In this document: positions 1 through 64,000 of the stretch, in pieces
Numbering within the stretch: position 1 is the first letter of the stretch
Layout of the letters: each line of letters starts with the position of its first letter
Position numbers and translations under genes: made by a program
The notes under the pieces: generated by a model
The model's input: the letters and a program-made list of their open reading frames with translations, nothing else
What the model was told of the DNA's origin: nothing
Database searches by the model: none
Assembly (NCBI GenBank): GCA_012520575.1
Contig: JAAYOB010000005.1
Coordinates: 1-64,000, forward strand
DNA length: 64,000 nucleotides
Origin: Candidatus Stramentimicrobium fermentans
Lineage (GTDB): Bacteria > Atribacterota > Phoenicimicrobiia > Phoenicimicrobiales > Stramentimicrobiaceae
Direction of reading: 5' to 3'

Positions 1-216
1 ATTACGGGGGAACCGGTCAGCCAATTGAAAAACTTGCAAGCAGAAACAGAAAAGAAGATTATTATAACAACCCTAAACGAAGTCAATGGCAATTGCCAAA
101 AAGCGGCTCAACAATTAGGCATTAGTATAAGGACTTTATATTATAAGATTAAAAAATATCAGATTGAAAAGGTGTATGGTTTCAAGCATGATGAATCTAG
201 GCAGAGTAAAAATTAA
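1..216 (+). CDS. C-terminal end of a sigma-54-dependent transcriptional activator (5' truncated by window edge)
   Basis: The frame is open from base 1, so this is the tail of a longer gene, not a 63-residue protein starting at the internal TTG at 25. The visible residues form a Fis-type helix-turn-helix: a helix with ITTLNEVNGNCQKAAQQLGI followed by the recognition segment SIRTLYYKIKKY. This is the usual DNA-binding end of NtrC/BkdR-type enhancer-binding proteins. The AAA+ and sensor domains would lie upstream and are not seen. A sigma-54 type promoter lies 220 bp downstream in front of the butyrate kinase operon, so this activator probably controls that operon, as BkdR does for the bkd operon of Bacillus. 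The family call is good; the target is inferred from position. Confidence 0.8.
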   Translation: MTGEPVSQLKNLQAETEKKIIITTLNEVNGNCQKAAQQLGISIRTLYYKIKKYQIEKVYGFKHDESRQSKN

Positions 217-263
217 ACGGGAACAGAAAAACCATACTGAAAATGCAATATAATTCATTTTAG

Positions 264-277
264 TGCAATAGATTGCA
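264..277 (+). promoter_or_regulatory. Possible activator-binding dyad upstream of the sigma-54 promoter
   Basis: TGCAAT-AG-ATTGCA is a perfect inverted repeat about 160-170 bp upstream of the -24/-12 element. The half-site TGCAAT also occurs at 244-249, so the half-sites cluster in this AT-rich spacer. Enhancer-binding proteins usually bind dyads 80-200 bp upstream of the promoter. The role is inferred from position; no binding is shown. Confidence 0.4.
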
Positions 278-435
278 ATATATTGAATGATGTAATAAAT
301 ATTCCTCAAGATATATTCTATATTTGATTGTTATTTTATCTTAATTCTCAAAACTTTCTTGAAGCGTCTTATATTTTTTTAGCCATTCATCTTCTAGAAA
401 ATTTTGTCTGATATTCCTGCTCCCTTCTGAATATC

Positions 436-451
436 TGGCATAAAAATTGCT
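436..451 (+). promoter_or_regulatory. Sigma-54 (-24/-12) promoter for the butyrate kinase/VOR/liv operon
   Basis: The sequence TGGCATAAAAATTGCT matches the sigma-54 consensus TGGCAC-N5-TTGCW, with exactly 10 bp between the invariant GG and GC. It lies 40 bp before the butyrate kinase start codon and just downstream of a gene encoding a Fis-type activator C-terminus. No comparable -35/-10 pair for the housekeeping sigma is apparent here. Confidence 0.75.
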
Positions 452-491
452 TATCTATTATTAATTAGAAATTACCAATTGAGGTATATTT

Positions 492-1604
492 ATGAACAAA
501 GAAAGTAATTTTAAAATACTGGCCATTAATCCTGGTTCTACTTCAACTGCCATATCCGTCTTTCATGGCTACAAAGAAGTTTTCCAAAAAACTATTAGAC
601 ATAGTGTAGAAGAATTAAAAAGATTCAAGAGACTGATTGAGCAGCACTGCTTTAGAAAACAAGTTATTCTTCAGACTTTAGAGGAAAACAATCTTCTCTT
701 GCCGGAATTTGATGCCATAGTTGGGCGGGGTGGAGTTTTATCCCCTATACCGGGCGGAACCTATTATATAAATGATGTTATGTTAGAGGAATTACGAGAA
801 AGACCGCGGTTGGAGCATGCCTCTAATTTAGCTGCTCAAATTGCCTTTGAACTGGCCGATACTATTAAAGTACCTTCTTTTATAGTGGACCCTGTAGCGG
901 TAGATGAGATGGAACCAATTGCACGAATTTCTGGCCTTCCTGAGATACAGAGAGATAGCCTGTCACATGCCCTCAGTTTAAAAGCAGCTGCACGAAGAGC
1001 AGCCCAGGATATAGGAAAACCATATTCAGAGTTAAATCTAATTGTAGTTCATTTAGGCGGAGGAGTCTCAGTGAGTGCTCATCAAAAAGGGAGAATGGTT
1101 GATGTGAGCAATGCCAGCAGTGAAGGTCCTTTTTCACCTGAGCGAACCGGTACCCTGCCCGTGCTGGAACTAATAAAAATGTGTTATTCAGGGAAATATG
1201 CTGAAGATGAAATGCGGAAAAAGGTTATGGGGAAGGGTGGCATTGTTGCCTATTTGGGAACTAACAGCACCTTAGAGGTTGAACAGTTAATAGCACAAGG
1301 GGACAAAAAAGCCGAATTGATTTATCAGGCTATGGCCTACCAGATAGCTAAATGTATTGGAGAGATGTCCACTGTTTTGAAAGGTAAGGTTGATAATATT
1401 GTAATCACCGGAAATGGAGCGGGGGAAAAGGGGGCATTAGGTAAAACCTTTGTTAACTGGATTAAGGAAAGGGTGGAGTTCATTGCTCCGGTCCTAGTTT
1501 ACCCGGGTAGTGATGAGATGAAATCTCTGGCTATGGGAGCTATAAGAGTATTGTCCGGTGAAGAAAAGGGTATGGTTTATGGCGGCTCAGAAGGTTCTAC
1601 TTAA
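492..1604 (+). CDS. buk: Butyrate kinase (first copy)
   Basis: A 370-residue acetate/butyrate kinase-family enzyme that converts acyl-phosphate plus ADP to a carboxylic acid plus ATP in the cytoplasm. The N-terminal phosphate motif INPGSTSTAISVF, the VGRGG and YYINDVMLEEL segments and the VVHLGGGVSVSAH core are all present. The length is typical of Buk (about 355-370) and shorter than acetate kinase (about 400). The ATG at 492 follows a GAGG site. It is the first gene after the sigma-54 promoter and pairs with phosphate butyryltransferase 56 bp downstream. Next to a 2-oxoacid oxidoreductase and a branched-chain importer, isobutyryl-, isovaleryl- or 2-methylbutyryl-phosphate are likelier substrates than butyryl-phosphate. 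That specificity is inferred. Confidence 0.93.
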   Translation: MNKESNFKILAINPGSTSTAISVFHGYKEVFQKTIRHSVEELKRFKRLIEQHCFRKQVILQTLEENNLLLPEFDAIVGRGGVLSPIPGGTYYINDVMLEELRERPRLEHASNLAAQIAFELADTIKVPSFIVDPVAVDEMEPIARISGLPEIQRDSLSHALSLKAAARRAAQDIGKPYSELNLIVVHLGGGVSVSAHQKGRMVDVSNASSEGPFSPERTGTLPVLELIKMCYSGKYAEDEMRKKVMGKGGIVAYLGTNSTLEVEQLIAQGDKKAELIYQAMAYQIAKCIGEMSTVLKGKVDNIVITGNGAGEKGALGKTFVNWIKERVEFIAPVLVYPGSDEMKSLAMGAIRVLSGEEKGMVYGGSEGST

Positions 1605-1659
1605 TTGTCATTTTGACTGATTTACACTTTTTAATTTTAAAAAATGAGGTGACCAGAGT

Positions 1660-2571
1660 ATGCTGAAATCATTTGAGGAAGTAGTAAAAAAGGCAATACA
1701 TTATGGACCTAAGATAATTTCAGTAGCTGTATCTCAAGCCGAAGATGTTATGGAAGCAGTGGAGCTGGCTAGAGAAATGGGGCTGATTAATGGAATTTTA
1801 GTAGGTGATGAGAGAGAAACTATAAAGGTTTGTCATAAACTAAATATTAACCCTCAGAACTATGAATTTATTCATGAACCGGACAAGAGTGAGGCTGCCC
1901 GAAAGGCAGTTCAGTTGGTAAGTGAAGGCAAGGCAGCACTGCTTATGAAAGGATTTTTAGGCTCTGACCGAATCCTAAAAGCAGTTTTAGACAAAGAGAT
2001 TGGTCTTAGAACCAACCGGTTGTTAAGTCATGCTTATGTTTTAAAAATAAAAAACCATGAAAAACTACTTACTGTTACTGATGCTGCTATGAATATTGCA
2101 CCCAATTTGGAACAAAAAGCACAAATCTTACAAAATGTAATTAACTTTTGCCATTGTTTAGAAATTGAGCAGCCCAAGATTGCCGTACTGGCTGCCGTAG
2201 AAGTGGTTAACCCTCATATGCAGGCAACCGTGGATGCCGCCTGTTTAAGCAAGATGGCTGAAAGGGGGCAGATAGTTGGCGGGGTTGTTGATGGACCATT
2301 AGCATTTGATAATGCAATTTCCAAAGAATCAGCCCAACAGAAGGGCATTAATTCAAGGGTGAGCGGTGAGGTTGATGTGGTAATGGTGCCTGAGATTGAA
2401 GCAGGGAATATTTTCGCTAAAGGCCTGGTTTATCTAGCTGAAGCTGAGCCAGCCGGAATCTTGTTAGGTACCTCTGCACCGGTAATTTTAGTATCTCGCT
2501 CAGACCAGCCGCTATCCAAGGCAAGGTCTATTGCCCTTGGTATTTTAATGAGTGCCTATCAGAGTCGTTAA
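1660..2571 (+). CDS. ptb: Phosphate butyryltransferase
   Basis: A 303-residue member of the phosphate acetyl/butyryltransferase family. It exchanges CoA for phosphate on butyryl-CoA or branched acyl-CoA, giving the acyl-phosphate used by the kinases on either side. The family pattern is clear: GLINGILVGDE near residue 40, the MKGFLGSDRILKAVL region, LLTVTDAAMNIAPNLEQK, and the C-terminal GILLGTSAPVILVSRSD. The length fits Ptb (about 300). The start at 1660 follows GAGGTGACC. Sitting between two butyrate kinase genes, it completes the acyl-CoA to ATP module that follows ferredoxin-dependent 2-oxoacid oxidation. Confidence 0.93.
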   Translation: MLKSFEEVVKKAIHYGPKIISVAVSQAEDVMEAVELAREMGLINGILVGDERETIKVCHKLNINPQNYEFIHEPDKSEAARKAVQLVSEGKAALLMKGFLGSDRILKAVLDKEIGLRTNRLLSHAYVLKIKNHEKLLTVTDAAMNIAPNLEQKAQILQNVINFCHCLEIEQPKIAVLAAVEVVNPHMQATVDAACLSKMAERGQIVGGVVDGPLAFDNAISKESAQQKGINSRVSGEVDVVMVPEIEAGNIFAKGLVYLAEAEPAGILLGTSAPVILVSRSDQPLSKARSIALGILMSAYQSR

Positions 2572-2591
2572 ATTATAGAAGGGAGGAGATT

Positions 2592-3665
2592 TTGTTGCCC
2601 GATTACCACATCCTAGTCATTAATCCTGGTTCAACTACCACAAAGTTGTCACTTTTTAAAAATGAGACCATGCTCTTTGGAGAAACAATAGCTCATTCCA
2701 GTGAATCATTGAAATCTTTTGCTAAGATTATGGACCAGTATGAGTTTAGAAAAGAAATGATTTTGGAATTTCTTGAAGAAAAGTCGGTTGACTTGAAAAG
2801 TGTAGATGCGGTAGTGGGGCGAGGTGGTTTATTACAGCCCCTGCCCAGCGGAACTTATCGGGTTAACCAAAAAATGCTTAACCATTTGCAAGAAGGTCTT
2901 TTTGGAGATCATGCCTCCAATCTCGGTGCTGTTTTAGCCTATCACATTGCCGGAAATGGGCACTTGCCTGCTTTTATAGTTGACCCGGTAATTGTTGATG
3001 AAATGGAAGATATTGCCCGTATATCAGGTATGCCCTTGATTCACAGAAAGAGTATTTTTCACGCTTTAAACCAAAAAGCGGTAGCCCGAAAAGCAGCTGT
3101 TGCCATAGGGAAAAGATATGAAGATGTTAATTTTATAGTGGTCCATATGGGCGGTGGAATATCGGTGGGAGTACACAGAAAAGGTAGGGTTGTAGATGTT
3201 AATAATGCCTTAAATGGAGAAGGCCCTTTTTCTCCCGAAAGGAGCGGCACGGTTCCGGTGGGTGATCTGGCAGAATTATGCTTTTCCGGAAAATATTCAA
3301 AAAGCGAGATTTTATCTATGATAAAAGGAAAGGGAGGTTTAGTCGCTTATTTAAATTCCAATGATGTAGAGCAGATAATAGCCAAGATAAAAACTGGAGA
3401 TGAGAAGGCAAAATTGATTCTGGATGCCATGATCTATCAAATATCTAAACAGATTGGCGAAGGGGCTACGGTACTGAAAGGGAATGTAGATGCCATTATT
3501 CTAACAGGCGGTATATCCCATTCTACTTATGTAGTGGAACAGATAAAGGACCGAGTTAGTTTTATTTCCTTGGTCATGGTTTATCCGGGAGAAGAAGAGA
3601 TGCTATCCCTATGTCAGGGAGCATTAAGAGTGCTGAGAGGAGAAGAGGAGGGGAAAATTTATTGA
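2592..3665 (+). CDS. buk: Butyrate kinase (second copy)
   Basis: A second complete butyrate kinase, 357 residues, with INPGSTTTKLSLF at the N-terminus and the VVHMGGGISVGVH core. It aligns with the first copy along its whole length but has diverged clearly, so it is not a recent duplication. The TTG start at 2592 follows a strong GGGAGGAG site. An immediately following TTG at 2595 could also be used. Its stop overlaps the start of the next gene by 4 bases, suggesting translational coupling. Two kinases around one Ptb may serve different branched acyl-phosphates; that is inference. Confidence 0.92.
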   Translation: MLPDYHILVINPGSTTTKLSLFKNETMLFGETIAHSSESLKSFAKIMDQYEFRKEMILEFLEEKSVDLKSVDAVVGRGGLLQPLPSGTYRVNQKMLNHLQEGLFGDHASNLGAVLAYHIAGNGHLPAFIVDPVIVDEMEDIARISGMPLIHRKSIFHALNQKAVARKAAVAIGKRYEDVNFIVVHMGGGISVGVHRKGRVVDVNNALNGEGPFSPERSGTVPVGDLAELCFSGKYSKSEILSMIKGKGGLVAYLNSNDVEQIIAKIKTGDEKAKLILDAMIYQISKQIGEGATVLKGNVDAIILTGGISHSTYVVEQIKDRVSFISLVMVYPGEEEMLSLCQGALRVLRGEEEGKIY

Positions 3666-4381
3666 CAGAAGATATAATCATTTTCACAGGGAGTTTTGGC
3701 AGCGGGAAAACTGAAATAGCTATTAATCAATCTTTAGCAATGCTGCAGAAAAAAGAGAGAGTGATTCTGGTTGACCTGGATATAGTTAATCCGTATTTTC
3801 GTACCAGAGATAAGAGAGAAAAGCTCGCGGAAATTGGTGTCGAAGTAATTGCGCCAGAAGGCGAATTTGCCTTGGCCGATTTACCTTTAATCTCACCTGA
3901 GATCAAAGGTTCCATACAGGACACCAATCGAGTATTGTTTATCGATGTTGGGGGAGACGAAATCGGTGCAAAAGCATTAGCCAGCTTTTATACTGTATTA
4001 AAGGATACCGGCTATCAATTGAACATGGTCATCAATCCCTATCGGCCTTTTACCAGAAACAGTGAACAGATAGAAGTAATGCTAAAAGATATTGAGTCAT
4101 TTTCTCGCTTAAAGATCAATGGCTTGATTAGTAATCCTAATTTAGAAAAGCAGACCGATTTAAATGTAATTAGAAAAGGGCATGAAATTATACGGGAATC
4201 AGCTGCTCGGCTTAATCTGCCAATAAAATATCTAACAATCGAAAAGTCCATATATCAGAAGATTGGCCAGCAAGAATTTAATGAGAAGATAGTGCTAATT
4301 CAACGTTTTATGGAATTGCCCTGGGAAGAACCGGAAACAGAAAGAAATATTAATAAAAATGGGAGAGAACCAAAAGATTAA
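3662..4381 (+). CDS. P-loop ATPase of unknown function, linked to 2-oxoacid:ferredoxin oxidoreductase
   Basis: About 239 residues beginning with the TTG that overlaps the preceding stop codon. GAGGAGGGG lies just upstream and supports this start over an ATG at 3611 inside the kinase gene. A Walker A-like TGSFGSGKTEIAI sits near residue 10, followed by VILVDLDIVNPYFRTRD and a Walker B-like RVLFIDVGGDEIGAKAL. The fold resembles SIMIBI/MinD-CobQ type ATPases. There is no membrane segment. It is translationally coupled to butyrate kinase and runs into the ferredoxin subunit gene after 13 bp, so a role in assembly, maturation or control of the oxidoreductase is plausible. I do not know a demonstrated function for this family. 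Confidence 0.7.
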   Translation: MTEDIIIFTGSFGSGKTEIAINQSLAMLQKKERVILVDLDIVNPYFRTRDKREKLAEIGVEVIAPEGEFALADLPLISPEIKGSIQDTNRVLFIDVGGDEIGAKALASFYTVLKDTGYQLNMVINPYRPFTRNSEQIEVMLKDIESFSRLKINGLISNPNLEKQTDLNVIRKGHEIIRESAARLNLPIKYLTIEKSIYQKIGQQEFNEKIVLIQRFMELPWEEPETERNINKNGREPKD

Positions 4382-4394
4382 TAAGGAGGTTTTT

Positions 4395-4598
4395 ATGGCA
4401 AAAGTAATTATTGACCGTGAAAGATGTAAGGGCTGTGAATTATGCACACTGGTCTGTCCCCACAAAATAATAGTAATGTCAAAATTATTTAATCAGAAAA
4501 GCTATCACCCTGCCGAACAGATTGACCCTGAAAAGTGTACCGGATGTGCCTTTTGTGCTATGACCTGCCCGGAAGTGGCTATTGAAGTTTACAAGTAA
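4395..4598 (+). CDS. vorD: 2-oxoacid:ferredoxin oxidoreductase, delta (4Fe-4S ferredoxin) subunit
   Basis: A 67-residue bacterial ferredoxin with two cluster motifs, CKGCELCTLVCP and CTGCAFCAMTCP, expected to bind two 4Fe-4S clusters. It would carry electrons from the thiamine-diphosphate centre of the oxidoreductase to free ferredoxin. The ATG at 4395 sits 6 bases after AAGGAGG and is preferred to the in-frame ATG at 4359, which overlaps the previous gene. It is followed directly by the alpha, beta and gamma subunits, an order typical of four-subunit 2-oxoisovalerate or 2-oxoglutarate oxidoreductases. Confidence 0.9.
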   Translation: MAKVIIDRERCKGCELCTLVCPHKIIVMSKLFNQKSYHPAEQIDPEKCTGCAFCAMTCPEVAIEVYK

Positions 4599-4641
4599 GG
4601 CATTTAAATCTTTACTATCTATATTTTAAGGAGGATTATCA

Positions 4642-5697
4642 ATGGTAGATAGATTATTAATGAGAGGAAATGAGGCGATTGGAGAAGCTGCCATTCATGC
4701 GGGATGCCGTTACTATTTTGGTTATCCTATAACCCCTCAAAGTGAATTGATTGCCTATATGGCAAAAAGGTTACTTAAAATTGAAGGAGCTACTTTTGTA
4801 CAATCAGAAAGTGAGCTTGCCGCAATTAATATGGTATATGGAGCTGCAGCAGCCGGTGGCAGGGTCATGACTTCTTCCTCCAGTCCGGGAATTAGTTTAA
4901 AACAGGAAGGCATTTCTTACATTACCTGTGCTGAACTACCCTGTGTAATTGTCAATATAATGAGAGGCGGACCCGGCTTGGGTTCTATTCAGCCGGCACA
5001 GGGTGATTATTTCCAGGCAACTAAGGGCGGTGGACATGGAGACTATCATCTTATTGTATTAGCCCCTTCCACTGTTCAAGAGTTGGCAGACCTGACCATT
5101 AAAGCCTTTGACTTATCAGACAAGTACCGTAACCCGGCTATGATATTAGGAGATGGATTGCTAGGCCAGATGATGGAGCCTGTGGAATTTAAAGAGTATG
5201 ATATCAATAGTATTCCTTCTAAAGAGAGCTGGGCACTGGGTTCCAGTCATGGTCGAGAAGCAAGAACTATTGTACCATTCAATCTTGACGCGGGAGAAAT
5301 GGAAAAAATCAACAATCGGTTAAAGCAAAAATATATTGATATGCAAAAAGAAGCGGAATGTGAAGTCGTAAATATGGATAATCCCGACATAATTGTGGTG
5401 GCTTATGGCATTGTAGCTCGAATAGTCAAAACCGCCATACAAAAAGCTAAAAAGGATGGTATCAATATCGGACTCTTGAGACCTATTACCCTTTATCCCT
5501 TCCCTAGTGCAGTAATCAGGGAGAATGTCCACAAGGCTAAAAAGATCCTGGTTACCGAAATGAGCATGGGACAAATGGTGGAAGATGTAGAACTAGCAGC
5601 CTGTGGTAAAGCCGAGATAAGTTTCTATGGACGGACAGGTGGAGTAGTAATTTCCCCGGTGGAAATACTAGAAGAAGTTAAAAAATTATTAAAATAA
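4642..5697 (+). CDS. vorB: 2-oxoacid:ferredoxin oxidoreductase, alpha subunit
   Basis: A 351-residue alpha subunit (pyrimidine-binding and transketolase C-terminal-like domains) of the thiamine-diphosphate 2-oxoacid:ferredoxin oxidoreductase family. It starts with GNEAIGEAAIHAGCRYYFGY then PITPQSELIAYMA. The segment ARIVKTAIQKAKKDGINIGL and LRPITLYPFP mark the C-terminal domain. It oxidises branched 2-oxoacids with CoA to acyl-CoA, CO2 and reduced ferredoxin. AAGGAGG lies upstream of the ATG at 4642. The neighbouring butyrate kinases and branched-chain importer favour 2-oxoisovalerate (VOR) over 2-oxoglutarate (KOR), but sequence alone does not separate these well. Confidence 0.88.
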   Translation: MVDRLLMRGNEAIGEAAIHAGCRYYFGYPITPQSELIAYMAKRLLKIEGATFVQSESELAAINMVYGAAAAGGRVMTSSSSPGISLKQEGISYITCAELPCVIVNIMRGGPGLGSIQPAQGDYFQATKGGGHGDYHLIVLAPSTVQELADLTIKAFDLSDKYRNPAMILGDGLLGQMMEPVEFKEYDINSIPSKESWALGSSHGREARTIVPFNLDAGEMEKINNRLKQKYIDMQKEAECEVVNMDNPDIIVVAYGIVARIVKTAIQKAKKDGINIGLLRPITLYPFPSAVIRENVHKAKKILVTEMSMGQMVEDVELAACGKAEISFYGRTGGVVISPVEILEEVKKLLK

Positions 5698-5761
5698 GGT
5701 AGATTCTTAACCAAAAGAAGTTTAAATTAATTCACAAAATATATGGGGGTAAGTAGAATTG

Positions 5762-6499
5762 ATGAAAAAAGTTTTTGAAAAACCTAAGTCTTTAACCGAT
5801 GTCCCCTTTACTTATTGTCCTGGCTGTCATCATGGAATTATACATCGTTTAGTTGCCGAGGCATTGGACGATTTAGGAATAGCCAAGGATACTATAGGGG
5901 TTGCTCCGGTGGGCTGTGCTGTATTGGCCTATCTATTTTTTGACTGCGATATAATTGTAGCTGCACATGGAAGGGCACCTGCTACAGCTACCGGGTTAAA
6001 AAGAGTGAAACCAGACAATATCGTTTTTACCTATCAAGGAGATGGAGACCTGGCATCCATAGGGACTGCAGAAATTGTTCATGCAGCCAACAGAAGTGAG
6101 AAAATTACCGTTATTTTTGTCAACAATGCTGTTTACGGAATGACCGGCGGACAGATGGCTCCCACTACATTGGAAGGTCAGATAACACAAACCTCACCTT
6201 ATGGAAGAGATCCTAAAACCATGGGTATGCCTATTCGTGTGTGCGAATTACTCTCTACCCTAAATAGTCCCGGTTACATTGCCCGAGTTGCTTTAACAAA
6301 ACCAGCCTATATAGTGAAAGCCAAGAAAGCAATTAAAAAAGCTTTCCAATTCCAAATTGATGGTAAGGGCTTCTCTCTAGTTGAAGTTCTCTCTACCTGT
6401 CCTACTAATTGGGGATTAAGTCCTAAAGAATCTAATGAATGGTTAGAACAAAAAATGATACCATACTATCCACTAGGTGAGTTCAAGGAGGTATTTTAA
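5762..6499 (+). CDS. vorA: 2-oxoacid:ferredoxin oxidoreductase, beta (TPP-binding) subunit
   Basis: A 245-residue beta subunit carrying the thiamine diphosphate site. It has the N-terminal [13 protein letters not shown] motif, [17 protein letters not shown], the TPP/Mg motif [19 protein letters not shown] and the [16 protein letters not shown] segment typical of the family. The ATG at 5762 is used here, with GGGGGTAAG upstream; the TTG directly before it would add one residue. The stop is immediately followed by the gamma-subunit ATG. Confidence 0.9.
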
Positions 6500-7033
6500 A
6501 TGTTAGATGAAATTATTATTGCCGGATTTGGCGGGCAGGGAATATTGTTGATAGGAAGGCTGATTGCTCAAGCTGGAATGTTAGAGGGGAAACAGGTCTC
6601 CTGGATGCCTTCCTATGGCCCGGAAATGAGAGGAGGCACTGCCAATTGTACTGTTATTGTATCTTCAGAAGAAGTTGCCTCTCCGGTAGTTTCTAACCCC
6701 AGCAGCTTGATTGCTATGAATCAGCCTTCTTTAGATAAATTTGAATCTTTGGTAGAAAAGGATGGAATCATTATCGTTAACAAATCATTAATTTCACGGA
6801 ATGTAAAACGAGATGATGTAGAAGTGGTAGAAGTTCCGGCTAATGACATAGCTAATGAACTTGGAAATTTAAGGGTTGCCAATATGGTTATTTTAGGCAG
6901 TTACATAGCGAAAAGTAAAAGTGTTAAAATGGAAAATGTTTTCCGTGCATTAGAAGAAGCACTTTATAGGCAATCAGAAAAGATGATAAAATTAAATAAA
7001 GAAGCTTTGGAAAGAGGCGCAATGTTTTGTTGA
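6500..7033 (+). CDS. vorC: 2-oxoacid:ferredoxin oxidoreductase, gamma subunit
   Basis: A 177-residue gamma subunit. The IIIAGFGGQGILLIGRLIAQAG start, the PSYGPEMRGGTANCTVIVS core and the VANMVILGSYIA segment are diagnostic. It binds CoA and completes the alpha-beta-gamma-delta enzyme encoded by the four adjacent genes. The ATG abuts the beta-subunit stop, with GGAGG overlapping the end of that gene. A 144-bp gap then separates it from the liv transporter genes. Confidence 0.9.
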   Translation: MLDEIIIAGFGGQGILLIGRLIAQAGMLEGKQVSWMPSYGPEMRGGTANCTVIVSSEEVASPVVSNPSSLIAMNQPSLDKFESLVEKDGIIIVNKSLISRNVKRDDVEVVEVPANDIANELGNLRVANMVILGSYIAKSKSVKMENVFRALEEALYRQSEKMIKLNKEALERGAMFC

Positions 7034-7177
7034 TATAGGTTAATGGTTTAATGCAGTATAGCTTTAATCCAGCAAGAACTCCCCATCTGCAAGGGTGTGG
7101 GTACCTGTTGACTGCTAAAATAAGTATCTTAACATTGCCTTTGCTTATTTGTATTGTAAAATGGAGGACAATTTTAT

Positions 7178-7951
7178 ATGGTTGAGGGCATAACAATATT
7201 GGAAGCAAAAAATATATCTAAATTATTCGGAGGTGTACAGGCTTTAAAAAACGTTGATATTAAGATTCAAAAAAGCAAAATCCATGGGTTAATTGGCCCC
7301 AACGGTGCCGGAAAATCAACTTTTTTTAATGTAGTTTCGGGTTTATATCCACCAACTGAAGGGCAAGTACTCTTTAATTCTTCAGACATCACGGCATTGC
7401 CTGCAGAAGAAATAAATAGAATGGGGATTAGCCGAACCTTCCAAGCCGGGAAATTGGTTCCTAATATAACTGTATTGGACAATGTTATGTCAGGGATGTA
7501 TCATCACAGTTCAAATCCGGTTAAATCATTCTTTTTTGAGCCAGTTAAATTCCACAATGAGGAAAAGAATACCAAAAATTTTGCTTTAGAAATGTTAAAA
7601 TTTATTGGCATACCCGATTTTGCGGAACGATGGACCAGCGAATTAGTCTGGATAGAGCGGCAATTAGTCCAGATTGCCCGAGCTTTGATGTCAAAGCCAG
7701 AATTATTGATGCTTGATGAGCCGACATCTGGGATGGGAATTGAAGAATCTAAAGCGGTAATGAATATTATTAGGCGGGTGAGAGATATGGGAGTTACTGT
7801 AGTTGTTGTAAGCCATGATATGAGTTTAATTACTGAGATTTCTGATTGGATTACTGTCTTGGATTTTGGAAATAAGATTAGTGAAGGCAGCCCTCAGCAA
7901 GTTCAGCAAGATCCGAGAGTATTGGAGGCATACCTTGGAAAAGAAGAATAG
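7178..7951 (+). CDS. livG: Branched-chain amino-acid ABC transporter, ATP-binding protein LivG
   Basis: A 257-residue ABC ATPase of the LivG type. Walker A is GPNGAGKSTFF near residue 43, Walker B is LLMLDEPTSGMG, and the H-loop lies in VVVSHDMSLI. The signature region reads LVWIERQLVQIARAL, without the usual LSGGQ/LSYGQ, so this subunit may contribute an atypical nucleotide site. With LivF it powers the LivHM channel. AATGGAGG precedes the ATG at 7178. The last 17 bases overlap livF. The 144-bp leader might carry its own promoter, but none is clear. Confidence 0.92.
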   Translation: MVEGITILEAKNISKLFGGVQALKNVDIKIQKSKIHGLIGPNGAGKSTFFNVVSGLYPPTEGQVLFNSSDITALPAEEINRMGISRTFQAGKLVPNITVLDNVMSGMYHHSSNPVKSFFFEPVKFHNEEKNTKNFALEMLKFIGIPDFAERWTSELVWIERQLVQIARALMSKPELLMLDEPTSGMGIEESKAVMNIIRRVRDMGVTVVVVSHDMSLITEISDWITVLDFGNKISEGSPQQVQQDPRVLEAYLGKEE

Positions 7952-8654
7952 TATCCTAAAAATAGAGAACCTTTCCGTGTCTTATGGACCGATTAAGGCA
8001 TTAAAAAACATCGATTTATATATTAATGAGGGTGAATTTGTCTCTTTAATCGGGGCGAATGGTGCCGGGAAAACAACTTTATTGAAAGCAGTTTTGGGAA
8101 TTAATACTATTGAGCGGGGCAATATCTTTTTTTTAGGAAAAGATATAACACGCAAACCTACCAATGTTATTGTAAGCTCAGGTTTAAGTCTTATTCCAGA
8201 AGGTCATATAATTTTTTCATCCATGTCAGTATTAGAGAATCTTCAGTTGGGTGCTTATCAAAGTCTTGCTACTTTCAAAGAAAACTTAGAAAAAATATTT
8301 GAGTATTTCCCGATTCTACAAAAACGAAGCAATCAGATTGCAGGTACTTTAAGTGGTGGTGAGCAACAGATGTTATCTATGGGCCGAGCTCTAATGTCAA
8401 AGCCGAAATTAATCTTAGTAGATGAACCTTCTTTAGGCCTAGCTCCCAAGATAGTGTTAGATATCTTTAATATACTTATAGAGTTAAATAAAGAAGGTTA
8501 CACAATTCTTTTGTCTGAGCAGAATGCCAAAAAAGCTTTAGAATCCAGTAGTCGTTGTTATGTAATGAAAACCGGTGAAATCGCTATGTCCGGACCTTCT
8601 TTAGATCTAATGAACAACCCTCAAATACAACAGGCATATCTGGGCGGTTGTTAA
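7935..8654 (+). CDS. livF: Branched-chain amino-acid ABC transporter, ATP-binding protein LivF
   Basis: A 239-residue ABC ATPase of the LivF type, with Walker A GANGAGKTTLLK, a canonical signature LSGGEQQMLSMGRAL, Walker B LILVDEPSLGLAP and a Q-loop region LIPEGHIIFSSM. The TTG at 7935, seven bases after GGAGG, is chosen. A longer frame from 7866 would run far into livG and add unrelated residues. It is the second ATPase of the importer and shows the conserved signature missing from LivG here. Confidence 0.92.
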   Translation: MEKKNSILKIENLSVSYGPIKALKNIDLYINEGEFVSLIGANGAGKTTLLKAVLGINTIERGNIFFLGKDITRKPTNVIVSSGLSLIPEGHIIFSSMSVLENLQLGAYQSLATFKENLEKIFEYFPILQKRSNQIAGTLSGGEQQMLSMGRALMSKPKLILVDEPSLGLAPKIVLDIFNILIELNKEGYTILLSEQNAKKALESSSRCYVMKTGEIAMSGPSLDLMNNPQIQQAYLGGC

Positions 8655-8694
8655 AAATATATATTACTTATTGACTTTTCCAGGAGATGATTTT

Positions 8695-9570
8695 ATGGAA
8701 ATATTTATTGCACAACTAATCAGCGGTTTATCTTTAGGCAGTATTTATGTCTTGCTGGTTACCGGATTTAATTTAATGCTTTTAGTAGCAAAAATTATCC
8801 AATTCGCCTATCCTCAGATTGTAGTCATTTCAATGTATACCTGTTGGTGGGCTTTAAAAATTACTTCTAATAAATTATTGATTATTATTGCCGGAATAAC
8901 AGTATCAGTTGCTTTGAGTCTACTGAGCGAGCCAATCTTTAGAAAGATTAGCAGTATAAAAGATGTTGACATAAATGCTACCTTTATTGCTTCCATGGGC
9001 ATTGCTATGATTATGATGGATGTGATGTCGCATTCTTTTAATTACGGATTTCCTGTAGCATTTCCTCCTAAATGGATAGGGGGGAATATATTATCTTTTG
9101 GTTTAATTACAATATCCAAGGGGCAATTATTTGCCTTGGTGGGTGGTGTTATAGCCGTCTCTGTGTTCTTCTATCTTCTTTACCGAACAAATCAGGGGAG
9201 GTTTTTCAGAGCAATTGCTGAAAATCGGCTAGCTGCTGAATTAGTTGGAATTCCAATCACAAAGACCAGTATCTTCAGTTATTTTATAGTCGGTATTTTA
9301 GGTGGTTTTTCAGCTATATTGTTTTCAATGCTTATTGGCTCGGCATCACCGTGGCTGGGTGAGTTTGTTGCTTTGAAGATGTTAGCAGTATCCATTGTTG
9401 CCGGATTGGGAAATTTGCACGGTGGGCTAGTTTGTGGATTGCTTTTAGGCATTATTGAGGCTATAGCTGTTGGCTACATTTCCGGCTCTTGGTCTAATGT
9501 AATAGCTTTTGTAATAATGCTGGCTGTTATTCTGATAAAGCCAGAAGGTTTATTTGGTACTAAAATATAA
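8695..9570 (+). CDS. livH: Branched-chain amino-acid ABC transporter, permease LivH
   Basis: A 291-residue polytopic inner-membrane permease with roughly eight hydrophobic segments. It opens with the typical QLISGLSLGSIYVLLVTGF and has the family motif FRAIAENRLAAELVGIP before the cytoplasmic coupling region. The C-terminus ends in IKPEGLFG, usual for LivH. The ATG at 8695 follows CAGGAGATG; an upstream ATG at 8671 has no ribosome-binding site. It pairs with LivM to form the transmembrane channel. Confidence 0.9.
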   Translation: MEIFIAQLISGLSLGSIYVLLVTGFNLMLLVAKIIQFAYPQIVVISMYTCWWALKITSNKLLIIIAGITVSVALSLLSEPIFRKISSIKDVDINATFIASMGIAMIMMDVMSHSFNYGFPVAFPPKWIGGNILSFGLITISKGQLFALVGGVIAVSVFFYLLYRTNQGRFFRAIAENRLAAELVGIPITKTSIFSYFIVGILGGFSAILFSMLIGSASPWLGEFVALKMLAVSIVAGLGNLHGGLVCGLLLGIIEAIAVGYISGSWSNVIAFVIMLAVILIKPEGLFGTKI

Positions 9571-9590
9571 GATAAATAAGGAGGTTAAAA

Positions 9591-10466
9591 TTGTCTGAAG
9601 TTCTATATTATTTCTTAGGGTTTTCTGCAATATATATCTTGATGGGCTGGGCTCTTTATTTACCTTATCGTGTAGGGCAACTAAATTATCTCATAGTAGC
9701 ATGCATGGCTATAACAGCATATTTCGGGGGCTTTGCTGCAAGAGAATGGAACTGGCCATTCCCTGTAATTCTAATAATCGGAATAATGATTAGCACAATT
9801 ATTGGCCTTATTTTTTCTCAGGCTATTGGAAAGGCGCCTTGCTTTACTGTTGTCATAGTTGGTTTAACCTCAGTATTTATTGTTAAGACAGTTATTGAAA
9901 ATTGGAAACTTCTGGGAGGAACCGTCGGCTTTTTCCACATTCCCAATGTGAACGGCATGCTGATAATTATTTATGGCCTATTGATATTGGTGGGATTTTT
10001 AATATACAGAATTGATCATTCGAGATGGGGAAGAGCAGCCTCAGTAGTTTTTGTTGACAAAGATGTAGCTGTATCCTTAGGGGTGGATATAAAAAAAATT
10101 GGTATGTTTTTCCAGATTGTATCTTGTGCCATTGCCGGTATGGCTGGTACTTTAGATGCTTTTTTAGTCAGGAGTCTGTCTCCTGAATTTTTCACCTTTG
10201 GCATGATTGGTTATTTGATGTGTATACTTTTTGTTGGCGGATATACTACCATGTGGGGAGTTATCTTCTCAGCTTTTTTCTTGCAAGGAATCCCATTAAT
10301 GTTTCCTAGTTCTATTGCCTCCTGGCGCCAGGTTATTTATGGGGCTTTACTTGTTCTTATCATTCTATTGAGACCAGAAGGCATAATTACCAGGAAGATG
10401 TTATGGCGTATGAAACCCAAAGCATATTTCCCGGTTAACACCCAAATTAAAAATAGTAAAAGTTAA
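9591..10466 (+). CDS. livM: Branched-chain amino-acid ABC transporter, permease LivM
   Basis: A 291-residue hydrophobic permease with several membrane spans, and the coupling segment RWGRAASVVFVDKDVAVSLG containing the conserved family pattern. It ends with LRPEGIITRK. The TTG start at 9591 follows AAGGAGG at ideal spacing. It overlaps functionally with livH, completing the four membrane-associated subunits in the order G-F-H-M, followed by the binding protein after a 157-bp gap. Confidence 0.88.
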   Translation: MSEVLYYFLGFSAIYILMGWALYLPYRVGQLNYLIVACMAITAYFGGFAAREWNWPFPVILIIGIMISTIIGLIFSQAIGKAPCFTVVIVGLTSVFIVKTVIENWKLLGGTVGFFHIPNVNGMLIIIYGLLILVGFLIYRIDHSRWGRAASVVFVDKDVAVSLGVDIKKIGMFFQIVSCAIAGMAGTLDAFLVRSLSPEFFTFGMIGYLMCILFVGGYTTMWGVIFSAFFLQGIPLMFPSSIASWRQVIYGALLVLIILLRPEGIITRKMLWRMKPKAYFPVNTQIKNSKS

Positions 10467-10623
10467 TATTTAATTACAAATTATCTGTCAAGAACTTAGC
10501 AGCACACAATCATATCCTGAAAGGAGGGAAGCTTAATATTCAATAAGTGATATTGTAATGCTAGTAAGAGTAATTATTTTTTAGGTCAGTAATTATTAAA
10601 AAAATATAAGGAGATGGGCAAAA

Positions 10624-11802
10624 ATGAAAAATAAATTAATGCGGTTTTCAGGTATCTTTACTATTATAATTTGCTTCCTGCTTATTTCTTCAATAAATAT
10701 ATTTGGACAAGAAGTTCAAGTTAGTGAGTGGAACATACCATTTTTAAATTCAATAACCGGTCCTATTGCAAGTATCGGAGAGTATATGTCTTGGAGTGCT
10801 TATAGGGCAGCTGATGAAATTAATGCTGCTGGAGGTGTAAGGGGGAAGCCCATAAAAATTGAAGTAATCGATACCGGAGTAAGTAAAGATAAGGCAATGG
10901 AAGAGATGGCCAAACTGGTCGATTCGGCATTGGTAGTAATGGGTCCTGTTCCGGAGGCCTGTATTATGGCTGCTGTGCCTATTGCCGTAAAAGCAGGATT
11001 ATTCTCTTTGGTTTCTTCTACAAGTTATGAATATGCTGTAGAATATTTCCCCTGGACTCTTTCCTGGTACCCAATAACTGAAGAAAAACTTCCTCCTATA
11101 ACTGCTGCTTGGGCAAAATTGCATCCGGATATGAAGACAGTAGTGCAATTTGTGGAGAATTGGGCTGCTTGGCCTCCTATGGCCGAAGCTCACGCTGTTG
11201 GATTGGAATCAGCAGGTGTAAAAATGTTATCACAGGTCGATGTTCCAACAGATGCCATAATGTTTGGTCCGCTTGTATTAAAGGCCCTTGCTCAAAAACC
11301 AGATGGAATTGTGTTGACCTGTAATTCTGAGAAGGCAGCCAAGATTATTATTGAACTGGTTAATAAGGGTTGGAAGGATATGGCCAAAATATTGGTATTC
11401 AGCAGTGCAGATGATACAGCATTATATACCACCGGTGGTGATAGCATAGAGGGAATATCTATTTACAACTACATTGACTTGAACTTAGACGATCCTCGCT
11501 GGCAAGCTTTCCGTGAAGCATACAAGAAGGACCATGATGGCATAGAACCCGCCTCTCTCTCAACAAACTATTATGATAGTGTCTACATGATTAGCGAGGC
11601 GATTGAAAATACCGGAATAACTGGAGACCCGGCTAAGTTAGCAGAAGAGAGAGTCAAAATAAGAGACTATTGCCGGAATGTTAAAGGGTTTAAGGGTGTT
11701 CAATTAACCTGGGATATGACAGATGGAGTACCCGCCGGTAAGGGAACATTCTTATTCGAAATTGAGAACGGAGAAAAAGTATTCCGGGCTATGGCAAAAT
11801 AG
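10624..11802 (+). CDS. livK: Branched-chain amino-acid ABC transporter, periplasmic/lipid-side substrate-binding protein
   Basis: A 392-residue type I periplasmic binding protein. The N-terminus has a positively charged start and a hydrophobic stretch (ICFLLISSINIFG) consistent with a secretion signal; no lipobox cysteine is evident. The mature part opens with the family pattern PFLNSITGPIASIGEYM and has ADEINAAGGVRGKPIKIEV. It would capture leucine, isoleucine or valine outside the membrane and deliver them to LivHM. AAGGAGATGG precedes the ATG. A strong stem-loop follows the gene and may stabilise this part of the transcript, as binding proteins are usually needed in excess over the permease. 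Confidence 0.88.
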   Translation: MKNKLMRFSGIFTIIICFLLISSINIFGQEVQVSEWNIPFLNSITGPIASIGEYMSWSAYRAADEINAAGGVRGKPIKIEVIDTGVSKDKAMEEMAKLVDSALVVMGPVPEACIMAAVPIAVKAGLFSLVSSTSYEYAVEYFPWTLSWYPITEEKLPPITAAWAKLHPDMKTVVQFVENWAAWPPMAEAHAVGLESAGVKMLSQVDVPTDAIMFGPLVLKALAQKPDGIVLTCNSEKAAKIIIELVNKGWKDMAKILVFSSADDTALYTTGGDSIEGISIYNYIDLNLDDPRWQAFREAYKKDHDGIEPASLSTNYYDSVYMISEAIENTGITGDPAKLAEERVKIRDYCRNVKGFKGVQLTWDMTDGVPAGKGTFLFEIENGEKVFRAMAK

Positions 11803-11853
11803 AATATTCTGCAATACAAAAGAATTTTGAATCAAAACTTGCTGTTAGGTAGT

Positions 11854-11902
11854 CTACCCCCCTCTTCTTATAATAATGCCATGTTGGAGAAGAGGGGGGT
11901 AG
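11854..11902 (+). other. Intercistronic stem-loop downstream of livK
   Basis: CTACCCCCCTCTTCT and AGAAGAGGGGGGTAG form a perfect 15-bp stem around a 19-base loop. The 3' side is followed by A-rich sequence, not a U-tract, so it does not look like a classic Rho-independent terminator in the + direction. It lies 52 bp after livK and 33 bp before the next start. It may protect the livK mRNA 3' end and reduce downstream expression; this role is inferred. Confidence 0.7.
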
Positions 11903-11934
11903 AAAAAATAGAGAGGAGGTAAATAAGTATTAAA

Positions 11935-13167
11935 TTGGATATCTCAAGATATGACAAGATTATTAGCACAATTGATGAAAACGGTGTTATAGAATTTACC
12001 CAGGAGCTTATTAGGATAAAAAGTGTTTTTAATCCTGACAAAGAAGGATGCAATGAAGAAAGAGTGGCCATGTTTGTGGCTGATAGATTGAAGAAAATGG
12101 GCTTACAGGTTTATGTAGAAGAAGTAGTTCCGGGAAGGCCTAATGTAATTGGAATTTTAAAAGGGAGTCAAGAGGGAAAGACAATTCTATTTGAAGCACA
12201 TACCGATGTGGTGACAGAGGGTGACCTCGAAAAGTGGAATTTTCCTCCTTTTGAAGCAGTTATTGATGACAACAAAATTTATGGCAGAGGTTCTTGTGAT
12301 ACTAAGGGTAATTTAGCTGCTATGGTCTATGCTGTTCAGGCTATTTTAAATTCAAAAATAGAATTCAAAGGGAATATTGTACTATGTATACCTGTTGATG
12401 AAGAGGGAATGATGCTTGGTATCAAGCATTTTATAAAACAGGGATGGGCTGATGATGTGAATGCAGCTATTATTTGTGAACCGGAAGAGAACAATATTTG
12501 CATTTATCAAAAAGGTGCAATGAGAGTAATAATAAAAGTTAAGGGCAAGATGGCCCACGGGGCTATGCCGGAGGCCGGTATAAATCCAAATTGGGGATTG
12601 GCTAAAATAATAACGGAATTGCAAAAATTGCAAAAAGAAGAAATCAATAGGTTGGGAAGTCATAAATATTTAGGAAAGCCAAGTTTTACTCCTACCATTA
12701 TTAAGGCCCCTATTCGGGGGGATGCTCAAATCAATGTTATTCCGCAGGAATCTATGGTTACAATTGATATTAGAACTATTCCGGGGCAAGAACATGATAA
12801 AATAAAAGAATCTATTAAAAGTATCTTCAATATGCTCTCTAAGGAAGATTCAGATTTTAAAGCAGAGATGGAAGTAATAGAAGAAAGACCATGGACCGAG
12901 ACATCTCCTGATGAGCCTATTGTTAGAGCAACTGCAGAAGCATTTAAATACATTACCAAAAAAGCTCCAATTTATAATGGAGTTCCCGGTGCGACAGATG
13001 GTACTTTTCTGAACTCCTGGAAGAATATCCCTATTGTTACTATTGGTGCAGGTAATCGATTAATACCACATCAAGCAGACGAATACATAGAAATCAATGA
13101 GCTGTTAGAAACAGTAAAGATATATGCTTTAACTGCTATGTTGTTTCTAAATGAAGATGTTTTTTAA
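11935..13167 (+). CDS. M20-family metallopeptidase/deacylase (ArgE/DapE/CPG2-like)
   Basis: About 410 residues with the M20 zinc-site pattern: ILFEAHTDVV near residue 85 (metal His and Asp), GRGSCDTKGNLAAM, the catalytic Glu in VDEEGMM, and the lid/dimerisation domain from about residue 185 (KMAHGAMPEAGINP). The C-terminal metal His lies in RLIPHQADEYI. Members hydrolyse N-acyl amino acids or small peptides. Its position after the amino-acid importer suggests amino-acid release or deacylation; the exact substrate is unknown. AGGAGGT at 11914-11920 is 14 bases from the TTG used here, but only 8 bases from an in-frame ATT at 11929, which could be the true start. Confidence 0.85.
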   Translation: MDISRYDKIISTIDENGVIEFTQELIRIKSVFNPDKEGCNEERVAMFVADRLKKMGLQVYVEEVVPGRPNVIGILKGSQEGKTILFEAHTDVVTEGDLEKWNFPPFEAVIDDNKIYGRGSCDTKGNLAAMVYAVQAILNSKIEFKGNIVLCIPVDEEGMMLGIKHFIKQGWADDVNAAIICEPEENNICIYQKGAMRVIIKVKGKMAHGAMPEAGINPNWGLAKIITELQKLQKEEINRLGSHKYLGKPSFTPTIIKAPIRGDAQINVIPQESMVTIDIRTIPGQEHDKIKESIKSIFNMLSKEDSDFKAEMEVIEERPWTETSPDEPIVRATAEAFKYITKKAPIYNGVPGATDGTFLNSWKNIPIVTIGAGNRLIPHQADEYIEINELLETVKIYALTAMLFLNEDVF

Positions 13168-13210
13168 ACTTTTACAAGCATATTAATTCACATTTTAGAC
13201 AAGAAAGGCG

Positions 13211-14224
13211 ATGGAACAAATGGTAGATAATAGTAATACCAAAGATTTAAAAGATTCTATTACAGATGTCCCCGGGGTTAAGGTTGGGCATAGTCAAGAT
13301 TTAACCGGAGGAACGGGATGCACTGTTGTTTTATTCGAAGAGGGGGCAGTCACCGGAGTTGATGTTAGGGGTGGGGCACCCGGCACTCGAGAGACTGATG
13401 CGCTTAACCCTGTTAATTTAGTTGGCAAAGCCCATGCAATTTATTTGAGTGGAGGAAGTGCTTTCGGATTAGATGGAACCGCGGGGGTAATGCGCTATAT
13501 GGAAGAACTGGGGATAGGTTTTGATGTCGGTGTTACAAAAGTACCTATTATTCCTGCAGCAGTCTTATTTGATCTAACTGTTGGTGATTTTAGAACTAGG
13601 CCTGATGCAAAAATGGGCTATGAGGCATGTTTAAATGCCAATGAAATCAATGATTCCCAGGGCAATATTGGAGCCGGAACAGGTGCCACCATTGGGAAGG
13701 TATTGGGTTATGAATTCTGCATGAAAAGCGGATTAGGAACAGCCAGCTTACAATGCGGAGATTTGATTATTGGAGCCATTGTGGCTGTAAATTGTTTTGG
13801 GGATGTTTATGACCCCCATTGCGGAAAAATTATTGCCGGAGCTTTGTCCCATGATCGAAAAAGCTTTCTAGATACAATCGCTTATTTAAAAAACCCCTCT
13901 TTACCTGAAAACAATCATGAACAATTCCCGGCTAACACAACAATAGGCGCAATTGCCACCAATGCAAAATTGACAAAAGCAGAAGCAACAAAAATTGCAA
14001 TGATGGCCCACAATGGTTTTGCTCGTACCATTGTTCCGGTACACACAATGTTTGATGGTGATACTATTTTCTGTTCCGGAACAGGTAAAATTGATGCAAG
14101 TGTTAATTTAATTGGTATTTTAGCAGCTGAGGTGATGATTAATGCGGTTATTAATGCAGTAAAGAATACAAAACCGCTCTTTGGACTTCCATGTTATCAA
14201 GATCTGTATAAAGAAAAACAATAG
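13211..14224 (+). CDS. P1-family (S58) peptidase, DmpA/NylC-like N-terminal nucleophile hydrolase
   Basis: A 337-residue protein of the DmpA/NylC fold. It contains ITDVPGVKVGH, GGAPGTRETDAL, LSGGSAFGLD and the self-processing region with NTTIGAIATNAKLTK around residue 245. There the proenzyme is expected to cut itself before a Thr, producing alpha and beta chains. Family members include D/L-aminopeptidases, beta-aminopeptidases and nylon-oligomer hydrolases. The substrate cannot be told from sequence. No signal peptide is visible, so a cytoplasmic site is likely. An ATG at 13220 is an alternative start. It follows the M20 gene, adding a second peptide- or amide-cleaving enzyme to the operon. 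Confidence 0.85.
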   Translation: MEQMVDNSNTKDLKDSITDVPGVKVGHSQDLTGGTGCTVVLFEEGAVTGVDVRGGAPGTRETDALNPVNLVGKAHAIYLSGGSAFGLDGTAGVMRYMEELGIGFDVGVTKVPIIPAAVLFDLTVGDFRTRPDAKMGYEACLNANEINDSQGNIGAGTGATIGKVLGYEFCMKSGLGTASLQCGDLIIGAIVAVNCFGDVYDPHCGKIIAGALSHDRKSFLDTIAYLKNPSLPENNHEQFPANTTIGAIATNAKLTKAEATKIAMMAHNGFARTIVPVHTMFDGDTIFCSGTGKIDASVNLIGILAAEVMINAVINAVKNTKPLFGLPCYQDLYKEKQ

Positions 14225-14264
14225 ATAGTCAACTTAAATTAAATATATAAAAAGGTAGATGATT

Positions 14265-15200
14265 ATGAAAATCGTTATTGTTGGTGCAGGTGCAATGGGT
14301 TCTCTTTTCGGGGGGCTGTTAGCTAACTCGGGCAACCATGTCTCTTTGATAGATATTTGGAAAGAACATATTGAGTGTATCAATAAAAAAGGTCTATTAA
14401 TAAAAGGAATTGATGAGGATAAATACATCAGAATCAATGCTTTTACCAATGTAAAAGAAATAAAAGAAAAACCGGATTTAATAATAGTTTTTGTCAAATC
14501 TTACCATACAGAAAATGCTGCTAGAGAAGTTTTGCCATTATTGAAAGAGGATACCTCTGTATTAACTTTACAAAACGGCTTAGGAAATATCGACATTTTA
14601 AGTAAATATTTAGGGTCAAAAGGAATTATTGCTGGAACAACCTCTTACGGGTCTACCATTCTGGCACCTGGTAGTATTCTTTTGGGTGGCTCGGGAACTA
14701 CTTGCATCGGTGAATTGAACGGAAGTATTACCAAACGGATAAAAGACATTGCAGAAATGTTTAATAAAGCCGGGATAATAACAGAAATTACACAGAATGT
14801 GCTTGGATTAATTTGGACAAAATTGATTATAAATGTTGGAATAAACGCCTTAGGAGTTTTACTTAGAGTCAAAAATGGTGAGTTGATTCAAGGAGAGTTT
14901 CCGCAAAAAATACAAAAAGCTTTAGTAGAGGAAGCCGTGCTTTTAGCAAAGAAAAAAAATATTAAATTAATACATAAAGATATGGTAAAACAAGTTGCTG
15001 CTGTTTGTGAACAAACTAAAGATAATGTTAATTCCATGTTGCAGGATGTATTAAAAAAAAGAAAAACGGAGATAGATTTTATCAATGGCGCTATAGTTAA
15101 TGATGGTAAATACCTAAATGTCTCCACCCCGGTTAACCAGGTAATAACCGATCTCATAAAATCTATAGAAGAAAAATATGAAAAACAAATATCTTTTTAG
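14265..15200 (+). CDS. panE: 2-dehydropantoate 2-reductase (ketopantoate reductase) family protein
   Basis: About 311 residues with an N-terminal NADPH-binding Rossmann motif IVIVGAGAMGSLFGGLLA, followed by LIIVFVKSYHTENA, LQNGLGNIDIL and the helical C-terminal domain with LIWTKLIINVGINALGVLL. This is the PanE family, which reduces ketopantoate to pantoate with NADPH. The ATG at 14265 is nine bases after AAAGG; the ATG at 14259 is too close to it. It lies directly before panB, so pantoate synthesis is the natural reading, though PanE-like paralogues with other substrates exist. Confidence 0.85.
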   Translation: MKIVIVGAGAMGSLFGGLLANSGNHVSLIDIWKEHIECINKKGLLIKGIDEDKYIRINAFTNVKEIKEKPDLIIVFVKSYHTENAAREVLPLLKEDTSVLTLQNGLGNIDILSKYLGSKGIIAGTTSYGSTILAPGSILLGGSGTTCIGELNGSITKRIKDIAEMFNKAGIITEITQNVLGLIWTKLIINVGINALGVLLRVKNGELIQGEFPQKIQKALVEEAVLLAKKKNIKLIHKDMVKQVAAVCEQTKDNVNSMLQDVLKKRKTEIDFINGAIVNDGKYLNVSTPVNQVITDLIKSIEEKYEKQISF

Positions 15201-15212
15201 GAGCATAAAGAA

Positions 15213-16076
15213 ATGGAACAAATCAAAAAAAAATTAACCATACCTGATTTTTTTATTATGAAAGAAAATGGGAAAAAATTTACCATGGTTACCGCTTATG
15301 ATTACGCCATGGCTGTACAGGTAAACAAAACAGAGATAGAAATGATCTTGGTTGGCGATTCAGCCGCAATGGTTATGCTGGGTTACCAGAGCACGCTACC
15401 TATTGATCTTGATACTATGATAATTTTAGCAAAAGCGGTAGTGAGGGGAGCTCCCAATACCTTTATTGTCGGAGATCTGCCTTTTCTATCTTATGAAATA
15501 AGTGTTGAAAAAGCTATTGAAAATGCAGGAAGGCTTATAAAAGAGGCTGAAATAGATTGTGTAAAACTGGAAGGCGGAACCCGGATAGCAGATACTGTAG
15601 CAGCTATTGTTAAGGCGGGTATACCGGTTATGGGGCATATTGGCTTAACCCCCCAAAGCATCTCTCAATTGGGTGGTTTCCGAGTACAAGGTAAGAATTT
15701 ATTTGCCGCAGAAAAACTGCTGGAAGACGCACTAGCCTTAGAAGAAGCCGGGGCTTCCAGTATAGTTTTAGAAGGGATGCCTAATCCCGTTGCCCAGGTT
15801 ATAACAGAAACACTTAAAATACCTACCGTTGGAATAGGGGCAGGGCCTTTTTGCGATGCTCAAGTTTTAGTTATTCACGATTTATTGGGCTTATTTGATA
15901 GATTTGTTCCCAAATTTGTTAAGAAGTACGCACATATTGGTCAGGATATATATAAAGCACTTTCTGATTTTGATAAAGAAGTTAAAACCGGTGTTTTTCC
16001 GGATCTTGAACGCAGCTATAACCTTAAAGAAGATATAGAAAAAGAAATTATCAGACATCTAAAAAAAGTGAAATAA
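15213..16076 (+). CDS. panB: 3-methyl-2-oxobutanoate hydroxymethyltransferase
   Basis: A 287-residue PanB. Diagnostic segments are MVTAYDYAMA, LVGDSAAMVMLGYQSTLPI, VKLEGG, VMGHIGLTPQS and PTVGIGAGPFCDAQVLVIHD. It transfers a one-carbon unit from 5,10-methylene-THF to 2-oxoisovalerate, making ketopantoate for pantothenate and CoA. Its substrate is the 2-oxoacid that the upstream VOR can also oxidise, so the operon places a biosynthetic use of 2-oxoisovalerate beside a fermentative one. It is 12 bp from panE. Confidence 0.92.
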   Translation: MEQIKKKLTIPDFFIMKENGKKFTMVTAYDYAMAVQVNKTEIEMILVGDSAAMVMLGYQSTLPIDLDTMIILAKAVVRGAPNTFIVGDLPFLSYEISVEKAIENAGRLIKEAEIDCVKLEGGTRIADTVAAIVKAGIPVMGHIGLTPQSISQLGGFRVQGKNLFAAEKLLEDALALEEAGASSIVLEGMPNPVAQVITETLKIPTVGIGAGPFCDAQVLVIHDLLGLFDRFVPKFVKKYAHIGQDIYKALSDFDKEVKTGVFPDLERSYNLKEDIEKEIIRHLKKVK

Positions 16077-16127
16077 TCGTAAAGCATCTTATATAGCAAA
16101 AGTTTGATCAAAGAGTTAGAATTAAGA

Positions 16128-16664
16128 ATGAAAAAAGAGAGATTAAGGGAAAAAACCGTTAAATCTGAAACACTTTATGTTGGTAAAATTATTCGTTTAC
16201 GCAAAGACGAAGTAGTCTTGCATAATGGGAGAAGGTCTTTTCGAGAAATTGTGGAACACCCCGGAGCAGTGGTCATTTTGGCTGAAAAAGATAAACAAAA
16301 AATCATTCTGGTCCGGCAATTCCGCAAAGCGGTCGAAGAAGTCTTATTAGAATTGCCGGCAGGAACAATTGAACCGTTTGAAAAAACAATTGATTGTGCT
16401 AGAAGAGAATTAGAAGAAGAGACCGGCTATCAGGCTCAGAATTGGAATGAGATTATCGATTTTTACTCAGCACCGGGATTTTGTAGCGAGAAGTTGACCC
16501 TTTTTTATGCCCGAGACTTGATTAAGACCAAAAGCAATACTGATGAGGATGAATTTATAGACATAGTCGAAGTTGATGAAGGAGAAGTTAGTTTATTAAT
16601 AAAAGATAAAAAAATTAAAGATGCTAAATCTTTAATGGGGCTTTTATGGTGGCTGCATAAATGA
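16128..16664 (+). CDS. nudF: Nudix hydrolase, ADP-ribose pyrophosphatase type
   Basis: About 178 residues. The Nudix box is complete: G-T-I-E-P-F-E, then RELEEETGY, matching GX5EX7REUXEEXGU. Preceding EIVEHPGAVVILA and following FYSAPGFCSEKLTLFYA place it with NudF/YqkG ADP-ribose pyrophosphatases. It would hydrolyse ADP-ribose to AMP and ribose-5-phosphate. The ATG at 16128 aligns with family starts; a TTG at 16104 would add eight residues without a clear ribosome-binding site. The stop overlaps the next gene's start by 4 bases. Confidence 0.85.
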   Translation: MKKERLREKTVKSETLYVGKIIRLRKDEVVLHNGRRSFREIVEHPGAVVILAEKDKQKIILVRQFRKAVEEVLLELPAGTIEPFEKTIDCARRELEEETGYQAQNWNEIIDFYSAPGFCSEKLTLFYARDLIKTKSNTDEDEFIDIVEVDEGEVSLLIKDKKIKDAKSLMGLLWWLHK

Positions 16665-17905
16665 GAGAAAAAGGCAACCGCCACTACTTTGTAGATTTAC
16701 ACGTCCATATCGGCAGAACTGAGGATAACCATCCGGTTAAAGTTACCGCTTCCCGTGATTTAACCTTTGCTCATATCGCTCAAGAGTGTCAGTTCAGAAA
16801 GGGCATAGATATGGTAGGAATTGTTGATTGTGCCTCACCTCGAGTTATAACAGATATTGAAAAAATGCTAAACTCCGGGGAAATGATGGAATTAGCTGAT
16901 GGTGGTTTACGATATCATGATAGAGTAACCGTTATTTTAGCTTCTGAGATAGAAACAAAAGAGCTGAATGGAGGCTTATCACACCAGATTGCCTACTTCC
17001 CCTTTTTAAAAAATGTTAAAGCATTTAGTGAAAAAATGAGGAAAATAGTTACTAATCCCAACTTAAGTTCACAAAACAGTCAAATAACTGCCCAAGAATT
17101 TTTTTATATGGTATATACTTTTGGCGGTATTGTGATACCTGCCCATGTATTTACCCCCTACAAGAGTGTTTTTGGCAGCTGTTCAGTCCATTTGAAAGAT
17201 ATTTTCAATACCTCAACTTTAAAGAAAATTCCCGCTATTGAATTGGGATTGAGTGCCGATAGTTGTCTTGCCGATTGTTTAAGAGAGTTATCCGATTTTA
17301 CTTTCTTAGCCAATTCCGACGCCCATTCCTTGTCTAAAATTGGTCGAGAGTATAATGTTGTTATGATGGAACAGCCAACTTTCAAAGAATTATTATTAGC
17401 TCTAAAGAGAAAGAAGAGTAGAAAAGTAGTAGCAAATTATGGCTTAGACCCCAAACTGGGCAAATACCACCGCACTTATTGCAAGGAGTGCCATACCACT
17501 GCCAAAGGTTCCCCGCCTGTATTTTTTTGCGAAAAATGTCACAGTGGAAAGATAAAAAAGGGGGTATTGGACAGAATAATGGAAATAAGTGGTAGCTGCA
17601 GCTCTATTTCTCCACAGCATAGGCCTCCTTATTACCACCAAATTCCACTTGAATTTGTTCCGGGCATTGGTAAAAAAACTAAAGAGAAGCTATTTAAGCA
17701 TTTTGGAACCGAAATGAATATCTTACATAACACTTCCCGGCAGGAATTAAGTAAAGTAGCTGGACCGAGAATTGCCGCTGACATTATCTTGGCTCATAAG
17801 GGCAAATTGAATCTTTTATCTGGCGGTGGGGGAAGGTATGGCAAAGTAAAAAGAGATGCTATAAAAAATAATAAGAATAGTTTTCAGAAAGAGAATTTAA
17901 TTTAA
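16661..17905 (+). CDS. Endonuclease Q family protein (PHP domain plus zinc finger plus helix-hairpin-helix)
   Basis: A 414-residue protein with an N-terminal PHP phosphoesterase domain (metal ligands in FVDLHVHIG and LANSDAHSLSK), a four-cysteine zinc site around residue 270-290 (YCKEC and FFCEKC), and a C-terminal helix-hairpin-helix region with EFVPGIGKKTKEKLFKHFG. This arrangement matches endonuclease Q, which nicks DNA 5' of deaminated bases such as uracil and hypoxanthine. The bacterial homologue YqxK sits near nudF in Bacillus, as it does here. The ATG overlaps the Nudix stop (ATGA), so the two are translationally coupled. Biochemical activity of this copy is inferred. Confidence 0.82.
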   Translation: MREKGNRHYFVDLHVHIGRTEDNHPVKVTASRDLTFAHIAQECQFRKGIDMVGIVDCASPRVITDIEKMLNSGEMMELADGGLRYHDRVTVILASEIETKELNGGLSHQIAYFPFLKNVKAFSEKMRKIVTNPNLSSQNSQITAQEFFYMVYTFGGIVIPAHVFTPYKSVFGSCSVHLKDIFNTSTLKKIPAIELGLSADSCLADCLRELSDFTFLANSDAHSLSKIGREYNVVMMEQPTFKELLLALKRKKSRKVVANYGLDPKLGKYHRTYCKECHTTAKGSPPVFFCEKCHSGKIKKGVLDRIMEISGSCSSISPQHRPPYYHQIPLEFVPGIGKKTKEKLFKHFGTEMNILHNTSRQELSKVAGPRIAADIILAHKGKLNLLSGGGGRYGKVKRDAIKNNKNSFQKENLI

Positions 17906-17945
17906 TAGAGTATAATTTACCGGTTGTCCGAAATAAAAAAATATT

Positions 17946-17996
17946 TCATTCATATAGGAGCGTATTTCGTCTAACACTAAATATGAATGATTTTTT
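17946..17996 (+). terminator. Probable Rho-independent terminator after the Nudix/EndoQ pair
   Basis: TCATTCATAT and ATATGAATGA form a 10-bp stem with a 25-base loop, followed at once by TTTTTT. The stem is AU-rich and the loop long, so its strength is uncertain. It separates endonuclease Q from dnaG. Confidence 0.5.
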
Positions 17997-18077
17997 AAAA
18001 TAGTCAAAAAAAAGAAGGATTTTTCATATCTTTGCAGAATTAAATAATTAAGAGGCTTATTTATTAAGGAGCATTTT

Positions 18078-19838
18078 TTGGTTAGATACTCAGATGAAAC
18101 TTTAGATGAAATCAGAAATAGATTAGATATAGTAGCGCTTGTTTCCGAATATGTTTCCTTAAAGAAAAGCGGAAAGAGCTATAAAGGGCTCTGCCCTTTT
18201 CATCAGGAAAAAACCCCTTCTTTTCTGGTGGATGTTGAAAGGCAGATATTTCACTGTTTTGGGTGTGGAGAGGGAGGAAATATCTTCACCTTTATTATGA
18301 AAATGGAAAGATTAAATTTTCCGGAAGCGGTTAGAATGTTGGCCCGTAAAGCAGGTGTAGCATTGCCGGTTTCTGAAAAGCGGAATATAAAAGATGTACA
18401 GGAAAGGGAATTAATTTATCGTTGTAACGAGATAGCCGCTGACTATTATCAGAAAAAACTATTTTCAATACAGGGAAAAAGGGCCTTACAATACCTCTTA
18501 GAGAGAAGCTTCACTAAAGAAATAATAAAAACCTTTCATCTGGGTTATGCTTTACCCGGATATGAAAATCTGATTAATGCTCTATTATCCCAAAAAATAG
18601 CGCAATCGGATCTATTTAAAGCCGGGTTAGTAGCGAAAAGCAGCAGATCCAATCAAGTTATAGATTATTTTCGAGATAGAATCATTTTTCCAATTTTTAA
18701 TTTACAGGGGAAGATAATTGCCTTTGGTGGTAGAGTACTGGATGATAAATTACCAAAATATTTGAATTCTCCCGAAACCCCGGTCTACCATAAGGCTAAA
18801 AACCTCTATGGCTTTTTCCAGGCTAAAAGAGGTATCCGCCAAAAAAATCAGGCTATCATTATGGAAGGCTATACCGACGTACTGATGGCACATCAGTACG
18901 GGTTTGAAAATACTGTTGCCTCATTAGGTACTGCCTTAACCGAGCAGCAGGTTGATTTAATAAAAAGATTTGCAGATGAGATAATAATTTCCTTTGATGC
19001 AGACACTGCCGGTAAGAGTGCAGCTTTGCGGAGTCTCGGTATTATCAAAAAAGCAGGAATTACAGTAAGGGTGATATCTTTGCCTGACAATAGCGACCCT
19101 GCCAGTATCCTTTTACAAAAGGGAAAAATATTTTTTAGCAATCTAATAGACAATGCTCTGACACTAATTGATTATAAGTTAGAGGTAATGATGAAACAAT
19201 ATAATCCGGCTACCAGTGTAGGGAAAATTTCAATCGTTAGGGAGTTATTTCAGGATTTAAGTGCTATGAATAGTGAAATTGAATTGCATAGTTCAGTTAA
19301 GAAAATCGCTGAGAAACTGAAATTAAATGAAGAGAGCATTTTGAAAGATTTGCATCAATACAAGAGAGGAAAAAGTAAACCATCCAATATTGCCACTAAC
19401 TCTCGCGCTGAATCTACTCATGTTAATGCAGAGAAAATTTTAATCGGCAGTATGCTGCAAAAAAAAGAAGGGTTAGAAAGAGTTGTTTCTGAGTTAGAGA
19501 TTGAAGATTTTTCTGTGACTGAACATCAAGCCATTGTTGCTATTATTATTGATCTTTTTGAAAAAGGCGAAAAAATTTCTTTGCAAAAAGTGATTGACCA
19601 AATAGAAAAACCGGAAATAATTAATCTATTATCTCAAATCATGCTCAAAGATATTGTTTCCTTAGATTCTGCTGCACTGGAACGTTCAATCAGGGCTATT
19701 AAAACTCACAAGCTTAAACGGGAATTGGATCAGGTTAAAGGCAGAATAGTAAAAGAAGAAAAGGGCAATAGAGAGGTTAACCCGGAGTTACTGCTGAAAT
19801 ACCAAAATATATTAGAGAAAATAAAGAAAATGGCATAA
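18078..19838 (+). CDS. dnaG: DNA primase
   Basis: A 586-residue bacterial primase. The N-terminal zinc domain has Cys39, His42, Cys60 and Cys63 (CPFH and CFGC). The RNA-polymerase core contains FGGRVLDDKLPKYLNSPETP, and the TOPRIM segment has IIMEGYTDVLMAH and ISFDADTAGKSA. The C-terminal third is a DnaB-interaction-type helical domain. It makes RNA primers for lagging-strand synthesis. TTG at 18078 is used, with AAGGA nearby. It precedes rpoD by about 80 bp, the conserved dnaG-rpoD arrangement of the macromolecular synthesis operon; rpsU is absent here. Confidence 0.95.
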   Translation: MVRYSDETLDEIRNRLDIVALVSEYVSLKKSGKSYKGLCPFHQEKTPSFLVDVERQIFHCFGCGEGGNIFTFIMKMERLNFPEAVRMLARKAGVALPVSEKRNIKDVQERELIYRCNEIAADYYQKKLFSIQGKRALQYLLERSFTKEIIKTFHLGYALPGYENLINALLSQKIAQSDLFKAGLVAKSSRSNQVIDYFRDRIIFPIFNLQGKIIAFGGRVLDDKLPKYLNSPETPVYHKAKNLYGFFQAKRGIRQKNQAIIMEGYTDVLMAHQYGFENTVASLGTALTEQQVDLIKRFADEIIISFDADTAGKSAALRSLGIIKKAGITVRVISLPDNSDPASILLQKGKIFFSNLIDNALTLIDYKLEVMMKQYNPATSVGKISIVRELFQDLSAMNSEIELHSSVKKIAEKLKLNEESILKDLHQYKRGKSKPSNIATNSRAESTHVNAEKILIGSMLQKKEGLERVVSELEIEDFSVTEHQAIVAIIIDLFEKGEKISLQKVIDQIEKPEIINLLSQIMLKDIVSLDSAALERSIRAIKTHKLKRELDQVKGRIVKEEKGNREVNPELLLKYQNILEKIKKMA

Positions 19839-19916
19839 AATTAAATCTAACGAAAAATCCTGCTCATAAGGCGCAGGTGTCTATTATTTAAATATCAGGA
19901 TAGAGGTGCAATAAAA

Positions 19917-21026
19917 ATGGCTAAGAAAAAAGAGATGGATAAGCTTATTGAAAAAGGTATGGAAAAAACTTACCTTACATTTCAAGAGATTGAAACCTAT
20001 CTTGATGATGATATCTTGAATATTAATAAGATTGAGGATTTATACGACACTTTGAGTAAATATGGTGTTGATGTTGTCGATGAAGAAGATAAAGAAGAAG
20101 ATAGTTATAGTGCTGAAAAAGAAAAAGCAAAGAAAAAAGGCATTCAGGCTATTTCTACTAAAAAGACTGCCACAGACTTGGCTATTGGCAGGGGCATTGA
20201 ACTCGATGACCCGGTAAAGATGTATCTGAAAGAAATCGGTCAAATAAGATTATTAACCGCTGATGAAGAGGTTGAATTAGCTAAACGTATGGAGGCCGGT
20301 GATGAAGAGGCTAAAAAAATACTAGTACAATCTAATTTGAGATTGGTAGTCAGTATAGCCAAGCGCTATGTGGGTAGGGGCATGCTTTTTTTAGACTTGA
20401 TCCAGGAAGGGAATATGGGCTTAATCCGGGCAGTGGAAAAGTTTGATTATCGGCGCGGATACAAATTTAGCACCTATGCTACCTGGTGGATCAGGCAGGC
20501 CATAACCAGGGCTATTGCAGATCAGGCTAGGACTATCAGGGTGCCGGTACATATGGTGGAAACCATCAATAAATTAGTGCGCACATCAAGGCTTCTTCTA
20601 CAGGAGTTGGGAAGAGATCCTACCTTGGAAGAGATTGCTGAAAAAATGGAATTGCCTCTTGAAAAAATAAAGGAGATTATTAAGACTGCGCAGGAACCGG
20701 TTTCTTTGGAAAGCCCAATTGGCAAAGAGGATGATAGCCATCTGGGAGATTTTATCGAAGATGAAGATTCCCCGGCTCCGCCAAAAATTGCTTCCCATAC
20801 TCTCTTAAAAGAACAACTGGAAGATGTTTTGAAGACATTGACTTTTCGGGAAAAACGCGTTTTACAGTTAAGGTTCGGTATTGCCGACGGGCATCCGCAT
20901 ACACTGGAAGAGGTTGGGCGAGAATTTGGTGTTACCAGGGAAAGAATCAGACAGATTGAGGCCAAAGCACTTAGGAAGCTTAGACATCCTAGCCGCAGTA
21001 AAAAACTGAGAGATTACTTAGAATAA
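19917..21026 (+). CDS. rpoD: RNA polymerase primary sigma factor
   Basis: A 369-residue group 1 sigma-70. The acidic, lysine-rich N-terminus corresponds to a shortened region 1.1. Region 1.2 starts at [17 protein letters not shown], region 2 has [18 protein letters not shown] then [19 protein letters not shown], region 3 follows, and region 4 ends in [20 protein letters not shown]. Region 2.3-2.4 with the [11 protein letters not shown] pattern is typical of the housekeeping factor that reads TTGACA/TATAAT promoters, examples of which precede tRNA-Asn and the 6S RNA in this window. It follows dnaG directly. Confidence 0.96.
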
Positions 21027-21093
21027 TCTGAGAAAAGTATTATAGATATAACGAAAAAATTTCATTATCTTAATAAAAAACATATAATTGTGA

Positions 21094-21122
21094 TTGACCT
21101 TTGCTCTTTTATAGATTATAAT
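21094..21122 (+). promoter_or_regulatory. Sigma-70 promoter for tRNA-Asn
   Basis: TTGACC and TATAAT are separated by exactly 17 bp. The predicted start lies about 8 bases before the tRNA 5' end. It matches the housekeeping consensus in 11 of 12 positions. Confidence 0.8.
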
Positions 21123-21136
21123 AAATTTCACATTAT

Positions 21137-21208
21137 TCCTCGGTAGCTCAACGGTGGAGCATCCGGCTGTTAACCGGAGGGTTGTAGGTTCGAATCCTAC
21201 CCGAGGAG
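21137..21208 (+). tRNA. tRNA-Asn (anticodon GTT)
   Basis: A 72-base cloverleaf. The acceptor stem TCCTCGG pairs with CCGAGGA, the D-arm has GCTC/GAGC, the anticodon stem TCCGG/CCGGA holds loop CTGTTAA with anticodon GTT, and the T-arm GTAGG/CCTAC has loop TTCGAAT. Discriminator is G. CCA is not encoded. It has its own promoter and is followed by a stem-loop terminator. Confidence 0.97.
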
Positions 21209-21219
21209 CCTGACTGACC

Positions 21220-21254
21220 ATAGACAGAACCTCCTTAGTGGGGGTTCTGTCTAT
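21220..21254 (+). terminator. Terminator hairpin after tRNA-Asn
   Basis: ATAGACAGAACC pairs perfectly with GGTTCTGTCTAT. Additional CC/GG pairs extend the stem to about 15 bp, closing a TTAGT loop. A short T-rich stretch follows. It starts 12 bp after the tRNA, the expected place for transcription to end. Confidence 0.75.
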
Positions 21255-21503
21255 TTCACTTATAATAGACAGGGCTATACTAGATTTTATCTTCGATTTA
21301 TTAACAGTGATTTTTTAATAAAAGATTAAATGAATTTACTTTCGTTCCAAAAGGGTTCCTTCGTTTAGGAGATTTTTCAGGCCATTAGTGTAGGTTTGTA
21401 GCTTGTCCAGGCTGAAGACAATTTTGGGAGGGGATTATGTCTTTTCTTCAGGAAAAGTATTTCTTGGTGATAAGGATAAAATTGGGGAAAAGTCAAGATG
21501 AAT

Positions 21504-21535
21504 GAAGCACCCTGCGGCAAGCTACAGGGTGTTTC
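21504..21535 (+). repeat. REP-like hairpin with an 11-bp stem
   Basis: GAAGCACCCTG and CAGGGTGTTTC form an 11-bp stem (one G-T pair) around a 10-base loop. The GC-rich CACCCTG/CAGGGTG core stands out in AT-rich sequence and resembles palindromic intergenic repeats of many genomes. There is no U-tract. It lies 35 bp before the LeuA-like gene; its role is unknown. Confidence 0.5.
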
Positions 21536-21569
21536 GCTATATCTTAATATTTAATAAGGAGTATAACTT

Positions 21570-22778
21570 ATGAGTTATCAGTATCATAAAAAAGATGAAT
21601 GGTGGGTTAGTCCCTATAACTTTATTGATGAAGTTAGAGAACAAATAGGCCTTTCCTTACCGATTCAAATCCACGATGCTACACTCAGAGACGGTGAACA
21701 GACCCCTGGGGTTGTATTAACTAAAGATGAGAAAATAAAGATTGCCAAGGGTCTGGATAAAGTGGGCGTAGAAAGGATTGAAGCAGGTATGCCGGCAGTA
21801 TCAGAAGAAGATGAGAAGGCTATTAAAGAAATCAGTAAGTTAGGTCTAAAATCCAAAATATTTACTTTTGCCAGAGCCCTTGAAAAGGATATTGATAAAG
21901 CAGTTGAATGTGGGGCAGATGGAGTTGTACTCGAGATACCCATTGGATATCCTAAACTAAAATATCAGTTCAACTGGACTTGGGAAACCGTGCTGGAAAA
22001 GAGTGTAGATATTATTAACTATGCAAAAAAAGCTGGTCTTTATACTGTTTATTTTCCTTACGATACTACCCGTGCTAGAGAAGAGGACATAGAAAATCTA
22101 CTAACTAACCTTATGAAAAATTCCAATCCGGATTCCATTGGTGTTGTAGATACTATGGGTTGTGCACTTCCCGAAGCTATTCAGTACCTAGTTAAAAAAT
22201 TTAAAAGATTAACAAACTTACCTGTAGAGATTCATACCCATAATGATTTTGGCATGGCTGTTGCTACAGAAATTGCCGGCATCAATGCCGGTGCTCAGGT
22301 GGCACATACCTGCATAAACGGTCTTGGAGAACGAACCGGTAATGCGGCTTTAGAAGAAATTATTACATCGCTTTATATGCTGCTTGGTATCAAAAATAAT
22401 TACCAGATTGAACAGCTGCTTCCACTAAGCCGATACATGCAAGATATCACGGGAATTGAATGTGCTGATAATAAACCTATTGTTGGCAAAAGGAATTATA
22501 CAAGAGAGTCAGGAATAGGAGTTGATCTGGTTGTTAAAAATCCTTTAGCCATGTTTGCAACAAATCCGAGTATCTTTGGTCGAACCGGTAATGTTGTACT
22601 TGGCAAGAAGAGTGGAAAATTATCTGTTATCTATCATTTAGAGAAATTAGGTATAAAAAATGCAAGTGATGAGAAAGTGCTTCAGATATTAAGTAAGGTA
22701 AAACAGCTTGGTATACAGAAAAAGACATTGATTACGATAGATGAATTTAAGGAAATTGTTGAGCAAATAGGATTATAG
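21570..22778 (+). CDS. LeuA/homocitrate synthase/citramalate synthase-like acyltransferase (HMGL family)
   Basis: A 402-residue enzyme of the 2-isopropylmalate/homocitrate synthase group. The TIM-barrel opens with IQIHDATLRDGEQTPGV (catalytic Arg and metal Asp), has EIHTHNDFGMAVA with the two metal histidines, and the family GLGERTGNAALEE. It condenses an acetyl group with a 2-oxoacid. The length is nearer to homocitrate/citramalate-type enzymes than to full LeuA with its leucine regulatory domain. It has no leuBCD, nifV or lysine-pathway neighbours, so the substrate is uncertain. AAGGAG precedes the ATG at 21570. Confidence 0.78.
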   Translation: MSYQYHKKDEWWVSPYNFIDEVREQIGLSLPIQIHDATLRDGEQTPGVVLTKDEKIKIAKGLDKVGVERIEAGMPAVSEEDEKAIKEISKLGLKSKIFTFARALEKDIDKAVECGADGVVLEIPIGYPKLKYQFNWTWETVLEKSVDIINYAKKAGLYTVYFPYDTTRAREEDIENLLTNLMKNSNPDSIGVVDTMGCALPEAIQYLVKKFKRLTNLPVEIHTHNDFGMAVATEIAGINAGAQVAHTCINGLGERTGNAALEEIITSLYMLLGIKNNYQIEQLLPLSRYMQDITGIECADNKPIVGKRNYTRESGIGVDLVVKNPLAMFATNPSIFGRTGNVVLGKKSGKLSVIYHLEKLGIKNASDEKVLQILSKVKQLGIQKKTLITIDEFKEIVEQIGL

Positions 22779-22796
22779 CAATACAATACCTACATG

Positions 22797-22827
22797 CTTT
22801 TAATTATAAGCGAGTTATAATTAAAAG
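22797..22827 (+). terminator. Stem-loop after the LeuA-like gene, possible terminator
   Basis: CTTTTAATTATAA and TTATAATTAAAAG form a perfect 13-bp AU-rich stem around a 5-base GCGAG loop, 18 bp after the stop codon. A clear U-tract is missing downstream, so it is a weak or accessory terminator or an mRNA-protecting hairpin. Confidence 0.5.
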
Positions 22828-22984
22828 TTGTGGACAATAGGATGAAAAAGCATATCCTTAATGGAAGGTACAAGTTAACAAAAATATTTCCAAATAAGAG
22901 AGGATATGTTTAGAGAACAGTATATATAAGAAAAGGACTTTTGCGCAGAAAAAAGTGAAATCTGGTCACAATTAGAGCAGCTGG

Positions 22985-23224
22985 ATATAGTAAGGAGTCC
23001 GTATGATGCTGCAATAGGCTCTGGAATGGGAAGAAGATTTCTTTACCTTCTATGATTTCCCAGCTCTGCACTGGATGCATATCCGGACGACTAGCCCAAT
23101 AGAGTCAACTTTTGCCACCGTACGTACGGACCAAGTGCTGCGGATCCCGAAAGGCAAATCTGAGCATGGTTTTCAAACTTACACAGGAGGCTGAAAAAAC
23201 TGGCGGTGGATTTGGGAATATTAA
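22985..23224 (+). pseudogene. Decayed transposase fragment, IS256 (mutator) type
   Basis: Reading across frames gives ALEWEEDFFTFYDFPALHW followed by MHIRTTSPIESTFATVRT, then, after a shift, TKCCGSRKANLSMVFKLT and, after another, NWRWIWEY and a stop. The pattern FPA-HW-HIRTT-PIESTFATVR and GSRKA-L-MVFKL is characteristic of the C-terminal end of IS256-family transposases. At least three frameshifts and the absence of the DDE core mean it is a remnant. No flanking inverted repeats are seen. Coordinates are approximate. Confidence 0.8.
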
Positions 23225-23868
23225 ATGATTCTACTTGTTGGAGGGTAGGAAATTTCAGTATGGAGAGCTGGCGGAGAAAGCAGTATAATAGTTAATATTC
23301 CAAAGAATGTGAATTTGTCTATCCACAAGATTTGACAGTATCTGATTATATGCTTTAGGAATAATTTATCTGGAACAGCTTTTTTGTTAAGGAATATATT
23401 TTTGTTTGGATATAAGTCTTTACAACTCATTTAATCTGCAATGCAATATATACGGCATTATGACTAACAACAAATATCGTTACGATTTTAGCAATCCGAA
23501 TAAATCAAATCATGATAAAAGTCCACTTTCAATCTCCAATTTTTAATATTTAATTAGTGTAAGTTTTAGTGGGTATTTCTTAGATTACACTTAATAGTGA
23601 GTTAATAAAAAAGGTAGTTTAGAGCAAGGTAAAGATACCGGTATTATTATTTTAAGCAAAGGGCTTGAAGTAGATTTAACCATATAATAAAAAATCCCTG
23701 CTACGTTTAATTTAATTCTGATATACTAGTAATATAATTGCTTAGCCCAGCGGAAGCTTCCCCCGGTAGCCGGTAAGAGTAGGATATAAGATTATTAATA
23801 GCTATCCGTATTTATCATACTATAATAAAAGGTCAACATATTTCAAAATAAGAGAAGGCAATCAATAA
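23225..23868 (+). other. Gene-poor stretch between transposase remnant and rhomboid gene
   Basis: About 640 bp of AT-rich sequence without a supportable gene. The only long frame is on the minus strand (23221-23430), lacks a ribosome-binding site and resembles nothing I know. Around 23620-23685 a short frame reads LEQGKDTGIIILSKGLEV and ends in a stop, perhaps the tail of a lost gene. A GC-rich patch at 23744-23772 (GCCCAGCGGAAGCTTCCCCC and following) contrasts with the surroundings; its function is not apparent. Confidence 0.6.
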
Positions 23869-24555
23869 ATGTTACCCTTACGGGATGAAATACCGACGAA
23901 AAGAGTTCCAATAATAACCATAATAATTATACTGTTGAATTGTTTGGTCTACTTCTATCAATTTTTTATGATAAAGGACCTGCATTACTTTGTTTATTCC
24001 TATGGATTAATCCCCTATGAGATTACTAAAGGAGTATCTTTAGTTCCATCTGTCTCCACTCCTATTCAGTTAACAGTATTTTCTTCTATGTTTATGCATG
24101 GTAGTCTTGTACATCTCGCCGGTAATATGCTCTACCTCTGGATTTTTGGCAATAATGTGGAAGATTTTTTAGGGAAATTACGTTTTATTATTTTTTATGT
24201 TCTATCAGGTATTTTTGCGGCCTTAGGGCAAATAATAGTCAGCCCTAATTCTACCGTACCAATGATCGGGTCAAGCGGTGCTATAGCCGGGGTTTTAGGT
24301 GCTTATCTGATTCTTTTCCCCAGAGCCAGAATAACTACCCTGGTATTTTTTGGGTTTTTTATTAGACTGGTGAAGTTACCGGCAATATTTTTCTTGGGAC
24401 TCTGGATTATTTATCAATTCTTATACGGGTTAACCGAAGTATCATTATCCGGAGGGGGCGCGGGAGTTGCCTGGTTTGCTCACATCGGCGGCTTTGTCGG
24501 TGGGATAATTTTAATCAAACTATTGAGTCCCAGGAAAAATTATTACTCTCGGTAA
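23869..24555 (+). CDS. Rhomboid-family intramembrane serine protease
   Basis: A 228-residue polytopic membrane protein with about six hydrophobic spans. The catalytic Ser lies in IGSSGAIAGVLG (about residue 136) and the catalytic His in WFAHIGGFVGG near the C-terminus. The loop HGSLVHLAGNMLYLWIFG before them is also typical. It cleaves transmembrane segments of other proteins within the membrane; its substrates are unknown. AGAGAAGG is about 10 bases from the ATG at 23869. Confidence 0.9.
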   Translation: MLPLRDEIPTKRVPIITIIIILLNCLVYFYQFFMIKDLHYFVYSYGLIPYEITKGVSLVPSVSTPIQLTVFSSMFMHGSLVHLAGNMLYLWIFGNNVEDFLGKLRFIIFYVLSGIFAALGQIIVSPNSTVPMIGSSGAIAGVLGAYLILFPRARITTLVFFGFFIRLVKLPAIFFLGLWIIYQFLYGLTEVSLSGGGAGVAWFAHIGGFVGGIILIKLLSPRKNYYSR

Positions 24556-24748
24556 GAATAACTAGCTAAATATAAAATATAAAACTATATAATCTCTTTG
24601 CTATTTATCGCTTTTTTGCCTATTTTCAGTAATTGAGATATAATCTCTATACATATCTGTTTATCCTGAAAGTCCCCTCTAAAGGTAATCTTAGGATTTT
24701 TTTGATAAATAATACTATTATTGGTAGAACAAAACCAGAAAGGAAAAA

Positions 24749-25435
24749 ATGAAAAAGGGGTATTTTGTCACATTGGAAGGATTTGAAGGCTCAGGGAAAA
24801 CTACTTTGGCTCATAAATTATACCATATCTTTTTAAAGAATGGCTTTCATGCGCTGGTAACTAAGGAGCCGGGTGGAACTTCAGCAGGTGATAAAATCCG
24901 TAAAATATTATTAGAAAGAGAGAATGAAGGTTTGGGCTATAAGGCGGAATTATTGCTGTTTGCGGCCTCCCGTTCCGAAAATGTTAGAATCAATATTAAA
25001 CCTGCATTGGAAAAAGGCTTAATAGTAATATGTGATAGATACTTTGATTCTACCATCGCCTATCAGGGATTTGGGCGTGGAATTGATATGGATATAATCG
25101 AATACCTTAATAGTATTGCTATAGAAGGAATCATTCCGGATTTAACCATATTTCTGGATGTAGATACCGAAATCGGCTTAAAACGCGCTACTACCCTCAG
25201 TAAAAGTACGGAATTACGTTTTGAGGATGAATTTCTGCAAAAAAAAGAAGTAAATGGTAAATTATTCTTAGAAAGGGTCAGAGATGGGTATTATCAGATT
25301 GCACGACAAAACCCTGATAGAATAAAAATAATTGATGCCAATCGCGATATCTCCTTGATATTAAAGGATATCATTGGTCTAATTGGCACGCATCTTTCTC
25401 TTAAATATAAAAAAGAAGTTATTTTAAACCTTTAA
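24749..25435 (+). CDS. tmk: Thymidylate kinase
   Basis: A 228-residue dTMP kinase. The P-loop is LEGFEGSGKTTLAHKL, the DRX motif is CDRYFDSTIAYQGFGRG, and the lid region lies in ELRFEDEFLQKK. It phosphorylates dTMP to dTDP for DNA synthesis. AGAAAGG precedes the ATG. It opens the conserved cluster tmk-holB-ricT-trmN6-rsmI-metG, found in the same order in Bacillus. Confidence 0.94.
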   Translation: MKKGYFVTLEGFEGSGKTTLAHKLYHIFLKNGFHALVTKEPGGTSAGDKIRKILLERENEGLGYKAELLLFAASRSENVRINIKPALEKGLIVICDRYFDSTIAYQGFGRGIDMDIIEYLNSIAIEGIIPDLTIFLDVDTEIGLKRATTLSKSTELRFEDEFLQKKEVNGKLFLERVRDGYYQIARQNPDRIKIIDANRDISLILKDIIGLIGTHLSLKYKKEVILNL

Positions 25436-25471
25436 AATAATTGAATACAGGTTAGTTCATTAGTTCTTATT

Positions 25472-26380
25472 ATGATTAATTTCGATGCTGTAGTTGGGCA
25501 GGAAAAGCCCATTCAAATACTAAAAAACTTAATAAGATTTGGCAGAATAGGACATGCCTATCTTTTTACCGGTCCGGAAGGAACCGGGCGAAAAACGGTG
25601 GCTATAAGCTTTGCTAAGGCTGTAAACTGTCTTAATTTGCCTGAAAAATATGATCCATGTAATTATTGTTCAAACTGCTTGAAGACTGAAAAAGGTATTC
25701 ATTCTGATTTCCATACCATTTCACCGCTTAATTCAGTAATTACCATAGAGCAAATTAGAGAAATAAAAGAGACAATTTATTGGCGTCCCTTAGAAAACAG
25801 AAAAAAGATATTTATTATAAGTGATGCTCATAAAATGACCCTCGCTGCCTCCAATTCTCTCTTAAAAATATTAGAAGAACCACCCTCTTATGCGGTATTA
25901 ATCTTGATTACCTCAGTGCCCGAAAACCTTTTACCTACCATTCTTTCCCGTTGCCACAGAATTTCTTTCCAACCCTTAAAAAAGGCGGAACAGAAAGAGA
26001 TATCAAACAGAATGGGCCGGGGTTCGGAAGAAAAAAATAAATATATAGATTGGGTTTTAAAGGCAAAATCGGAACAGCCGTTTAGCTATTTTTTTTCTAC
26101 CGGTGAAAAAGAAATAAAAGACATCACAGATTCCTTTTTAGATTTTACCGAAGTAATGATTCTCTGGTTTCGGGATATACTCTTTCTACAGTTAGGGCTG
26201 CCGCAGAATACCTTATCTTTTCCGGAGAGGATTGATAAGATAAAAGACTTTGCCCAATTTTATTCCGAAGAAAGGATAATCGCTATTTTAGATTATTTGA
26301 CCCAAATACCTGAAAAGATGGAAAAATATATTAATCCCAAAATATTATTAGAAAACTTTATTTTGCAGATAGGTGATTGA
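25472..26380 (+). CDS. holB: DNA polymerase III subunit delta'
   Basis: A 302-residue clamp-loader subunit of the AAA+ type. It has VGQEKPIQILKNLI, a P-loop FTGPEGTGRKTVA, a four-cysteine zinc module (CNYCSNCLK), LLKILEEPPSYAVLILIT and the arginine-finger motif ILSRCHRI. It helps load the beta clamp at the replication fork. The P-loop appears intact, so nucleotide binding is possible. Its last bases run into the ricT ribosome-binding region, so the two are tightly coupled. Confidence 0.92.
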   Translation: MINFDAVVGQEKPIQILKNLIRFGRIGHAYLFTGPEGTGRKTVAISFAKAVNCLNLPEKYDPCNYCSNCLKTEKGIHSDFHTISPLNSVITIEQIREIKETIYWRPLENRKKIFIISDAHKMTLAASNSLLKILEEPPSYAVLILITSVPENLLPTILSRCHRISFQPLKKAEQKEISNRMGRGSEEKNKYIDWVLKAKSEQPFSYFFSTGEKEIKDITDSFLDFTEVMILWFRDILFLQLGLPQNTLSFPERIDKIKDFAQFYSEERIIAILDYLTQIPEKMEKYINPKILLENFILQIGD

Positions 26381-26382
26381 CA

Positions 26383-27270
26383 ATGCCCAGTGTTATTGGA
26401 ATTCAGTTTCGGAACTCGAATTTTATTTATTATTTTACATATGGAAAGCATGTTTTAGAAATAGGTGACCATTGTGTGGTAAAAACTTCCTTAGGATTGG
26501 ATATAGGAAAGGTAGCAACACCGGTCTTGTTTCTTGAACCGGAAGAGTTAAAAGAGCCTCTCAAAAGGATAGTTCGTAAAGCGACAAAAGCTGACATCGA
26601 TAAATGGATGCAAATTCAGGCTGATGAACAAGAAGCCCATGATGTTTGCCAGGAAAATATCAATAAATATCAATTAGATATGCACCTTATTCATAGTAAA
26701 TACCTGTTTGATAAAAGTAGGCTCATTTTTTATTTTTATGCTGATAATCGTGTAGATTTTCGGGAACTAGTTAAAGACCTTGCATTACAGTTAAAGACTA
26801 AGATAGAGCTAAAACAGGTAGGGGTAAGAGATAAGGCAAAGATGGTAGGCGGGTTGGGTATTTGCGGAAGGCCTTTATGCTGTACCTGTTTTTTAAATGA
26901 ATTTAAACCGGTTCCCATTAATGTGGCTAAAATGCAGAGCGTAGCTTTGAACCTTTCTAAGATTTCAGGTACATGCGGGCGGTTGAAGTGTTGTCTGAAT
27001 TTTGAAGCACAATTCTATGCAGAAGAATTAAAAAAATACCCCAAACTGAATAGCCACATAAAAAATAATGAAGGCAAAGATGGGAAAGTAGTAGAAGTTA
27101 ATATATTGAGCAGATATATGATTATTGAAACATTAGAAAAAGAGGATAATGAACATATTAAGAATAGGGTTAAAATTCCTATAGATGAATGGGAAAAGAG
27201 TTATACTCAGATAAGAAAAAGAGAAACACAAAATGCAGAAAGTAAAGCTACACCCGAGAGAGATAGTTGA
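26383..27270 (+). CDS. ricT: PSP1-domain protein RicT/YaaT
   Basis: About 295 residues with the cysteine-rich PSP1 core: GGLGICGRPLCCTCFL and SGTCGRLKCCLNFEAQFY. In Bacillus subtilis, RicT (YaaT) forms an iron-sulfur complex with RicA and RicF that affects RNase Y and phosphorelay output. No ricA or ricF gene is seen here. The ATG at 26383 lies 6 bases after AGGTGA; the earlier TTG at 26377 has no room for it. The gene order holB-ricT matches Bacillus. Confidence 0.9.
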   Translation: MPSVIGIQFRNSNFIYYFTYGKHVLEIGDHCVVKTSLGLDIGKVATPVLFLEPEELKEPLKRIVRKATKADIDKWMQIQADEQEAHDVCQENINKYQLDMHLIHSKYLFDKSRLIFYFYADNRVDFRELVKDLALQLKTKIELKQVGVRDKAKMVGGLGICGRPLCCTCFLNEFKPVPINVAKMQSVALNLSKISGTCGRLKCCLNFEAQFYAEELKKYPKLNSHIKNNEGKDGKVVEVNILSRYMIIETLEKEDNEHIKNRVKIPIDEWEKSYTQIRKRETQNAESKATPERDS

Positions 27271-27922
27271 ATCGTTAGGTCCATACCAATTGAAGGTTAT
27301 TCAGAATAAAGATAGTTACTGCTTTTCTATCGATTCTCTTTTGCTGGCTCAATTCATTAAGATTAAAAACAAGGAAAGGGTAATAGATTTAGGCACCGGC
27401 TGCGGGATTATCCCCCTCCTGATCTACCGACCCCAAAAAAATAATATTATTTACGGAATTGAAATTCAGGAAAAGCTGGCCTCTTTAGCCAAGAGAAACG
27501 TATCTTTAAATAACTTAGAGCAAGATATTTTTATTCTGCAGGGGGATATAAAAAATCTGAAAGAAAATTTCTCTGGTGAATATTTTGATATCGTTACGGT
27601 CAATCCCCCTTATATCCCTCTTGGCAGAGGGAAAAGTAGCTCTGATAATGAACAATTGATAGCCCGGCATGAATTGAATATTGATTTAAATGGACTCATG
27701 AAAATAAGCAGCTATCTTTTAAAAAAGGGTGGCAGGCTATATTTGATACACCGGGCAGATACGCTAATTTCAATAATCACTACCTTAAAAAAGTACTGTC
27801 TGGAGCCAAAAATATTACAATTTATTTATACCAAAAAAGGTATGCAGGCCAAAAGATTTCTTTTGGAGGCAAGAAAAGAAGGAGGAGCGGAGCTTCAAGT
27901 TCTGCCTCCCCATTTTTTATAG
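27233..27922 (+). CDS. trmN6: tRNA1(Val) N6-adenine methyltransferase-like protein (TrmN6/YabB)
   Basis: A 229-residue SAM-dependent methyltransferase. The SAM-binding motif VIDLGTGCGIIPLLI and the catalytic NPPY within VTVNPPYIPL show an N6-adenine-type Rossmann methyltransferase. The N-terminal FSIDSLLLAQFI is typical of the YfiC/YabB group. It overlaps ricT by 38 bases in another frame, a pattern kept in related clusters, which argues for coupled translation. Confidence 0.87.
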   Translation: MQKVKLHPREIVESLGPYQLKVIQNKDSYCFSIDSLLLAQFIKIKNKERVIDLGTGCGIIPLLIYRPQKNNIIYGIEIQEKLASLAKRNVSLNNLEQDIFILQGDIKNLKENFSGEYFDIVTVNPPYIPLGRGKSSSDNEQLIARHELNIDLNGLMKISSYLLKKGGRLYLIHRADTLISIITTLKKYCLEPKILQFIYTKKGMQAKRFLLEARKEGGAELQVLPPHFL

Positions 27923-28141
27923 GTGCGAAAATATTAATCTGAAAAAAATTAACAATAATATATAAAATAAGTACAGCATTTTTAGTTTTTTGTTCGTAGA
28001 AAGCGTTTTGTTAAGCTGAAAACCAATTCTTACGATAGTATATTATCATATTCGCAACTAAAAAATATTTAAAATACTTGCTTAATATTAATTCCTTAAT
28101 GACTGAAAACTATAAACTGATAACTTTTCTAAAAGGCTTTT

Positions 28142-29011
28142 ATGGAAAAAAAAATCGGCAAACTATATATTTGCGGTACTCCTATCGGTAATCTGGAAGA
28201 TATTACCTTGCGTTGCCTGGAGACTTTAAAGAAAGTAGACTTAATTGCAGCAGAAGACACTCGTCATACCAAAATATTGTTAAACTATTATCAGATTGAA
28301 AAACCGATTATCAGTTACCACGAATTCAGTTCCCAAAAGAAAACCGAATACATAGTTCAATTACTGAAAAAAGGGCAGGATGTTGCTTTAGTATCGGATG
28401 CCGGAATGCCCGGGTTAAGTGACCCGGGTTATGTGATAATTAATAAAGCCATAGAAAACAATATCTCTCTTATACCTATTCCGGGAGTTTCGGCACTGAC
28501 CGCCGCACTGGTAGTTTCGGGCTTTGCTATGCATAGTTTTGTCTTTGAGGGATTTGTTCCCCGAAGAAGAGCGGATAAAGAAAAATATTTTACCAGGTTA
28601 AAAGAAGAGCACAGAACTATAGTTTGCTATGAAACCCCGCATCGTATAAAAGATACCCTTCTTATTATTAGGCAGATATTGGGGGACCGAAGGATTGTTT
28701 TGACCAGGGAACTAACCAAAATATTTGAAGAAATAATAAGGGGAACATTAACGGAAGTAATTGATTATGTTAATTCCAAAGAGATTAAAGGTGAGATAAC
28801 TCTGGTTCTGGAGGGACTACCGACCCGTCGGAAAAAATCAGTTTCTTGCCTCAAAGATGGCCCGGCAGAGGATAATGAGTTAATAAAAAAGATTAATAAT
28901 TACCTAAAAAAAGGATACTACCATAAAGACATTGTATCTTTAATCGCTGTAGAGTATCATATTCCTAAAAAGTGGGTTTACGAAAAGATTTTAGAATTTA
29001 AAGATAAATAG
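28142..29011 (+). CDS. rsmI: 16S rRNA (cytidine1402-2'-O)-methyltransferase
   Basis: A 289-residue tetrapyrrole-methylase-fold enzyme. LYICGTPIGNLEDITLRCL, AAEDTRHTKILLNYY, SDAGMPGLSDPG, IPIPGVSALTAAL and FEGFVPRR are RsmI signatures. It methylates C1402 of 16S rRNA using SAM. The 220-bp gap upstream is AT-rich and carries a copy of the dispersed GAAAACTGATAAC-type repeat. Its neighbours trmN6 and metG match the Bacillus order. Confidence 0.94.
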   Translation: MEKKIGKLYICGTPIGNLEDITLRCLETLKKVDLIAAEDTRHTKILLNYYQIEKPIISYHEFSSQKKTEYIVQLLKKGQDVALVSDAGMPGLSDPGYVIINKAIENNISLIPIPGVSALTAALVVSGFAMHSFVFEGFVPRRRADKEKYFTRLKEEHRTIVCYETPHRIKDTLLIIRQILGDRRIVLTRELTKIFEEIIRGTLTEVIDYVNSKEIKGEITLVLEGLPTRRKKSVSCLKDGPAEDNELIKKINNYLKKGYYHKDIVSLIAVEYHIPKKWVYEKILEFKDK

Positions 29012-29078
29012 ATTTAATAACAAAATCAAAGAGTAAAATATTTAAAAAATCATCTGGGGAAAGGATGCAAAATTAATC

Positions 29079-31040
29079 ATGGACAATAAGAAAAAAGCCT
29101 TTTACATTACCACTCCTATTTATTATGTGAATGATGTTCCGCATATTGGGCATGCCTACACTACAATTGCGGCAGATACCATGGCCAGGTTTAAAAGGAT
29201 AACCGGCTTCGATGTCTTGTTTGCTACCGGCACTGATGAGCATGGACAAAAAATTGCCAAAGCAGCCGAGCAGCAGGGAATGACCCCCCTGGAACTGGCT
29301 GATAGCGTAGTGCTAAAATTTAAAAATCTCTGGCCTATCCTAAATATTAAACCGGATGATTTTATACGTACTACTGAGCAACGGCATAAATTAGTAGTTC
29401 AAAAAATATTTGAACGTTTATACGAAAAAGGAGATATTTATAAAGGTGAATATGAAGGGTGGTATTGTGTGCCCTGTGAAACTTTTTGGCCGGAAAGTCA
29501 GGTAGAAGGAGATGTCTGTCCTGATTGCGGCAGACCGGTGGAAAAATTCCATGAAGAAAGCTATTTTTTTAAGATGAGCAACTATCAGGACCGTCTATTG
29601 CAACATATTGAATCTCATCCTGATTGCATCAAACCAGAATCAAGAAAGAATGAAATTGTTAGTTTTGTAAAGCGAGGATTAAAAGACCAGAGTGTTACCA
29701 GAATTAAAACTAGCCTCAATTGGGGAATTGATGTTCCTTTTGATTCAAACCATGTAGTTTATGTCTGGTTTGATGCCTTAATTAATTATCTCACAGTAGC
29801 CGGTTATGGTGTTAATGAGGATAAGTTTAATTTCTATTGGCCGGAAGTGATGCATCTAATCGGTAAAGATATTTTAAGGTTTCATACCATTATCTGGTTT
29901 ACCATGCTGATGGCGGCAGATATTGAGCCCCCTAAAATTGTCTATTCCCACGGTTGGTGGACTATTGAAGGCGACAAAATGTCTAAATCAAAAGGGAATG
30001 TGGTTGACCCTTATCAAGTTGCCGAAGAATTTGGTGCCGATGCCTTTCGTTATTTTTTATTGAGAGAACTCTCCTTTGGCCAAGATGGGAATTATTCTCG
30101 ACAATTGCTCATTCAGAGGATTAATTATGATTTAGCCAATGACCTGGGTAATTTACTCAGCCGTACTATAGCTATGATTGTCAAGTTCTGTAATGGGAGC
30201 ATCCCTGTTCCATCGGCAAGTACTGAATTGCTCGATAGCGAATTACAAAATCGGGCTGAAGAAACGGTGGAGCAGGTTATAGAAAGTATGGAGCAAGTAT
30301 CTTTTAACCTTGCCTTAGAGAGTATCTGGTCATTGGTCAGAAGAACCAATAAATATATAGACCAGACCGAACCATGGGTATTAGGTAAGGATACGCACAA
30401 AAAGGAAAGATTAGAACAGGTGTTATATAATCTTGCTGAGTCATTACGGATAATATCTATTTTAGTGTATTCCTTTATGCCTGTAACGGCTCTGAAAATG
30501 TGGGATCAGTTAGGAATTAAAGAAAACCTGGAAAATATGAAGATACCGGAACATGCTAACTGGGGGATTCTGGAACCTGGCACTAAAGTCAATCCCGGTG
30601 CTAATTTATTCCCCAGAATAGAGGAAATGAAAAAAAGTACATCTGCAGAAAATGCAGAAAGAAAGGATAGCGTAGGGAGAGTAACTATGGAAGCCGATAA
30701 TAAAAATAATGAAGTACCAACCATATCTATGGAAGAATTTCAAAAATTGGATTTGCGAGTAGGTAAAATTATCTCAGCAGAAGACGTCCCGGGAACTAGT
30801 AAGCTATTAAAAATAGAAGTTGATTTTAAGTCTGAGACCAGAACCTTAATTGCCGGTATAAAAGGATTTTATCTGTCCGAAGAACTAATTGGTAAGAATA
30901 TTGTAGTAGTATTCAATTTAGAACCTGCCACTATTAGAGGCATTCGCTCGCAAGGAATGCTTTTAGCCGCGTCAGAAGGGGAACAGGTTGTTCTTTTGAC
31001 TACCGATAAAGAAATATCTCCGGGTAGTAAAATAAGATAG
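29079..31040 (+). CDS. metG: Methionyl-tRNA synthetase
   Basis: A 653-residue class I synthetase. The HIGH motif is PHIGHAYTTIAADTMAR, KMSKS is DKMSKSKGNVV, and the zinc knuckle uses CVPCETFWP and CPDCGRP. The C-terminal 110 residues (from about 540) form an EMAP/Arc1-type tRNA-binding domain: KLDLRVGKIISAEDVPGTS and IRGIRSQGMLLA. It charges tRNA-Met. AAGGATG lies upstream of the ATG. It ends the conserved tmk-to-metG cluster. Confidence 0.96.
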   Translation: MDNKKKAFYITTPIYYVNDVPHIGHAYTTIAADTMARFKRITGFDVLFATGTDEHGQKIAKAAEQQGMTPLELADSVVLKFKNLWPILNIKPDDFIRTTEQRHKLVVQKIFERLYEKGDIYKGEYEGWYCVPCETFWPESQVEGDVCPDCGRPVEKFHEESYFFKMSNYQDRLLQHIESHPDCIKPESRKNEIVSFVKRGLKDQSVTRIKTSLNWGIDVPFDSNHVVYVWFDALINYLTVAGYGVNEDKFNFYWPEVMHLIGKDILRFHTIIWFTMLMAADIEPPKIVYSHGWWTIEGDKMSKSKGNVVDPYQVAEEFGADAFRYFLLRELSFGQDGNYSRQLLIQRINYDLANDLGNLLSRTIAMIVKFCNGSIPVPSASTELLDSELQNRAEETVEQVIESMEQVSFNLALESIWSLVRRTNKYIDQTEPWVLGKDTHKKERLEQVLYNLAESLRIISILVYSFMPVTALKMWDQLGIKENLENMKIPEHANWGILEPGTKVNPGANLFPRIEEMKKSTSAENAERKDSVGRVTMEADNKNNEVPTISMEEFQKLDLRVGKIISAEDVPGTSKLLKIEVDFKSETRTLIAGIKGFYLSEELIGKNIVVVFNLEPATIRGIRSQGMLLAASEGEQVVLLTTDKEISPGSKIR

Positions 31041-31081
31041 ATTACCGCTGCTCAAGTCAGATAAAGAATAGAGGAAAAGGT

Positions 31082-31975
31082 ATGGAACAGATAAGTAATA
31101 AACAAGAAAATGGCAAGATAGGCCAAAATAATGATTTTAGATATGGCAGTTTTACCAAATACTTCACTATTGCTTTAGTTTTATTACTTTTAGTCTCTTT
31201 AATCTATAGCCAGTGGCAATATCGACGACTTGTTAAGTCGATTGGCGAGTTAAATCAAACATATAATGAAGTGCAAATGGAAAATAAAGACTTGAAAGAG
31301 CAGATTGAAGAACAAAATCATAAATTATGGGTTATAGGTAATCAAATACACAACTATTTAGAAGACAGCATAACCAAGGAAGAGCTTACCGAAATATATA
31401 ATCAACTGCAAGAGCTGGAAGAAAAGGTGTTTGATGTAAACAAAACGGTATCTTATTTAAATCGAATTAAAGGAATTGTTTCCAGTAATAATAAACAGCT
31501 AAAGGCTGAAACCGTATCTAAAATAGCTAAGTATATTTATGAAACTGCCTTGAATTATGAATTTAATCCATTCTTAATCTGTGCCCTGATTAAGGTAGAA
31601 AGTAATTTCAAGGTAGATTCTATCTCTAGCGCCAGTGCTTATGGATTATGTCAGGTTAGCTCTATGACCGCTCGTAAATTGGCTCCTCACCTTGGGATTA
31701 ATTGGGATGGGGCGGAGGAGACATTGTTAAATCCGGAAAAGAATATAAAAATCGGGATACATTATCTATCTACACTTTACAATGACTTCGGAGATTTAAA
31801 ATTAGCCCTAACTGCCTACAATTACGGGCCGAGCAGGGTACAGGGGTTTATTTCAGAGGATATCAGAATTCCCAGTGGTTATACTGACAAAGTCCTTAAA
31901 TACTACGCCCAATACGAAGGATTAAGCAGCGATGAGCTCAATAAATCGCTGACCTTAAAATGGAGAAATAGCTAA
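31082..31975 (+). CDS. Membrane-anchored lytic transglycosylase (SLT domain)
   Basis: A 297-residue protein. An N-terminal membrane segment (FTIALVLLLLVSLIYSQW) is followed by a coiled coil (about residues 50-125, heptad-like Leu/Ile with many Glu/Gln), then a C-terminal SLT lysozyme-like domain. The domain contains ALIKVESNFKVDS with the catalytic Glu, SAYGLCQVSSMTA and LTAYNYGPSRVQG. It would cleave peptidoglycan glycan strands outside the cytoplasmic membrane, with the coiled coil as a spacer or partner-binding arm. AGAGGAAAAGG precedes the ATG. Confidence 0.88.
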   Translation: MEQISNKQENGKIGQNNDFRYGSFTKYFTIALVLLLLVSLIYSQWQYRRLVKSIGELNQTYNEVQMENKDLKEQIEEQNHKLWVIGNQIHNYLEDSITKEELTEIYNQLQELEEKVFDVNKTVSYLNRIKGIVSSNNKQLKAETVSKIAKYIYETALNYEFNPFLICALIKVESNFKVDSISSASAYGLCQVSSMTARKLAPHLGINWDGAEETLLNPEKNIKIGIHYLSTLYNDFGDLKLALTAYNYGPSRVQGFISEDIRIPSGYTDKVLKYYAQYEGLSSDELNKSLTLKWRNS

Positions 31976-32087
31976 ATATTAAATAATAATTTAAATTAGT
32001 TTACTTTAGTAGGATTTAAATGTTATAGTATTAACTGTTATTTTAGGGACATATTCTACCGATAAGAATATAAGGAGGCTCGGTCTA

Positions 32088-33284
32088 TTGCAAAATAATT
32101 ATTTGTTCACGTCTGAATCTGTTACGGAGGGACACCCTGATAAAGTTGCCGATCAGATTGCTGATGCTGTATTAGATGCCATTTATGTTCAAGATGCTGA
32201 GGCCAGGGTGGCTGTAGAGACTTTGGTTGCTACAGGGCTTGTTTTAGTTGCCGGTCAGATTACAACTTCGGCTTATGTTGATATTCCGAAGATTGTCAGA
32301 GACACAGTCAGGGAGATTGGTTATACTAGAGCAAAATATGGTTTTGATTGCGATACCTGTGCCGTGTTGACTTCTATTGACGAGCAAGCCAAGGATATCG
32401 CTATTGGCGTTAATAAAGCTTTTGAAATACGGGAAGAAAATATTAATCCGGAAAAAAATAAATTTGCCGTTACCGGAGCGGGAGATCAGGGTATGATGTT
32501 TGGCTATGCCTGTCGAGAAACACCGGAATTAATGCCTTTACCGATATCATTAGCTCATAAGCTAACCTATCGTTTAGCGGAAGTTAGAAAAAACAAGATT
32601 ATTCCCTATCTAAGACCGGATGGAAAATCCCAGGTAACGGTGCAATATATAGATGGAGCCCCGGCCCGGATAGAGGCAATAGTGATTGCAGCCCAGCATA
32701 ATCCTAAAGTAGATATAGAAACTATACAAAAAGACATTAAAGAAAAAGTAATTGCTGAGGTAATTCCCCAAAAATATCTTGATGAAAATACTAAATACTA
32801 TATAAATTCTACCGGCAGATTTACTATTGGAGGGCCTAAGGCCGATACCGGTCTTAGCGGCAGGAAAATTATTGTTGATACTTATGGTGGCACTGCCCGA
32901 CACGGAGGCGGTTCATTCTCCGGGAAAGACCCTACCAAAGTTGACCGCTCAGCCAGTTATGCTGCTCGATACATTGCCAAAAATATTGTTGCTGCCGGAA
33001 TTGCTGATAAGTGTGAGGTACAGTTGGCTTATGCTATTGGAGTAGCAAACCCGGTTTCCATAATGATCGATACCTTTCAGACAGAGAGAATCCCCCAATC
33101 ACAGATTATACAATTGATTAAAAAACATTTCGATGTAAGACCTGCTGCTATTATTGACCATTTACAATTAAGAAGACCTATCTATAAGAAGACCGCTGCC
33201 TATGGACATTTTGGCCGAGAAAACGAAGAGTTTACTTGGGAAAAAATAGATAAAGCTGAAGAATTAAAAAGAGATATTCAATAA
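32088..33284 (+). CDS. metK: S-adenosylmethionine synthetase
   Basis: A 398-residue MetK. It begins [22 protein letters not shown] and has the ATP motif [32 protein letters not shown] and [18 protein letters not shown]. It makes SAM from methionine and ATP. The TTG start at 32088 follows AAGGAGG with a 10-base spacer. No SAM riboswitch is visible in the 112-bp leader. Confidence 0.96.
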
Positions 33285-33348
33285 TGATTTTAAATGAACT
33301 TAGCTTCCAAAAATTTCTTTTTTTAAAAATATTTAAATGAGGTTTAGA

Positions 33349-34395
33349 ATGAAAATTACAGAGTTGCTAAGAATTACTCGAGATGCAGAAGCTTCCGACC
33401 TACACTTGACAGTCGGTGCTCCGCCTACCATTAGAGTAAACGGTTTGCTTTCTCAACTAAATTATCCCGCTTTAGAAGATATTGAAGTTAACGAGATGCT
33501 TTACAGCGTTCTGAGTAAAGAGCAGATAAAAAAACTTGAAGAATTAAAGGATATAGATTTTTCTTTAGAGATTTTGAATGTTGCCCGCTTTAGGGCAAAT
33601 GTGTTTATGCATAGACGTGGATTAGCCGGGGCATTTCGTTTGATTCCGGAAAGGATTAAAAGTTTGGAAGAATTAGAACTTCCCCTTGGACTGGCAGATT
33701 TTACTAAAAAAGCGAAAGGATTGGTTCTTGTTACCGGACCTACCGGGAGCGGTAAATCGACAACTATTTCTACCCTGATTGATATAATCAATGAAAGAGA
33801 TAATCTACATATTATTACCATTGAAGACCCTATTGAATTTATTCATCAGCACAAAAATTGTATCATTGATCAGCGAGAGGTTGGCTTGCATGCCAGGTCA
33901 TTTTCCCTTGCTCTAAGAAGTGCTTTAAGAGAAGACCCGGATGTCATATTAGTTGGGGAAATGAGAGATTTAGAAACGATATCTATGGCCGTTACCGCTG
34001 CCGAAACAGGCCATTTAGTATTTTCAACTCTTCATACCAATAGTGCCGCTGAGACTATCGAACGTATTATCGATGTGTTTCCCCCTCACCAGCAAAGACA
34101 AATCCGAATCCAATTAGCCGAGTCTTTACAGGGGGTTATTTCTCAGACTTTATTGCCTAATATCGATCAGAGCAAGAGAGTGCCGGCAGTAGAGGTGATG
34201 GTAGCTACTCCGGCTATAAGAAATATTATACGTGAAGAAAAGATTCATTTAATCCCGGCGACCATACAGAGCTCTCAGCAGTACGGGATGCAGTCAATGG
34301 ACCAATCTCTGCGGAAATTATTCCGTAATCATATAATCGATAGAGAAACAGCTTTATACAGAGCAAGGGATACCAGTTATGTTCTGTCGCATTAA
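33349..34395 (+). CDS. pilT: Type IV pilus twitching motility ATPase
   Basis: About 348 residues: PilT. The Walker A is GPTGSGKSTTIS, Asp box IEDPIEFIH, Walker B DVILVGEMRDLETI, and the AIRNLIRE-type motif is TPAIRNIIREEK, the feature that separates PilT from PilB. It powers pilus retraction. The ATG at 33349 lies 6 bases after GAGG, preferred over the ATG at 33337. It is distant from the main pilus locus (50.5-63.8 kb), as pilT often is. Confidence 0.93.
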   Translation: MKITELLRITRDAEASDLHLTVGAPPTIRVNGLLSQLNYPALEDIEVNEMLYSVLSKEQIKKLEELKDIDFSLEILNVARFRANVFMHRRGLAGAFRLIPERIKSLEELELPLGLADFTKKAKGLVLVTGPTGSGKSTTISTLIDIINERDNLHIITIEDPIEFIHQHKNCIIDQREVGLHARSFSLALRSALREDPDVILVGEMRDLETISMAVTAAETGHLVFSTLHTNSAAETIERIIDVFPPHQQRQIRIQLAESLQGVISQTLLPNIDQSKRVPAVEVMVATPAIRNIIREEKIHLIPATIQSSQQYGMQSMDQSLRKLFRNHIIDRETALYRARDTSYVLSH

Positions 34396-34459
34396 GATAT
34401 GAAAAGTATGTATATTTAAAATAAAAATATTAAATAAATATCGATGCCTTTATAATATT

Positions 34460-34488
34460 TTGACATTAGGAGGTCGATTGGTTAAAAT
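34460..34488 (+). promoter_or_regulatory. Sigma-70 promoter of the T-box leader
   Basis: TTGACA and TAAAAT are separated by 17 bp. Transcription would start near 34495, giving a leader that contains the T-box and terminator before hisS. The match is 11 of 12 positions. Confidence 0.65.
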
Positions 34489-34542
34489 ATCACCATAATT
34501 TGTACTTTAATTATATCGGATTTAAATGTTAATAGATTTGCA

Positions 34543-34710
34543 GGAGAAAGTAGATTGCTAACCAAGCAATCGAATGACGTCTCCCAATCAATAGGTAGCA
34601 AGATTATAATAGTATCTACAAATCTGTTCGTAACAATGCGTTAAAAGTAAGAGCGGAATGTTGACTCGAGTCCATTCAATAGGGGTGGCACCGCGAAAAG
34701 TAATTTTCGT
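34543..34710 (+). promoter_or_regulatory. T-box leader of hisS-asnS-aspS with short stem I and likely Asp specifier
   Basis: The T-box bulge is unmistakable: GGGGTGGCACCGCG at 34682-34695, followed by the antiterminator pairing CGTCCCT (34709-34715). Stem III is GAATG/CATTC (34656-34677). The upstream part suggests stem I: GGAGA (34543-34547) pairs with TCTCC (34580-34584), AGTA loop-E-like sequence at 34549-34552, and hairpin GATTGCT/AGCAATC with a 5-base loop. The 3' side of the specifier loop reads GAATGACG, so GAC (34576-34578) would be the specifier, matching tRNA-Asp and the presence of aspS in the operon. If right, stem I is much shorter than usual. The T-box call is firm; the specifier and short stem I are inferences by eye. 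Confidence 0.8.
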
Positions 34711-34750
34711 CCCTGATAGTATTATTTGTACAATATTATCAGGGTTTTTT
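34711..34750 (+). terminator. T-box regulated intrinsic terminator
   Basis: CCCTGATAGTATT pairs with AATATTATCAGGG around an ATTTGTAC loop and is followed by TTTTTT. The 5' arm overlaps the CGTCCCT that pairs with the T-box bulge in the antiterminator, giving the usual switch: uncharged tRNA favours read-through into hisS. Confidence 0.9.
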
Positions 34751-34869
34751 ATTTAATTAGCTAATTTCCTTTCAGCTTATTGACAGATTGCTGATTGTTC
34801 TTACTCGCATTTCAAATCTTTAATAATTTTAAGCTGTCTTAACCGAAAACTGAATACTATCTCTCTTCT

Positions 34870-34982
34870 GTCATTGCGAGCGGCCGGAGGGGGTGTGGTA
34901 ATATCATGCTCTGCTGCCCGCAAAAATTTAACCTGAAAACCAGAAAATGAAAACCGTTTCAGCTGACAACGGATAACCGAAA
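34870..34982 (+). repeat. Degenerate dispersed intergenic repeat, copy before hisS
   Basis: The copy starts GTCATTGCGAGC, contains GTGGTAATATCATGCTCTG, and passes into an A-rich GAAAACC/ACCGAAA type tail (CTGAAAACCAGAAAATG and GATAACCGAAAC). Similar sequences lie at 37630-37792, 48851-48969 and 55634-55690, all between genes. A short GAAAACTGA motif also occurs at 34841-34857. Confidence 0.55.
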
Positions 34983-35007
34983 CATATCCTATTCAAAGGA
35001 GCGAAAA

Positions 35008-36282
35008 TTGTTAGTACAAGTACCAAAAGGAACCAATGATATACTCCCTGCACAGATAGATTACTGGTATTATCTGGAAAATATCATAAAAGAGGTGTTG
35101 CAAAACTTTGGTTATCGGGAAATAAGGACGCCTGTTTTTGAATATACCGAATTATTTGTAAGGGGAATTGGAGAGACCACAGATATAGTGGCCAAAGAGA
35201 TGTTTACTTTTTCCGATAAAAAAGGGCGAAGCCTTACCTTGCGGCCGGAAGGTACTGCCCCGGTAATTAGGGCTTATCTGGAACACAACCTGAGCAGAGA
35301 AAATCCTTTAACTAAACTATTCTACATAGAAAGTATGTTTCGCAGTGAGAAACCGCAGGCAGGCAGATTCAGACAGTTCCATCAATTCGGTGCCGAAGCT
35401 ATTGGTTCACCTTTACCGATCATTGATGCAGAGATAGTCGTTGCCGCGCTCTTCATTTTTCAAAAATTAGGGCTAACTGACCTAACCCTGCACTTGAACA
35501 GTGTAGGCTGTAAGCAATGCAGGCCAAAATACTTAGATGCTCTGAGAGATTATTTTCGAGAAAAAAAAGCTCAATTATGCGCTGACTGTCAGTTACGCTA
35601 TGAAACAAACCCGCTCAGGATACTCGATTGCAAAAAAGAACAGTGCCGGGTAATTGTCGGAAAATGCCCTTCGATCTTTAAATATCTGTGCCGGGATTGT
35701 GCTGCACATTTTGATGCCTTAAAAGTATATCTCGATAAACTCGGTATTACCTATCAGATTAACCCATTTCTGGTAAGAGGATTGGATTATTATACTAAAA
35801 CTGCTTTTGAAATTATCTCAGGGGAATTAGGTGCGCAAAATGCCATATGTGGTGGGGGAAGGTACGATTATCTGGCAGAAGAACTTGGCGGCAAACCTAC
35901 CCCGGGAGTCGGCTTTGCCGCCGGTATGGAAAGAGTTTTAATGACCATAATCAAACAAAATATTGAAATCCCTTTATGGGGAGGAATTAAGGTCTTTGTT
36001 GCGGTAACCGGCCAGGATGGAGTTAATACTGCCCTTGAAATTGCCAACCAGCTAAGATCAGCAGGTGTTGCTGCCGATATGGATTTTTTAGGAAAAAGCT
36101 TAAAAGCCCAATTGAGAATGGCTAACAAGTTACAGATTCCCTATGTACTTATCTTAGGTCCCGACGAATTAAAAGAGAATGCGGTATTAATTAAAGACAT
36201 GGAGGAAGGGACTCAGGAGACAGTCTCCTTAAAAAATATTTTATTCCATCTTAAATCACTGATTTTAAAGAATAAAATTTAA
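35008..36282 (+). CDS. hisS: Histidyl-tRNA synthetase
   Basis: A 424-residue class II synthetase. The HisRS signatures are present: KGTNDILPAQ, FELRPEGT-equivalent LTLRPEGTAPVIRAY, RQFHQFGAEAIG, histidine motif LVRGLDYYTKTAFE and CGGGRYDYL. A cysteine-rich patch near residues 170-230 (CKQC, CADC, CRDC) resembles the zinc-type insertion in some bacterial HisRS. The TTG start at 35008 follows AAGGAG. The T-box leader upstream controls it together with asnS and aspS. Confidence 0.94.
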   Translation: MLVQVPKGTNDILPAQIDYWYYLENIIKEVLQNFGYREIRTPVFEYTELFVRGIGETTDIVAKEMFTFSDKKGRSLTLRPEGTAPVIRAYLEHNLSRENPLTKLFYIESMFRSEKPQAGRFRQFHQFGAEAIGSPLPIIDAEIVVAALFIFQKLGLTDLTLHLNSVGCKQCRPKYLDALRDYFREKKAQLCADCQLRYETNPLRILDCKKEQCRVIVGKCPSIFKYLCRDCAAHFDALKVYLDKLGITYQINPFLVRGLDYYTKTAFEIISGELGAQNAICGGGRYDYLAEELGGKPTPGVGFAAGMERVLMTIIKQNIEIPLWGGIKVFVAVTGQDGVNTALEIANQLRSAGVAADMDFLGKSLKAQLRMANKLQIPYVLILGPDELKENAVLIKDMEEGTQETVSLKNILFHLKSLILKNKI

Positions 36283-36330
36283 AACCCATCATTATGTTAT
36301 CTTTTTTGGAAATAAGGAGGAAGATAGTTT

Positions 36331-37626
36331 ATGGAAGTGATTTCAATATCGGAGGTAGGAAAACATGATACAGAACATGTCTGTATCAAAGGGTGGCTCT
36401 ATAACCAACGCTCCAGTGGAAAAATAAAATTCATGGTTATTCGAGATGGAACAGGGTTTTTACAGGGAACGCTGATAAAAAGTGAGATGGAAGAACAATA
36501 TTTTAATCTATTAGATGAGTTGCATTACGAATCGTCTATTGTAGTGGAAGGGGTTATAAAAAAGGAGCAGAGAGCGCCCAGCGGATATGAAATGCTGGTC
36601 AAGACTATTCGGGTGGTTCAAAATGCTCAGGAAGACTATCCTATCTCTCTTAAAAAACATGGAGTAGCTTTTCTGATGAATTATCGGCATCTTTGGCTCA
36701 GGACCCAAAGGCAAAATGCCATTTTAAGAATCAGAGTTGAAATCGTAAAAGCAATCCACCATTTTTTACAGCAAAGAGGGTTTTATCTAATTGAATCTCC
36801 TATACTGACTCCCGCTGCTTGTGAGGGAACGACAACGCTTTTCGAAACCGATTATTTTGAAGACAAAGCTTATTTAACCCAGAGCGGTCAATTGTATAAT
36901 GAAGCTTCAGCTATGGCTTTTGGTAAAGTTTATTGTTTTGGTCCCACCTTCAGGGCAGAGAAGTCCAAAACGAGGAGACATCTGATGGAATTTTGGATGG
37001 TGGAACCGGAGGCCGCCTATTTTAGCTTTGAAGATAATAATCAGCTGCAGGAAGAATTGGTCGTTGCCATTGTACAGCATGTTTTGCAGGCTTGTCCCTT
37101 AGAATTAAAAATATTGGAAAGGGATGTCTCATTGTTGGAAAAAGTGCAATCACCCTTTCCTTACTTATCCTATGATGATGCGATTAAGATAATACAAAAG
37201 CATGGCAGTTCCACTCAGTGGGGAGATGACCTTACCGGAGAAGATGAGACCATCGTTTCTAAGTATTATGACCGTCCTGTCTTTATTCACCATTTTCCAA
37301 CTAAATGCAAAGCTTTCTATATGAAACCTGATCCGGAAAGACCCGAAACGGTTTTGGGAGCCGATTTAATTGCTCCTGAAGGGTTTGGAGAGATAATTGG
37401 CGGCGGAGAACGTATAGATGATTATCAGCTGATTAAAGACAGGATTAGAGAGCATCAACTACCGGAAGAAGATTATCAATGGTATATAGATTTGAGGAAA
37501 TATGGTTCGGTTCCCCATTCCGGTTTTGGTCTGGGAATTGAAAGAACCGTTGCCTGGATTTGCAATCTTCCCCATATCAGGGAGGCTATTGCCTTCCCGC
37601 GCATGCTGCATAAGATTTATCCGTAA
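36331..37626 (+). CDS. asnS: Asparaginyl-tRNA synthetase
   Basis: A 431-residue class IIb synthetase. An N-terminal OB-fold anticodon domain (VCIKGWLYNQRSSGKIKFMV) is followed by the catalytic core: motif 2 in FGPTFRAEKSKTRRHLMEFW, motif 3 in GFGLGIERTVAWI, and TPAACEGTTTLFETDYF. The RSSGKI loop and GLGIERTVAW are AsnRS-like and not AspRS-like. It charges tRNA-Asn directly, and the tRNA-Asn gene is also in this window. AAGGAGG precedes the ATG. It lies between hisS and aspS. Confidence 0.88.
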   Translation: MEVISISEVGKHDTEHVCIKGWLYNQRSSGKIKFMVIRDGTGFLQGTLIKSEMEEQYFNLLDELHYESSIVVEGVIKKEQRAPSGYEMLVKTIRVVQNAQEDYPISLKKHGVAFLMNYRHLWLRTQRQNAILRIRVEIVKAIHHFLQQRGFYLIESPILTPAACEGTTTLFETDYFEDKAYLTQSGQLYNEASAMAFGKVYCFGPTFRAEKSKTRRHLMEFWMVEPEAAYFSFEDNNQLQEELVVAIVQHVLQACPLELKILERDVSLLEKVQSPFPYLSYDDAIKIIQKHGSSTQWGDDLTGEDETIVSKYYDRPVFIHHFPTKCKAFYMKPDPERPETVLGADLIAPEGFGEIIGGGERIDDYQLIKDRIREHQLPEEDYQWYIDLRKYGSVPHSGFGLGIERTVAWICNLPHIREAIAFPRMLHKIYP

Positions 37627-37629
37627 ACT

Positions 37630-37792
37630 CGCAGTATGCCGTGAATCGCGCGAAGTGCGCGGTAGGAGATCCCGAGTAAAAATGTGAAAGATGTGGGAGT
37701 AATCGGGTGAGGCCATCACAACAGCTAATTGCCGGAAATAGAGTTGTTTTAATCTGAAAACCGAGATTCGAAAACTGTAAACCGTTTTTTTA
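37630..37792 (+). repeat. Degenerate dispersed intergenic repeat between asnS and aspS
   Basis: Contains a CGCGCGAAGTGCGCG hairpin with GGTAGGAGATCCCGAG, a variant of the GTCATTGCGAGC family, then a GAAAACTGTAAACCG tail at 37770-37784 that is nearly repeated in reverse orientation at 59214-59229. It sits in the aspS leader without disrupting a gene. Confidence 0.5.
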
Positions 37793-37823
37793 ACTTTATA
37801 TTAAAAACAAGGAGTGGACTGAA

Positions 37824-39623
37824 ATGACCTTATCAGAACAAGAACAAAATGAAATGAAATTATGGAAAAGAACTCATAGTTGCGGAGAATTGAATAAAGG
37901 TAATATTGAAGAAAATGTTACCCTGATGGGATGGGTTAATTCCCGTCGAGACCATGGCGGACTAATTTTCATTGACTTAAGGGATAGAGAGGGCAAAACG
38001 CAGATTGTTTTTGACCCAAAAGTTTCCAAAGAAGCACATCAGCTGGCTCATAACATTCGTAATGAATTTGTTATTGCGGTCAAGGGAGAGGTGTCATTCA
38101 GAGGAAAGGATGCCATAAACCCTAATATGAAAACCGGCGAAATAGAAATCCGAATTAGTGAAATGCAGATACTAAGCCAGTCCAAACAACTTCCTTTTAG
38201 TATTAGCGAATACTCCGATGTAGGTGAGGATGCCCGCTTAAAATATCGTTATTTAGACCTCAGAAGGACTGAGATGAAAAACAATATAATCCTGCGCCAT
38301 AAAGTCTCTTTATTAATTAGAAATTTTTTAAACAAAAAAGGATTTTTAGAGATAGAAACACCATTTTTAACGAAAAGTACACCGGAAGGTGCGAGAGACT
38401 ACATTGTTCCCAGTCGGGTAAATCCGGGTAAATTTTTTGCCCTTCCCCAATCACCGCAGTTATTTAAACAATTACTAATGATCAGCGGTTTTGATAAATA
38501 TTTTCAGATAGTGAGGTGCTTTAGAGACGAAGATTTAAGAGCTGACCGGGCACCGGAATTTACTCAATTAGATATGGAAATGTCTTTTATTGACCGCGAT
38601 ATACTCTTTAACCTTATTGAAGAGTTAATGGCAACTCTATTTAAAGAAATTCTCTCGGCAGAGGTTAAGAGACCCTTCCCCAGACTTGATTATGATGATG
38701 CCATGTCGCATTATGGTATTGATAAACCTGATTTAAGATATGGCATGAAGATTCATAATCTAAATGAGTTTTTTAAGGATACCCAATTTAGTCCTTTTTC
38801 AGAGGTGCTGGCCGGTAATGGTAAAATTGGTGCTCTTAAAACTGAGCAGCCCGAAAAATTTTCCAGAAAAAATATTGATGACTTAGATCTTTTTGTAAAG
38901 TCATTGGGATTAGGAGGCTTAATTTCTATTCGTTTTAAGGAGGGAAGCGAACTCCAGTCCTCTTTAAAAAAATACATTACCGAAGAGACAGCGGCATTGC
39001 TGAAAAAAGAGATGCAAGCCCAACCGGGAGACCTTGTTTTTATAGCTGCCGGCAGCACTGAAAAAGTAAATCAAGTGTTAGGCTTGCTGCGTATAAAAAT
39101 TGCCAACACTTTAAAGATAATTCCAAAAGAGCAATATAAATTCTTATGGGTAACCAATTTTCCGTTATTTGAATATTCTCAGACCGAAAAACGGTATACT
39201 TCAGTGCACCATCCCTTTACTGCTCCGGTAGATGAAGATATCGCTATGCTGGAAAGTAACCCCTATCAGGTTCGTTCTAAGGCTTATGATTTAGTACTGA
39301 ATGGCAATGAAATTGGAGGAGGAAGTATTCGTATTCACCGTACCGAGCTGCAGCAAAAAATATTTAATTTATTGGGAATAAAAGCCGAAGAGGCCGAACA
39401 GAAATTCGGCTTTCTACTGGAAGCATTGCAATATGGTCCTCCGCCGCATGGAGGAATTGCCTTTGGAATGGATAGGATTGTGATGCTGTTGGCAGGTGCA
39501 TCTTCCATACGTGATGCAATCGCCTTTCCCAAAACAGCAAAAGCTACCTGTCCTTTAACCGGGGCGCCCTCTGAGGTCAGCTCGGAGCAATTAAAGGAGC
39601 TTCATATAAAGTTGGACCTTTAG
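37824..39623 (+). CDS. aspS: Aspartyl-tRNA synthetase, with a non-discriminating-type signature
   Basis: A 599-residue bacterial AspRS: OB domain (VTLMGWVNSRRDHGG), motif 2 region FRDEDLRADRAPEFTQLDME, the bacterial GAD insertion (about 290-420), and motif 3 GIAFGMDRIVMLLAG. His44 in RRDHGG corresponds to the residue that is His in non-discriminating AspRS (for example Pseudomonas aeruginosa) and Leu in discriminating ones (E. coli). It may therefore also charge tRNA-Asn with Asp, even though asnS lies immediately upstream. ATG at 37824 follows AAGGAG. Confidence 0.94.
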   Translation: MTLSEQEQNEMKLWKRTHSCGELNKGNIEENVTLMGWVNSRRDHGGLIFIDLRDREGKTQIVFDPKVSKEAHQLAHNIRNEFVIAVKGEVSFRGKDAINPNMKTGEIEIRISEMQILSQSKQLPFSISEYSDVGEDARLKYRYLDLRRTEMKNNIILRHKVSLLIRNFLNKKGFLEIETPFLTKSTPEGARDYIVPSRVNPGKFFALPQSPQLFKQLLMISGFDKYFQIVRCFRDEDLRADRAPEFTQLDMEMSFIDRDILFNLIEELMATLFKEILSAEVKRPFPRLDYDDAMSHYGIDKPDLRYGMKIHNLNEFFKDTQFSPFSEVLAGNGKIGALKTEQPEKFSRKNIDDLDLFVKSLGLGGLISIRFKEGSELQSSLKKYITEETAALLKKEMQAQPGDLVFIAAGSTEKVNQVLGLLRIKIANTLKIIPKEQYKFLWVTNFPLFEYSQTEKRYTSVHHPFTAPVDEDIAMLESNPYQVRSKAYDLVLNGNEIGGGSIRIHRTELQQKIFNLLGIKAEEAEQKFGFLLEALQYGPPPHGGIAFGMDRIVMLLAGASSIRDAIAFPKTAKATCPLTGAPSEVSSEQLKELHIKLDL

Positions 39624-39654
39624 CAAATACCGATAGTGCAATATTTTAGGTGAA

Positions 39655-39683
39655 TTGCATTTAAATAAAAAATATGCTATATT
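39655..39683 (+). promoter_or_regulatory. Sigma-70 promoter of the 6S RNA
   Basis: TTGCAT and TATATT are separated by exactly 17 bp, with a predicted start near 39690. It lies 31 bp after aspS. Confidence 0.7.
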
Positions 39684-39689
39684 GTAACT

Positions 39690-39940
39690 GCAAGGCAAAT
39701 AAGATTAGTTGCCCTGCTGTGATCGCTAACTGAATAAGTTTTGACCCAACACTTTTCCAAAAAGGAAATTGATCTCCGGGTGTGAAATGCAAGCCTGTGG
39801 TTTTCCGAAAGGTTTGCCTAAAATTAACAGCGATGTTAATTAACTGGACGCATGAAGCATTCGGGTAAATATCCACCTGTTTGAGGGTCGGATTCAAAAC
39901 TTGTTGTTTGCGGCATAGCAGGGTTATTGTTTGTCTGTCG
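39690..39940 (+). ncRNA. ssrS: 6S RNA (regulator of RNA polymerase), upstream of 5-formyl-THF cyclo-ligase
   Basis: About 250 bases without an open frame. A long-range closing stem is visible: CCCTGCT (39712-39718) pairs with AGCAGGG (39917-39923), extended by GGCAAATAA near the start and TTATTGTTTGTC near the end. An inner stem joins ATCGCT and AGCGAT. The rod shape with an internal bubble, the length, and placement just before a YgfA homologue match 6S RNA, which often precedes ygfA. Ends are approximate, and other structured RNAs cannot be excluded. Confidence 0.68.
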
Positions 39941-39966
39941 GCAATTTCTATTTCTGTATATTTATT

Positions 39967-40572
39967 ATGGTCAGATTAAGTAAACATTCTATCAGAAAAA
40001 AGCTCTTAAGTGAAAGAAGCAAACTATCACCGGAAATAATTTTGGAAAATAGTAAAAAAATAACAGAATCTTTGCTTAAATTAGATATATATCAACAATC
40101 AACCAACATTATGCTCTATATTGCCACTCCATCTGAAGTGCAGACCGAGGAAATTATAAAAACTGCTCAAAAAGATAGAAAAAAAGTTTTTGTTCCCCTA
40201 ATTATTCGGAGAGATCAGCCCATGCTTCCTTCTTTGTTAAATGATTTTGAAAAAGAGCTTTCTACCGGCTATTTAGGAATACTGCAGCCAAGAAAAGAAT
40301 TCTTCAGAATTTATCCTCCCAGTATTTTAAATCTCATAATAGTTCCCGGAGTTGCCTTTACACTTCAGGGTCATCGTTTAGGCCGGGGAGGAGGATATTA
40401 TGACCGATTCCTTAGTCAGTTAAAAAAGGACACTATATCGGTAGCACTTGCTTTTGAAATGCAAATTTTAGCTCAGATACCTCATGACCAAAATGATTTT
40501 CCGGTAGATTACATTATAACCGAACAGAGAGTAATTCCAATCAGAAGTCCTTTGTTAAAAGATGAAAATTGA
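39967..40572 (+). CDS. ygfA: 5-formyltetrahydrofolate cyclo-ligase
   Basis: A 201-residue YgfA/MTHFS-family enzyme: IRKKLLSERSKLSP start, ATPSEVQTEEII, VPGVAFTLQGHRLGRGGGYYDRFL (the signature GRGGGYYDR). It converts 5-formyl-THF plus ATP to 5,10-methenyl-THF. No strong ribosome-binding site precedes the ATG at 39967; an in-frame TTG at 39931 lies inside the 6S RNA and is less likely. It may be transcribed by read-through from the 6S RNA promoter. Confidence 0.9.
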   Translation: MVRLSKHSIRKKLLSERSKLSPEIILENSKKITESLLKLDIYQQSTNIMLYIATPSEVQTEEIIKTAQKDRKKVFVPLIIRRDQPMLPSLLNDFEKELSTGYLGILQPRKEFFRIYPPSILNLIIVPGVAFTLQGHRLGRGGGYYDRFLSQLKKDTISVALAFEMQILAQIPHDQNDFPVDYIITEQRVIPIRSPLLKDEN

Positions 40573-40722
40573 CCTGAATAACAATTATAAAAATATTAGA
40601 CTTAATTATCGGCTGAAGATTAGAAACAAAAAAAGTATATTTTCTCTAAATTGTGATTAATAGTAATATAAGTAAATATGTGATAATATTGACACACGAA
40701 TTAAGAAGGAGATTACCAGTCC

Positions 40723-42717
40723 ATGGAAAAACAAAATGATACACCTGAAGAAAGAACAGAAAATCAAAGTCCGGAGCAAATGGATACAATGCTCAATGAT
40801 TCATTGAAGGACTTTAAGCAGATCAGGAGCGGGGAAGTTGTACGAGGCAGGATTATTAAAGTTGAGGAAGATGGATACCATATTGACATCAACTATAAGA
40901 TGGAAGGTTTTCTCCCCACTGAGGAAGATTCTTTGCTGGGAAAGAGCCAGCATAGAGTACACCACACTCTGGAAATAGATGATGAAATTGAGGTCTATAT
41001 TGTTCGTGTTGATGAAAAAAATGGACAGATTCATCTATCCCGGGAGAGAGCCCGTTATATAACCTTATGGGACCGGCTGTTTAATGCCTTCAAGAACAAG
41101 AAATCAATAGAAGGTGAAGTTATTGAAAAAAATTCCAATGGACTGATGGTAGATATAGGGGTTAAAGCTTTTGTGCCCTTGTCCCAGGTAGAGCAGAGAT
41201 TTATTACCGAACAAGACCTGGAGAAATACGTAGGTAAAAAATTATCTTTCCTTATTCTAAAACTGGATAAAGCAAAAAATAATGTTGTATTATCGCACTG
41301 CGAAGCTTTGGAAAAAGAGAGAGAATCCATGAGACAGAAAACTTTAGCCAATCTGAAAGTAGGGCAAATCTCAGATGGCAAAGTGGTTAATATTACCGAT
41401 TTCGGTGCTTTTGTAGATATCGGGGGTATTGAAGGGTTGCTGCATCTTTCTGAAATTACCTGGAAGGAAATTAGAAATCCTCTGAGTCTGATCCAGAAAG
41501 GTGATGAAGTTAAGGTAAAGGTTATAGATTTTAATAAAGAACAGAAAAGGATATCTCTCAGCATAAAACAATTAAATCCCAATCCCTGGGATGAAGTGGA
41601 AAAAAGATATAGTGTCGGCGATGAAGTTGAGGGAAAGGTCATTAGTATTAAGGATTTTGGTGCTTTTATTGAATTAGAAGAGGGATTGAATGGTTTATTG
41701 CATATTTCCGATATGTCCTGGGCTTATACCAGGACACCTCAGGAAGTCTTAGCAGAAAATGAAACAGTAAAAGTCAGAGTACTCGATATCAATAAAGAAG
41801 AAAGAAAGATGTCGCTCGGCTTAAAACAGCTCATGGCAGACCCCTGGACCAATATTGAAGAAAAATATGCCCTGGGTAATACAGTAGAGGGAAAAATAAC
41901 CCAGGTGACCTCCTATGGGGCAAATGTAGAATTAGAACCGGGTGTGTCCGGCATTATTCATCTATCTGAAATCGATTGGAAATACATTGAAAGGCCATCC
42001 TCCATCCTAAAAAAATATGCAGTTCTGCCCTTAAAAGTAATTAAAATTGACGAAAAAGACCGTTTATTATTTTTAAGCAGAAAGCAGGCATTGCCCAATC
42101 CCTGGATTGATATTGAACAAAAATATAAGATTAACGATACGGTCAAGGCAGTGGTGCAGAGATTGAAAAATTTTGGTGTTTTCGTTTCCCTCGATGAAAA
42201 AATCGAAGGGTTTATACCATTTTCCGAAATCACCTGGGAAGACATTAAACACCCCAATCAAGTACTTAAAAAAGGTGACGAGTTGGAACTGAAAATAATT
42301 GAAATAGATCCGGGGAAGTTCCAGATAACCTTAAGCCGTAAACAACTTTTGCCTAATCCCTGGACTGAGATAAAAAAGAAATATGGAACAGGAACTATTG
42401 TAGAAGGAAAAGTGGTTAATATTACCGATTTCGGTGTCTTTGTAAACCTGGAAAAAAATATTGACGGTCTGGTTCCTCTCTCTGAAATATCTCCTAAAAG
42501 AATTGAAGATGTTAATAGCGTACTTGCAATTGGCGATACAGTCCAAGCTCTGGTAACCAGAATTGATGATAGGCGAAAGAAGATCAGTCTTAGTATCAGA
42601 AGAGCAGAAAGAGAAGCGCAGAAGAGACTGGTCAAAGATTTTAATAAACAAGAGGGCAATGAAAAAATTTTACTCAAAGATGTCTTTGGGGATATTTTAA
42701 ATTTTAAAGAGAAATAA
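40723..42717 (+). CDS. rpsA: Ribosomal protein S1-like, seven S1 domains
   Basis: A 664-residue protein of tandem S1 RNA-binding domains. Seven are recognisable, each with a V-G-V-x-x-FGAFV-like core: near residues 40, 120, 210, 295, 380, 465 and 550 (for example GKVVNITDFGAFVDIGG and GKVISIKDFGAFIELEE). E. coli S1 has six. The first two are the more divergent pair, as in S1. It would bind mRNA on the 30S subunit or act in general RNA binding. AAGAAGGAGA precedes the ATG. It is followed 16 bp later by a pilB gene. Confidence 0.88.
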   Translation: MEKQNDTPEERTENQSPEQMDTMLNDSLKDFKQIRSGEVVRGRIIKVEEDGYHIDINYKMEGFLPTEEDSLLGKSQHRVHHTLEIDDEIEVYIVRVDEKNGQIHLSRERARYITLWDRLFNAFKNKKSIEGEVIEKNSNGLMVDIGVKAFVPLSQVEQRFITEQDLEKYVGKKLSFLILKLDKAKNNVVLSHCEALEKERESMRQKTLANLKVGQISDGKVVNITDFGAFVDIGGIEGLLHLSEITWKEIRNPLSLIQKGDEVKVKVIDFNKEQKRISLSIKQLNPNPWDEVEKRYSVGDEVEGKVISIKDFGAFIELEEGLNGLLHISDMSWAYTRTPQEVLAENETVKVRVLDINKEERKMSLGLKQLMADPWTNIEEKYALGNTVEGKITQVTSYGANVELEPGVSGIIHLSEIDWKYIERPSSILKKYAVLPLKVIKIDEKDRLLFLSRKQALPNPWIDIEQKYKINDTVKAVVQRLKNFGVFVSLDEKIEGFIPFSEITWEDIKHPNQVLKKGDELELKIIEIDPGKFQITLSRKQLLPNPWTEIKKKYGTGTIVEGKVVNITDFGVFVNLEKNIDGLVPLSEISPKRIEDVNSVLAIGDTVQALVTRIDDRRKKISLSIRRAEREAQKRLVKDFNKQEGNEKILLKDVFGDILNFKEK

Positions 42718-42732
42718 TCAGAGGTATTAGTA

Positions 42733-44454
42733 TTGGAAATAGATAAAAAAAATAATATCTATTTTGCAAATTTAAGATTGGGTGAAATCCTTATCAATGA
42801 GGGTGCTATAAGCTCAGAGCAGCTAAAAAAAGCGCTGGAAGTTCAAAAAATCGATAGAAAAAAGAAGGTAGGAGAAATACTGCTCGAGCAGGGAGTAATT
42901 ACTCAAAGGCAGCTCAATAATGCTTTGCAATATGTCTATGGGACCGAATATATTGAACTGAAGGATGCGATCATAGACCCGGAAATAGTTACTCTTATTC
43001 CCAAGAATATCGCCCTTCGATACAAAGTGGTGCCTCTCAATAAAGAAGACAGCACTTTAACCATTGCCATGGCTAATCCGTTGGATGTAAACGCTATTGA
43101 TTATATCAGAGGATATACCCGCCTGGAAGTTAACCCCAAATTCGCAAGCGAAAATGAAATTATTAATGCCCTGAGTCATTATCACGATGCAGGAGAACAG
43201 TTTGATGACCTTTTAGAAAAGGTTGATATAGCTACTATAAGTGATGTAAATGACGAAGTAAACCTTTCTGCTTTAGAGGCTATCAGCCAGGAAGCCCCTA
43301 TTATTCAATTAGTGAATATGATAATTGTAGATGCTATTAAAGAAAGGGCTAGCGATATCCATTTAGAACCCAATCAGAGAGGTTTGTTAGTTCGTTATCG
43401 TATTGATGGCATATTACACGATATTCGTATGTTGCCTGTTAGAGTTCGGCCGGCGGTAATTTCTCGAATTAAAATATTATCTTATATGGACATAGCGGAA
43501 AGGCGTTTACCCCAGGATGGCCGCTTTCAGCTCCGTTTTGGAGCCCGTGAGGTCGATTTGAGGGTATCCTCAATCCCTACCGTTTTTGATGAAAAAATTG
43601 TAATTAGAATTTTAGATAAGAGTCAGGGAGTAATTTCTCTGAAAAGTATCGGTTTTACCGATACCCAATTGAATGAATTCCGCCGGATGATAAGTAGGCC
43701 GCATGGTATTATTCTTATTACCGGACCAACCGGTAGCGGTAAGAGCACCACCCTTTATGCCGGTTTAAATGAAGTTGACTCTACCAGCAAGAATGTAATT
43801 ACGGTTGAAGACCCGGTAGAATACAAATTAGACCGGATAAACCAGATAAATGTCAGACCAAAAATAAACCTTACTTTTGCTAATGCGCTCCGCTCTATTT
43901 TACGTCAGGACCCCGATATTATTATGATTGGTGAAATGAGGGACTCCGAAACTGCCCATATTGCTGTGCAATCTGCCCTGACCGGGCATCTTGTCTTTAG
44001 TACACTGCATACCAATGATGCGGTTGGCTCTTTAACCCGTATGATTGATATGGGAGTAGAGCCCTTTTTGATTGCCTCCTCTATAATTGGAGTTATGGCG
44101 CAAAGATTAGTTCGAAAAATATGTGAACACTGTAAAGAAGAATATACACCGGATGAAAATATTTTTGATGATCTCCGGCTTAATTTTGAGTTGCCTGATA
44201 AAAAAAGCATCAAGCTTTATCGGGGTAGGGGCTGCAGCCACTGCAAAAATACCGGCTACTATGGCCGGACATCTATTTTTGAGATGATACCTATAAATGA
44301 TGAGATTCGCTCTCTCATTTTGAAAAAAACTTCCAGCAATGAGATAAAAGAAGTTGCTATCCGTTATGGCATGAAGACACTTTTGGATAGCGGAATAGCT
44401 AAAGCCCTGGCTGGAATTACCTCTATTGACGAAGTATTCCGAGTAGCTGTATAA
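42733..44454 (+). CDS. pilB: Type IV pilus assembly ATPase (first PilB/GspE)
   Basis: A 573-residue secretion ATPase. The N-terminus has two MshEN-like halves (LRLGEILINEGAISSEQLKK and VGEILLEQGVITQRQLNNAL), a known cyclic-di-GMP binding arrangement in this family. The core has Walker A GPTGSGKSTTLYAG, Asp box VEDPVEYKL, Walker B DIIMIGEMRDSETA and a zinc-binding tetracysteine (CEHC and CSHC). It drives pilus extension. The TTG at 42733 follows GAGGT. It lies between rpsA and alaS, apart from pilC. Confidence 0.91.
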   Translation: MEIDKKNNIYFANLRLGEILINEGAISSEQLKKALEVQKIDRKKKVGEILLEQGVITQRQLNNALQYVYGTEYIELKDAIIDPEIVTLIPKNIALRYKVVPLNKEDSTLTIAMANPLDVNAIDYIRGYTRLEVNPKFASENEIINALSHYHDAGEQFDDLLEKVDIATISDVNDEVNLSALEAISQEAPIIQLVNMIIVDAIKERASDIHLEPNQRGLLVRYRIDGILHDIRMLPVRVRPAVISRIKILSYMDIAERRLPQDGRFQLRFGAREVDLRVSSIPTVFDEKIVIRILDKSQGVISLKSIGFTDTQLNEFRRMISRPHGIILITGPTGSGKSTTLYAGLNEVDSTSKNVITVEDPVEYKLDRINQINVRPKINLTFANALRSILRQDPDIIMIGEMRDSETAHIAVQSALTGHLVFSTLHTNDAVGSLTRMIDMGVEPFLIASSIIGVMAQRLVRKICEHCKEEYTPDENIFDDLRLNFELPDKKSIKLYRGRGCSHCKNTGYYGRTSIFEMIPINDEIRSLILKKTSSNEIKEVAIRYGMKTLLDSGIAKALAGITSIDEVFRVAV

Positions 44455-44586
44455 TACTCAGCATAGCTATATAATCATTTTGTAAATATAATTTTTTCTA
44501 GTCTATTTATATACACCAACTATATGTTAATTAATTTCAAATCTACTCGATAGTTTGGTTATTTTTTTATAGAAAAGGAATTCAAC

Positions 44587-47238
44587 ATGGAAAAAATGAC
44601 CGGTCAGCAAATAAGAACTGCTTTTTTACAATTTTTCCAGTCTAAAGGCCATAAGATTACGCCCAGCGCCTCCCTCATACCGGATGACCCTACCATATTA
44701 TTGACTATTGCCGGTATGGTCCCTTTTAAACCAATTTTTTTGGGACAGGTTAAATCTGCACTAAAAAGAGCAACAACTTCGCAAAAATGCTTGAGAACTA
44801 ATGACATTGAAAATGTAGGGAAGACCGCCCGCCACCATACTTTCTTTGAAATGCTGGGTAATTTTTCTTTTGGAGACTATTTTAAAAAAGAAGCTATATT
44901 GTGGGGATGGGAATTTTTTACCGAAGTGATAGATTTGCCTCAGGATAAACTCTATGTTTCCGTCTATAAAGATGATGATGAGGCTTTTAACTTGTGGCAT
45001 ACTATGGTGGGATTACCGGAAGAACGTATCGTAAGATTAGGAGAAGAAGATAACTTTTGGAAAGTTGGCCCCGAAGGCCCCTGTGGTCCCTGTTCTGAAA
45101 TTTATATCGATTTAGGTCCAGAAAAAGCCTCGCCTCACAGAGGAGGGGTAGGCGTTGATGATCGATATTTAGAGCTGTGGAATCTGGTCTTTATGCAATA
45201 TAATCGCAATAAAGATGGTTCTCTTACGCCGTTACCTTCTCAGAATATTGATACCGGACTGGGGTTAGAAAGAATGGCTTCGGTTCTGCAAAACGCATCT
45301 TCCGATTTTGAAACAGACCTGTTTCTCCCCATTATAGACTATACCGGTCAAAAAGCCGGAGTTCTTTATGGTAAAAATCAAAAAACTGATGTTGCCTTAA
45401 AGATAATTTCAGACCACATCCGCGCCATAGTCTTTCTGATTTCAGATGGCGTTATGCCCTCCAATGAAGGCAGAGGGTATGTCTTAAGAATGTTATTGAG
45501 AAGGGCTTACCGTTTCGGCAAGCTGCTTAATTTTAATGAGCCTTTTCTCTACGATATTGCCCCACAGGTTATTCAAATTATGCAAACTTCCTACCCGGAA
45601 TTAAAGGAAAGAGAGAGTGTTATATGTGAACTTATCCTGACGGAGGAAAACCGTTTTCAGGCGACACTCCAATTGGGTCTTCACATGCTGGAAGAATACA
45701 TAAGGAAGCTGAGAAGAGGCAATCAGCAGGTTCTTAGCGGCAAAGATGCCTTCACTCTCTATGACACCTATGGCTTTCCTCTGGAGATTACCAGAGATAT
45801 ATTGTCTGAATCGGGATTGTCTGTAGATGAGCAGGATTATGAAAAATATATGTCAGAACAAAAAGAACGCTCCCGTCAATCCCGGGGACAGGACCGGAAT
45901 AGTGATAAAGTAAAAGAGAAACAAGAACAAATCTATCAAGAAATTCAATCTATTAGCGGAGATACCGAATTTTGCGGCTATACCCGGATTGCAGCCAGTA
46001 CCAGAATAATCGCTATTATCAAGAACTCTAAGCAGATTGAACAGCTTAATGCCAATGAAGATGCTCTAATAATACTGGAAGAGACTCCCTTTTATGCTGA
46101 AAAAGGCGGTCAAAAAGGAGATACCGGTACTATAACGGATACCGATAAATCCGATTCTCTGGCCCGTATATATGATACCCGGATGCCTTTAGAAGGCCTG
46201 ATAGTCCACCATGCCAGGGTAGAGAAGGGTACTTTTACTAAAAATCAAATAGTCAAAGCAGAGATAGATAATGAGGAGAGGACTGCTATCGCTGCTAACC
46301 ACACTGCAACCCATCTTTTACACTATGCGCTGCGCGAAGTGTTAGGCAATCATGTTACCCAGGCCGGCTCCTCGGTGACCTCTGAGCGCCTAAGGTTTGA
46401 CTATACGCATTATAGTCAGTTACAGAAAGAAGAGTTGGCTCAGATTGAAAGAATTGTGAATCAAAAAATTCGAGAAAACCATCGGGTGACCTCAGAAATT
46501 ATTGGCTTTCAGACTGCCAGAGAAAAGGGTGCCCTTGCCTTTTTTAACGAAAAATATGGAGAGCAAGTGCGTATGATTGATATTGGCGGTTTCAGTAAGG
46601 AGCTCTGCGGCGGTACTCACCTGGAGCAGACTTTTAAAATCGGCATTTTTAAAATTGTTTTAGAACAGGGCATTGGCAGCGGTTTAAGGCGGATTGAAGC
46701 GGTTACCGGAGAAAAAGCCTGGGACTATATTAAAAAAGAAGAAAGTATTTTGGAAGAATTACAAAAATCTTTAGATGTCACTATTAATAAATTGCCTCAA
46801 AAGGTAGAACAATTACTGTTAGAAAGAGAGTCCCTTGTCCGCAGCTATCGTCTCCTCCGGAAAAATACACTCCCTTACCGCTTGGAGAGCATTATTAATT
46901 CTAAAAAAATAATAAAAGAAATTTCCCTTGTCTCGGCAATCCTCGATATCGATGATAAATCGGAGTTGAGAACAGCCGGGGACTTGCTCAAAGAAAAGAT
47001 AAAATCAGGAATTATTATTCTGGGAGCAACATTAAAAGAAGACAAGATTATTTTAATAGTTATGTTGACCGATGACTTAATCCATAAGGGATATGATGCC
47101 GGAAAGATTATTGCTCCACTGGCTCAGGCCCTCCGGGGGAAAGGCGGAGGCAAACGTCATTATGCTCAGGCCGGCGGAACAGGCCATTCCAAATTACGTG
47201 ATTTGTTTCAAAATATCGAACAATATATACAGATTTGA
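44587..47238 (+). CDS. alaS: Alanyl-tRNA synthetase
   Basis: An 883-residue class II synthetase: MTGQQIRTAFLQFF, SQKCLRTNDIENVGKTARHHTF, GNFSFGDYFKKEAI, editing-domain HTATHLLHYALR and CGGTHLEQT, and a C-terminal oligomerisation domain ending in GKGGGKRHYAQAGG. It charges tRNA-Ala and hydrolyses misacylated tRNA. AAAAGGA lies upstream of the ATG. It starts the conserved alaS-ruvX-mltG-udk order. Confidence 0.97.
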   Translation: MEKMTGQQIRTAFLQFFQSKGHKITPSASLIPDDPTILLTIAGMVPFKPIFLGQVKSALKRATTSQKCLRTNDIENVGKTARHHTFFEMLGNFSFGDYFKKEAILWGWEFFTEVIDLPQDKLYVSVYKDDDEAFNLWHTMVGLPEERIVRLGEEDNFWKVGPEGPCGPCSEIYIDLGPEKASPHRGGVGVDDRYLELWNLVFMQYNRNKDGSLTPLPSQNIDTGLGLERMASVLQNASSDFETDLFLPIIDYTGQKAGVLYGKNQKTDVALKIISDHIRAIVFLISDGVMPSNEGRGYVLRMLLRRAYRFGKLLNFNEPFLYDIAPQVIQIMQTSYPELKERESVICELILTEENRFQATLQLGLHMLEEYIRKLRRGNQQVLSGKDAFTLYDTYGFPLEITRDILSESGLSVDEQDYEKYMSEQKERSRQSRGQDRNSDKVKEKQEQIYQEIQSISGDTEFCGYTRIAASTRIIAIIKNSKQIEQLNANEDALIILEETPFYAEKGGQKGDTGTITDTDKSDSLARIYDTRMPLEGLIVHHARVEKGTFTKNQIVKAEIDNEERTAIAANHTATHLLHYALREVLGNHVTQAGSSVTSERLRFDYTHYSQLQKEELAQIERIVNQKIRENHRVTSEIIGFQTAREKGALAFFNEKYGEQVRMIDIGGFSKELCGGTHLEQTFKIGIFKIVLEQGIGSGLRRIEAVTGEKAWDYIKKEESILEELQKSLDVTINKLPQKVEQLLLERESLVRSYRLLRKNTLPYRLESIINSKKIIKEISLVSAILDIDDKSELRTAGDLLKEKIKSGIIILGATLKEDKIILIVMLTDDLIHKGYDAGKIIAPLAQALRGKGGGKRHYAQAGGTGHSKLRDLFQNIEQYIQI

Positions 47239-47413
47239 GAGCTGTTTACTTCTTTCTTTGCTCTCTATTCTTAGCCGCACCTATCTCATAATAAATATAT
47301 ACATGTCAGATTTATGCATGGAAAGCTTTTTAAATTTCATTTTCACTGTACAATAAGAAATTAATTAAATATATTTTTAGGAATGACCCAACCAAAAGAT
47401 AAGGAGACGGTAA

Positions 47414-47827
47414 TTGAGAATATTAGGGATTGACTTAGGTGAAAAGAGAATCGGTTTAGCTGTCAGTGATGCCTTGGGAATCACTGCCCAGGGGCTGGAA
47501 ACCATTCAGTTGAAAGGAGAATATGAAGTTTGCCCTAAAATTATGAAGGTGATTGAAGAGAAAAATATCGGGAAAATCGTTTTTGGCTTGCCAAGAAATA
47601 TGAATGGGACCTTAGGGCCGCAAGCCCAAAAGGTACAAAAAATTGCTGAAAAAATTAAAGAATTAAGCAATTTGCCAATAGATTTTGAAGATGAAAGATT
47701 GAGCACCATGAGTGCCGAAAAAGTATTGCTGGAGGCGGATACCAGCAGGGCTAAGCGGAAAAAGGCAATCGACCGCCTATCCGCAGTCATTATACTGCAG
47801 TCCTATCTGGACCGACAGCCAAGATAA
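47414..47827 (+). CDS. ruvX: Putative pre-16S rRNA nuclease/Holliday junction resolvase YqgF
   Basis: A 137-residue RNase H-fold protein: RILGIDLGEKRIGLAVSDALG, IVFGLPRNMNGTLG, FEDERLSTMSAE and the C-terminal KKAIDRLSAVIILQSYLD. Members process 16S rRNA 5' ends in E. coli or were proposed as resolvases. TTG at 47414 follows AAGGAG. It follows alaS and precedes mltG, the usual neighbourhood. Confidence 0.93.
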   Translation: MRILGIDLGEKRIGLAVSDALGITAQGLETIQLKGEYEVCPKIMKVIEEKNIGKIVFGLPRNMNGTLGPQAQKVQKIAEKIKELSNLPIDFEDERLSTMSAEKVLLEADTSRAKRKKAIDRLSAVIILQSYLDRQPR

Positions 47828-47836
47828 GGTATAAAA

Positions 47837-48805
47837 ATGAAAAAAATCCCCAATATTTTTCTTAGTTTATTATTTTTTCTGCCTTCTGTCATTCTTCTGT
47901 TTTTAATTTACGCTGCCTCCTGGTTTTATGCACCGCAAACCATGGGCCAATCCGTAGAGAAAGTGCTCGAAATACCTTATGGTTATAATAGTGTTCAAAT
48001 AAGGCAATTATTAGAAGAAGAGGGCATTATAAGACCCTATAGCCATCTTTTTCAACATACCACCAAACTGATGAAAGTTGATGGAAAGCTGCAGACAGGG
48101 GAATACCGTTTCTCTTCTTCTCAGAGTATTTCTCAGATTATTGACCAGTTAGTGAAAGGGAAAACAATACGTTATAGCATTACCGTTCCCGAAGGATTTC
48201 AAACAAAACAGATTGCCCGACTGCTGGCAGATAAGAATATCGCAGACCATGATGAATTCCTTGAGCTGGCCAAAAGAGAAGAGCAATTCCGGGAAGGGTA
48301 TCTATTTCCTGATACCTATGAGTTCCCAAAAAATTTCGGAGCAGAAAATGTTCTTAAATTAATGCATAAAAATTTCGAGGATACAGTCTATCAACATGTT
48401 GACCCAAAACAGGAATTTCCTGCGGGTTTGAACTTTGAGCAGATAATTATTTTAGCTTCCATTATCGAAAAAGAAGCCCAAGGAGCAGAAGATAAGTTTA
48501 AAATCGCTTCAGTTTTTTATAATAGGCTAAAAGTCGGTATGCCCCTGCAATCTTGCGCTACTATTCAATATTTACTGGGGCAACCACAGGAAAAATTGAC
48601 TCAACAGGATTTAGACACTGATTCTCCTTACAATACCTACCTGCATTCCGGATTACCGCCGGGACCAATCTGTAATCCCGGATTAGATTCAATTTTGGCG
48701 GCCGTCCTGCCGGCACAGGAAGAATATTTTTACTTTGTTCTGGGCAAAGAGGGGAAGCATATCTTTTCTAAAACCTATCAGGAGCATCTCCATAACAAAC
48801 CATAG
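47837..48805 (+). CDS. mltG: Endolytic transglycosylase MltG
   Basis: A 322-residue YceG-family protein with one N-terminal membrane segment (FLSLLFFLPSVILLFLIYAA), a LysM-like middle and the YceG core: GYLFPDTYEFP, LASIIEKEAQG with the catalytic Glu, FYNRLKVGMPLQS, YNTYLHSGLPPGPICNPG and FYFVLG. It cleaves nascent glycan strands outside the membrane. It is 9 bp after ruvX. Confidence 0.93.
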   Translation: MKKIPNIFLSLLFFLPSVILLFLIYAASWFYAPQTMGQSVEKVLEIPYGYNSVQIRQLLEEEGIIRPYSHLFQHTTKLMKVDGKLQTGEYRFSSSQSISQIIDQLVKGKTIRYSITVPEGFQTKQIARLLADKNIADHDEFLELAKREEQFREGYLFPDTYEFPKNFGAENVLKLMHKNFEDTVYQHVDPKQEFPAGLNFEQIIILASIIEKEAQGAEDKFKIASVFYNRLKVGMPLQSCATIQYLLGQPQEKLTQQDLDTDSPYNTYLHSGLPPGPICNPGLDSILAAVLPAQEEYFYFVLGKEGKHIFSKTYQEHLHNKP

Positions 48806-48850
48806 ACATGGATAATAGTTTTGAAAATATAAACAAAACTCTCTTTCTCC

Positions 48851-48969
48851 GGTCATTACCGACACTGTACCGGCAATGTGTGGTAATCTCATATTCTGTT
48901 GCTGCAATAATTTAGTCTGAAGGCGACAACCGATAAATTGTAAATCGCTTTAACCGATAAACGATAATT
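48851..48969 (+). repeat. Degenerate dispersed intergenic repeat between mltG and udk
   Basis: Reads GGTCATTACC, then GTGTGGTAATCTCATATTC, then CTGTTGC and a tail with GACAACCGATAAATTG and TTTAACCGATAAACG. The middle corresponds to GTGGTAATATCATGCTCTG at 34895 and GTGGCAAGCTCATACTCTG at 55658, showing a family with a conserved core. Confidence 0.55.
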
Positions 48970-49037
48970 TCTTTATCTCTTCTCACATCATATTTATGCT
49001 ATACTACTGGTATTGATAAAAAATTCAGGAGTACAAA

Positions 49038-49664
49038 ATGCGCCCACTCATTATAGGCATTGCCGGCGGCTCCGGCAGCGGAAAGACTACCGTTGCGGAA
49101 AATATCTGTCAGGGCATTATAGAAGGTAAAAAAGCCTTGATTATTGCTCAGGATTCTTACTACAAAGACCTCTCCCATCTTTCCTTTGCAGAACGAAAAA
49201 AAATCAATTTTGACCATCCTTCTGCCTTTGATAACAAGCTATTGTTAGAACATTTAAACAAATTAAAAAATTGCGAACCTATTTCCATGCCTGTCTACTC
49301 TTTTCTGCGACATACCCGCAAAAAATCCACTAAATATATTAAACCGGCAGAGGTTATAATCTTAGAGGGAATCTTAATTTTAGAAGAAGAATCAATTCGC
49401 GAGCTGCTCGATATCAAGATTTATGTAGATACTGACTCAGATGAACGCTTTATCCGCAGATTAATTCGTGATACCAGTGAAAGAGGCAGAAGTCTTTCAT
49501 CGGTAGTAGAGCAATACCTTAGCCGTGTGAAACCCATGTTTTTGCAATTTGTGGAACCGTCAAAACGCTATGCTGATATTATTATTCCCCAGGGTGGTTT
49601 AAATAAAGTGGCTATTGACATAGTTACCAGCAATATTAATGCCCAAATCGCTCAATTAACTTGA
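49038..49664 (+). CDS. udk: Uridine kinase
   Basis: A 208-residue uridine/cytidine kinase: P-loop GIAGGSGSGKTTVAE, AQDSYYKDLSHLSFAERKK, FDHPSAFDNKLL, SFLRHTRKKST and LEGILILEEE. It phosphorylates uridine to UMP. CAGGAG lies upstream of the ATG. Its location downstream of mltG matches Firmicutes gene order. Confidence 0.94.
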   Translation: MRPLIIGIAGGSGSGKTTVAENICQGIIEGKKALIIAQDSYYKDLSHLSFAERKKINFDHPSAFDNKLLLEHLNKLKNCEPISMPVYSFLRHTRKKSTKYIKPAEVIILEGILILEEESIRELLDIKIYVDTDSDERFIRRLIRDTSERGRSLSSVVEQYLSRVKPMFLQFVEPSKRYADIIIPQGGLNKVAIDIVTSNINAQIAQLT

Positions 49665-49701
49665 CAATTAAAAAAATTTAATGCTACTCGAAGGAGTTTT
49701 A

Positions 49702-50259
49702 GTGTTAAAACCTTGCCGATTAAATCTTAATTTACTGTTGCCCGATGTCTATCTGGAGAATATCTGTTCCATTGATATAGAAAAATTGAAAACGCGGAAG
49801 AATATTAAAGGAATTATTATAGATCTGGATAATACTTTGATTCCCTATGGGCAAAAAACCCTGGACGATAAGACTAAAGACTGGATTAAACAAGTCAAGC
49901 AATCCGGACTTAAAATACACATTGTTTCCAATTCTCACATCAGGAAAGTCTCAAATATCGGCAATTTGCTGGAAATTCCCTATTTTTATAATTGCTTCAA
50001 ACCTTTCCAAAAATATATCTTGCTGGCTATGGAAGAAATGAATACCGGATATGAGGAAACAGCCATTATCGGCGACCAGATACTTACCGATGTGTTAGGA
50101 GGCAACTTTGCCCGGCTGTTAACCATTCTGGTTCACCCATTGAGTTCCACTGATTCCATATTCACAACTCTATTCAACAGAACTTTGGAACGGCTTATAT
50201 TCTCATTCTGGTCAAAAAATGGTAAAATAGAACAGACTAAAGGTAAATGGCCTCAATGA
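49702..50259 (+). CDS. yqeG: YqeG-family HAD-type phosphatase
   Basis: About 185 residues, a small HAD-family phosphatase: motif I DLDNTLIPYG with the nucleophile Asp, motif II IVSNSHIRK, and motif III/IV IGDQILTDVLGGN. The N-terminal LLPDVYLENICSID is typical of YqeG, whose yeast relative Gep4 is a phosphatidylglycerophosphatase. The GTG at 49702, five bases after AAGGAG and giving MLKPCRLN, is preferred to the ATG at 49681, which lacks a site. Confidence 0.85.
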   Translation: MLKPCRLNLNLLLPDVYLENICSIDIEKLKTRKNIKGIIIDLDNTLIPYGQKTLDDKTKDWIKQVKQSGLKIHIVSNSHIRKVSNIGNLLEIPYFYNCFKPFQKYILLAMEEMNTGYEETAIIGDQILTDVLGGNFARLLTILVHPLSSTDSIFTTLFNRTLERLIFSFWSKNGKIEQTKGKWPQ

Positions 50260-50515
50260 CGATAAGATAACATAAAATTGTTTAAATTAGCTCTACCGAT
50301 TAGAAAGAGAAAGATTATATAATATATTATGGAATGAATCGGATAAATGGAATTGGCACAATTTAAAATACAAATTTGCCTAAATTAAAGTTTTATAAAG
50401 AAAATGTAGTATAATAAAGATATATCTCTTAAAATATCACTTGATTTAAACAACGTTAATATTTGAATCCTTCTTTATAGATTAAAAGAATCAGCTCTAA
50501 AAATGAGGATGCTAT

Positions 50516-52243
50516 ATGACGCGCTCCCTAAAAGAAAAAGGAATAACCGGTGAATTTTTACTAAATTTATTGGTCAGTAAAAAAATTATCACCAGCAAAG
50601 AGGCTGAAGAGATTTGCCGTAAACAAGGAGAAAACGGTTTACCCGTACAGAGAATAGTCCTGGATTCGGGCATTCTAAACAAAATAGAGATGATGCAATT
50701 ACTCTCCTGCGAAATTGGTATTCCGTATTTAGATTTAGAGGGCAGGACCTTTGACCCTTCTATATTGGCACTGGTCTCTGAAGAGCTTTCCCGTAAACAT
50801 AATCTGGCTACCATCGATAAAAAGAACGGCAAACTTGTGGTAGCTATGGCTAACCCTTTAGATGTCTTCGCACATGATGAGATTAGAATCCTGACCGGCT
50901 TTGATGTGGAACCCTATTTGGCTTGCAGAGAGGATATCAACAAGGTTTTAGATTCAGTCTATGGAATTACCGAAAGTTGGCAGCAGATGATAGGGGAGAT
51001 ATCGTCGCTTCCCATAGCGGCGGTAGAAGATGAAGTCGAAGATATGGAGATTACCAAAGGTATTTCAGAAAGTCACGAAGCCCCTGTTATTGCCCTGGTG
51101 AACCTTATTTTGCTTCGTGCCATTAAGGAAAGTGCCAGTGATATCCACATAGAACCGTTCGGCGATAAATCATTAAGGGTGAGATATCGCATTGACGGAA
51201 TACTGCACGATATTATGTCTCCTCCCCGCAGTTTGCATATGGCAATTATTTCGCGTGTAAAAATTATGTCCCACCTCAATATAGCCGAGAGACGTCTGCC
51301 GCAGGATGGCCGAATCAAAGTACAGGTACATGGCCGTGAAATCAATTTTCGGGTGTCCACCATTCCTGCTGTAAACGGAGAGAGTGCGGTATTAAGAATA
51401 TTAGACCCGGCTCAAATCAGATTAGATTTAAAGACACTCGGCTTTTCCAAAGATAATTTTATTAAATTCCAAGAACTCATTACCAGGCCAAATGGTATTA
51501 TTCTGGTTACCGGTCCTACCGGCAGCGGCAAGTCTACCACTTTATATGCCGTTTTAAATACCTTGAATTCTCTTGAAAAAAAGATAATGACCATAGAAGA
51601 TCCGGTAGAATACCGCTTAGACGGGATAAATCAATTACAGGCAAAACCAAAAATAGGTTTGACATTTGCTGCCGGTTTGCGTAGTTTTCTGCGTCAGGAC
51701 CCCGATATAATGTTAGTGGGAGAGATACGGGATAAAGAAACTGCTGAGATTGCTATTCAATCGGCGCTGACCGGGCATTTAGTTTTAAGCACCCTGCATA
51801 CCAATGATGCTCCCAGTTCTGTTATCAGATTGGTGGATATGGGCATTGAACCGTTTTTGATATCTTCTTCTGTGATAGGGATACTGGCACAGCGCCTGGT
51901 GCGTAAAATTTGCTCTTATTGTAAAAAAGAAGTGCCCATAACCAATGAAATAAAGAATATTTTAGGAGAATGCCATTCAGATTCAGAGAATATTAAAATA
52001 TTCCATGGTGAAGGATGCAGCCATTGTAAAAATACCGGATATAAAGGAAGAACTGCCATTTTTGAATTTATGATAGTGAATGATTGTATTCGAGAATTAA
52101 TCTATAGGAATGCCCCTCTTTCTGAAATTAGGGAGGCTGCCATTAAAGTAAATGGCATGCTTACTTTAAAAGAAGATGGTTTACAGAAAGTTATAGAAGG
52201 ATTAACTACAATGGAAGAAGTAATGCGCGCCGCTTCCGCCTGA
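50516..52243 (+). CDS. pilB: Type IV pilus assembly ATPase (second PilB)
   Basis: A 575-residue PilB/GspE ATPase: an N-terminal MshEN-like/T2SSE domain (GEFLLNLLVSKKIITSKEAE), Walker A GPTGSGKSTTLYAV, Asp box IEDPVEYRL, Walker B DIMLVGEIRDKETA and a zinc site CSYC/CSHC. It starts the pilus locus and is followed by pilC after 316 bp. It shares its core with the 42.7-kb copy but the N-terminal domains differ, so the two may respond to different signals or serve different machines. The ATG follows GAGG. Confidence 0.91.
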   Translation: MTRSLKEKGITGEFLLNLLVSKKIITSKEAEEICRKQGENGLPVQRIVLDSGILNKIEMMQLLSCEIGIPYLDLEGRTFDPSILALVSEELSRKHNLATIDKKNGKLVVAMANPLDVFAHDEIRILTGFDVEPYLACREDINKVLDSVYGITESWQQMIGEISSLPIAAVEDEVEDMEITKGISESHEAPVIALVNLILLRAIKESASDIHIEPFGDKSLRVRYRIDGILHDIMSPPRSLHMAIISRVKIMSHLNIAERRLPQDGRIKVQVHGREINFRVSTIPAVNGESAVLRILDPAQIRLDLKTLGFSKDNFIKFQELITRPNGIILVTGPTGSGKSTTLYAVLNTLNSLEKKIMTIEDPVEYRLDGINQLQAKPKIGLTFAAGLRSFLRQDPDIMLVGEIRDKETAEIAIQSALTGHLVLSTLHTNDAPSSVIRLVDMGIEPFLISSSVIGILAQRLVRKICSYCKKEVPITNEIKNILGECHSDSENIKIFHGEGCSHCKNTGYKGRTAIFEFMIVNDCIRELIYRNAPLSEIREAAIKVNGMLTLKEDGLQKVIEGLTTMEEVMRAASA

Positions 52244-52559
52244 TTGTGCCGGAATATATGCGGGAATAGGTTTACAATTTTCGTTCATAATTTTAAGTCT
52301 TGTAAATCACAGCGGCTCTCGTCTTTGCATCTATCAGCAGGGGCGGCTTTTGAATTAGAATATCAAATATTTTTATCCAAAGACCTGGGTTTTATATCGC
52401 AAAGCATGAATATAAATTGACAAATGAAAAAATAAAAAAAATCATACGCATACTGCTCAACTAATCATTTTGCTAAAAATTATAAAAATTATTTTATTTA
52501 TAATATTATTATTCTCTAACAAATGACGACTTTTTAAGTTCCGGAGGTAAAATTTTAGA
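52244..52559 (+). other. Intergenic stretch between pilB and pilC
   Basis: About 316 bp, AT-rich, with no gene. It holds a possible TTGACA at 52418-52423 without a clearly paired -10. A GC-rich part at 52312-52355 (GCGGCTCTCG and GGGGCGGCTT) has some dyad character, but I could not fit a known riboswitch. Confidence 0.5.
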
Positions 52560-53768
52560 ATGCCATCATATTCTTTTAAAGCTCGGGACAGTTCCGGGCG
52601 GCTTTTGTCCGGCAGTATGGAAGCAAACAGCCGGGAAGCAGCTATCGAACGGCTGCATGAAATGAGATATTTCATTGTTTCCGTGGAAGAAAAACGCAAA
52701 AGTTTGCTCTCTACCGAAATAACCATTTTCAAAACTATCACAATTCGGGATTTGGCCATCTTCTTCCGCCAATTTGCTACCATGGTTAAAGCCGGCTTAT
52801 CACTGATTAGCTGTCTGGATATATTATCAAAACAGACTGAAAATAAGCTGTTGGCTAAAAAAGTAGATGATATCAAAAAAAGTGTGGAAGGCGGTTCCAC
52901 ACTTGCCGAAGCCTTTGGCAACCACCCGGAAACTTTTTCTAAATTATATCTGAATATGATTAAAGCCGGAGAGGTCGGCGGAGTGCTCGATGATGTTCTG
53001 AATAGGATGGCTACCTTAATGGAAAAGGAATATGAGCTGCGGCAGAAAATAAAATCTGCTATGACTTATCCTTTATTTATCTTCGGTGCTGCGATGATAA
53101 TGGCAGTATTCATGCTGACCTTTATCTTACCCCAATTTGTGGGAGTATTCCAATCCTTTGGGGGAGAGCTTCCTTTTCTGACTAAAATATTAGTATTTGT
53201 CACAATGGTTTTTAACCGTTTCTGGTATATTTTCCTGGCAGCTTTTGTTCTCCTTGTTTTTGCCTACATCGGTTATAGCCGTACCCAACATGGGCATAGA
53301 AATATTGACCGCATAAAATTAAAATTACCGATTTTCGGTAATCTGTTCCTTAAAACATCCATCACTCGTTTTGCCAGGACTCTGGGCACTTTAATCCAAA
53401 ACGGTGTTCCCATTATTCAATCTTTGAAAATTTCCGCCGAATCTATCGGCAACGATATCCTTGCTGAAGCGGTAATGGAAGCATCTGACCGCATCAAAGA
53501 AGGTCAGAGCATCTCCGCACCGCTGGAAGAAAGCAAAGTATTTCCGCCCATGGTAACTCAGATGATATTAGTAGGGGAGGAGAGCGGAGGGTTAGAAACA
53601 ATGCTCTTCAATGTTGCTAACTTTTATGATCAGGAAGTGGAAAGGGCCATAGAGCAGCTGACTTCTGTAATTGAACCGATGATGATGATAGTGGTAGCCC
53701 TGGTAGTGGGTGTAATGGTTATCGCTATGTATCTGCCTATTTTCAGTATGGTGCAGCTGATACAATAA
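52560..53768 (+). CDS. pilC: Type IV pilus inner-membrane platform protein
   Basis: A 402-residue PilC/GspF protein with two T2SSF domains (about 70-195 and 270-395) and three membrane segments. The start is PSYSFKARDSSGRLLSG, with ATMVKAGLSLISCLDIL and LIQNGVPIIQSLKISAE in the domains, and GEESGGLETMLFNVA and the final hydrophobic helix near MMMIVVALVVGVMVIAMYLP. It anchors PilB and pilin assembly. GGAGGT precedes the ATG. It is followed by sigma-factor genes, an unusual pilus neighbour. Confidence 0.92.
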   Translation: MPSYSFKARDSSGRLLSGSMEANSREAAIERLHEMRYFIVSVEEKRKSLLSTEITIFKTITIRDLAIFFRQFATMVKAGLSLISCLDILSKQTENKLLAKKVDDIKKSVEGGSTLAEAFGNHPETFSKLYLNMIKAGEVGGVLDDVLNRMATLMEKEYELRQKIKSAMTYPLFIFGAAMIMAVFMLTFILPQFVGVFQSFGGELPFLTKILVFVTMVFNRFWYIFLAAFVLLVFAYIGYSRTQHGHRNIDRIKLKLPIFGNLFLKTSITRFARTLGTLIQNGVPIIQSLKISAESIGNDILAEAVMEASDRIKEGQSISAPLEESKVFPPMVTQMILVGEESGGLETMLFNVANFYDQEVERAIEQLTSVIEPMMMIVVALVVGVMVIAMYLPIFSMVQLIQ

Positions 53769-53794
53769 AAAAGATAAAATGAGGTGTTAGTATT

Positions 53795-54325
53795 TTGGCG
53801 GCAGCAGAAATCGAAAGTAATAATTTCCAACCGAACTGTAACAGCAATAAGATTGAAGAAAATTTAGCTTTTTTAAAAGAAGTAGTGCAGGAGTTTCAAA
53901 ATTCCGGAGAGCCGGAAGAAGAACTTATGCAGGTAGGTTATATTGGACTATTAAACGCGGTTAACTTATATCAGGAACATCAGCAGGATACTTTCCAACA
54001 ATATGCCGGTAATTTAATTCGGGGAGAGATTCGTAACCATATCAGAGAAAAGAATAAGAAAGTAGATATACCGGATTGGTTATCGGTAATAATAAATAAA
54101 TTGTTGAATCAGATGCTTACTGCCTATCGGAAACAGTATAATAAATTTCCCAGTTTAGCGGAACTCTCTCAAATGCTCGAACTTTCACCGGAAATATTAA
54201 AAGAGGCCTTAAAGGCACGCAAGGCGGCAGTGGAGGTTTCTATCGACCAGCACAGAAGAAGCACTATTGACTTACAGGAGCCTCTTGATATAGTTAAAAT
54301 CAGAAAAGAAATCAATAAAAGGTAA
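53795..54325 (+). CDS. Truncated sigma-70 family protein (regions 2-3, no region 4)
   Basis: A 176-residue protein like its downstream neighbour: region 2 MQVGYIGLLNAVNLYQ and LIRGEIRNHIREKNKKVDIP, and region 3 KQYNKFPSLAELSQMLEL. It stops before region 4, the part that would read a -35 element. The promoter-melting segment FQQYAGNLI differs from FTTYATWLI in the neighbour, losing the aromatic Trp. It may be a non-functional sigma-like regulator, or a partner of the downstream sigma. The TTG start follows GAGGTG. The stop at 54325 is one base from the next start. Confidence 0.75.
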   Translation: MAAAEIESNNFQPNCNSNKIEENLAFLKEVVQEFQNSGEPEEELMQVGYIGLLNAVNLYQEHQQDTFQQYAGNLIRGEIRNHIREKNKKVDIPDWLSVIINKLLNQMLTAYRKQYNKFPSLAELSQMLELSPEILKEALKARKAAVEVSIDQHRRSTIDLQEPLDIVKIRKEINKR

Positions 54326-54326
54326 C

Positions 54327-55040
54327 ATGGAAAGTAACGATAGCATCGATTATTCGAATAGATTCAATGATGAAATTGTCAGCAAATATCAGCCCCTGGT
54401 CAGGTCAATTGCCAGAAAGTATTATAATTCAGGGGAACAGGTTGAAGATTTAGAGCAGATCGGTTATCTGGGATTACTTAATGCCCTGCAGCTCTTTAAT
54501 GAAAAAAAAGGCGTTAAATTCACTACCTATGCCACTTGGCTGATTAACGGGGAAATTCGCCATTATTTAAGGGATAAGCATGCCGTTGTCAAAATCCCTT
54601 CCTGGATCAGACAGCTTAATAGAAAAATCGACCAATATGTTGAAAAATACTATAGTGAACACAAAGAGTTCCCTTCTATGGAACAGATTGCCGATGTATT
54701 GAATATAACGGAAGAAGGTGTTCAGGAAATTTTAAAAGGCAGGAAATCAGTGCAGGTGGTTTCTTTAGATAAAAGTATCAGGGAGGATGATATTGACGCT
54801 ATCCCTTTGATAGAAAACATAAAAAGCAAAGAATACCGTTCTTTCCAATTACCCATAGAAGATACCATACATTTAAAGAATACCATAAGTAAGCTTAAAA
54901 AGATTCACAGGCAGGTAATTTATTACCTGTTCTATATGGACTTAAGCCAGACCAGGGTTGCTAAAATGTTAGGAATAACGCAAAGGCAGGTATCTCGTAT
55001 CAAAATGGAAGCTTTAGAAGAATTGCGAAAAAATATTTAA
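54327..55040 (+). CDS. Alternative sigma factor, SigB/SigF/SigG-like
   Basis: A 237-residue sigma-70 group 3 factor. Region 2 has EDLEQIGYLGLLNALQLF and VKFTTYATWLINGEIRHYLR, with the GEI-R-LRD-V-IP signature of stress/sporulation sigma factors. Region 3 contains IPSWIRQLNRKIDQYVEKY, and region 4 ends with VAKMLGITQRQVSRIKMEAL, a full HTH. It lacks the region 1.1 of RpoD. It sits between pilC and the pilin genes, whose promoters share a non-RpoD motif, so it is the likely reader of those promoters. No anti-sigma gene is seen next to it. Confidence 0.85.
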   Translation: MESNDSIDYSNRFNDEIVSKYQPLVRSIARKYYNSGEQVEDLEQIGYLGLLNALQLFNEKKGVKFTTYATWLINGEIRHYLRDKHAVVKIPSWIRQLNRKIDQYVEKYYSEHKEFPSMEQIADVLNITEEGVQEILKGRKSVQVVSLDKSIREDDIDAIPLIENIKSKEYRSFQLPIEDTIHLKNTISKLKKIHRQVIYYLFYMDLSQTRVAKMLGITQRQVSRIKMEALEELRKNI

Positions 55041-55069
55041 TCAATACCAATAGAAAGGAGCAATAAGCC

Positions 55070-55531
55070 ATGTTGGGAAAAAAGATAGTAGCCAGATATA
55101 AAGACGGGAGCATTCAGAAAGGGTATACCAGCAATTTCAATCCGGACAAAGATTTTTTTCACCTTTCTTTGATTGATGAAGCAACTGAATTACCTACCGG
55201 AGAGATTGTTGAGGTCAATGTCAGTATTCTCAAGGCGGTCTTTTTTGTCAAGTCTTTTAAAGGGGACAAGGAATATATCAAAGTCAGAACCTTCGATAAA
55301 TCCCCTGCAGGTCCTCCCAGTCAGCGCAGGATTATATTGATCTTTAAAGATGGAGAAAATTTTTACGGCAGCACGCTCAGTTATTCCCCCAGGCGCAGCG
55401 GTTTTTTTGTTTTCCCCATTGATAATCAGGACAATAGTGAGAGCGTCTTTGTGCCCCAGGGTGCTCTGGAAAAAGTGCATATTAAAAAATTCGGCAGTGA
55501 AGAGTTTGATATCTATCTTTATGAAAACTAA
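55070..55531 (+). CDS. Uncharacterised protein with an internal duplication
   Basis: A 153-residue soluble protein. Two related halves are visible: VARYKDGSIQKGYTSNFNP (about residue 7) and LIFKDGENFYGSTLSYSP (about residue 88), each K-D-G...G-T/S...P and each ending in a hydrophobic F-x-L/F-P/S pattern (FFHLSLID and FFVFPID). I do not recognise an established domain, though short beta-rich PilZ-like domains are one possibility. AAAGGAG precedes the ATG. It is the only gene between the sigma factor and the first pilin, so it may belong to pilus control; this is inference. Confidence 0.6.
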   Translation: MLGKKIVARYKDGSIQKGYTSNFNPDKDFFHLSLIDEATELPTGEIVEVNVSILKAVFFVKSFKGDKEYIKVRTFDKSPAGPPSQRRIILIFKDGENFYGSTLSYSPRRSGFFVFPIDNQDNSESVFVPQGALEKVHIKKFGSEEFDIYLYEN

Positions 55532-55573
55532 AAATCTAGACACAGCCAAATAAGGTTATCAGTTTTCGGTAAA

Positions 55574-55603
55574 AAGCGGGGTATATCCGAATACTGCCCG
55601 CTT
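55574..55603 (+). terminator. Probable terminator after the sigma-linked gene cluster
   Basis: AAGCGGG/CCCGCTT and an inner GTAT/ATAC make a stem of about 11 bp with a 6-base loop and a two-base bulge, 42 bp after the stop. It is not followed directly by a U-tract, so the strength is uncertain. Confidence 0.5.
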
Positions 55604-55633
55604 AATCTGTTAGCATTTTTGTATCTTTTTTCC

Positions 55634-55690
55634 TGCCATTACCAATAACGAAACGCCGTGGCAAGCTCATACTCTGTTCCCCGACTCCTT
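55634..55690 (+). repeat. Degenerate dispersed repeat before the first pilin
   Basis: GCCATTACC and CGTGGCAAGCTCATACTCTG align with the cores at 34895 and 48879. It lies between the sigma-linked gene and the pilin promoter. Confidence 0.5.
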
Positions 55691-55758
55691 GCCTTTTCGC
55701 TAAAACTTTTTTCCGCGCTTATTCCGCAATTTTTATCTGAAAATATTTCCTGTTTTAG

Positions 55759-55789
55759 GTCTAAAATTCTGAAAATAGGGAATAATATA
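55759..55789 (+). promoter_or_regulatory. Pilin promoter motif, copy 1
   Basis: GTCTAAAA at 55759-55766, a 12-base spacer and GGAATAATATA at 55779-55789, 66 bp before the ATG of the first pilin. The same two boxes occur before the second pilin and the first minor pilin. They do not match TTGACA/TATAAT, and resemble SigB-type GTTTAA/GGGTAT boxes. Confidence 0.7.
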
Positions 55790-55855
55790 ATATAGAAGTA
55801 AAAACCATAAATCATCATAAAAACAATAAAGTATTCAGACTTTTAGCAAAGCAAT

Positions 55856-56329
55856 ATGAGAAATATAACTGTTAAAAAAGAAGATAAAACCGAAAATAAG
55901 GTGGGGTTCACCTTAATAGAATTGATGGTTGTTGTTGCCATAATAGGCATACTCTCTTTATTTGGATTGAGAGTCTATGCCGGTTTTCAGTACAAAGCCA
56001 AAGATGCCCTGTTAAAAGGTAATGTTTCTACCATTCATACCCATATACAAACGGAATTGTCAGACGATAAGAAGAGCGCCACGGAAGTCTGGACCAATAT
56101 AGACGACATATTCCTTGCCTCCGGCATCTATTTTCCGGCAGCAGGCAATCCCCAGCAGGGCAATATTGAGGGGATATCGACAGCCGAGCCGGCATCATTA
56201 ACCGGTTTAGGCGGAAAGGTCTTTGTCTTTGTAGACAGCACTGCCGCTCCTACCAGGTTTTATGTCAATGGCGTTAATGCGGAGGAGACCGGTTTTGTCT
56301 TCCCGGAATCCTTAATTGCCCAAAAATAA
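55856..56329 (+). CDS. Type IV pilin (first)
   Basis: A 157-residue prepilin. The leader ends VG and the mature N-terminus is FTLIELMVVVAIIGILSLFG, with Glu5 conserved, so cleavage is expected between Gly and Phe. The rest is a soluble globular domain rich in beta segments. AGCAAAGC lies upstream of the ATG at 55856, without a strong ribosome-binding site. The sigma-linked promoter motif precedes it. It is a major- or minor-type pilin; this cannot be decided by sequence. Confidence 0.92.
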   Translation: MRNITVKKEDKTENKVGFTLIELMVVVAIIGILSLFGLRVYAGFQYKAKDALLKGNVSTIHTHIQTELSDDKKSATEVWTNIDDIFLASGIYFPAAGNPQQGNIEGISTAEPASLTGLGGKVFVFVDSTAAPTRFYVNGVNAEETGFVFPESLIAQK

Positions 56330-56357
56330 AAATATTTGAAAATATTTCTATCTTTAT

Positions 56358-56388
56358 GTCTAAAAAAGATATTATGTGGAATAACATA
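56358..56388 (+). promoter_or_regulatory. Pilin promoter motif, copy 2
   Basis: GTCTAAAA (56358-56365), a 12-base spacer and GGAATAACATA (56378-56388), 72 bp before the second pilin ATG. Confidence 0.7.
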
Positions 56389-56460
56389 TAATAGATACCT
56401 TAAAAGAGGAAAGAAGTACGGAAAACTATATTTATAATAAAAAAGGAGAATTTTAAAAAA

Positions 56461-56889
56461 ATGTTCATGTACTTACACAAAAACAAAAAAGGTTTTACCT
56501 TAATCGAACTGATGGTCGTAGTTGCCATTATCGGCATCCTGGCGCTGCTGGGCTTGCGTCTCTACGCCGGGCAGCAGGAAAAAGCCAAGAATGCCATTGT
56601 TAAAGCCAATGCCGGTACCATACAAACCCTGATTCAGGCCGAATTAGCTGACGCTGCTGTTGCCGACATTGATTTAGACGAAATTTTTGGTGCCGCTGGT
56701 ATATACAATCCTTATACAGGTGAGGCTCAAACAGTAAGCGGTAGCGATGAAGGAGAGGTTGGGGCTAGTTTAGGTGCATACGTTAATGACGCTAGCGGTG
56801 CAGGTGCAGAAGATAACGTTTTCTATATAAATGGTTATGGTTCTGATGGAGATTTTGTATATGGCAGAGATTTAGAAGCGCGAAAATAA
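56461..56889 (+). CDS. pilA: Type IV pilin (second, probably major)
   Basis: A 142-residue prepilin. After a basic leader KNKKG the mature start is FTLIELMVVVAIIGILALLG with Glu5. The globular part contains IDLDEIFGAAGIYNPYTGEA and is less charged than the first pilin. AAGGAG is 12 bases before the ATG. It is followed by a strong terminator, so it probably forms a monocistronic, highly expressed unit, as for a major subunit. That ranking is inferred. Confidence 0.93.
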   Translation: MFMYLHKNKKGFTLIELMVVVAIIGILALLGLRLYAGQQEKAKNAIVKANAGTIQTLIQAELADAAVADIDLDEIFGAAGIYNPYTGEAQTVSGSDEGEVGASLGAYVNDASGAGAEDNVFYINGYGSDGDFVYGRDLEARK

Positions 56890-56947
56890 GCTAATTAGCT
56901 GTCAACCATCAGCCGGGGGACGTTCTCCGGCAAAGAATTTTTCAATC

Positions 56948-56984
56948 AAGAGCCAGTCTTTTAAGACTGGCTCTTCTTCTTTTC
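56948..56984 (+). terminator. Strong intrinsic terminator after the second pilin
   Basis: AAGAGCCAGTCTT and AAGACTGGCTCTT form a 13-bp stem, followed by a T-rich run (CTTCTTTTCC). A smaller GCCGG/CCGGC hairpin lies at 56912-56931. Confidence 0.85.
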
Positions 56985-57179
56985 CTGCCTTTCCCGGCAC
57001 TCTTCTTTCTTCCGTCACCGCGATGCGGCATTATTGCCTGTAATTAGCTCTAACCGAAGACAGAAAGTCAACAAAAGTATTTCTATGGTCTATGCTTTCG
57101 CTCCCATATGTTTTTATTGTCTTTTTCAATCCGTAATGCTATTATCTTAATAGATTAAACGGTTTAGGAGGGGATAAGA

Positions 57180-57578
57180 ATGAGAATAAACAATCAGAAG
57201 GGCATTACCGTTCTTTCCTTGCTCATACTGGTGCTTATTGTCGGAGGGGGAATTCTCTATGGGCCCAAACTTTTTAACCATGTGATCGACCGGAATATAA
57301 AAAGATTGGTTACGGCCAATGCCAAATCCGTAGAGACGGAGATACGCTCCGAATTAATCAATAGACATCCCATTCAAATCTGGAATGATATGGATAAACT
57401 CATCAATGCTTTGAATTTTCAAAACCCGGTGCTTTCGGAAAGGCAGACTAAAAATGGCTGGGACCGCCCGGGTGATGTGGTAGTCTCCTTTGACGGTATC
57501 AATACTTTCCGCCTGGACGGCATAGGGCGCGACGGTTCTTCCTTCGGCCTCAATATCATAATACAAAGATCAAAATAA
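57180..57578 (+). CDS. Pilin-like protein without Glu5
   Basis: A 132-residue protein with a short leader and a hydrophobic N-terminal helix. The segment after KG is ITVLSLLILVLIVGGGI, so the position 5 that is Glu in pilins is Ser here. The downstream part (TEIRSELINRHPIQIWNDMD) resembles the first pilin (QTELSDDKKSATEVWTNIDD), which supports a pilin origin. Without Glu5 it may not pack like a normal subunit; it may be a minor or initiating pseudopilin or an anchored relic. GGAGGGG precedes the ATG. It is 34 bp from the peptidase gene. Confidence 0.7.
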   Translation: MRINNQKGITVLSLLILVLIVGGGILYGPKLFNHVIDRNIKRLVTANAKSVETEIRSELINRHPIQIWNDMDKLINALNFQNPVLSERQTKNGWDRPGDVVVSFDGINTFRLDGIGRDGSSFGLNIIIQRSK

Positions 57579-57591
57579 AACAAAAAGGATA

Positions 57592-57609
57592 GTTATCTAA
57601 TCAGATAAC
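57592..57609 (+). promoter_or_regulatory. Hairpin in the ribosome-binding region of the prepilin peptidase gene
   Basis: GTTATCT-AATC-AGATAAC lies between AAGGA (57585-57589) and the ATG at 57613. Unfolded, the 23-base spacing is too long. Folding the 18-base hairpin would bring the site within a few bases of the start, so it may be needed for, or regulate, initiation. Confidence 0.45.
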
Positions 57610-57612
57610 ATA

Positions 57613-58386
57613 ATGGTACAAATGACACAAATATTTACTACAATCATTATATTCATTATCGGTCTGGTAATCGGCAGCTTCAGCAATGTCTGCATTTACC
57701 GCCTACCCCGCAACGAATCAATCGTATTTCCCGGTTCCCATTGTCCCCGGTGCAGCTATCCCATTGAATGGCACGACAATATCCCGCTCATCAGCTATAT
57801 CATCTTAAAGGGGAAATGCCGTTCCTGCGCTGAAAAAATATCCCTGCAATACCCTTTGGTAGAGTTTTTAACCGCCTCACTTTATCTGTTTTTATTCTAT
57901 TTCTATGGATTGCAATTACGCACCGTTGTTTATATGGTATTCTGTTCCGCTTTAGTAATAATCGCTTTCATCGATTTGAAAGAAAAGATTATTCCCGATG
58001 TTATCTCTCTTCCCTTAACCGCCCTCGGCTTTCTATCGAGTTTTGTCTTAAAAAACATCTCACCTTTAAACTCTCTGCTCGGCATTCTGGCGGGAGGGGG
58101 AAGCTTGTATTTAATAGCTATAGCCGGCACCTATATATTCAGGAAAGAAGCCATGGGCGGAGGGGATATCAAATTATCCGCCATGGTCGGTGCTTTTTTA
58201 GGATGGCAGCTCGCCCTGCTTTCGCTCTTTATAGGATTCTTGCTGGGCTCTGTAATCGGTATAATTGTTCTGATGAAAACGAAAGGAGAAATCAGGGATG
58301 TTCCCTTTGGACCATTCATTGCCTTAGGTACCCTGATTGCTCTCTTCTTTGGTCAAGGCATACTCGATTGGTATTTTCTGCTTTGA
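57613..58386 (+). CDS. pilD: Type IV prepilin peptidase/N-methyltransferase
   Basis: A 257-residue polytopic protein. The N-terminal methyltransferase domain has GSFSNVCIYRLPR and CPRCSYPIEWHDNIPL with a CRSC pair (zinc-type tetracysteine), and the peptidase half has the catalytic Asp residues in AFIDLKEKIIPD and GGGDIKLSAMVGAFLGW. It cleaves and methylates the prepilins encoded around it. The ATG at 57613 has a hairpin between it and its likely ribosome-binding site. Confidence 0.93.
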   Translation: MVQMTQIFTTIIIFIIGLVIGSFSNVCIYRLPRNESIVFPGSHCPRCSYPIEWHDNIPLISYIILKGKCRSCAEKISLQYPLVEFLTASLYLFLFYFYGLQLRTVVYMVFCSALVIIAFIDLKEKIIPDVISLPLTALGFLSSFVLKNISPLNSLLGILAGGGSLYLIAIAGTYIFRKEAMGGGDIKLSAMVGAFLGWQLALLSLFIGFLLGSVIGIIVLMKTKGEIRDVPFGPFIALGTLIALFFGQGILDWYFLL

Positions 58387-58622
58387 CTTGTTTTCTTAGC
58401 TCCATTTAAACAAAATGTAAAGAAAATCTTCTAACAAATCAATATCAATGTATCAGATCAGCTTAAATGAAAACCAAATTCGGCACGGCATAATTTAGAA
58501 GCAGAAGAATTTCTTAAGATAGAATAAAAAGTATCTCATAATCTAATAAGAGCAATTCACTATTTTAAAACCTTCCTAATATTAAAAAAAATTATTTCCA
58601 ATCATTATATTGTATCTGTTTT
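58387..58622 (+). other. Gene-free spacer upstream of the minor-pilin operon
   Basis: About 240 bp of AT-rich sequence between pilD and the next promoter. No gene, hairpin or known repeat is evident. Confidence 0.6.
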
Positions 58623-58654
58623 GTCTAAAATTTGTTATAATATGGAATAATATA
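58623..58654 (+). promoter_or_regulatory. Pilin promoter motif, copy 3, minor-pilin operon
   Basis: GTCTAAAA (58623-58630), a 13-base spacer and GGAATAATATA (58644-58654), 41 bp before the ATG at 58696. It is identical to copy 1 in both boxes. Confidence 0.7.
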
Positions 58655-58695
58655 TAGTGAGAGGGAAAATAGTATATTTTCTTATGTGCTGGTAG

Positions 58696-59178
58696 ATGAA
58701 ATACCATTATGAAAGGTGTAATAGCGCTAAATCGAACCGCGGATTTACCCTGATTGAATTAATGGTTGTAGTCGGAATAATTGCGGTGCTGTTAACAGTT
58801 ACAGGAAGGGCTCTTTTTATCGTAAAACAGAACCACGACCTGAACATTACGGCTCGTCAAATAGAGGCAGCTCTGAAAGATTGTCAGGCCAGTGCTTTTT
58901 ATAGCGGAAGCTGGTATAAGGTTTACTTCTGGCCATCTATAAACCGATACCGGGTTTATCGGGGAGCGGGTGAAGTGGTGAAGGATGTCCAGTTGGAAAA
59001 CATAAAACTGCACCACACCAATTTTATAGACCACAGAGTTGACTTTTATAGTACCGGTATACCCAGTATGGGCGGTACTGTAACTTTAAAAAATAAAAAC
59101 GGGAAGACATTATATGTTATCATGACACCGGTGACCGCCAGGACGAGAGTAAGCACAGAACCGCCGGATAATTGGTAG
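58696..59178 (+). CDS. Minor pilin, GspH/FimT-like
   Basis: A 160-residue prepilin: SNRG then FTLIELMVVVGIIAVLLTV, with Glu5. The globular part with QIEAALKDCQASAFYSG is typical of GspH/FimT minor pilins, which help start the fibre. It is the first gene of the minor-pilin cluster and has the shared promoter motif. Confidence 0.88.
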   Translation: MKYHYERCNSAKSNRGFTLIELMVVVGIIAVLLTVTGRALFIVKQNHDLNITARQIEAALKDCQASAFYSGSWYKVYFWPSINRYRVYRGAGEVVKDVQLENIKLHHTNFIDHRVDFYSTGIPSMGGTVTLKNKNGKTLYVIMTPVTARTRVSTEPPDNW

Positions 59179-59308
59179 CTTTATATTATTTTGCGGGAGA
59201 GAAATGCAGGAGTTTTCGGTTTACAGTTCTCAACCGTCTGTCTGTATTTTATTTAACTGAAAGAATTAAAAAATTGATTAATTAACTAACTACCGGGAGG
59301 TATTCCCA

Positions 59309-61705
59309 ATGCTAAGAATAAAAAGAATATTAACCCAAAGTCCCAAGGGTATGACCTTAATTGAACTGATGATAGCAGTCTTCATTTTGGCTTTAGTTGC
59401 AATGGGGCTATTTCGGGGATTTACCGTCGCCTTTCAAGCTATGGCAGATGCTAAAGACCGTACCATGGCCACCAACTATGCCCAGCAAATATTGGAGAGT
59501 TATAAAAACACCCCTTTTGAAAAAATTCTGCCTTCTTCCGGCTCTATAGAAGGGACTAAATTCTTTAAAAATGTAAGTGTTAATCAAATCGATGAAAGTT
59601 TGAAAAAGGTTATTACTAGAATCTCTTGGGCAGATAGGAATAGTGATGATGCTGATAAAAGAGTAGTGGTAGAAACTTCCATTGCTGATACCCGGGTAAC
59701 TGCTCAGGAAAATGCAACTCCGGCGGGAATTATTATTTATGCCAGTTCCTATAATTTATTGCCGGGGAACGATCCTGAAAACCGCGACAGGCCATCTCAT
59801 ATTTGGGCAAAAATTGTAGACGAGCATGGTAATTTGATTATCGATTGGGATGAAGAGAAGGTATTATTTACGATTGAATCAGAAGTCGGACTAGATAATG
59901 AGCCGGTGTATGATACACTTGGCGGCTTTACTCCGGCATATTTTAATGAATTATTATCAGATATAAGAGACGGTGTGGCAGAAACAGATTTTTATCAATA
60001 TCAAGCTGAAGAAAGGCAAGGTTATGTTACTATTAAAGCCAGTTTAACTGTAGGAGCCGAAGAATTATACGATACCTTAAGGCTGAAAATTACCAATGAA
60101 GCTGTTGCTGTTGTCTTGTCTTCTGAAGGTAATAAGCATATTATCAGTACAGAAGGCGGAGAAGAAGGAATAGCGCATCTGATTGCTAAAATCGTAGATG
60201 CCGCCGGGGATATAGTCACTACTGAAAATAGACCGGTTACTTTTGAAATAATTTCCGGACCGGAAACATCAAGTCTGATAAACATGATACCTACTGAAAA
60301 CGGTATAGCCAAAATAGATTTAAAAGCCGGTTCCCTGACCGGCAGTAACACGGTATTGGCAATGCTCATTCCCCTGGAACCGGGAAGCATCACTATTCAG
60401 GTTGTTGACCCCGGAATTCATAATTTTAAAATTGTAGCTCCTGCCCCTAATACAAAAATTGCCCAACTGGGCTCTGTTGAAATAGTTGCCCGGCTGACAG
60501 ATTATTTAGGCGAACCTATATCCGGTAATATAATTAACTTTGCAATTGAAGACGGTTCGCATTTGGGAAGTATATCTCGAAGTAGCGATACAACAGGGGA
60601 AGCCGGTAATGCAACTACCGAGTTAACTATGAATTATGCAGGCACGGCAACTATCAAGGCCTATTGGATTGATGAAGAAAATAATGAGATTTATGATACT
60701 ATTCAAATTGTCTGCGGAAATCATTGGTTATATGTTGAAGCTGACCCTTTGAACGTCTATGAAGGCCATTCATCAACTATCAGGGCAGCGCTGACCAACG
60801 TATTTGGTGCCCCTGTGCCTTCTCAATATATCAATTTCAGTGTTAAAGAGGGAGATGCCACATTATCTCCGCTCAGTGCTTTGACCGATGAGGAGGGAAT
60901 TGCAACTGTCACACTTACTGCGAATGAGCCCGGGGACATTATTGTCAGGGCAGAATGGCAAGAAGACCTGCAAAACGTTTTTGGGGAGGTTGAGGTATCG
61001 TGCATAAATGCCCCGATTTATCAGGTACAGCTCAGTGCCCCAAAGACTACAATTTCTGCGGGTGAATCATTAGAGCTTACTGCTGCCGTAACCGAAAATG
61101 GCAATCCTGTTAATGGTATCACCGTAACTTTTACCGTTTCCGGCTCTGCTGATGCCAAACTTGATAACCAAGCACCCTCAATAAGTAAAGATACTGATGA
61201 AGATGGAATTGCAACTGTTACTTTAAGCGGATTGAATCCTGGTGAATCGGCTACGATAACTGCAGAAGCAGGAGATAGCAGTGATAGTATCACAATCAGC
61301 TGCGAAGTACCGGAAATAGCAATTAGGCTGAATCCCGCTTACAATCCAAGACTTCAAGGTAATAAACAAGTTTATTTTGGTATAATTGTAGAAAATGATG
61401 ACATTAATCTAAATAAAATGAAAATATCATGGAGTCCGGCGTCAAATGAAGGATTAAAAGAAGTGTGGATTGACGATACGCAGGTTTATTTAAGTGGTAT
61501 ATCTGGAGGCTCTGCAAATGGAACCGAGATCAGTTTCAATGTAGCTCCATATTCATACCAATTAGAAAAAGATAGAAGTTACGTAATTAAAATGGTTTTT
61601 ATAGTAAATGGTAATATGAAAAAGAAACATTGGAACATAGAATTTTTTAATCCGGAAAACAATGCACCCATTGTTCCGGCGATTGAGTTTTATTTAAAAG
61701 GATAA
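59309..61705 (+). CDS. Large minor pilin with Ig-like (Big-1 type) repeats, putative tip adhesin
   Basis: A 798-residue protein. The prepilin start SPKG-MTLIELMIAVFILAL keeps Glu5. After the pilin-like first 135 residues come about five repeated beta-domains (roughly 140-265, 268-366, 368-470, 472-567, 568-668), each with a core like GIATVTLTANEPGDIIVRAE or GIATVTLSGLNPGESATITA, the Big-1/invasin style. The last 130 residues form a separate domain. The architecture suggests an extended tip subunit that contacts surfaces or partners. GGGAGG precedes the ATG. Confidence 0.82.
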   Translation: MLRIKRILTQSPKGMTLIELMIAVFILALVAMGLFRGFTVAFQAMADAKDRTMATNYAQQILESYKNTPFEKILPSSGSIEGTKFFKNVSVNQIDESLKKVITRISWADRNSDDADKRVVVETSIADTRVTAQENATPAGIIIYASSYNLLPGNDPENRDRPSHIWAKIVDEHGNLIIDWDEEKVLFTIESEVGLDNEPVYDTLGGFTPAYFNELLSDIRDGVAETDFYQYQAEERQGYVTIKASLTVGAEELYDTLRLKITNEAVAVVLSSEGNKHIISTEGGEEGIAHLIAKIVDAAGDIVTTENRPVTFEIISGPETSSLINMIPTENGIAKIDLKAGSLTGSNTVLAMLIPLEPGSITIQVVDPGIHNFKIVAPAPNTKIAQLGSVEIVARLTDYLGEPISGNIINFAIEDGSHLGSISRSSDTTGEAGNATTELTMNYAGTATIKAYWIDEENNEIYDTIQIVCGNHWLYVEADPLNVYEGHSSTIRAALTNVFGAPVPSQYINFSVKEGDATLSPLSALTDEEGIATVTLTANEPGDIIVRAEWQEDLQNVFGEVEVSCINAPIYQVQLSAPKTTISAGESLELTAAVTENGNPVNGITVTFTVSGSADAKLDNQAPSISKDTDEDGIATVTLSGLNPGESATITAEAGDSSDSITISCEVPEIAIRLNPAYNPRLQGNKQVYFGIIVENDDINLNKMKISWSPASNEGLKEVWIDDTQVYLSGISGGSANGTEISFNVAPYSYQLEKDRSYVIKMVFIVNGNMKKKHWNIEFFNPENNAPIVPAIEFYLKG

Positions 61706-61723
61706 TAACCAGAGGAAAATATT

Positions 61724-62263
61724 TTGAGAATAAAAAATAAAAAATTCAATATAATCAACAATACCCGAGGTTTCTCCTTAATTGAATTGATGGTAGTAGT
61801 GGCGATACTGGGTTTCATAATCATTGGATTGGTTACATTTTTTAGCGGGGGCACTCGTTCCTGGATAATAGGGCAGTCTCAATTAAAGGCGCAGAGAGAA
61901 GCCCGTTTAGCATTAGACCGTATGGCAAAAGAGATAAGAGAAGGAGATAGCTTTGATAACAGTTCAGGCGATAATAAATTGATTGTTAAATTTGACGTTC
62001 TTGGTAAATCTGATTTAACATATAACTGGTCCGGAAATCACGGTGATAGTTTAACACGTAATACCGGACCTTTTCTGGATAATGTGCATGATATAACTTT
62101 TGTTTATTTAAATCAGTCAGGCATTATTATGACTAACCCTGTAAATGCTTCTAAAGTATTAATAAATTTACAGATAGATGTAGATGGTGATGCTCAAAAG
62201 GGTGGAAACCCTGATATAATATTGGAAACAGAAATTAGTTTACGAAATTTCGATTATAAATAA
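61724..62263 (+). CDS. Minor pilin, PilW/GspJ-like
   Basis: A 179-residue prepilin: after RG the mature start is FSLIELMVVVAILGFIIIG with Glu5. The following SWIIGQSQLKAQREARLALD and MAKEIREGDSF are typical of PilW/GspJ. TTG start at 61724 follows AGAGGAAAA. It is 18 bp after the large pilin. Confidence 0.87.
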   Translation: MRIKNKKFNIINNTRGFSLIELMVVVAILGFIIIGLVTFFSGGTRSWIIGQSQLKAQREARLALDRMAKEIREGDSFDNSSGDNKLIVKFDVLGKSDLTYNWSGNHGDSLTRNTGPFLDNVHDITFVYLNQSGIIMTNPVNASKVLINLQIDVDGDAQKGGNPDIILETEISLRNFDYK

Positions 62264-62434
62264 AGATTAATGTTAGTAGATTGCTTGTGTAATATTATTA
62301 AAAAATAAGATAAAATAGATATATTTAAAGTTTCATCTATATTTACACAAATATAATAGATATTTGAATTATCGCAATATTAAGTTAATTATTTTTAATA
62401 GAAAATCATATTTTTTTGAGAGAAGGTGACAGAT

Positions 62435-63784
62435 ATGATAAATATATTTAAACCTGTCAAGGTTAATAAAAATGACCATATTCTAAAATCGCAAAAAGGA
62501 GCTGCTCTACTGACGGTGATTATTTTCACGGTGGTTCTGGTCAGTTTCGTTATTGCCATACTAAAAATGGCTGGAAATGACACTCAATTATCTGCCATGC
62601 AGCGAGATTCTACAAAGGCATTCTATTTAGCCGAGGCCGGGATTGAAGAAACCATCTGGAAATTAAATACAGGCGACATTTCCTTAGATGACCTTAATTG
62701 GGGTGAAGAGCTATTACTGCTGCATGAAGGAAATCCCGATGAATATTATGATGTAACTATAAGAGCTTATCCCGAAGATGATCCGCGGCGTGGAGCAGGC
62801 GATAATCCAAAAGACTGGATTGCCATTGAGTCTCAAGGGGTAATTGCCAGCAACAGAATGGATGCGGATGGAGAAAGAATTGCGGCGGGGAAAAGGACTG
62901 TAGCTGTTGATGCTCATTTCGCCCTTACTCAACATACCACTACTATTTACGACAAAGCAATCCTTACCCAACACATGATCACTTTTCAGGGAAACCCCGG
63001 GGCTGAAATTATCGGAGGAGACATTCATTCTAATTATGGAATAGATGTTAAAGGACCTTTTACTTTTGATGGGATTGCCACTACCTCCGGAGTGCCTGAT
63101 GGTTGGCCTGATACATCTTACAGTTCTTTAAATGACCTTGATAACACACCTAATGGAGATTTTTCAGGCCCGGAGAATTGGCAGCCAATGGATATTCCCG
63201 CTGTCCCCTATGATGATTTAAAAGCAATGGCTATCGCTAATGGTACTTATTTTGCAAATGGTTATGATTCGAAAAACTATAGTAGAGGAGAACAAACGTT
63301 TACCGGTATTGTTTATGTAGAAGGGGATGTTATCTTCAGAAACGGTGATTCCCTCATTATTACTGATGGGGCTCTTATTGTCGGTAAAAATAATCCTGAT
63401 AATCCCAATGATTCTTCAGGTACCGTGGAATTTAAAAATGGTTCTAATTTAACAATACAAAGGAGCGACCCAATCCCGGAAGGAGCTTATCCGGGACCGC
63501 TTGGACTTGCTGCAATGGGAAATATTCTGCTGCATGCCAGTTCTTCCGCTGTCAATGGTGTAGTGCAGTCAGGCGGCTATTATGACGCTGACGGAAATCT
63601 AATGCCGGGAGGGATGGTTGATTTTCGGAATAATTCAAGGGTAGTAGGGGCAGTAGTGGCAGAAGAGGTATGGATGCATAATAATACTACCATTGAATAT
63701 GATGGAGAATATATGGAAAATTTCCAGCATGTTACCACTATTGGCAATGAGAAATTTGTAAAGGTATCCTGGCGGGAAATATAA
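62435..63784 (+). CDS. Minor pilin, PilX/GspK-like, with a large C-terminal domain
   Basis: About 449 residues. The hydrophobic start KGAALLTVIIFTVVLVSFVI is PilX-like; residue 5 is Leu or nearby and not clearly Glu, as is common in this group. STKAFYLAEAGIEETIWKLN follows, a typical PilX motif. The rest is a long beta-rich region with repeats of V-x-G-x-V segments (VYVEGDVIFRNGDSLIITDG). The ATG at 62435 lies 6 bases after AAGGTG; the GTG at 62426 overlaps that site. It completes the minor-pilin operon. Confidence 0.82.
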   Translation: MINIFKPVKVNKNDHILKSQKGAALLTVIIFTVVLVSFVIAILKMAGNDTQLSAMQRDSTKAFYLAEAGIEETIWKLNTGDISLDDLNWGEELLLLHEGNPDEYYDVTIRAYPEDDPRRGAGDNPKDWIAIESQGVIASNRMDADGERIAAGKRTVAVDAHFALTQHTTTIYDKAILTQHMITFQGNPGAEIIGGDIHSNYGIDVKGPFTFDGIATTSGVPDGWPDTSYSSLNDLDNTPNGDFSGPENWQPMDIPAVPYDDLKAMAIANGTYFANGYDSKNYSRGEQTFTGIVYVEGDVIFRNGDSLIITDGALIVGKNNPDNPNDSSGTVEFKNGSNLTIQRSDPIPEGAYPGPLGLAAMGNILLHASSSAVNGVVQSGGYYDADGNLMPGGMVDFRNNSRVVGAVVAEEVWMHNNTTIEYDGEYMENFQHVTTIGNEKFVKVSWREI

Positions 63785-63874
63785 AAAATAGTGAATAAAT
63801 CAACCGAAAGATGGAAAACATGGCTTTAACTTTTAACTAAAGGTTTAAAAAGTAATTAAAATGTAATAAAATTA

Positions 63875-63903
63875 TTGCAATATAATGGCTCGTTATATAT
63901 AAT
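63875..63903 (+). promoter_or_regulatory. Sigma-70 promoter for the next gene
   Basis: TTGCAA and TATAAT are separated by 17 bp, about 87 bp before the ATG at 63990. It is of the RpoD type, unlike the pilin promoters upstream. Confidence 0.6.
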
Positions 63904-63989
63904 TGAATGAAAGCAACAGTCTTGCTCAGGTATTGGTGATAATTTCTATAAATTAGATACAATTAGAAAATTGGAGAAGAAGGGCATAA

Positions 63990-64000
63990 ATGCTTGCTAT
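63990..64000 (+). CDS. Start of a gene cut by the window end
   Basis: ATG at 63990 follows GGAGAAGAAGGG by a few bases, with a sigma-70 promoter upstream. Only the first three codons (MLA) are visible, so no product can be named. Confidence 0.5.

Follow-up and report, generated by a model that had tools for sequence, protein, structure and literature searches.

The 64,000 bp stretch of DNA analysed here (the window) contained three copies of a two-box motif, each directly 5′ of a pilin gene, and this motif is probably the core promoter of an alternative sigma factor of the SigB/SigF class; the likeliest candidate is the one whose gene lies between pilC and the pilin genes (Table 1). Across the order to which this genome belongs (phylum Atribacterota; own assembly 1.58 Mb, 98% complete), the motif appeared to mark a wider surface-lifestyle programme that goes beyond pili.

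Both strands of the window were searched with the pattern GTCTAAAA-N11..14-GGAATAAYATA. This gave exactly three matches, all on the forward strand, and none beyond the three sites of Table 1; 100 shuffled windows contained no match (0 expected by chance). The original prediction had placed the motif before three pilins, with no other copy in the window and with spacers of N12 or N13, and this held: the spacers up to GGAATAAYATA were 12, 12 and 13 nucleotides. As circularity was to be avoided, a weight matrix was trained only on 59 sites of other genomes. With this matrix, site 1 scored 29.8 bits, site 2 26.9 bits and site 3 27.9 bits; the next best position in the window scored 9.0 and 30 simulated windows never rose above 21.1. 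The boxes were alike among the copies while the flanks and spacers varied, again as predicted. A dispersed repeat, a recent duplication of the pilin upstream regions or chance could be proposed as the origin of the copies, and two of the pilin genes are indeed paralogues. However, the spacers and flanks were unlike between copies and the motif also stood before unrelated genes in many genera; with no match in the shuffles and just three sites found by the relatives' matrix, such an origin was scarcely credible and was discarded.

The three ORFs behind the sites carried the prepilin N-methylation signature (PF07963), and an orthologue of the pilin gene behind site 2 also lay behind the motif in several relatives. 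The pilB, pilC, sigma and DUF6982 genes probably form one operon. When the DUF6982 protein was considered as a PilZ-like c-di-GMP receptor, a fold search gave weak Sm/Hfq/Tudor-like matches (best Z 4.4), and its model suggested two small Sm/Tudor-like barrels, on weak matches. An ORF at 59309–61705 encoded a 798-aa protein with a prepilin N-terminus and invasin/Big_1 Ig-like domains, which is unusually large for a pilin-like protein. Elsewhere in the window, a 6S RNA (RF00013, 79 bits) was found at 39708–39928.

Table 1. Features of the pilus cluster and motif-linked genes elsewhere in the genome. Positions are those of the window unless a genome and contig are given.
Feature	Position	Strand	Remarks
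pilB	50516-52243	+	
pilC	52560-53768	+	
Truncated sigma paralogue	53795-54325	+	TTG start; regions 2 and 3, no region 4; immediately 5′ of the full sigma gene
Full SigB/F/G-like sigma factor	54327-55040	+	Sigma-70 regions 2, 3 and 4; proposed reader of the motif
DUF6982 protein (PF22478)	55070-55531	+	Adjoins the sigma gene in covered relatives, 1-2 copies
Promoter-like site 1	55759-55789	+	-35 GTCTAA 55759-55764; 13-nt spacer; -10 GGGAAT 55778-55783
Type IV pilin-like gene	55856-56329	+	Behind site 1
Promoter-like site 2	56358-56388	+	GTCTAA 56358-56363; TGGAAT 56377-56382
Major-pilin-like gene	56461-56889	+	Behind site 2; MFMYLxKNKKGFTLIELMVVVAII
Prepilin peptidase (PilD)	57613-58386	+	Without a motif of its own
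Promoter-like site 3	58623-58654	+	GTCTAA 58623-58628; TGGAAT 58643-58648; 14-nt spacer
First minor pilin, GspH/ComGD-like	58696-59178	+	Behind site 3; heads the minor-pilin run to 63784
SIR2-family gene behind motif	G000:C33:11664-11694 (L100)		Without riboswitch; also L103, L111, L120, L135
Third SigB/F-like gene	G000:C34:3935-4132 (L005, L101)		Behind motif and c-di-GMP-I riboswitch

The anatomy of the motif was derived from 62 sites with supporting context, which gave the consensus T-GTCTAAAA-N-T(A)GGGAATAAT; in short form, the order-wide consensus is GTCTAAAA-N-TAGGGAATA with a spacer of 13 or 14. Not imposed by the search were a T three bases before GG (62/62 sites), a G immediately before GG (89% of sites, giving GGGAAT) and a spacer to GGAATA of solely 14 or 15, which are two of the five permitted values. 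With GGGAAT taken as the −10 box, the spacer becomes 13 or 14. The published SigB promoter consensus is GTTTAA-N12-14-GGGA/TAA/T (PMC8346170; also PMC9847131), and the −10 box and spacing of the motif fitted the SigB-class form, GGG(A/T)A(A/T) at a spacer of 12–14. Its −35 box, GTCTAA, has one mismatch to GTTTAA; this box was imposed by the search pattern and confirmed by its context. Within the window the −10 box was GGGAAT once and TGGAAT twice. The likeness to SigB-class elements that had been claimed for the boxes was supported when GTCTAA-N13/14-GGGAAT was set against the PMC8346170 consensus. The importance of spacing was controlled with an N11 pattern, one base too short, which gave four matches (control level); with the right spacer, N12, the true sites were found again together with one weak match.

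The boxes could also be the operator of a DNA-binding activator or repressor acting over ordinary RpoD promoters, given that the AT-rich surroundings supply RpoD-like hexamers and that TATAAT occurs within the spacer of site 3. They do not form an inverted repeat, however, and combine a fixed spacer of 13/14 with a SigB-like form on the strand of the downstream gene, and in sister families the corresponding position before riboswitches is taken by a sigma28 promoter; an operator is therefore very improbable. The sequence evidence supports the reading first proposed, a common non-housekeeping promoter, from which transcription at site 1 is predicted to start near 55790.

The presence of a full SigB/SigF-like factor just upstream of the pilin genes was also confirmed, its product matching PF04542, PF04539 and PF04545 above their cut-offs. 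The best family was SigB/SigF/SigG (TIGR02980) at 194.4 bits, below the curated cut-off of 234.35, and on these profile matches the protein is SigBFG-like and not a certified member of TIGR02980; the PRK07408 SigF model was its second-best match. No RsbW/SpoIIAB-type anti-sigma gene was found among the ORFs adjoining the sigma gene. Strong orthologues were present in 16 of the 24 genomes from this order (families f1 and f2) and in none of the 25 genomes of families f4–f7; a full orthologue was not detected in 8 of the 24 genomes of the order, which are partly incomplete. Riboswitch-linked motifs were found together with no detected full orthologue in G005, G007, G012, G017, G020 and G023, and as the completeness of these six genomes is 63–90%, gaps are a possible, if unproven, explanation. 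A genome of the same genus (G004) has the sigma pair but showed no motif match and no riboswitch. Among relatives whose contigs cover the locus, the full sigma gene was followed by DUF6982 genes and, on contigs extending far enough, by the motif and pilin genes, an order preserved across genera.

A search of the whole genome returned five exact matches, namely the three pilin sites and single sites in front of a SIR2 gene (contig C33) and a third SigB/F-like gene (contig C34). The reversed pattern, used as a control, gave none. A relaxed pattern added one promoter-like site (contig C16), 5′ of a large lipoprotein gene with InlB-type repeats; relaxed matches on contigs C1, C21 and C50 were discarded as promoters, since they lay inside genes or over a start codon. 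Of the promoter-like sites in this genome, half (3/6) precede pilins and the other half the SIR2, lipoprotein and sigma-like genes. Both confident c-di-GMP-I riboswitches of the genome were directly behind the C34 and C16 sites; a third riboswitch match was weak, at a contig end and without the motif. A SIR2-family gene stood behind the motif in five genomes of the family.

Within the order, the two-box pattern matched 93 times in the 24 genomes, and the other 37 genomes gave matches at control level only. In 53 of these 93 cases a c-di-GMP-I riboswitch followed on the same strand at ≤450 bp, and in none did it precede the motif or lie on the opposite strand; by a rough estimate, <1 such pair is expected by chance. 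The 45 riboswitches without the exact motif split cleanly, with three carrying a strong variant (score >20) and the rest scoring <7. Many unlinked matches preceded pilins, and others SIR2 genes (the five genomes above) and a DUF805 protein. Most sites in relatives stood 5′ of genes other than pilins, and a c-di-GMP-I riboswitch usually separated the promoter from the gene; the genes behind relatives' sites encoded C39-like lipoproteases, repeat lipoproteins, a transglutaminase-like protein, HD-GYP proteins and a GGDEF-HD protein. Further members in the order were adhesins, c-di-GMP enzymes and degenerate sigma paralogues. The order motif-riboswitch-pilin was seen in family f2. The RF01051 aptamer was not found in the leaders of the three window pilins, which are too short for it; it was present between promoter and gene in two other regulon members of the same genome and in the f2 pilins. 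The regulon had been described as pilus-dedicated, which, given half of the sites in this genome and most of those in relatives, is too narrow because it holds lipoproteases, adhesins, c-di-GMP enzymes and sigma paralogues.

The sister families differed in both factor and promoter. FliA/WhiG (TIGR02479) was above cut-off in 22 of the 25 genomes of f4–f7 and in none of the 24 genomes of the order. A sigma28 system was defined as a FliA/WhiG factor with TAAA-N15-GCCGATA promoters; in the order, neither such a factor above cut-off nor a sigma28 site before a riboswitch was found. TAAA-N-CCGATA occurred upstream of riboswitches in 13/16 fetched regions of f4–f7 versus 0/45 in the order, and a stricter sigma28 form, 12–75 bp before the riboswitch, in 19/38 versus 0/112. 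Loci L245 and L247, among other f4–f7 loci, had sigma28-type promoters 5′ of c-di-GMP-I riboswitches. The sigma28 motif of f4–f7 also preceded a flagellin and FlgM-like, PilT-like and pilin ORFs, the latter three named from their sequence only. No flagellin was found in any of the 24 genomes of the order, but several sister genomes with FliA lacked it too. Promoter type thus tracked sigma type across the phylum, and it is mainly from this covariation that we infer the SigBFG-like factor as reader of the motif; together with conservation in relatives, it favours the earlier suggestion that the neighbouring factor is the likely reader. As the riboswitch genes of the sister families have sigma28 promoters and FliA/WhiG is present there, a change of sigma factor appears to have taken place in the regulon, presumably in this order.

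The genome encodes seven region-2 proteins, including other alternative sigma factors, and the motif might be read by one of these (the third SigB/F-like paralogue or another small sigma), with the neighbouring factor there by coincidence or as part of a cascade. The motif persists in some genomes in which no full orthologue was detected, and in G007 the riboswitch-linked paralogue stands alone. However, in the riboswitch-linked paralogues region 2.4 is changed and region 4 (4.2) is degenerate or truncated, which makes them unlikely readers of a strict two-box promoter; the motif has the SigB-class form and, in relatives with a covered locus, pilin motifs adjoin the sigma gene. Another reader is accordingly unlikely, and the full factor of the pilus cluster is preferred.

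Seven f1 genomes had the third paralogue behind motif and riboswitch; in the genome studied here, its frame ended inside region 4 and stops were present in the extended alignment. The truncated paralogue of the pilus cluster occupied the same place and had the same end in seven genomes of f1; f2 genomes with two copies had a full-length gene there. Pairwise dN/dS values of both paralogues were mostly 0.05–0.25 (0.47 in one close pair), with dS saturated in many pairs, and are consistent with purifying selection on both. As a proposal only, the two might act on the full factor as modulators or contend with it for core RNA polymerase. In a distant genome (L194, G053:C8), a 437-aa ORF appeared by eye to join a SigB/F-like sigma to a degenerate GGDEF domain. 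In a joint reading, on which we are evenly divided, the Atribacterota surface/pilus regulon with c-di-GMP-I riboswitches exchanged its sigma factor (sigma28 versus SigB-type), apparently in step with the absence of FliA and flagellin, and the f1 factor was joined by two paralogues, derived from sigma factors but without DNA-reading parts, that may be competitors or modulators; one of the two would be gated by a promoter and riboswitch of its own.

Under the proposed mechanism, some signal would switch the full factor on and RNA polymerase carrying it would start at GTCTAA/GGGAAT promoters, the core promoter consisting of −35 GTCTAA, a spacer of 13/14 and an extended −10 TAGGGAATA. The factor, encoded in the pilB-pilC-sigma-DUF6982 cluster, would transcribe the two pilins and the minor-pilin run; elsewhere in its own genome it would transcribe the genes for the large lipoprotein, the third sigma-like protein and the SIR2 protein, and in relatives those for C39-like lipoproteases, adhesins and c-di-GMP enzymes. 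At many promoters the nascent leader would bind c-di-GMP and the gene would be expressed or not; as the riboswitch follows the start site, output would depend on the sigma factor as well as on a suitable c-di-GMP level. The c-di-GMP enzymes inside the regulon would feed back. We infer here which sigma factor binds, where transcription starts, what the riboswitches do and in which direction the sigma factor was switched.

The open-access papers searched yielded no description of such a regulon in Atribacterota, of a SigB-type promoter combined with a c-di-GMP-I riboswitch or of a sigma exchange within one phylum. For this largely uncultured phylum, the analysis sets out a regulon that can be put to the test, with defined promoter sequences and a specific candidate reader, in which an alternative sigma factor would be coupled to c-di-GMP riboswitches gene by gene. 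It also offers a natural example, bearing on network rewiring, in which riboswitches and some target types would have been kept while promoters and sigma factor were exchanged.

Several known systems share parts of this arrangement. SigB promoters of Bacillus and Streptomyces have the same two-box form and spacing (PMC8346170, PMC9847131) but target general stress genes, whereas here surface and pilus genes follow a −35 GTCTAA and a strongly fixed extended −10. In cyanobacteria (Synechocystis pilA1; Nostoc pilA), group-3 SigF directly drives the major pilin promoter (PMC2758279; PMC6495340), which likewise pairs a SigB/F/G-class factor with a pilin promoter and agrees with the PRK07408 match. 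The relevant portions of these papers describe no c-di-GMP riboswitch layer for SigF and a tiny SigF regulon in Nostoc; here many surface genes are riboswitch-led and, unlike the cyanobacterial gene as presented there, the sigma gene is inside the pilus cluster. The FliA regulon of Bdellovibrio is a sigma28 surface programme alongside the c-di-GMP riboswitch RNA merRNA (PMC3627812). Its promoters are of the sigma28 type and its one RNA has no ORF, in contrast to the SigB-type promoters and dozens of riboswitch-led genes found here; the sister families of Atribacterota do resemble the Bdellovibrio arrangement. In Clostridioides difficile, c-di-GMP riboswitches precede pilA1 and the flgB-sigD operon (PMC6200980), so that, as here, a riboswitch stands ahead of a major pilin and ahead of a sigma gene. 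The passages of that paper on these riboswitches describe no link to a SigB-type promoter, whereas in this order promoter class and riboswitch are systematically combined.
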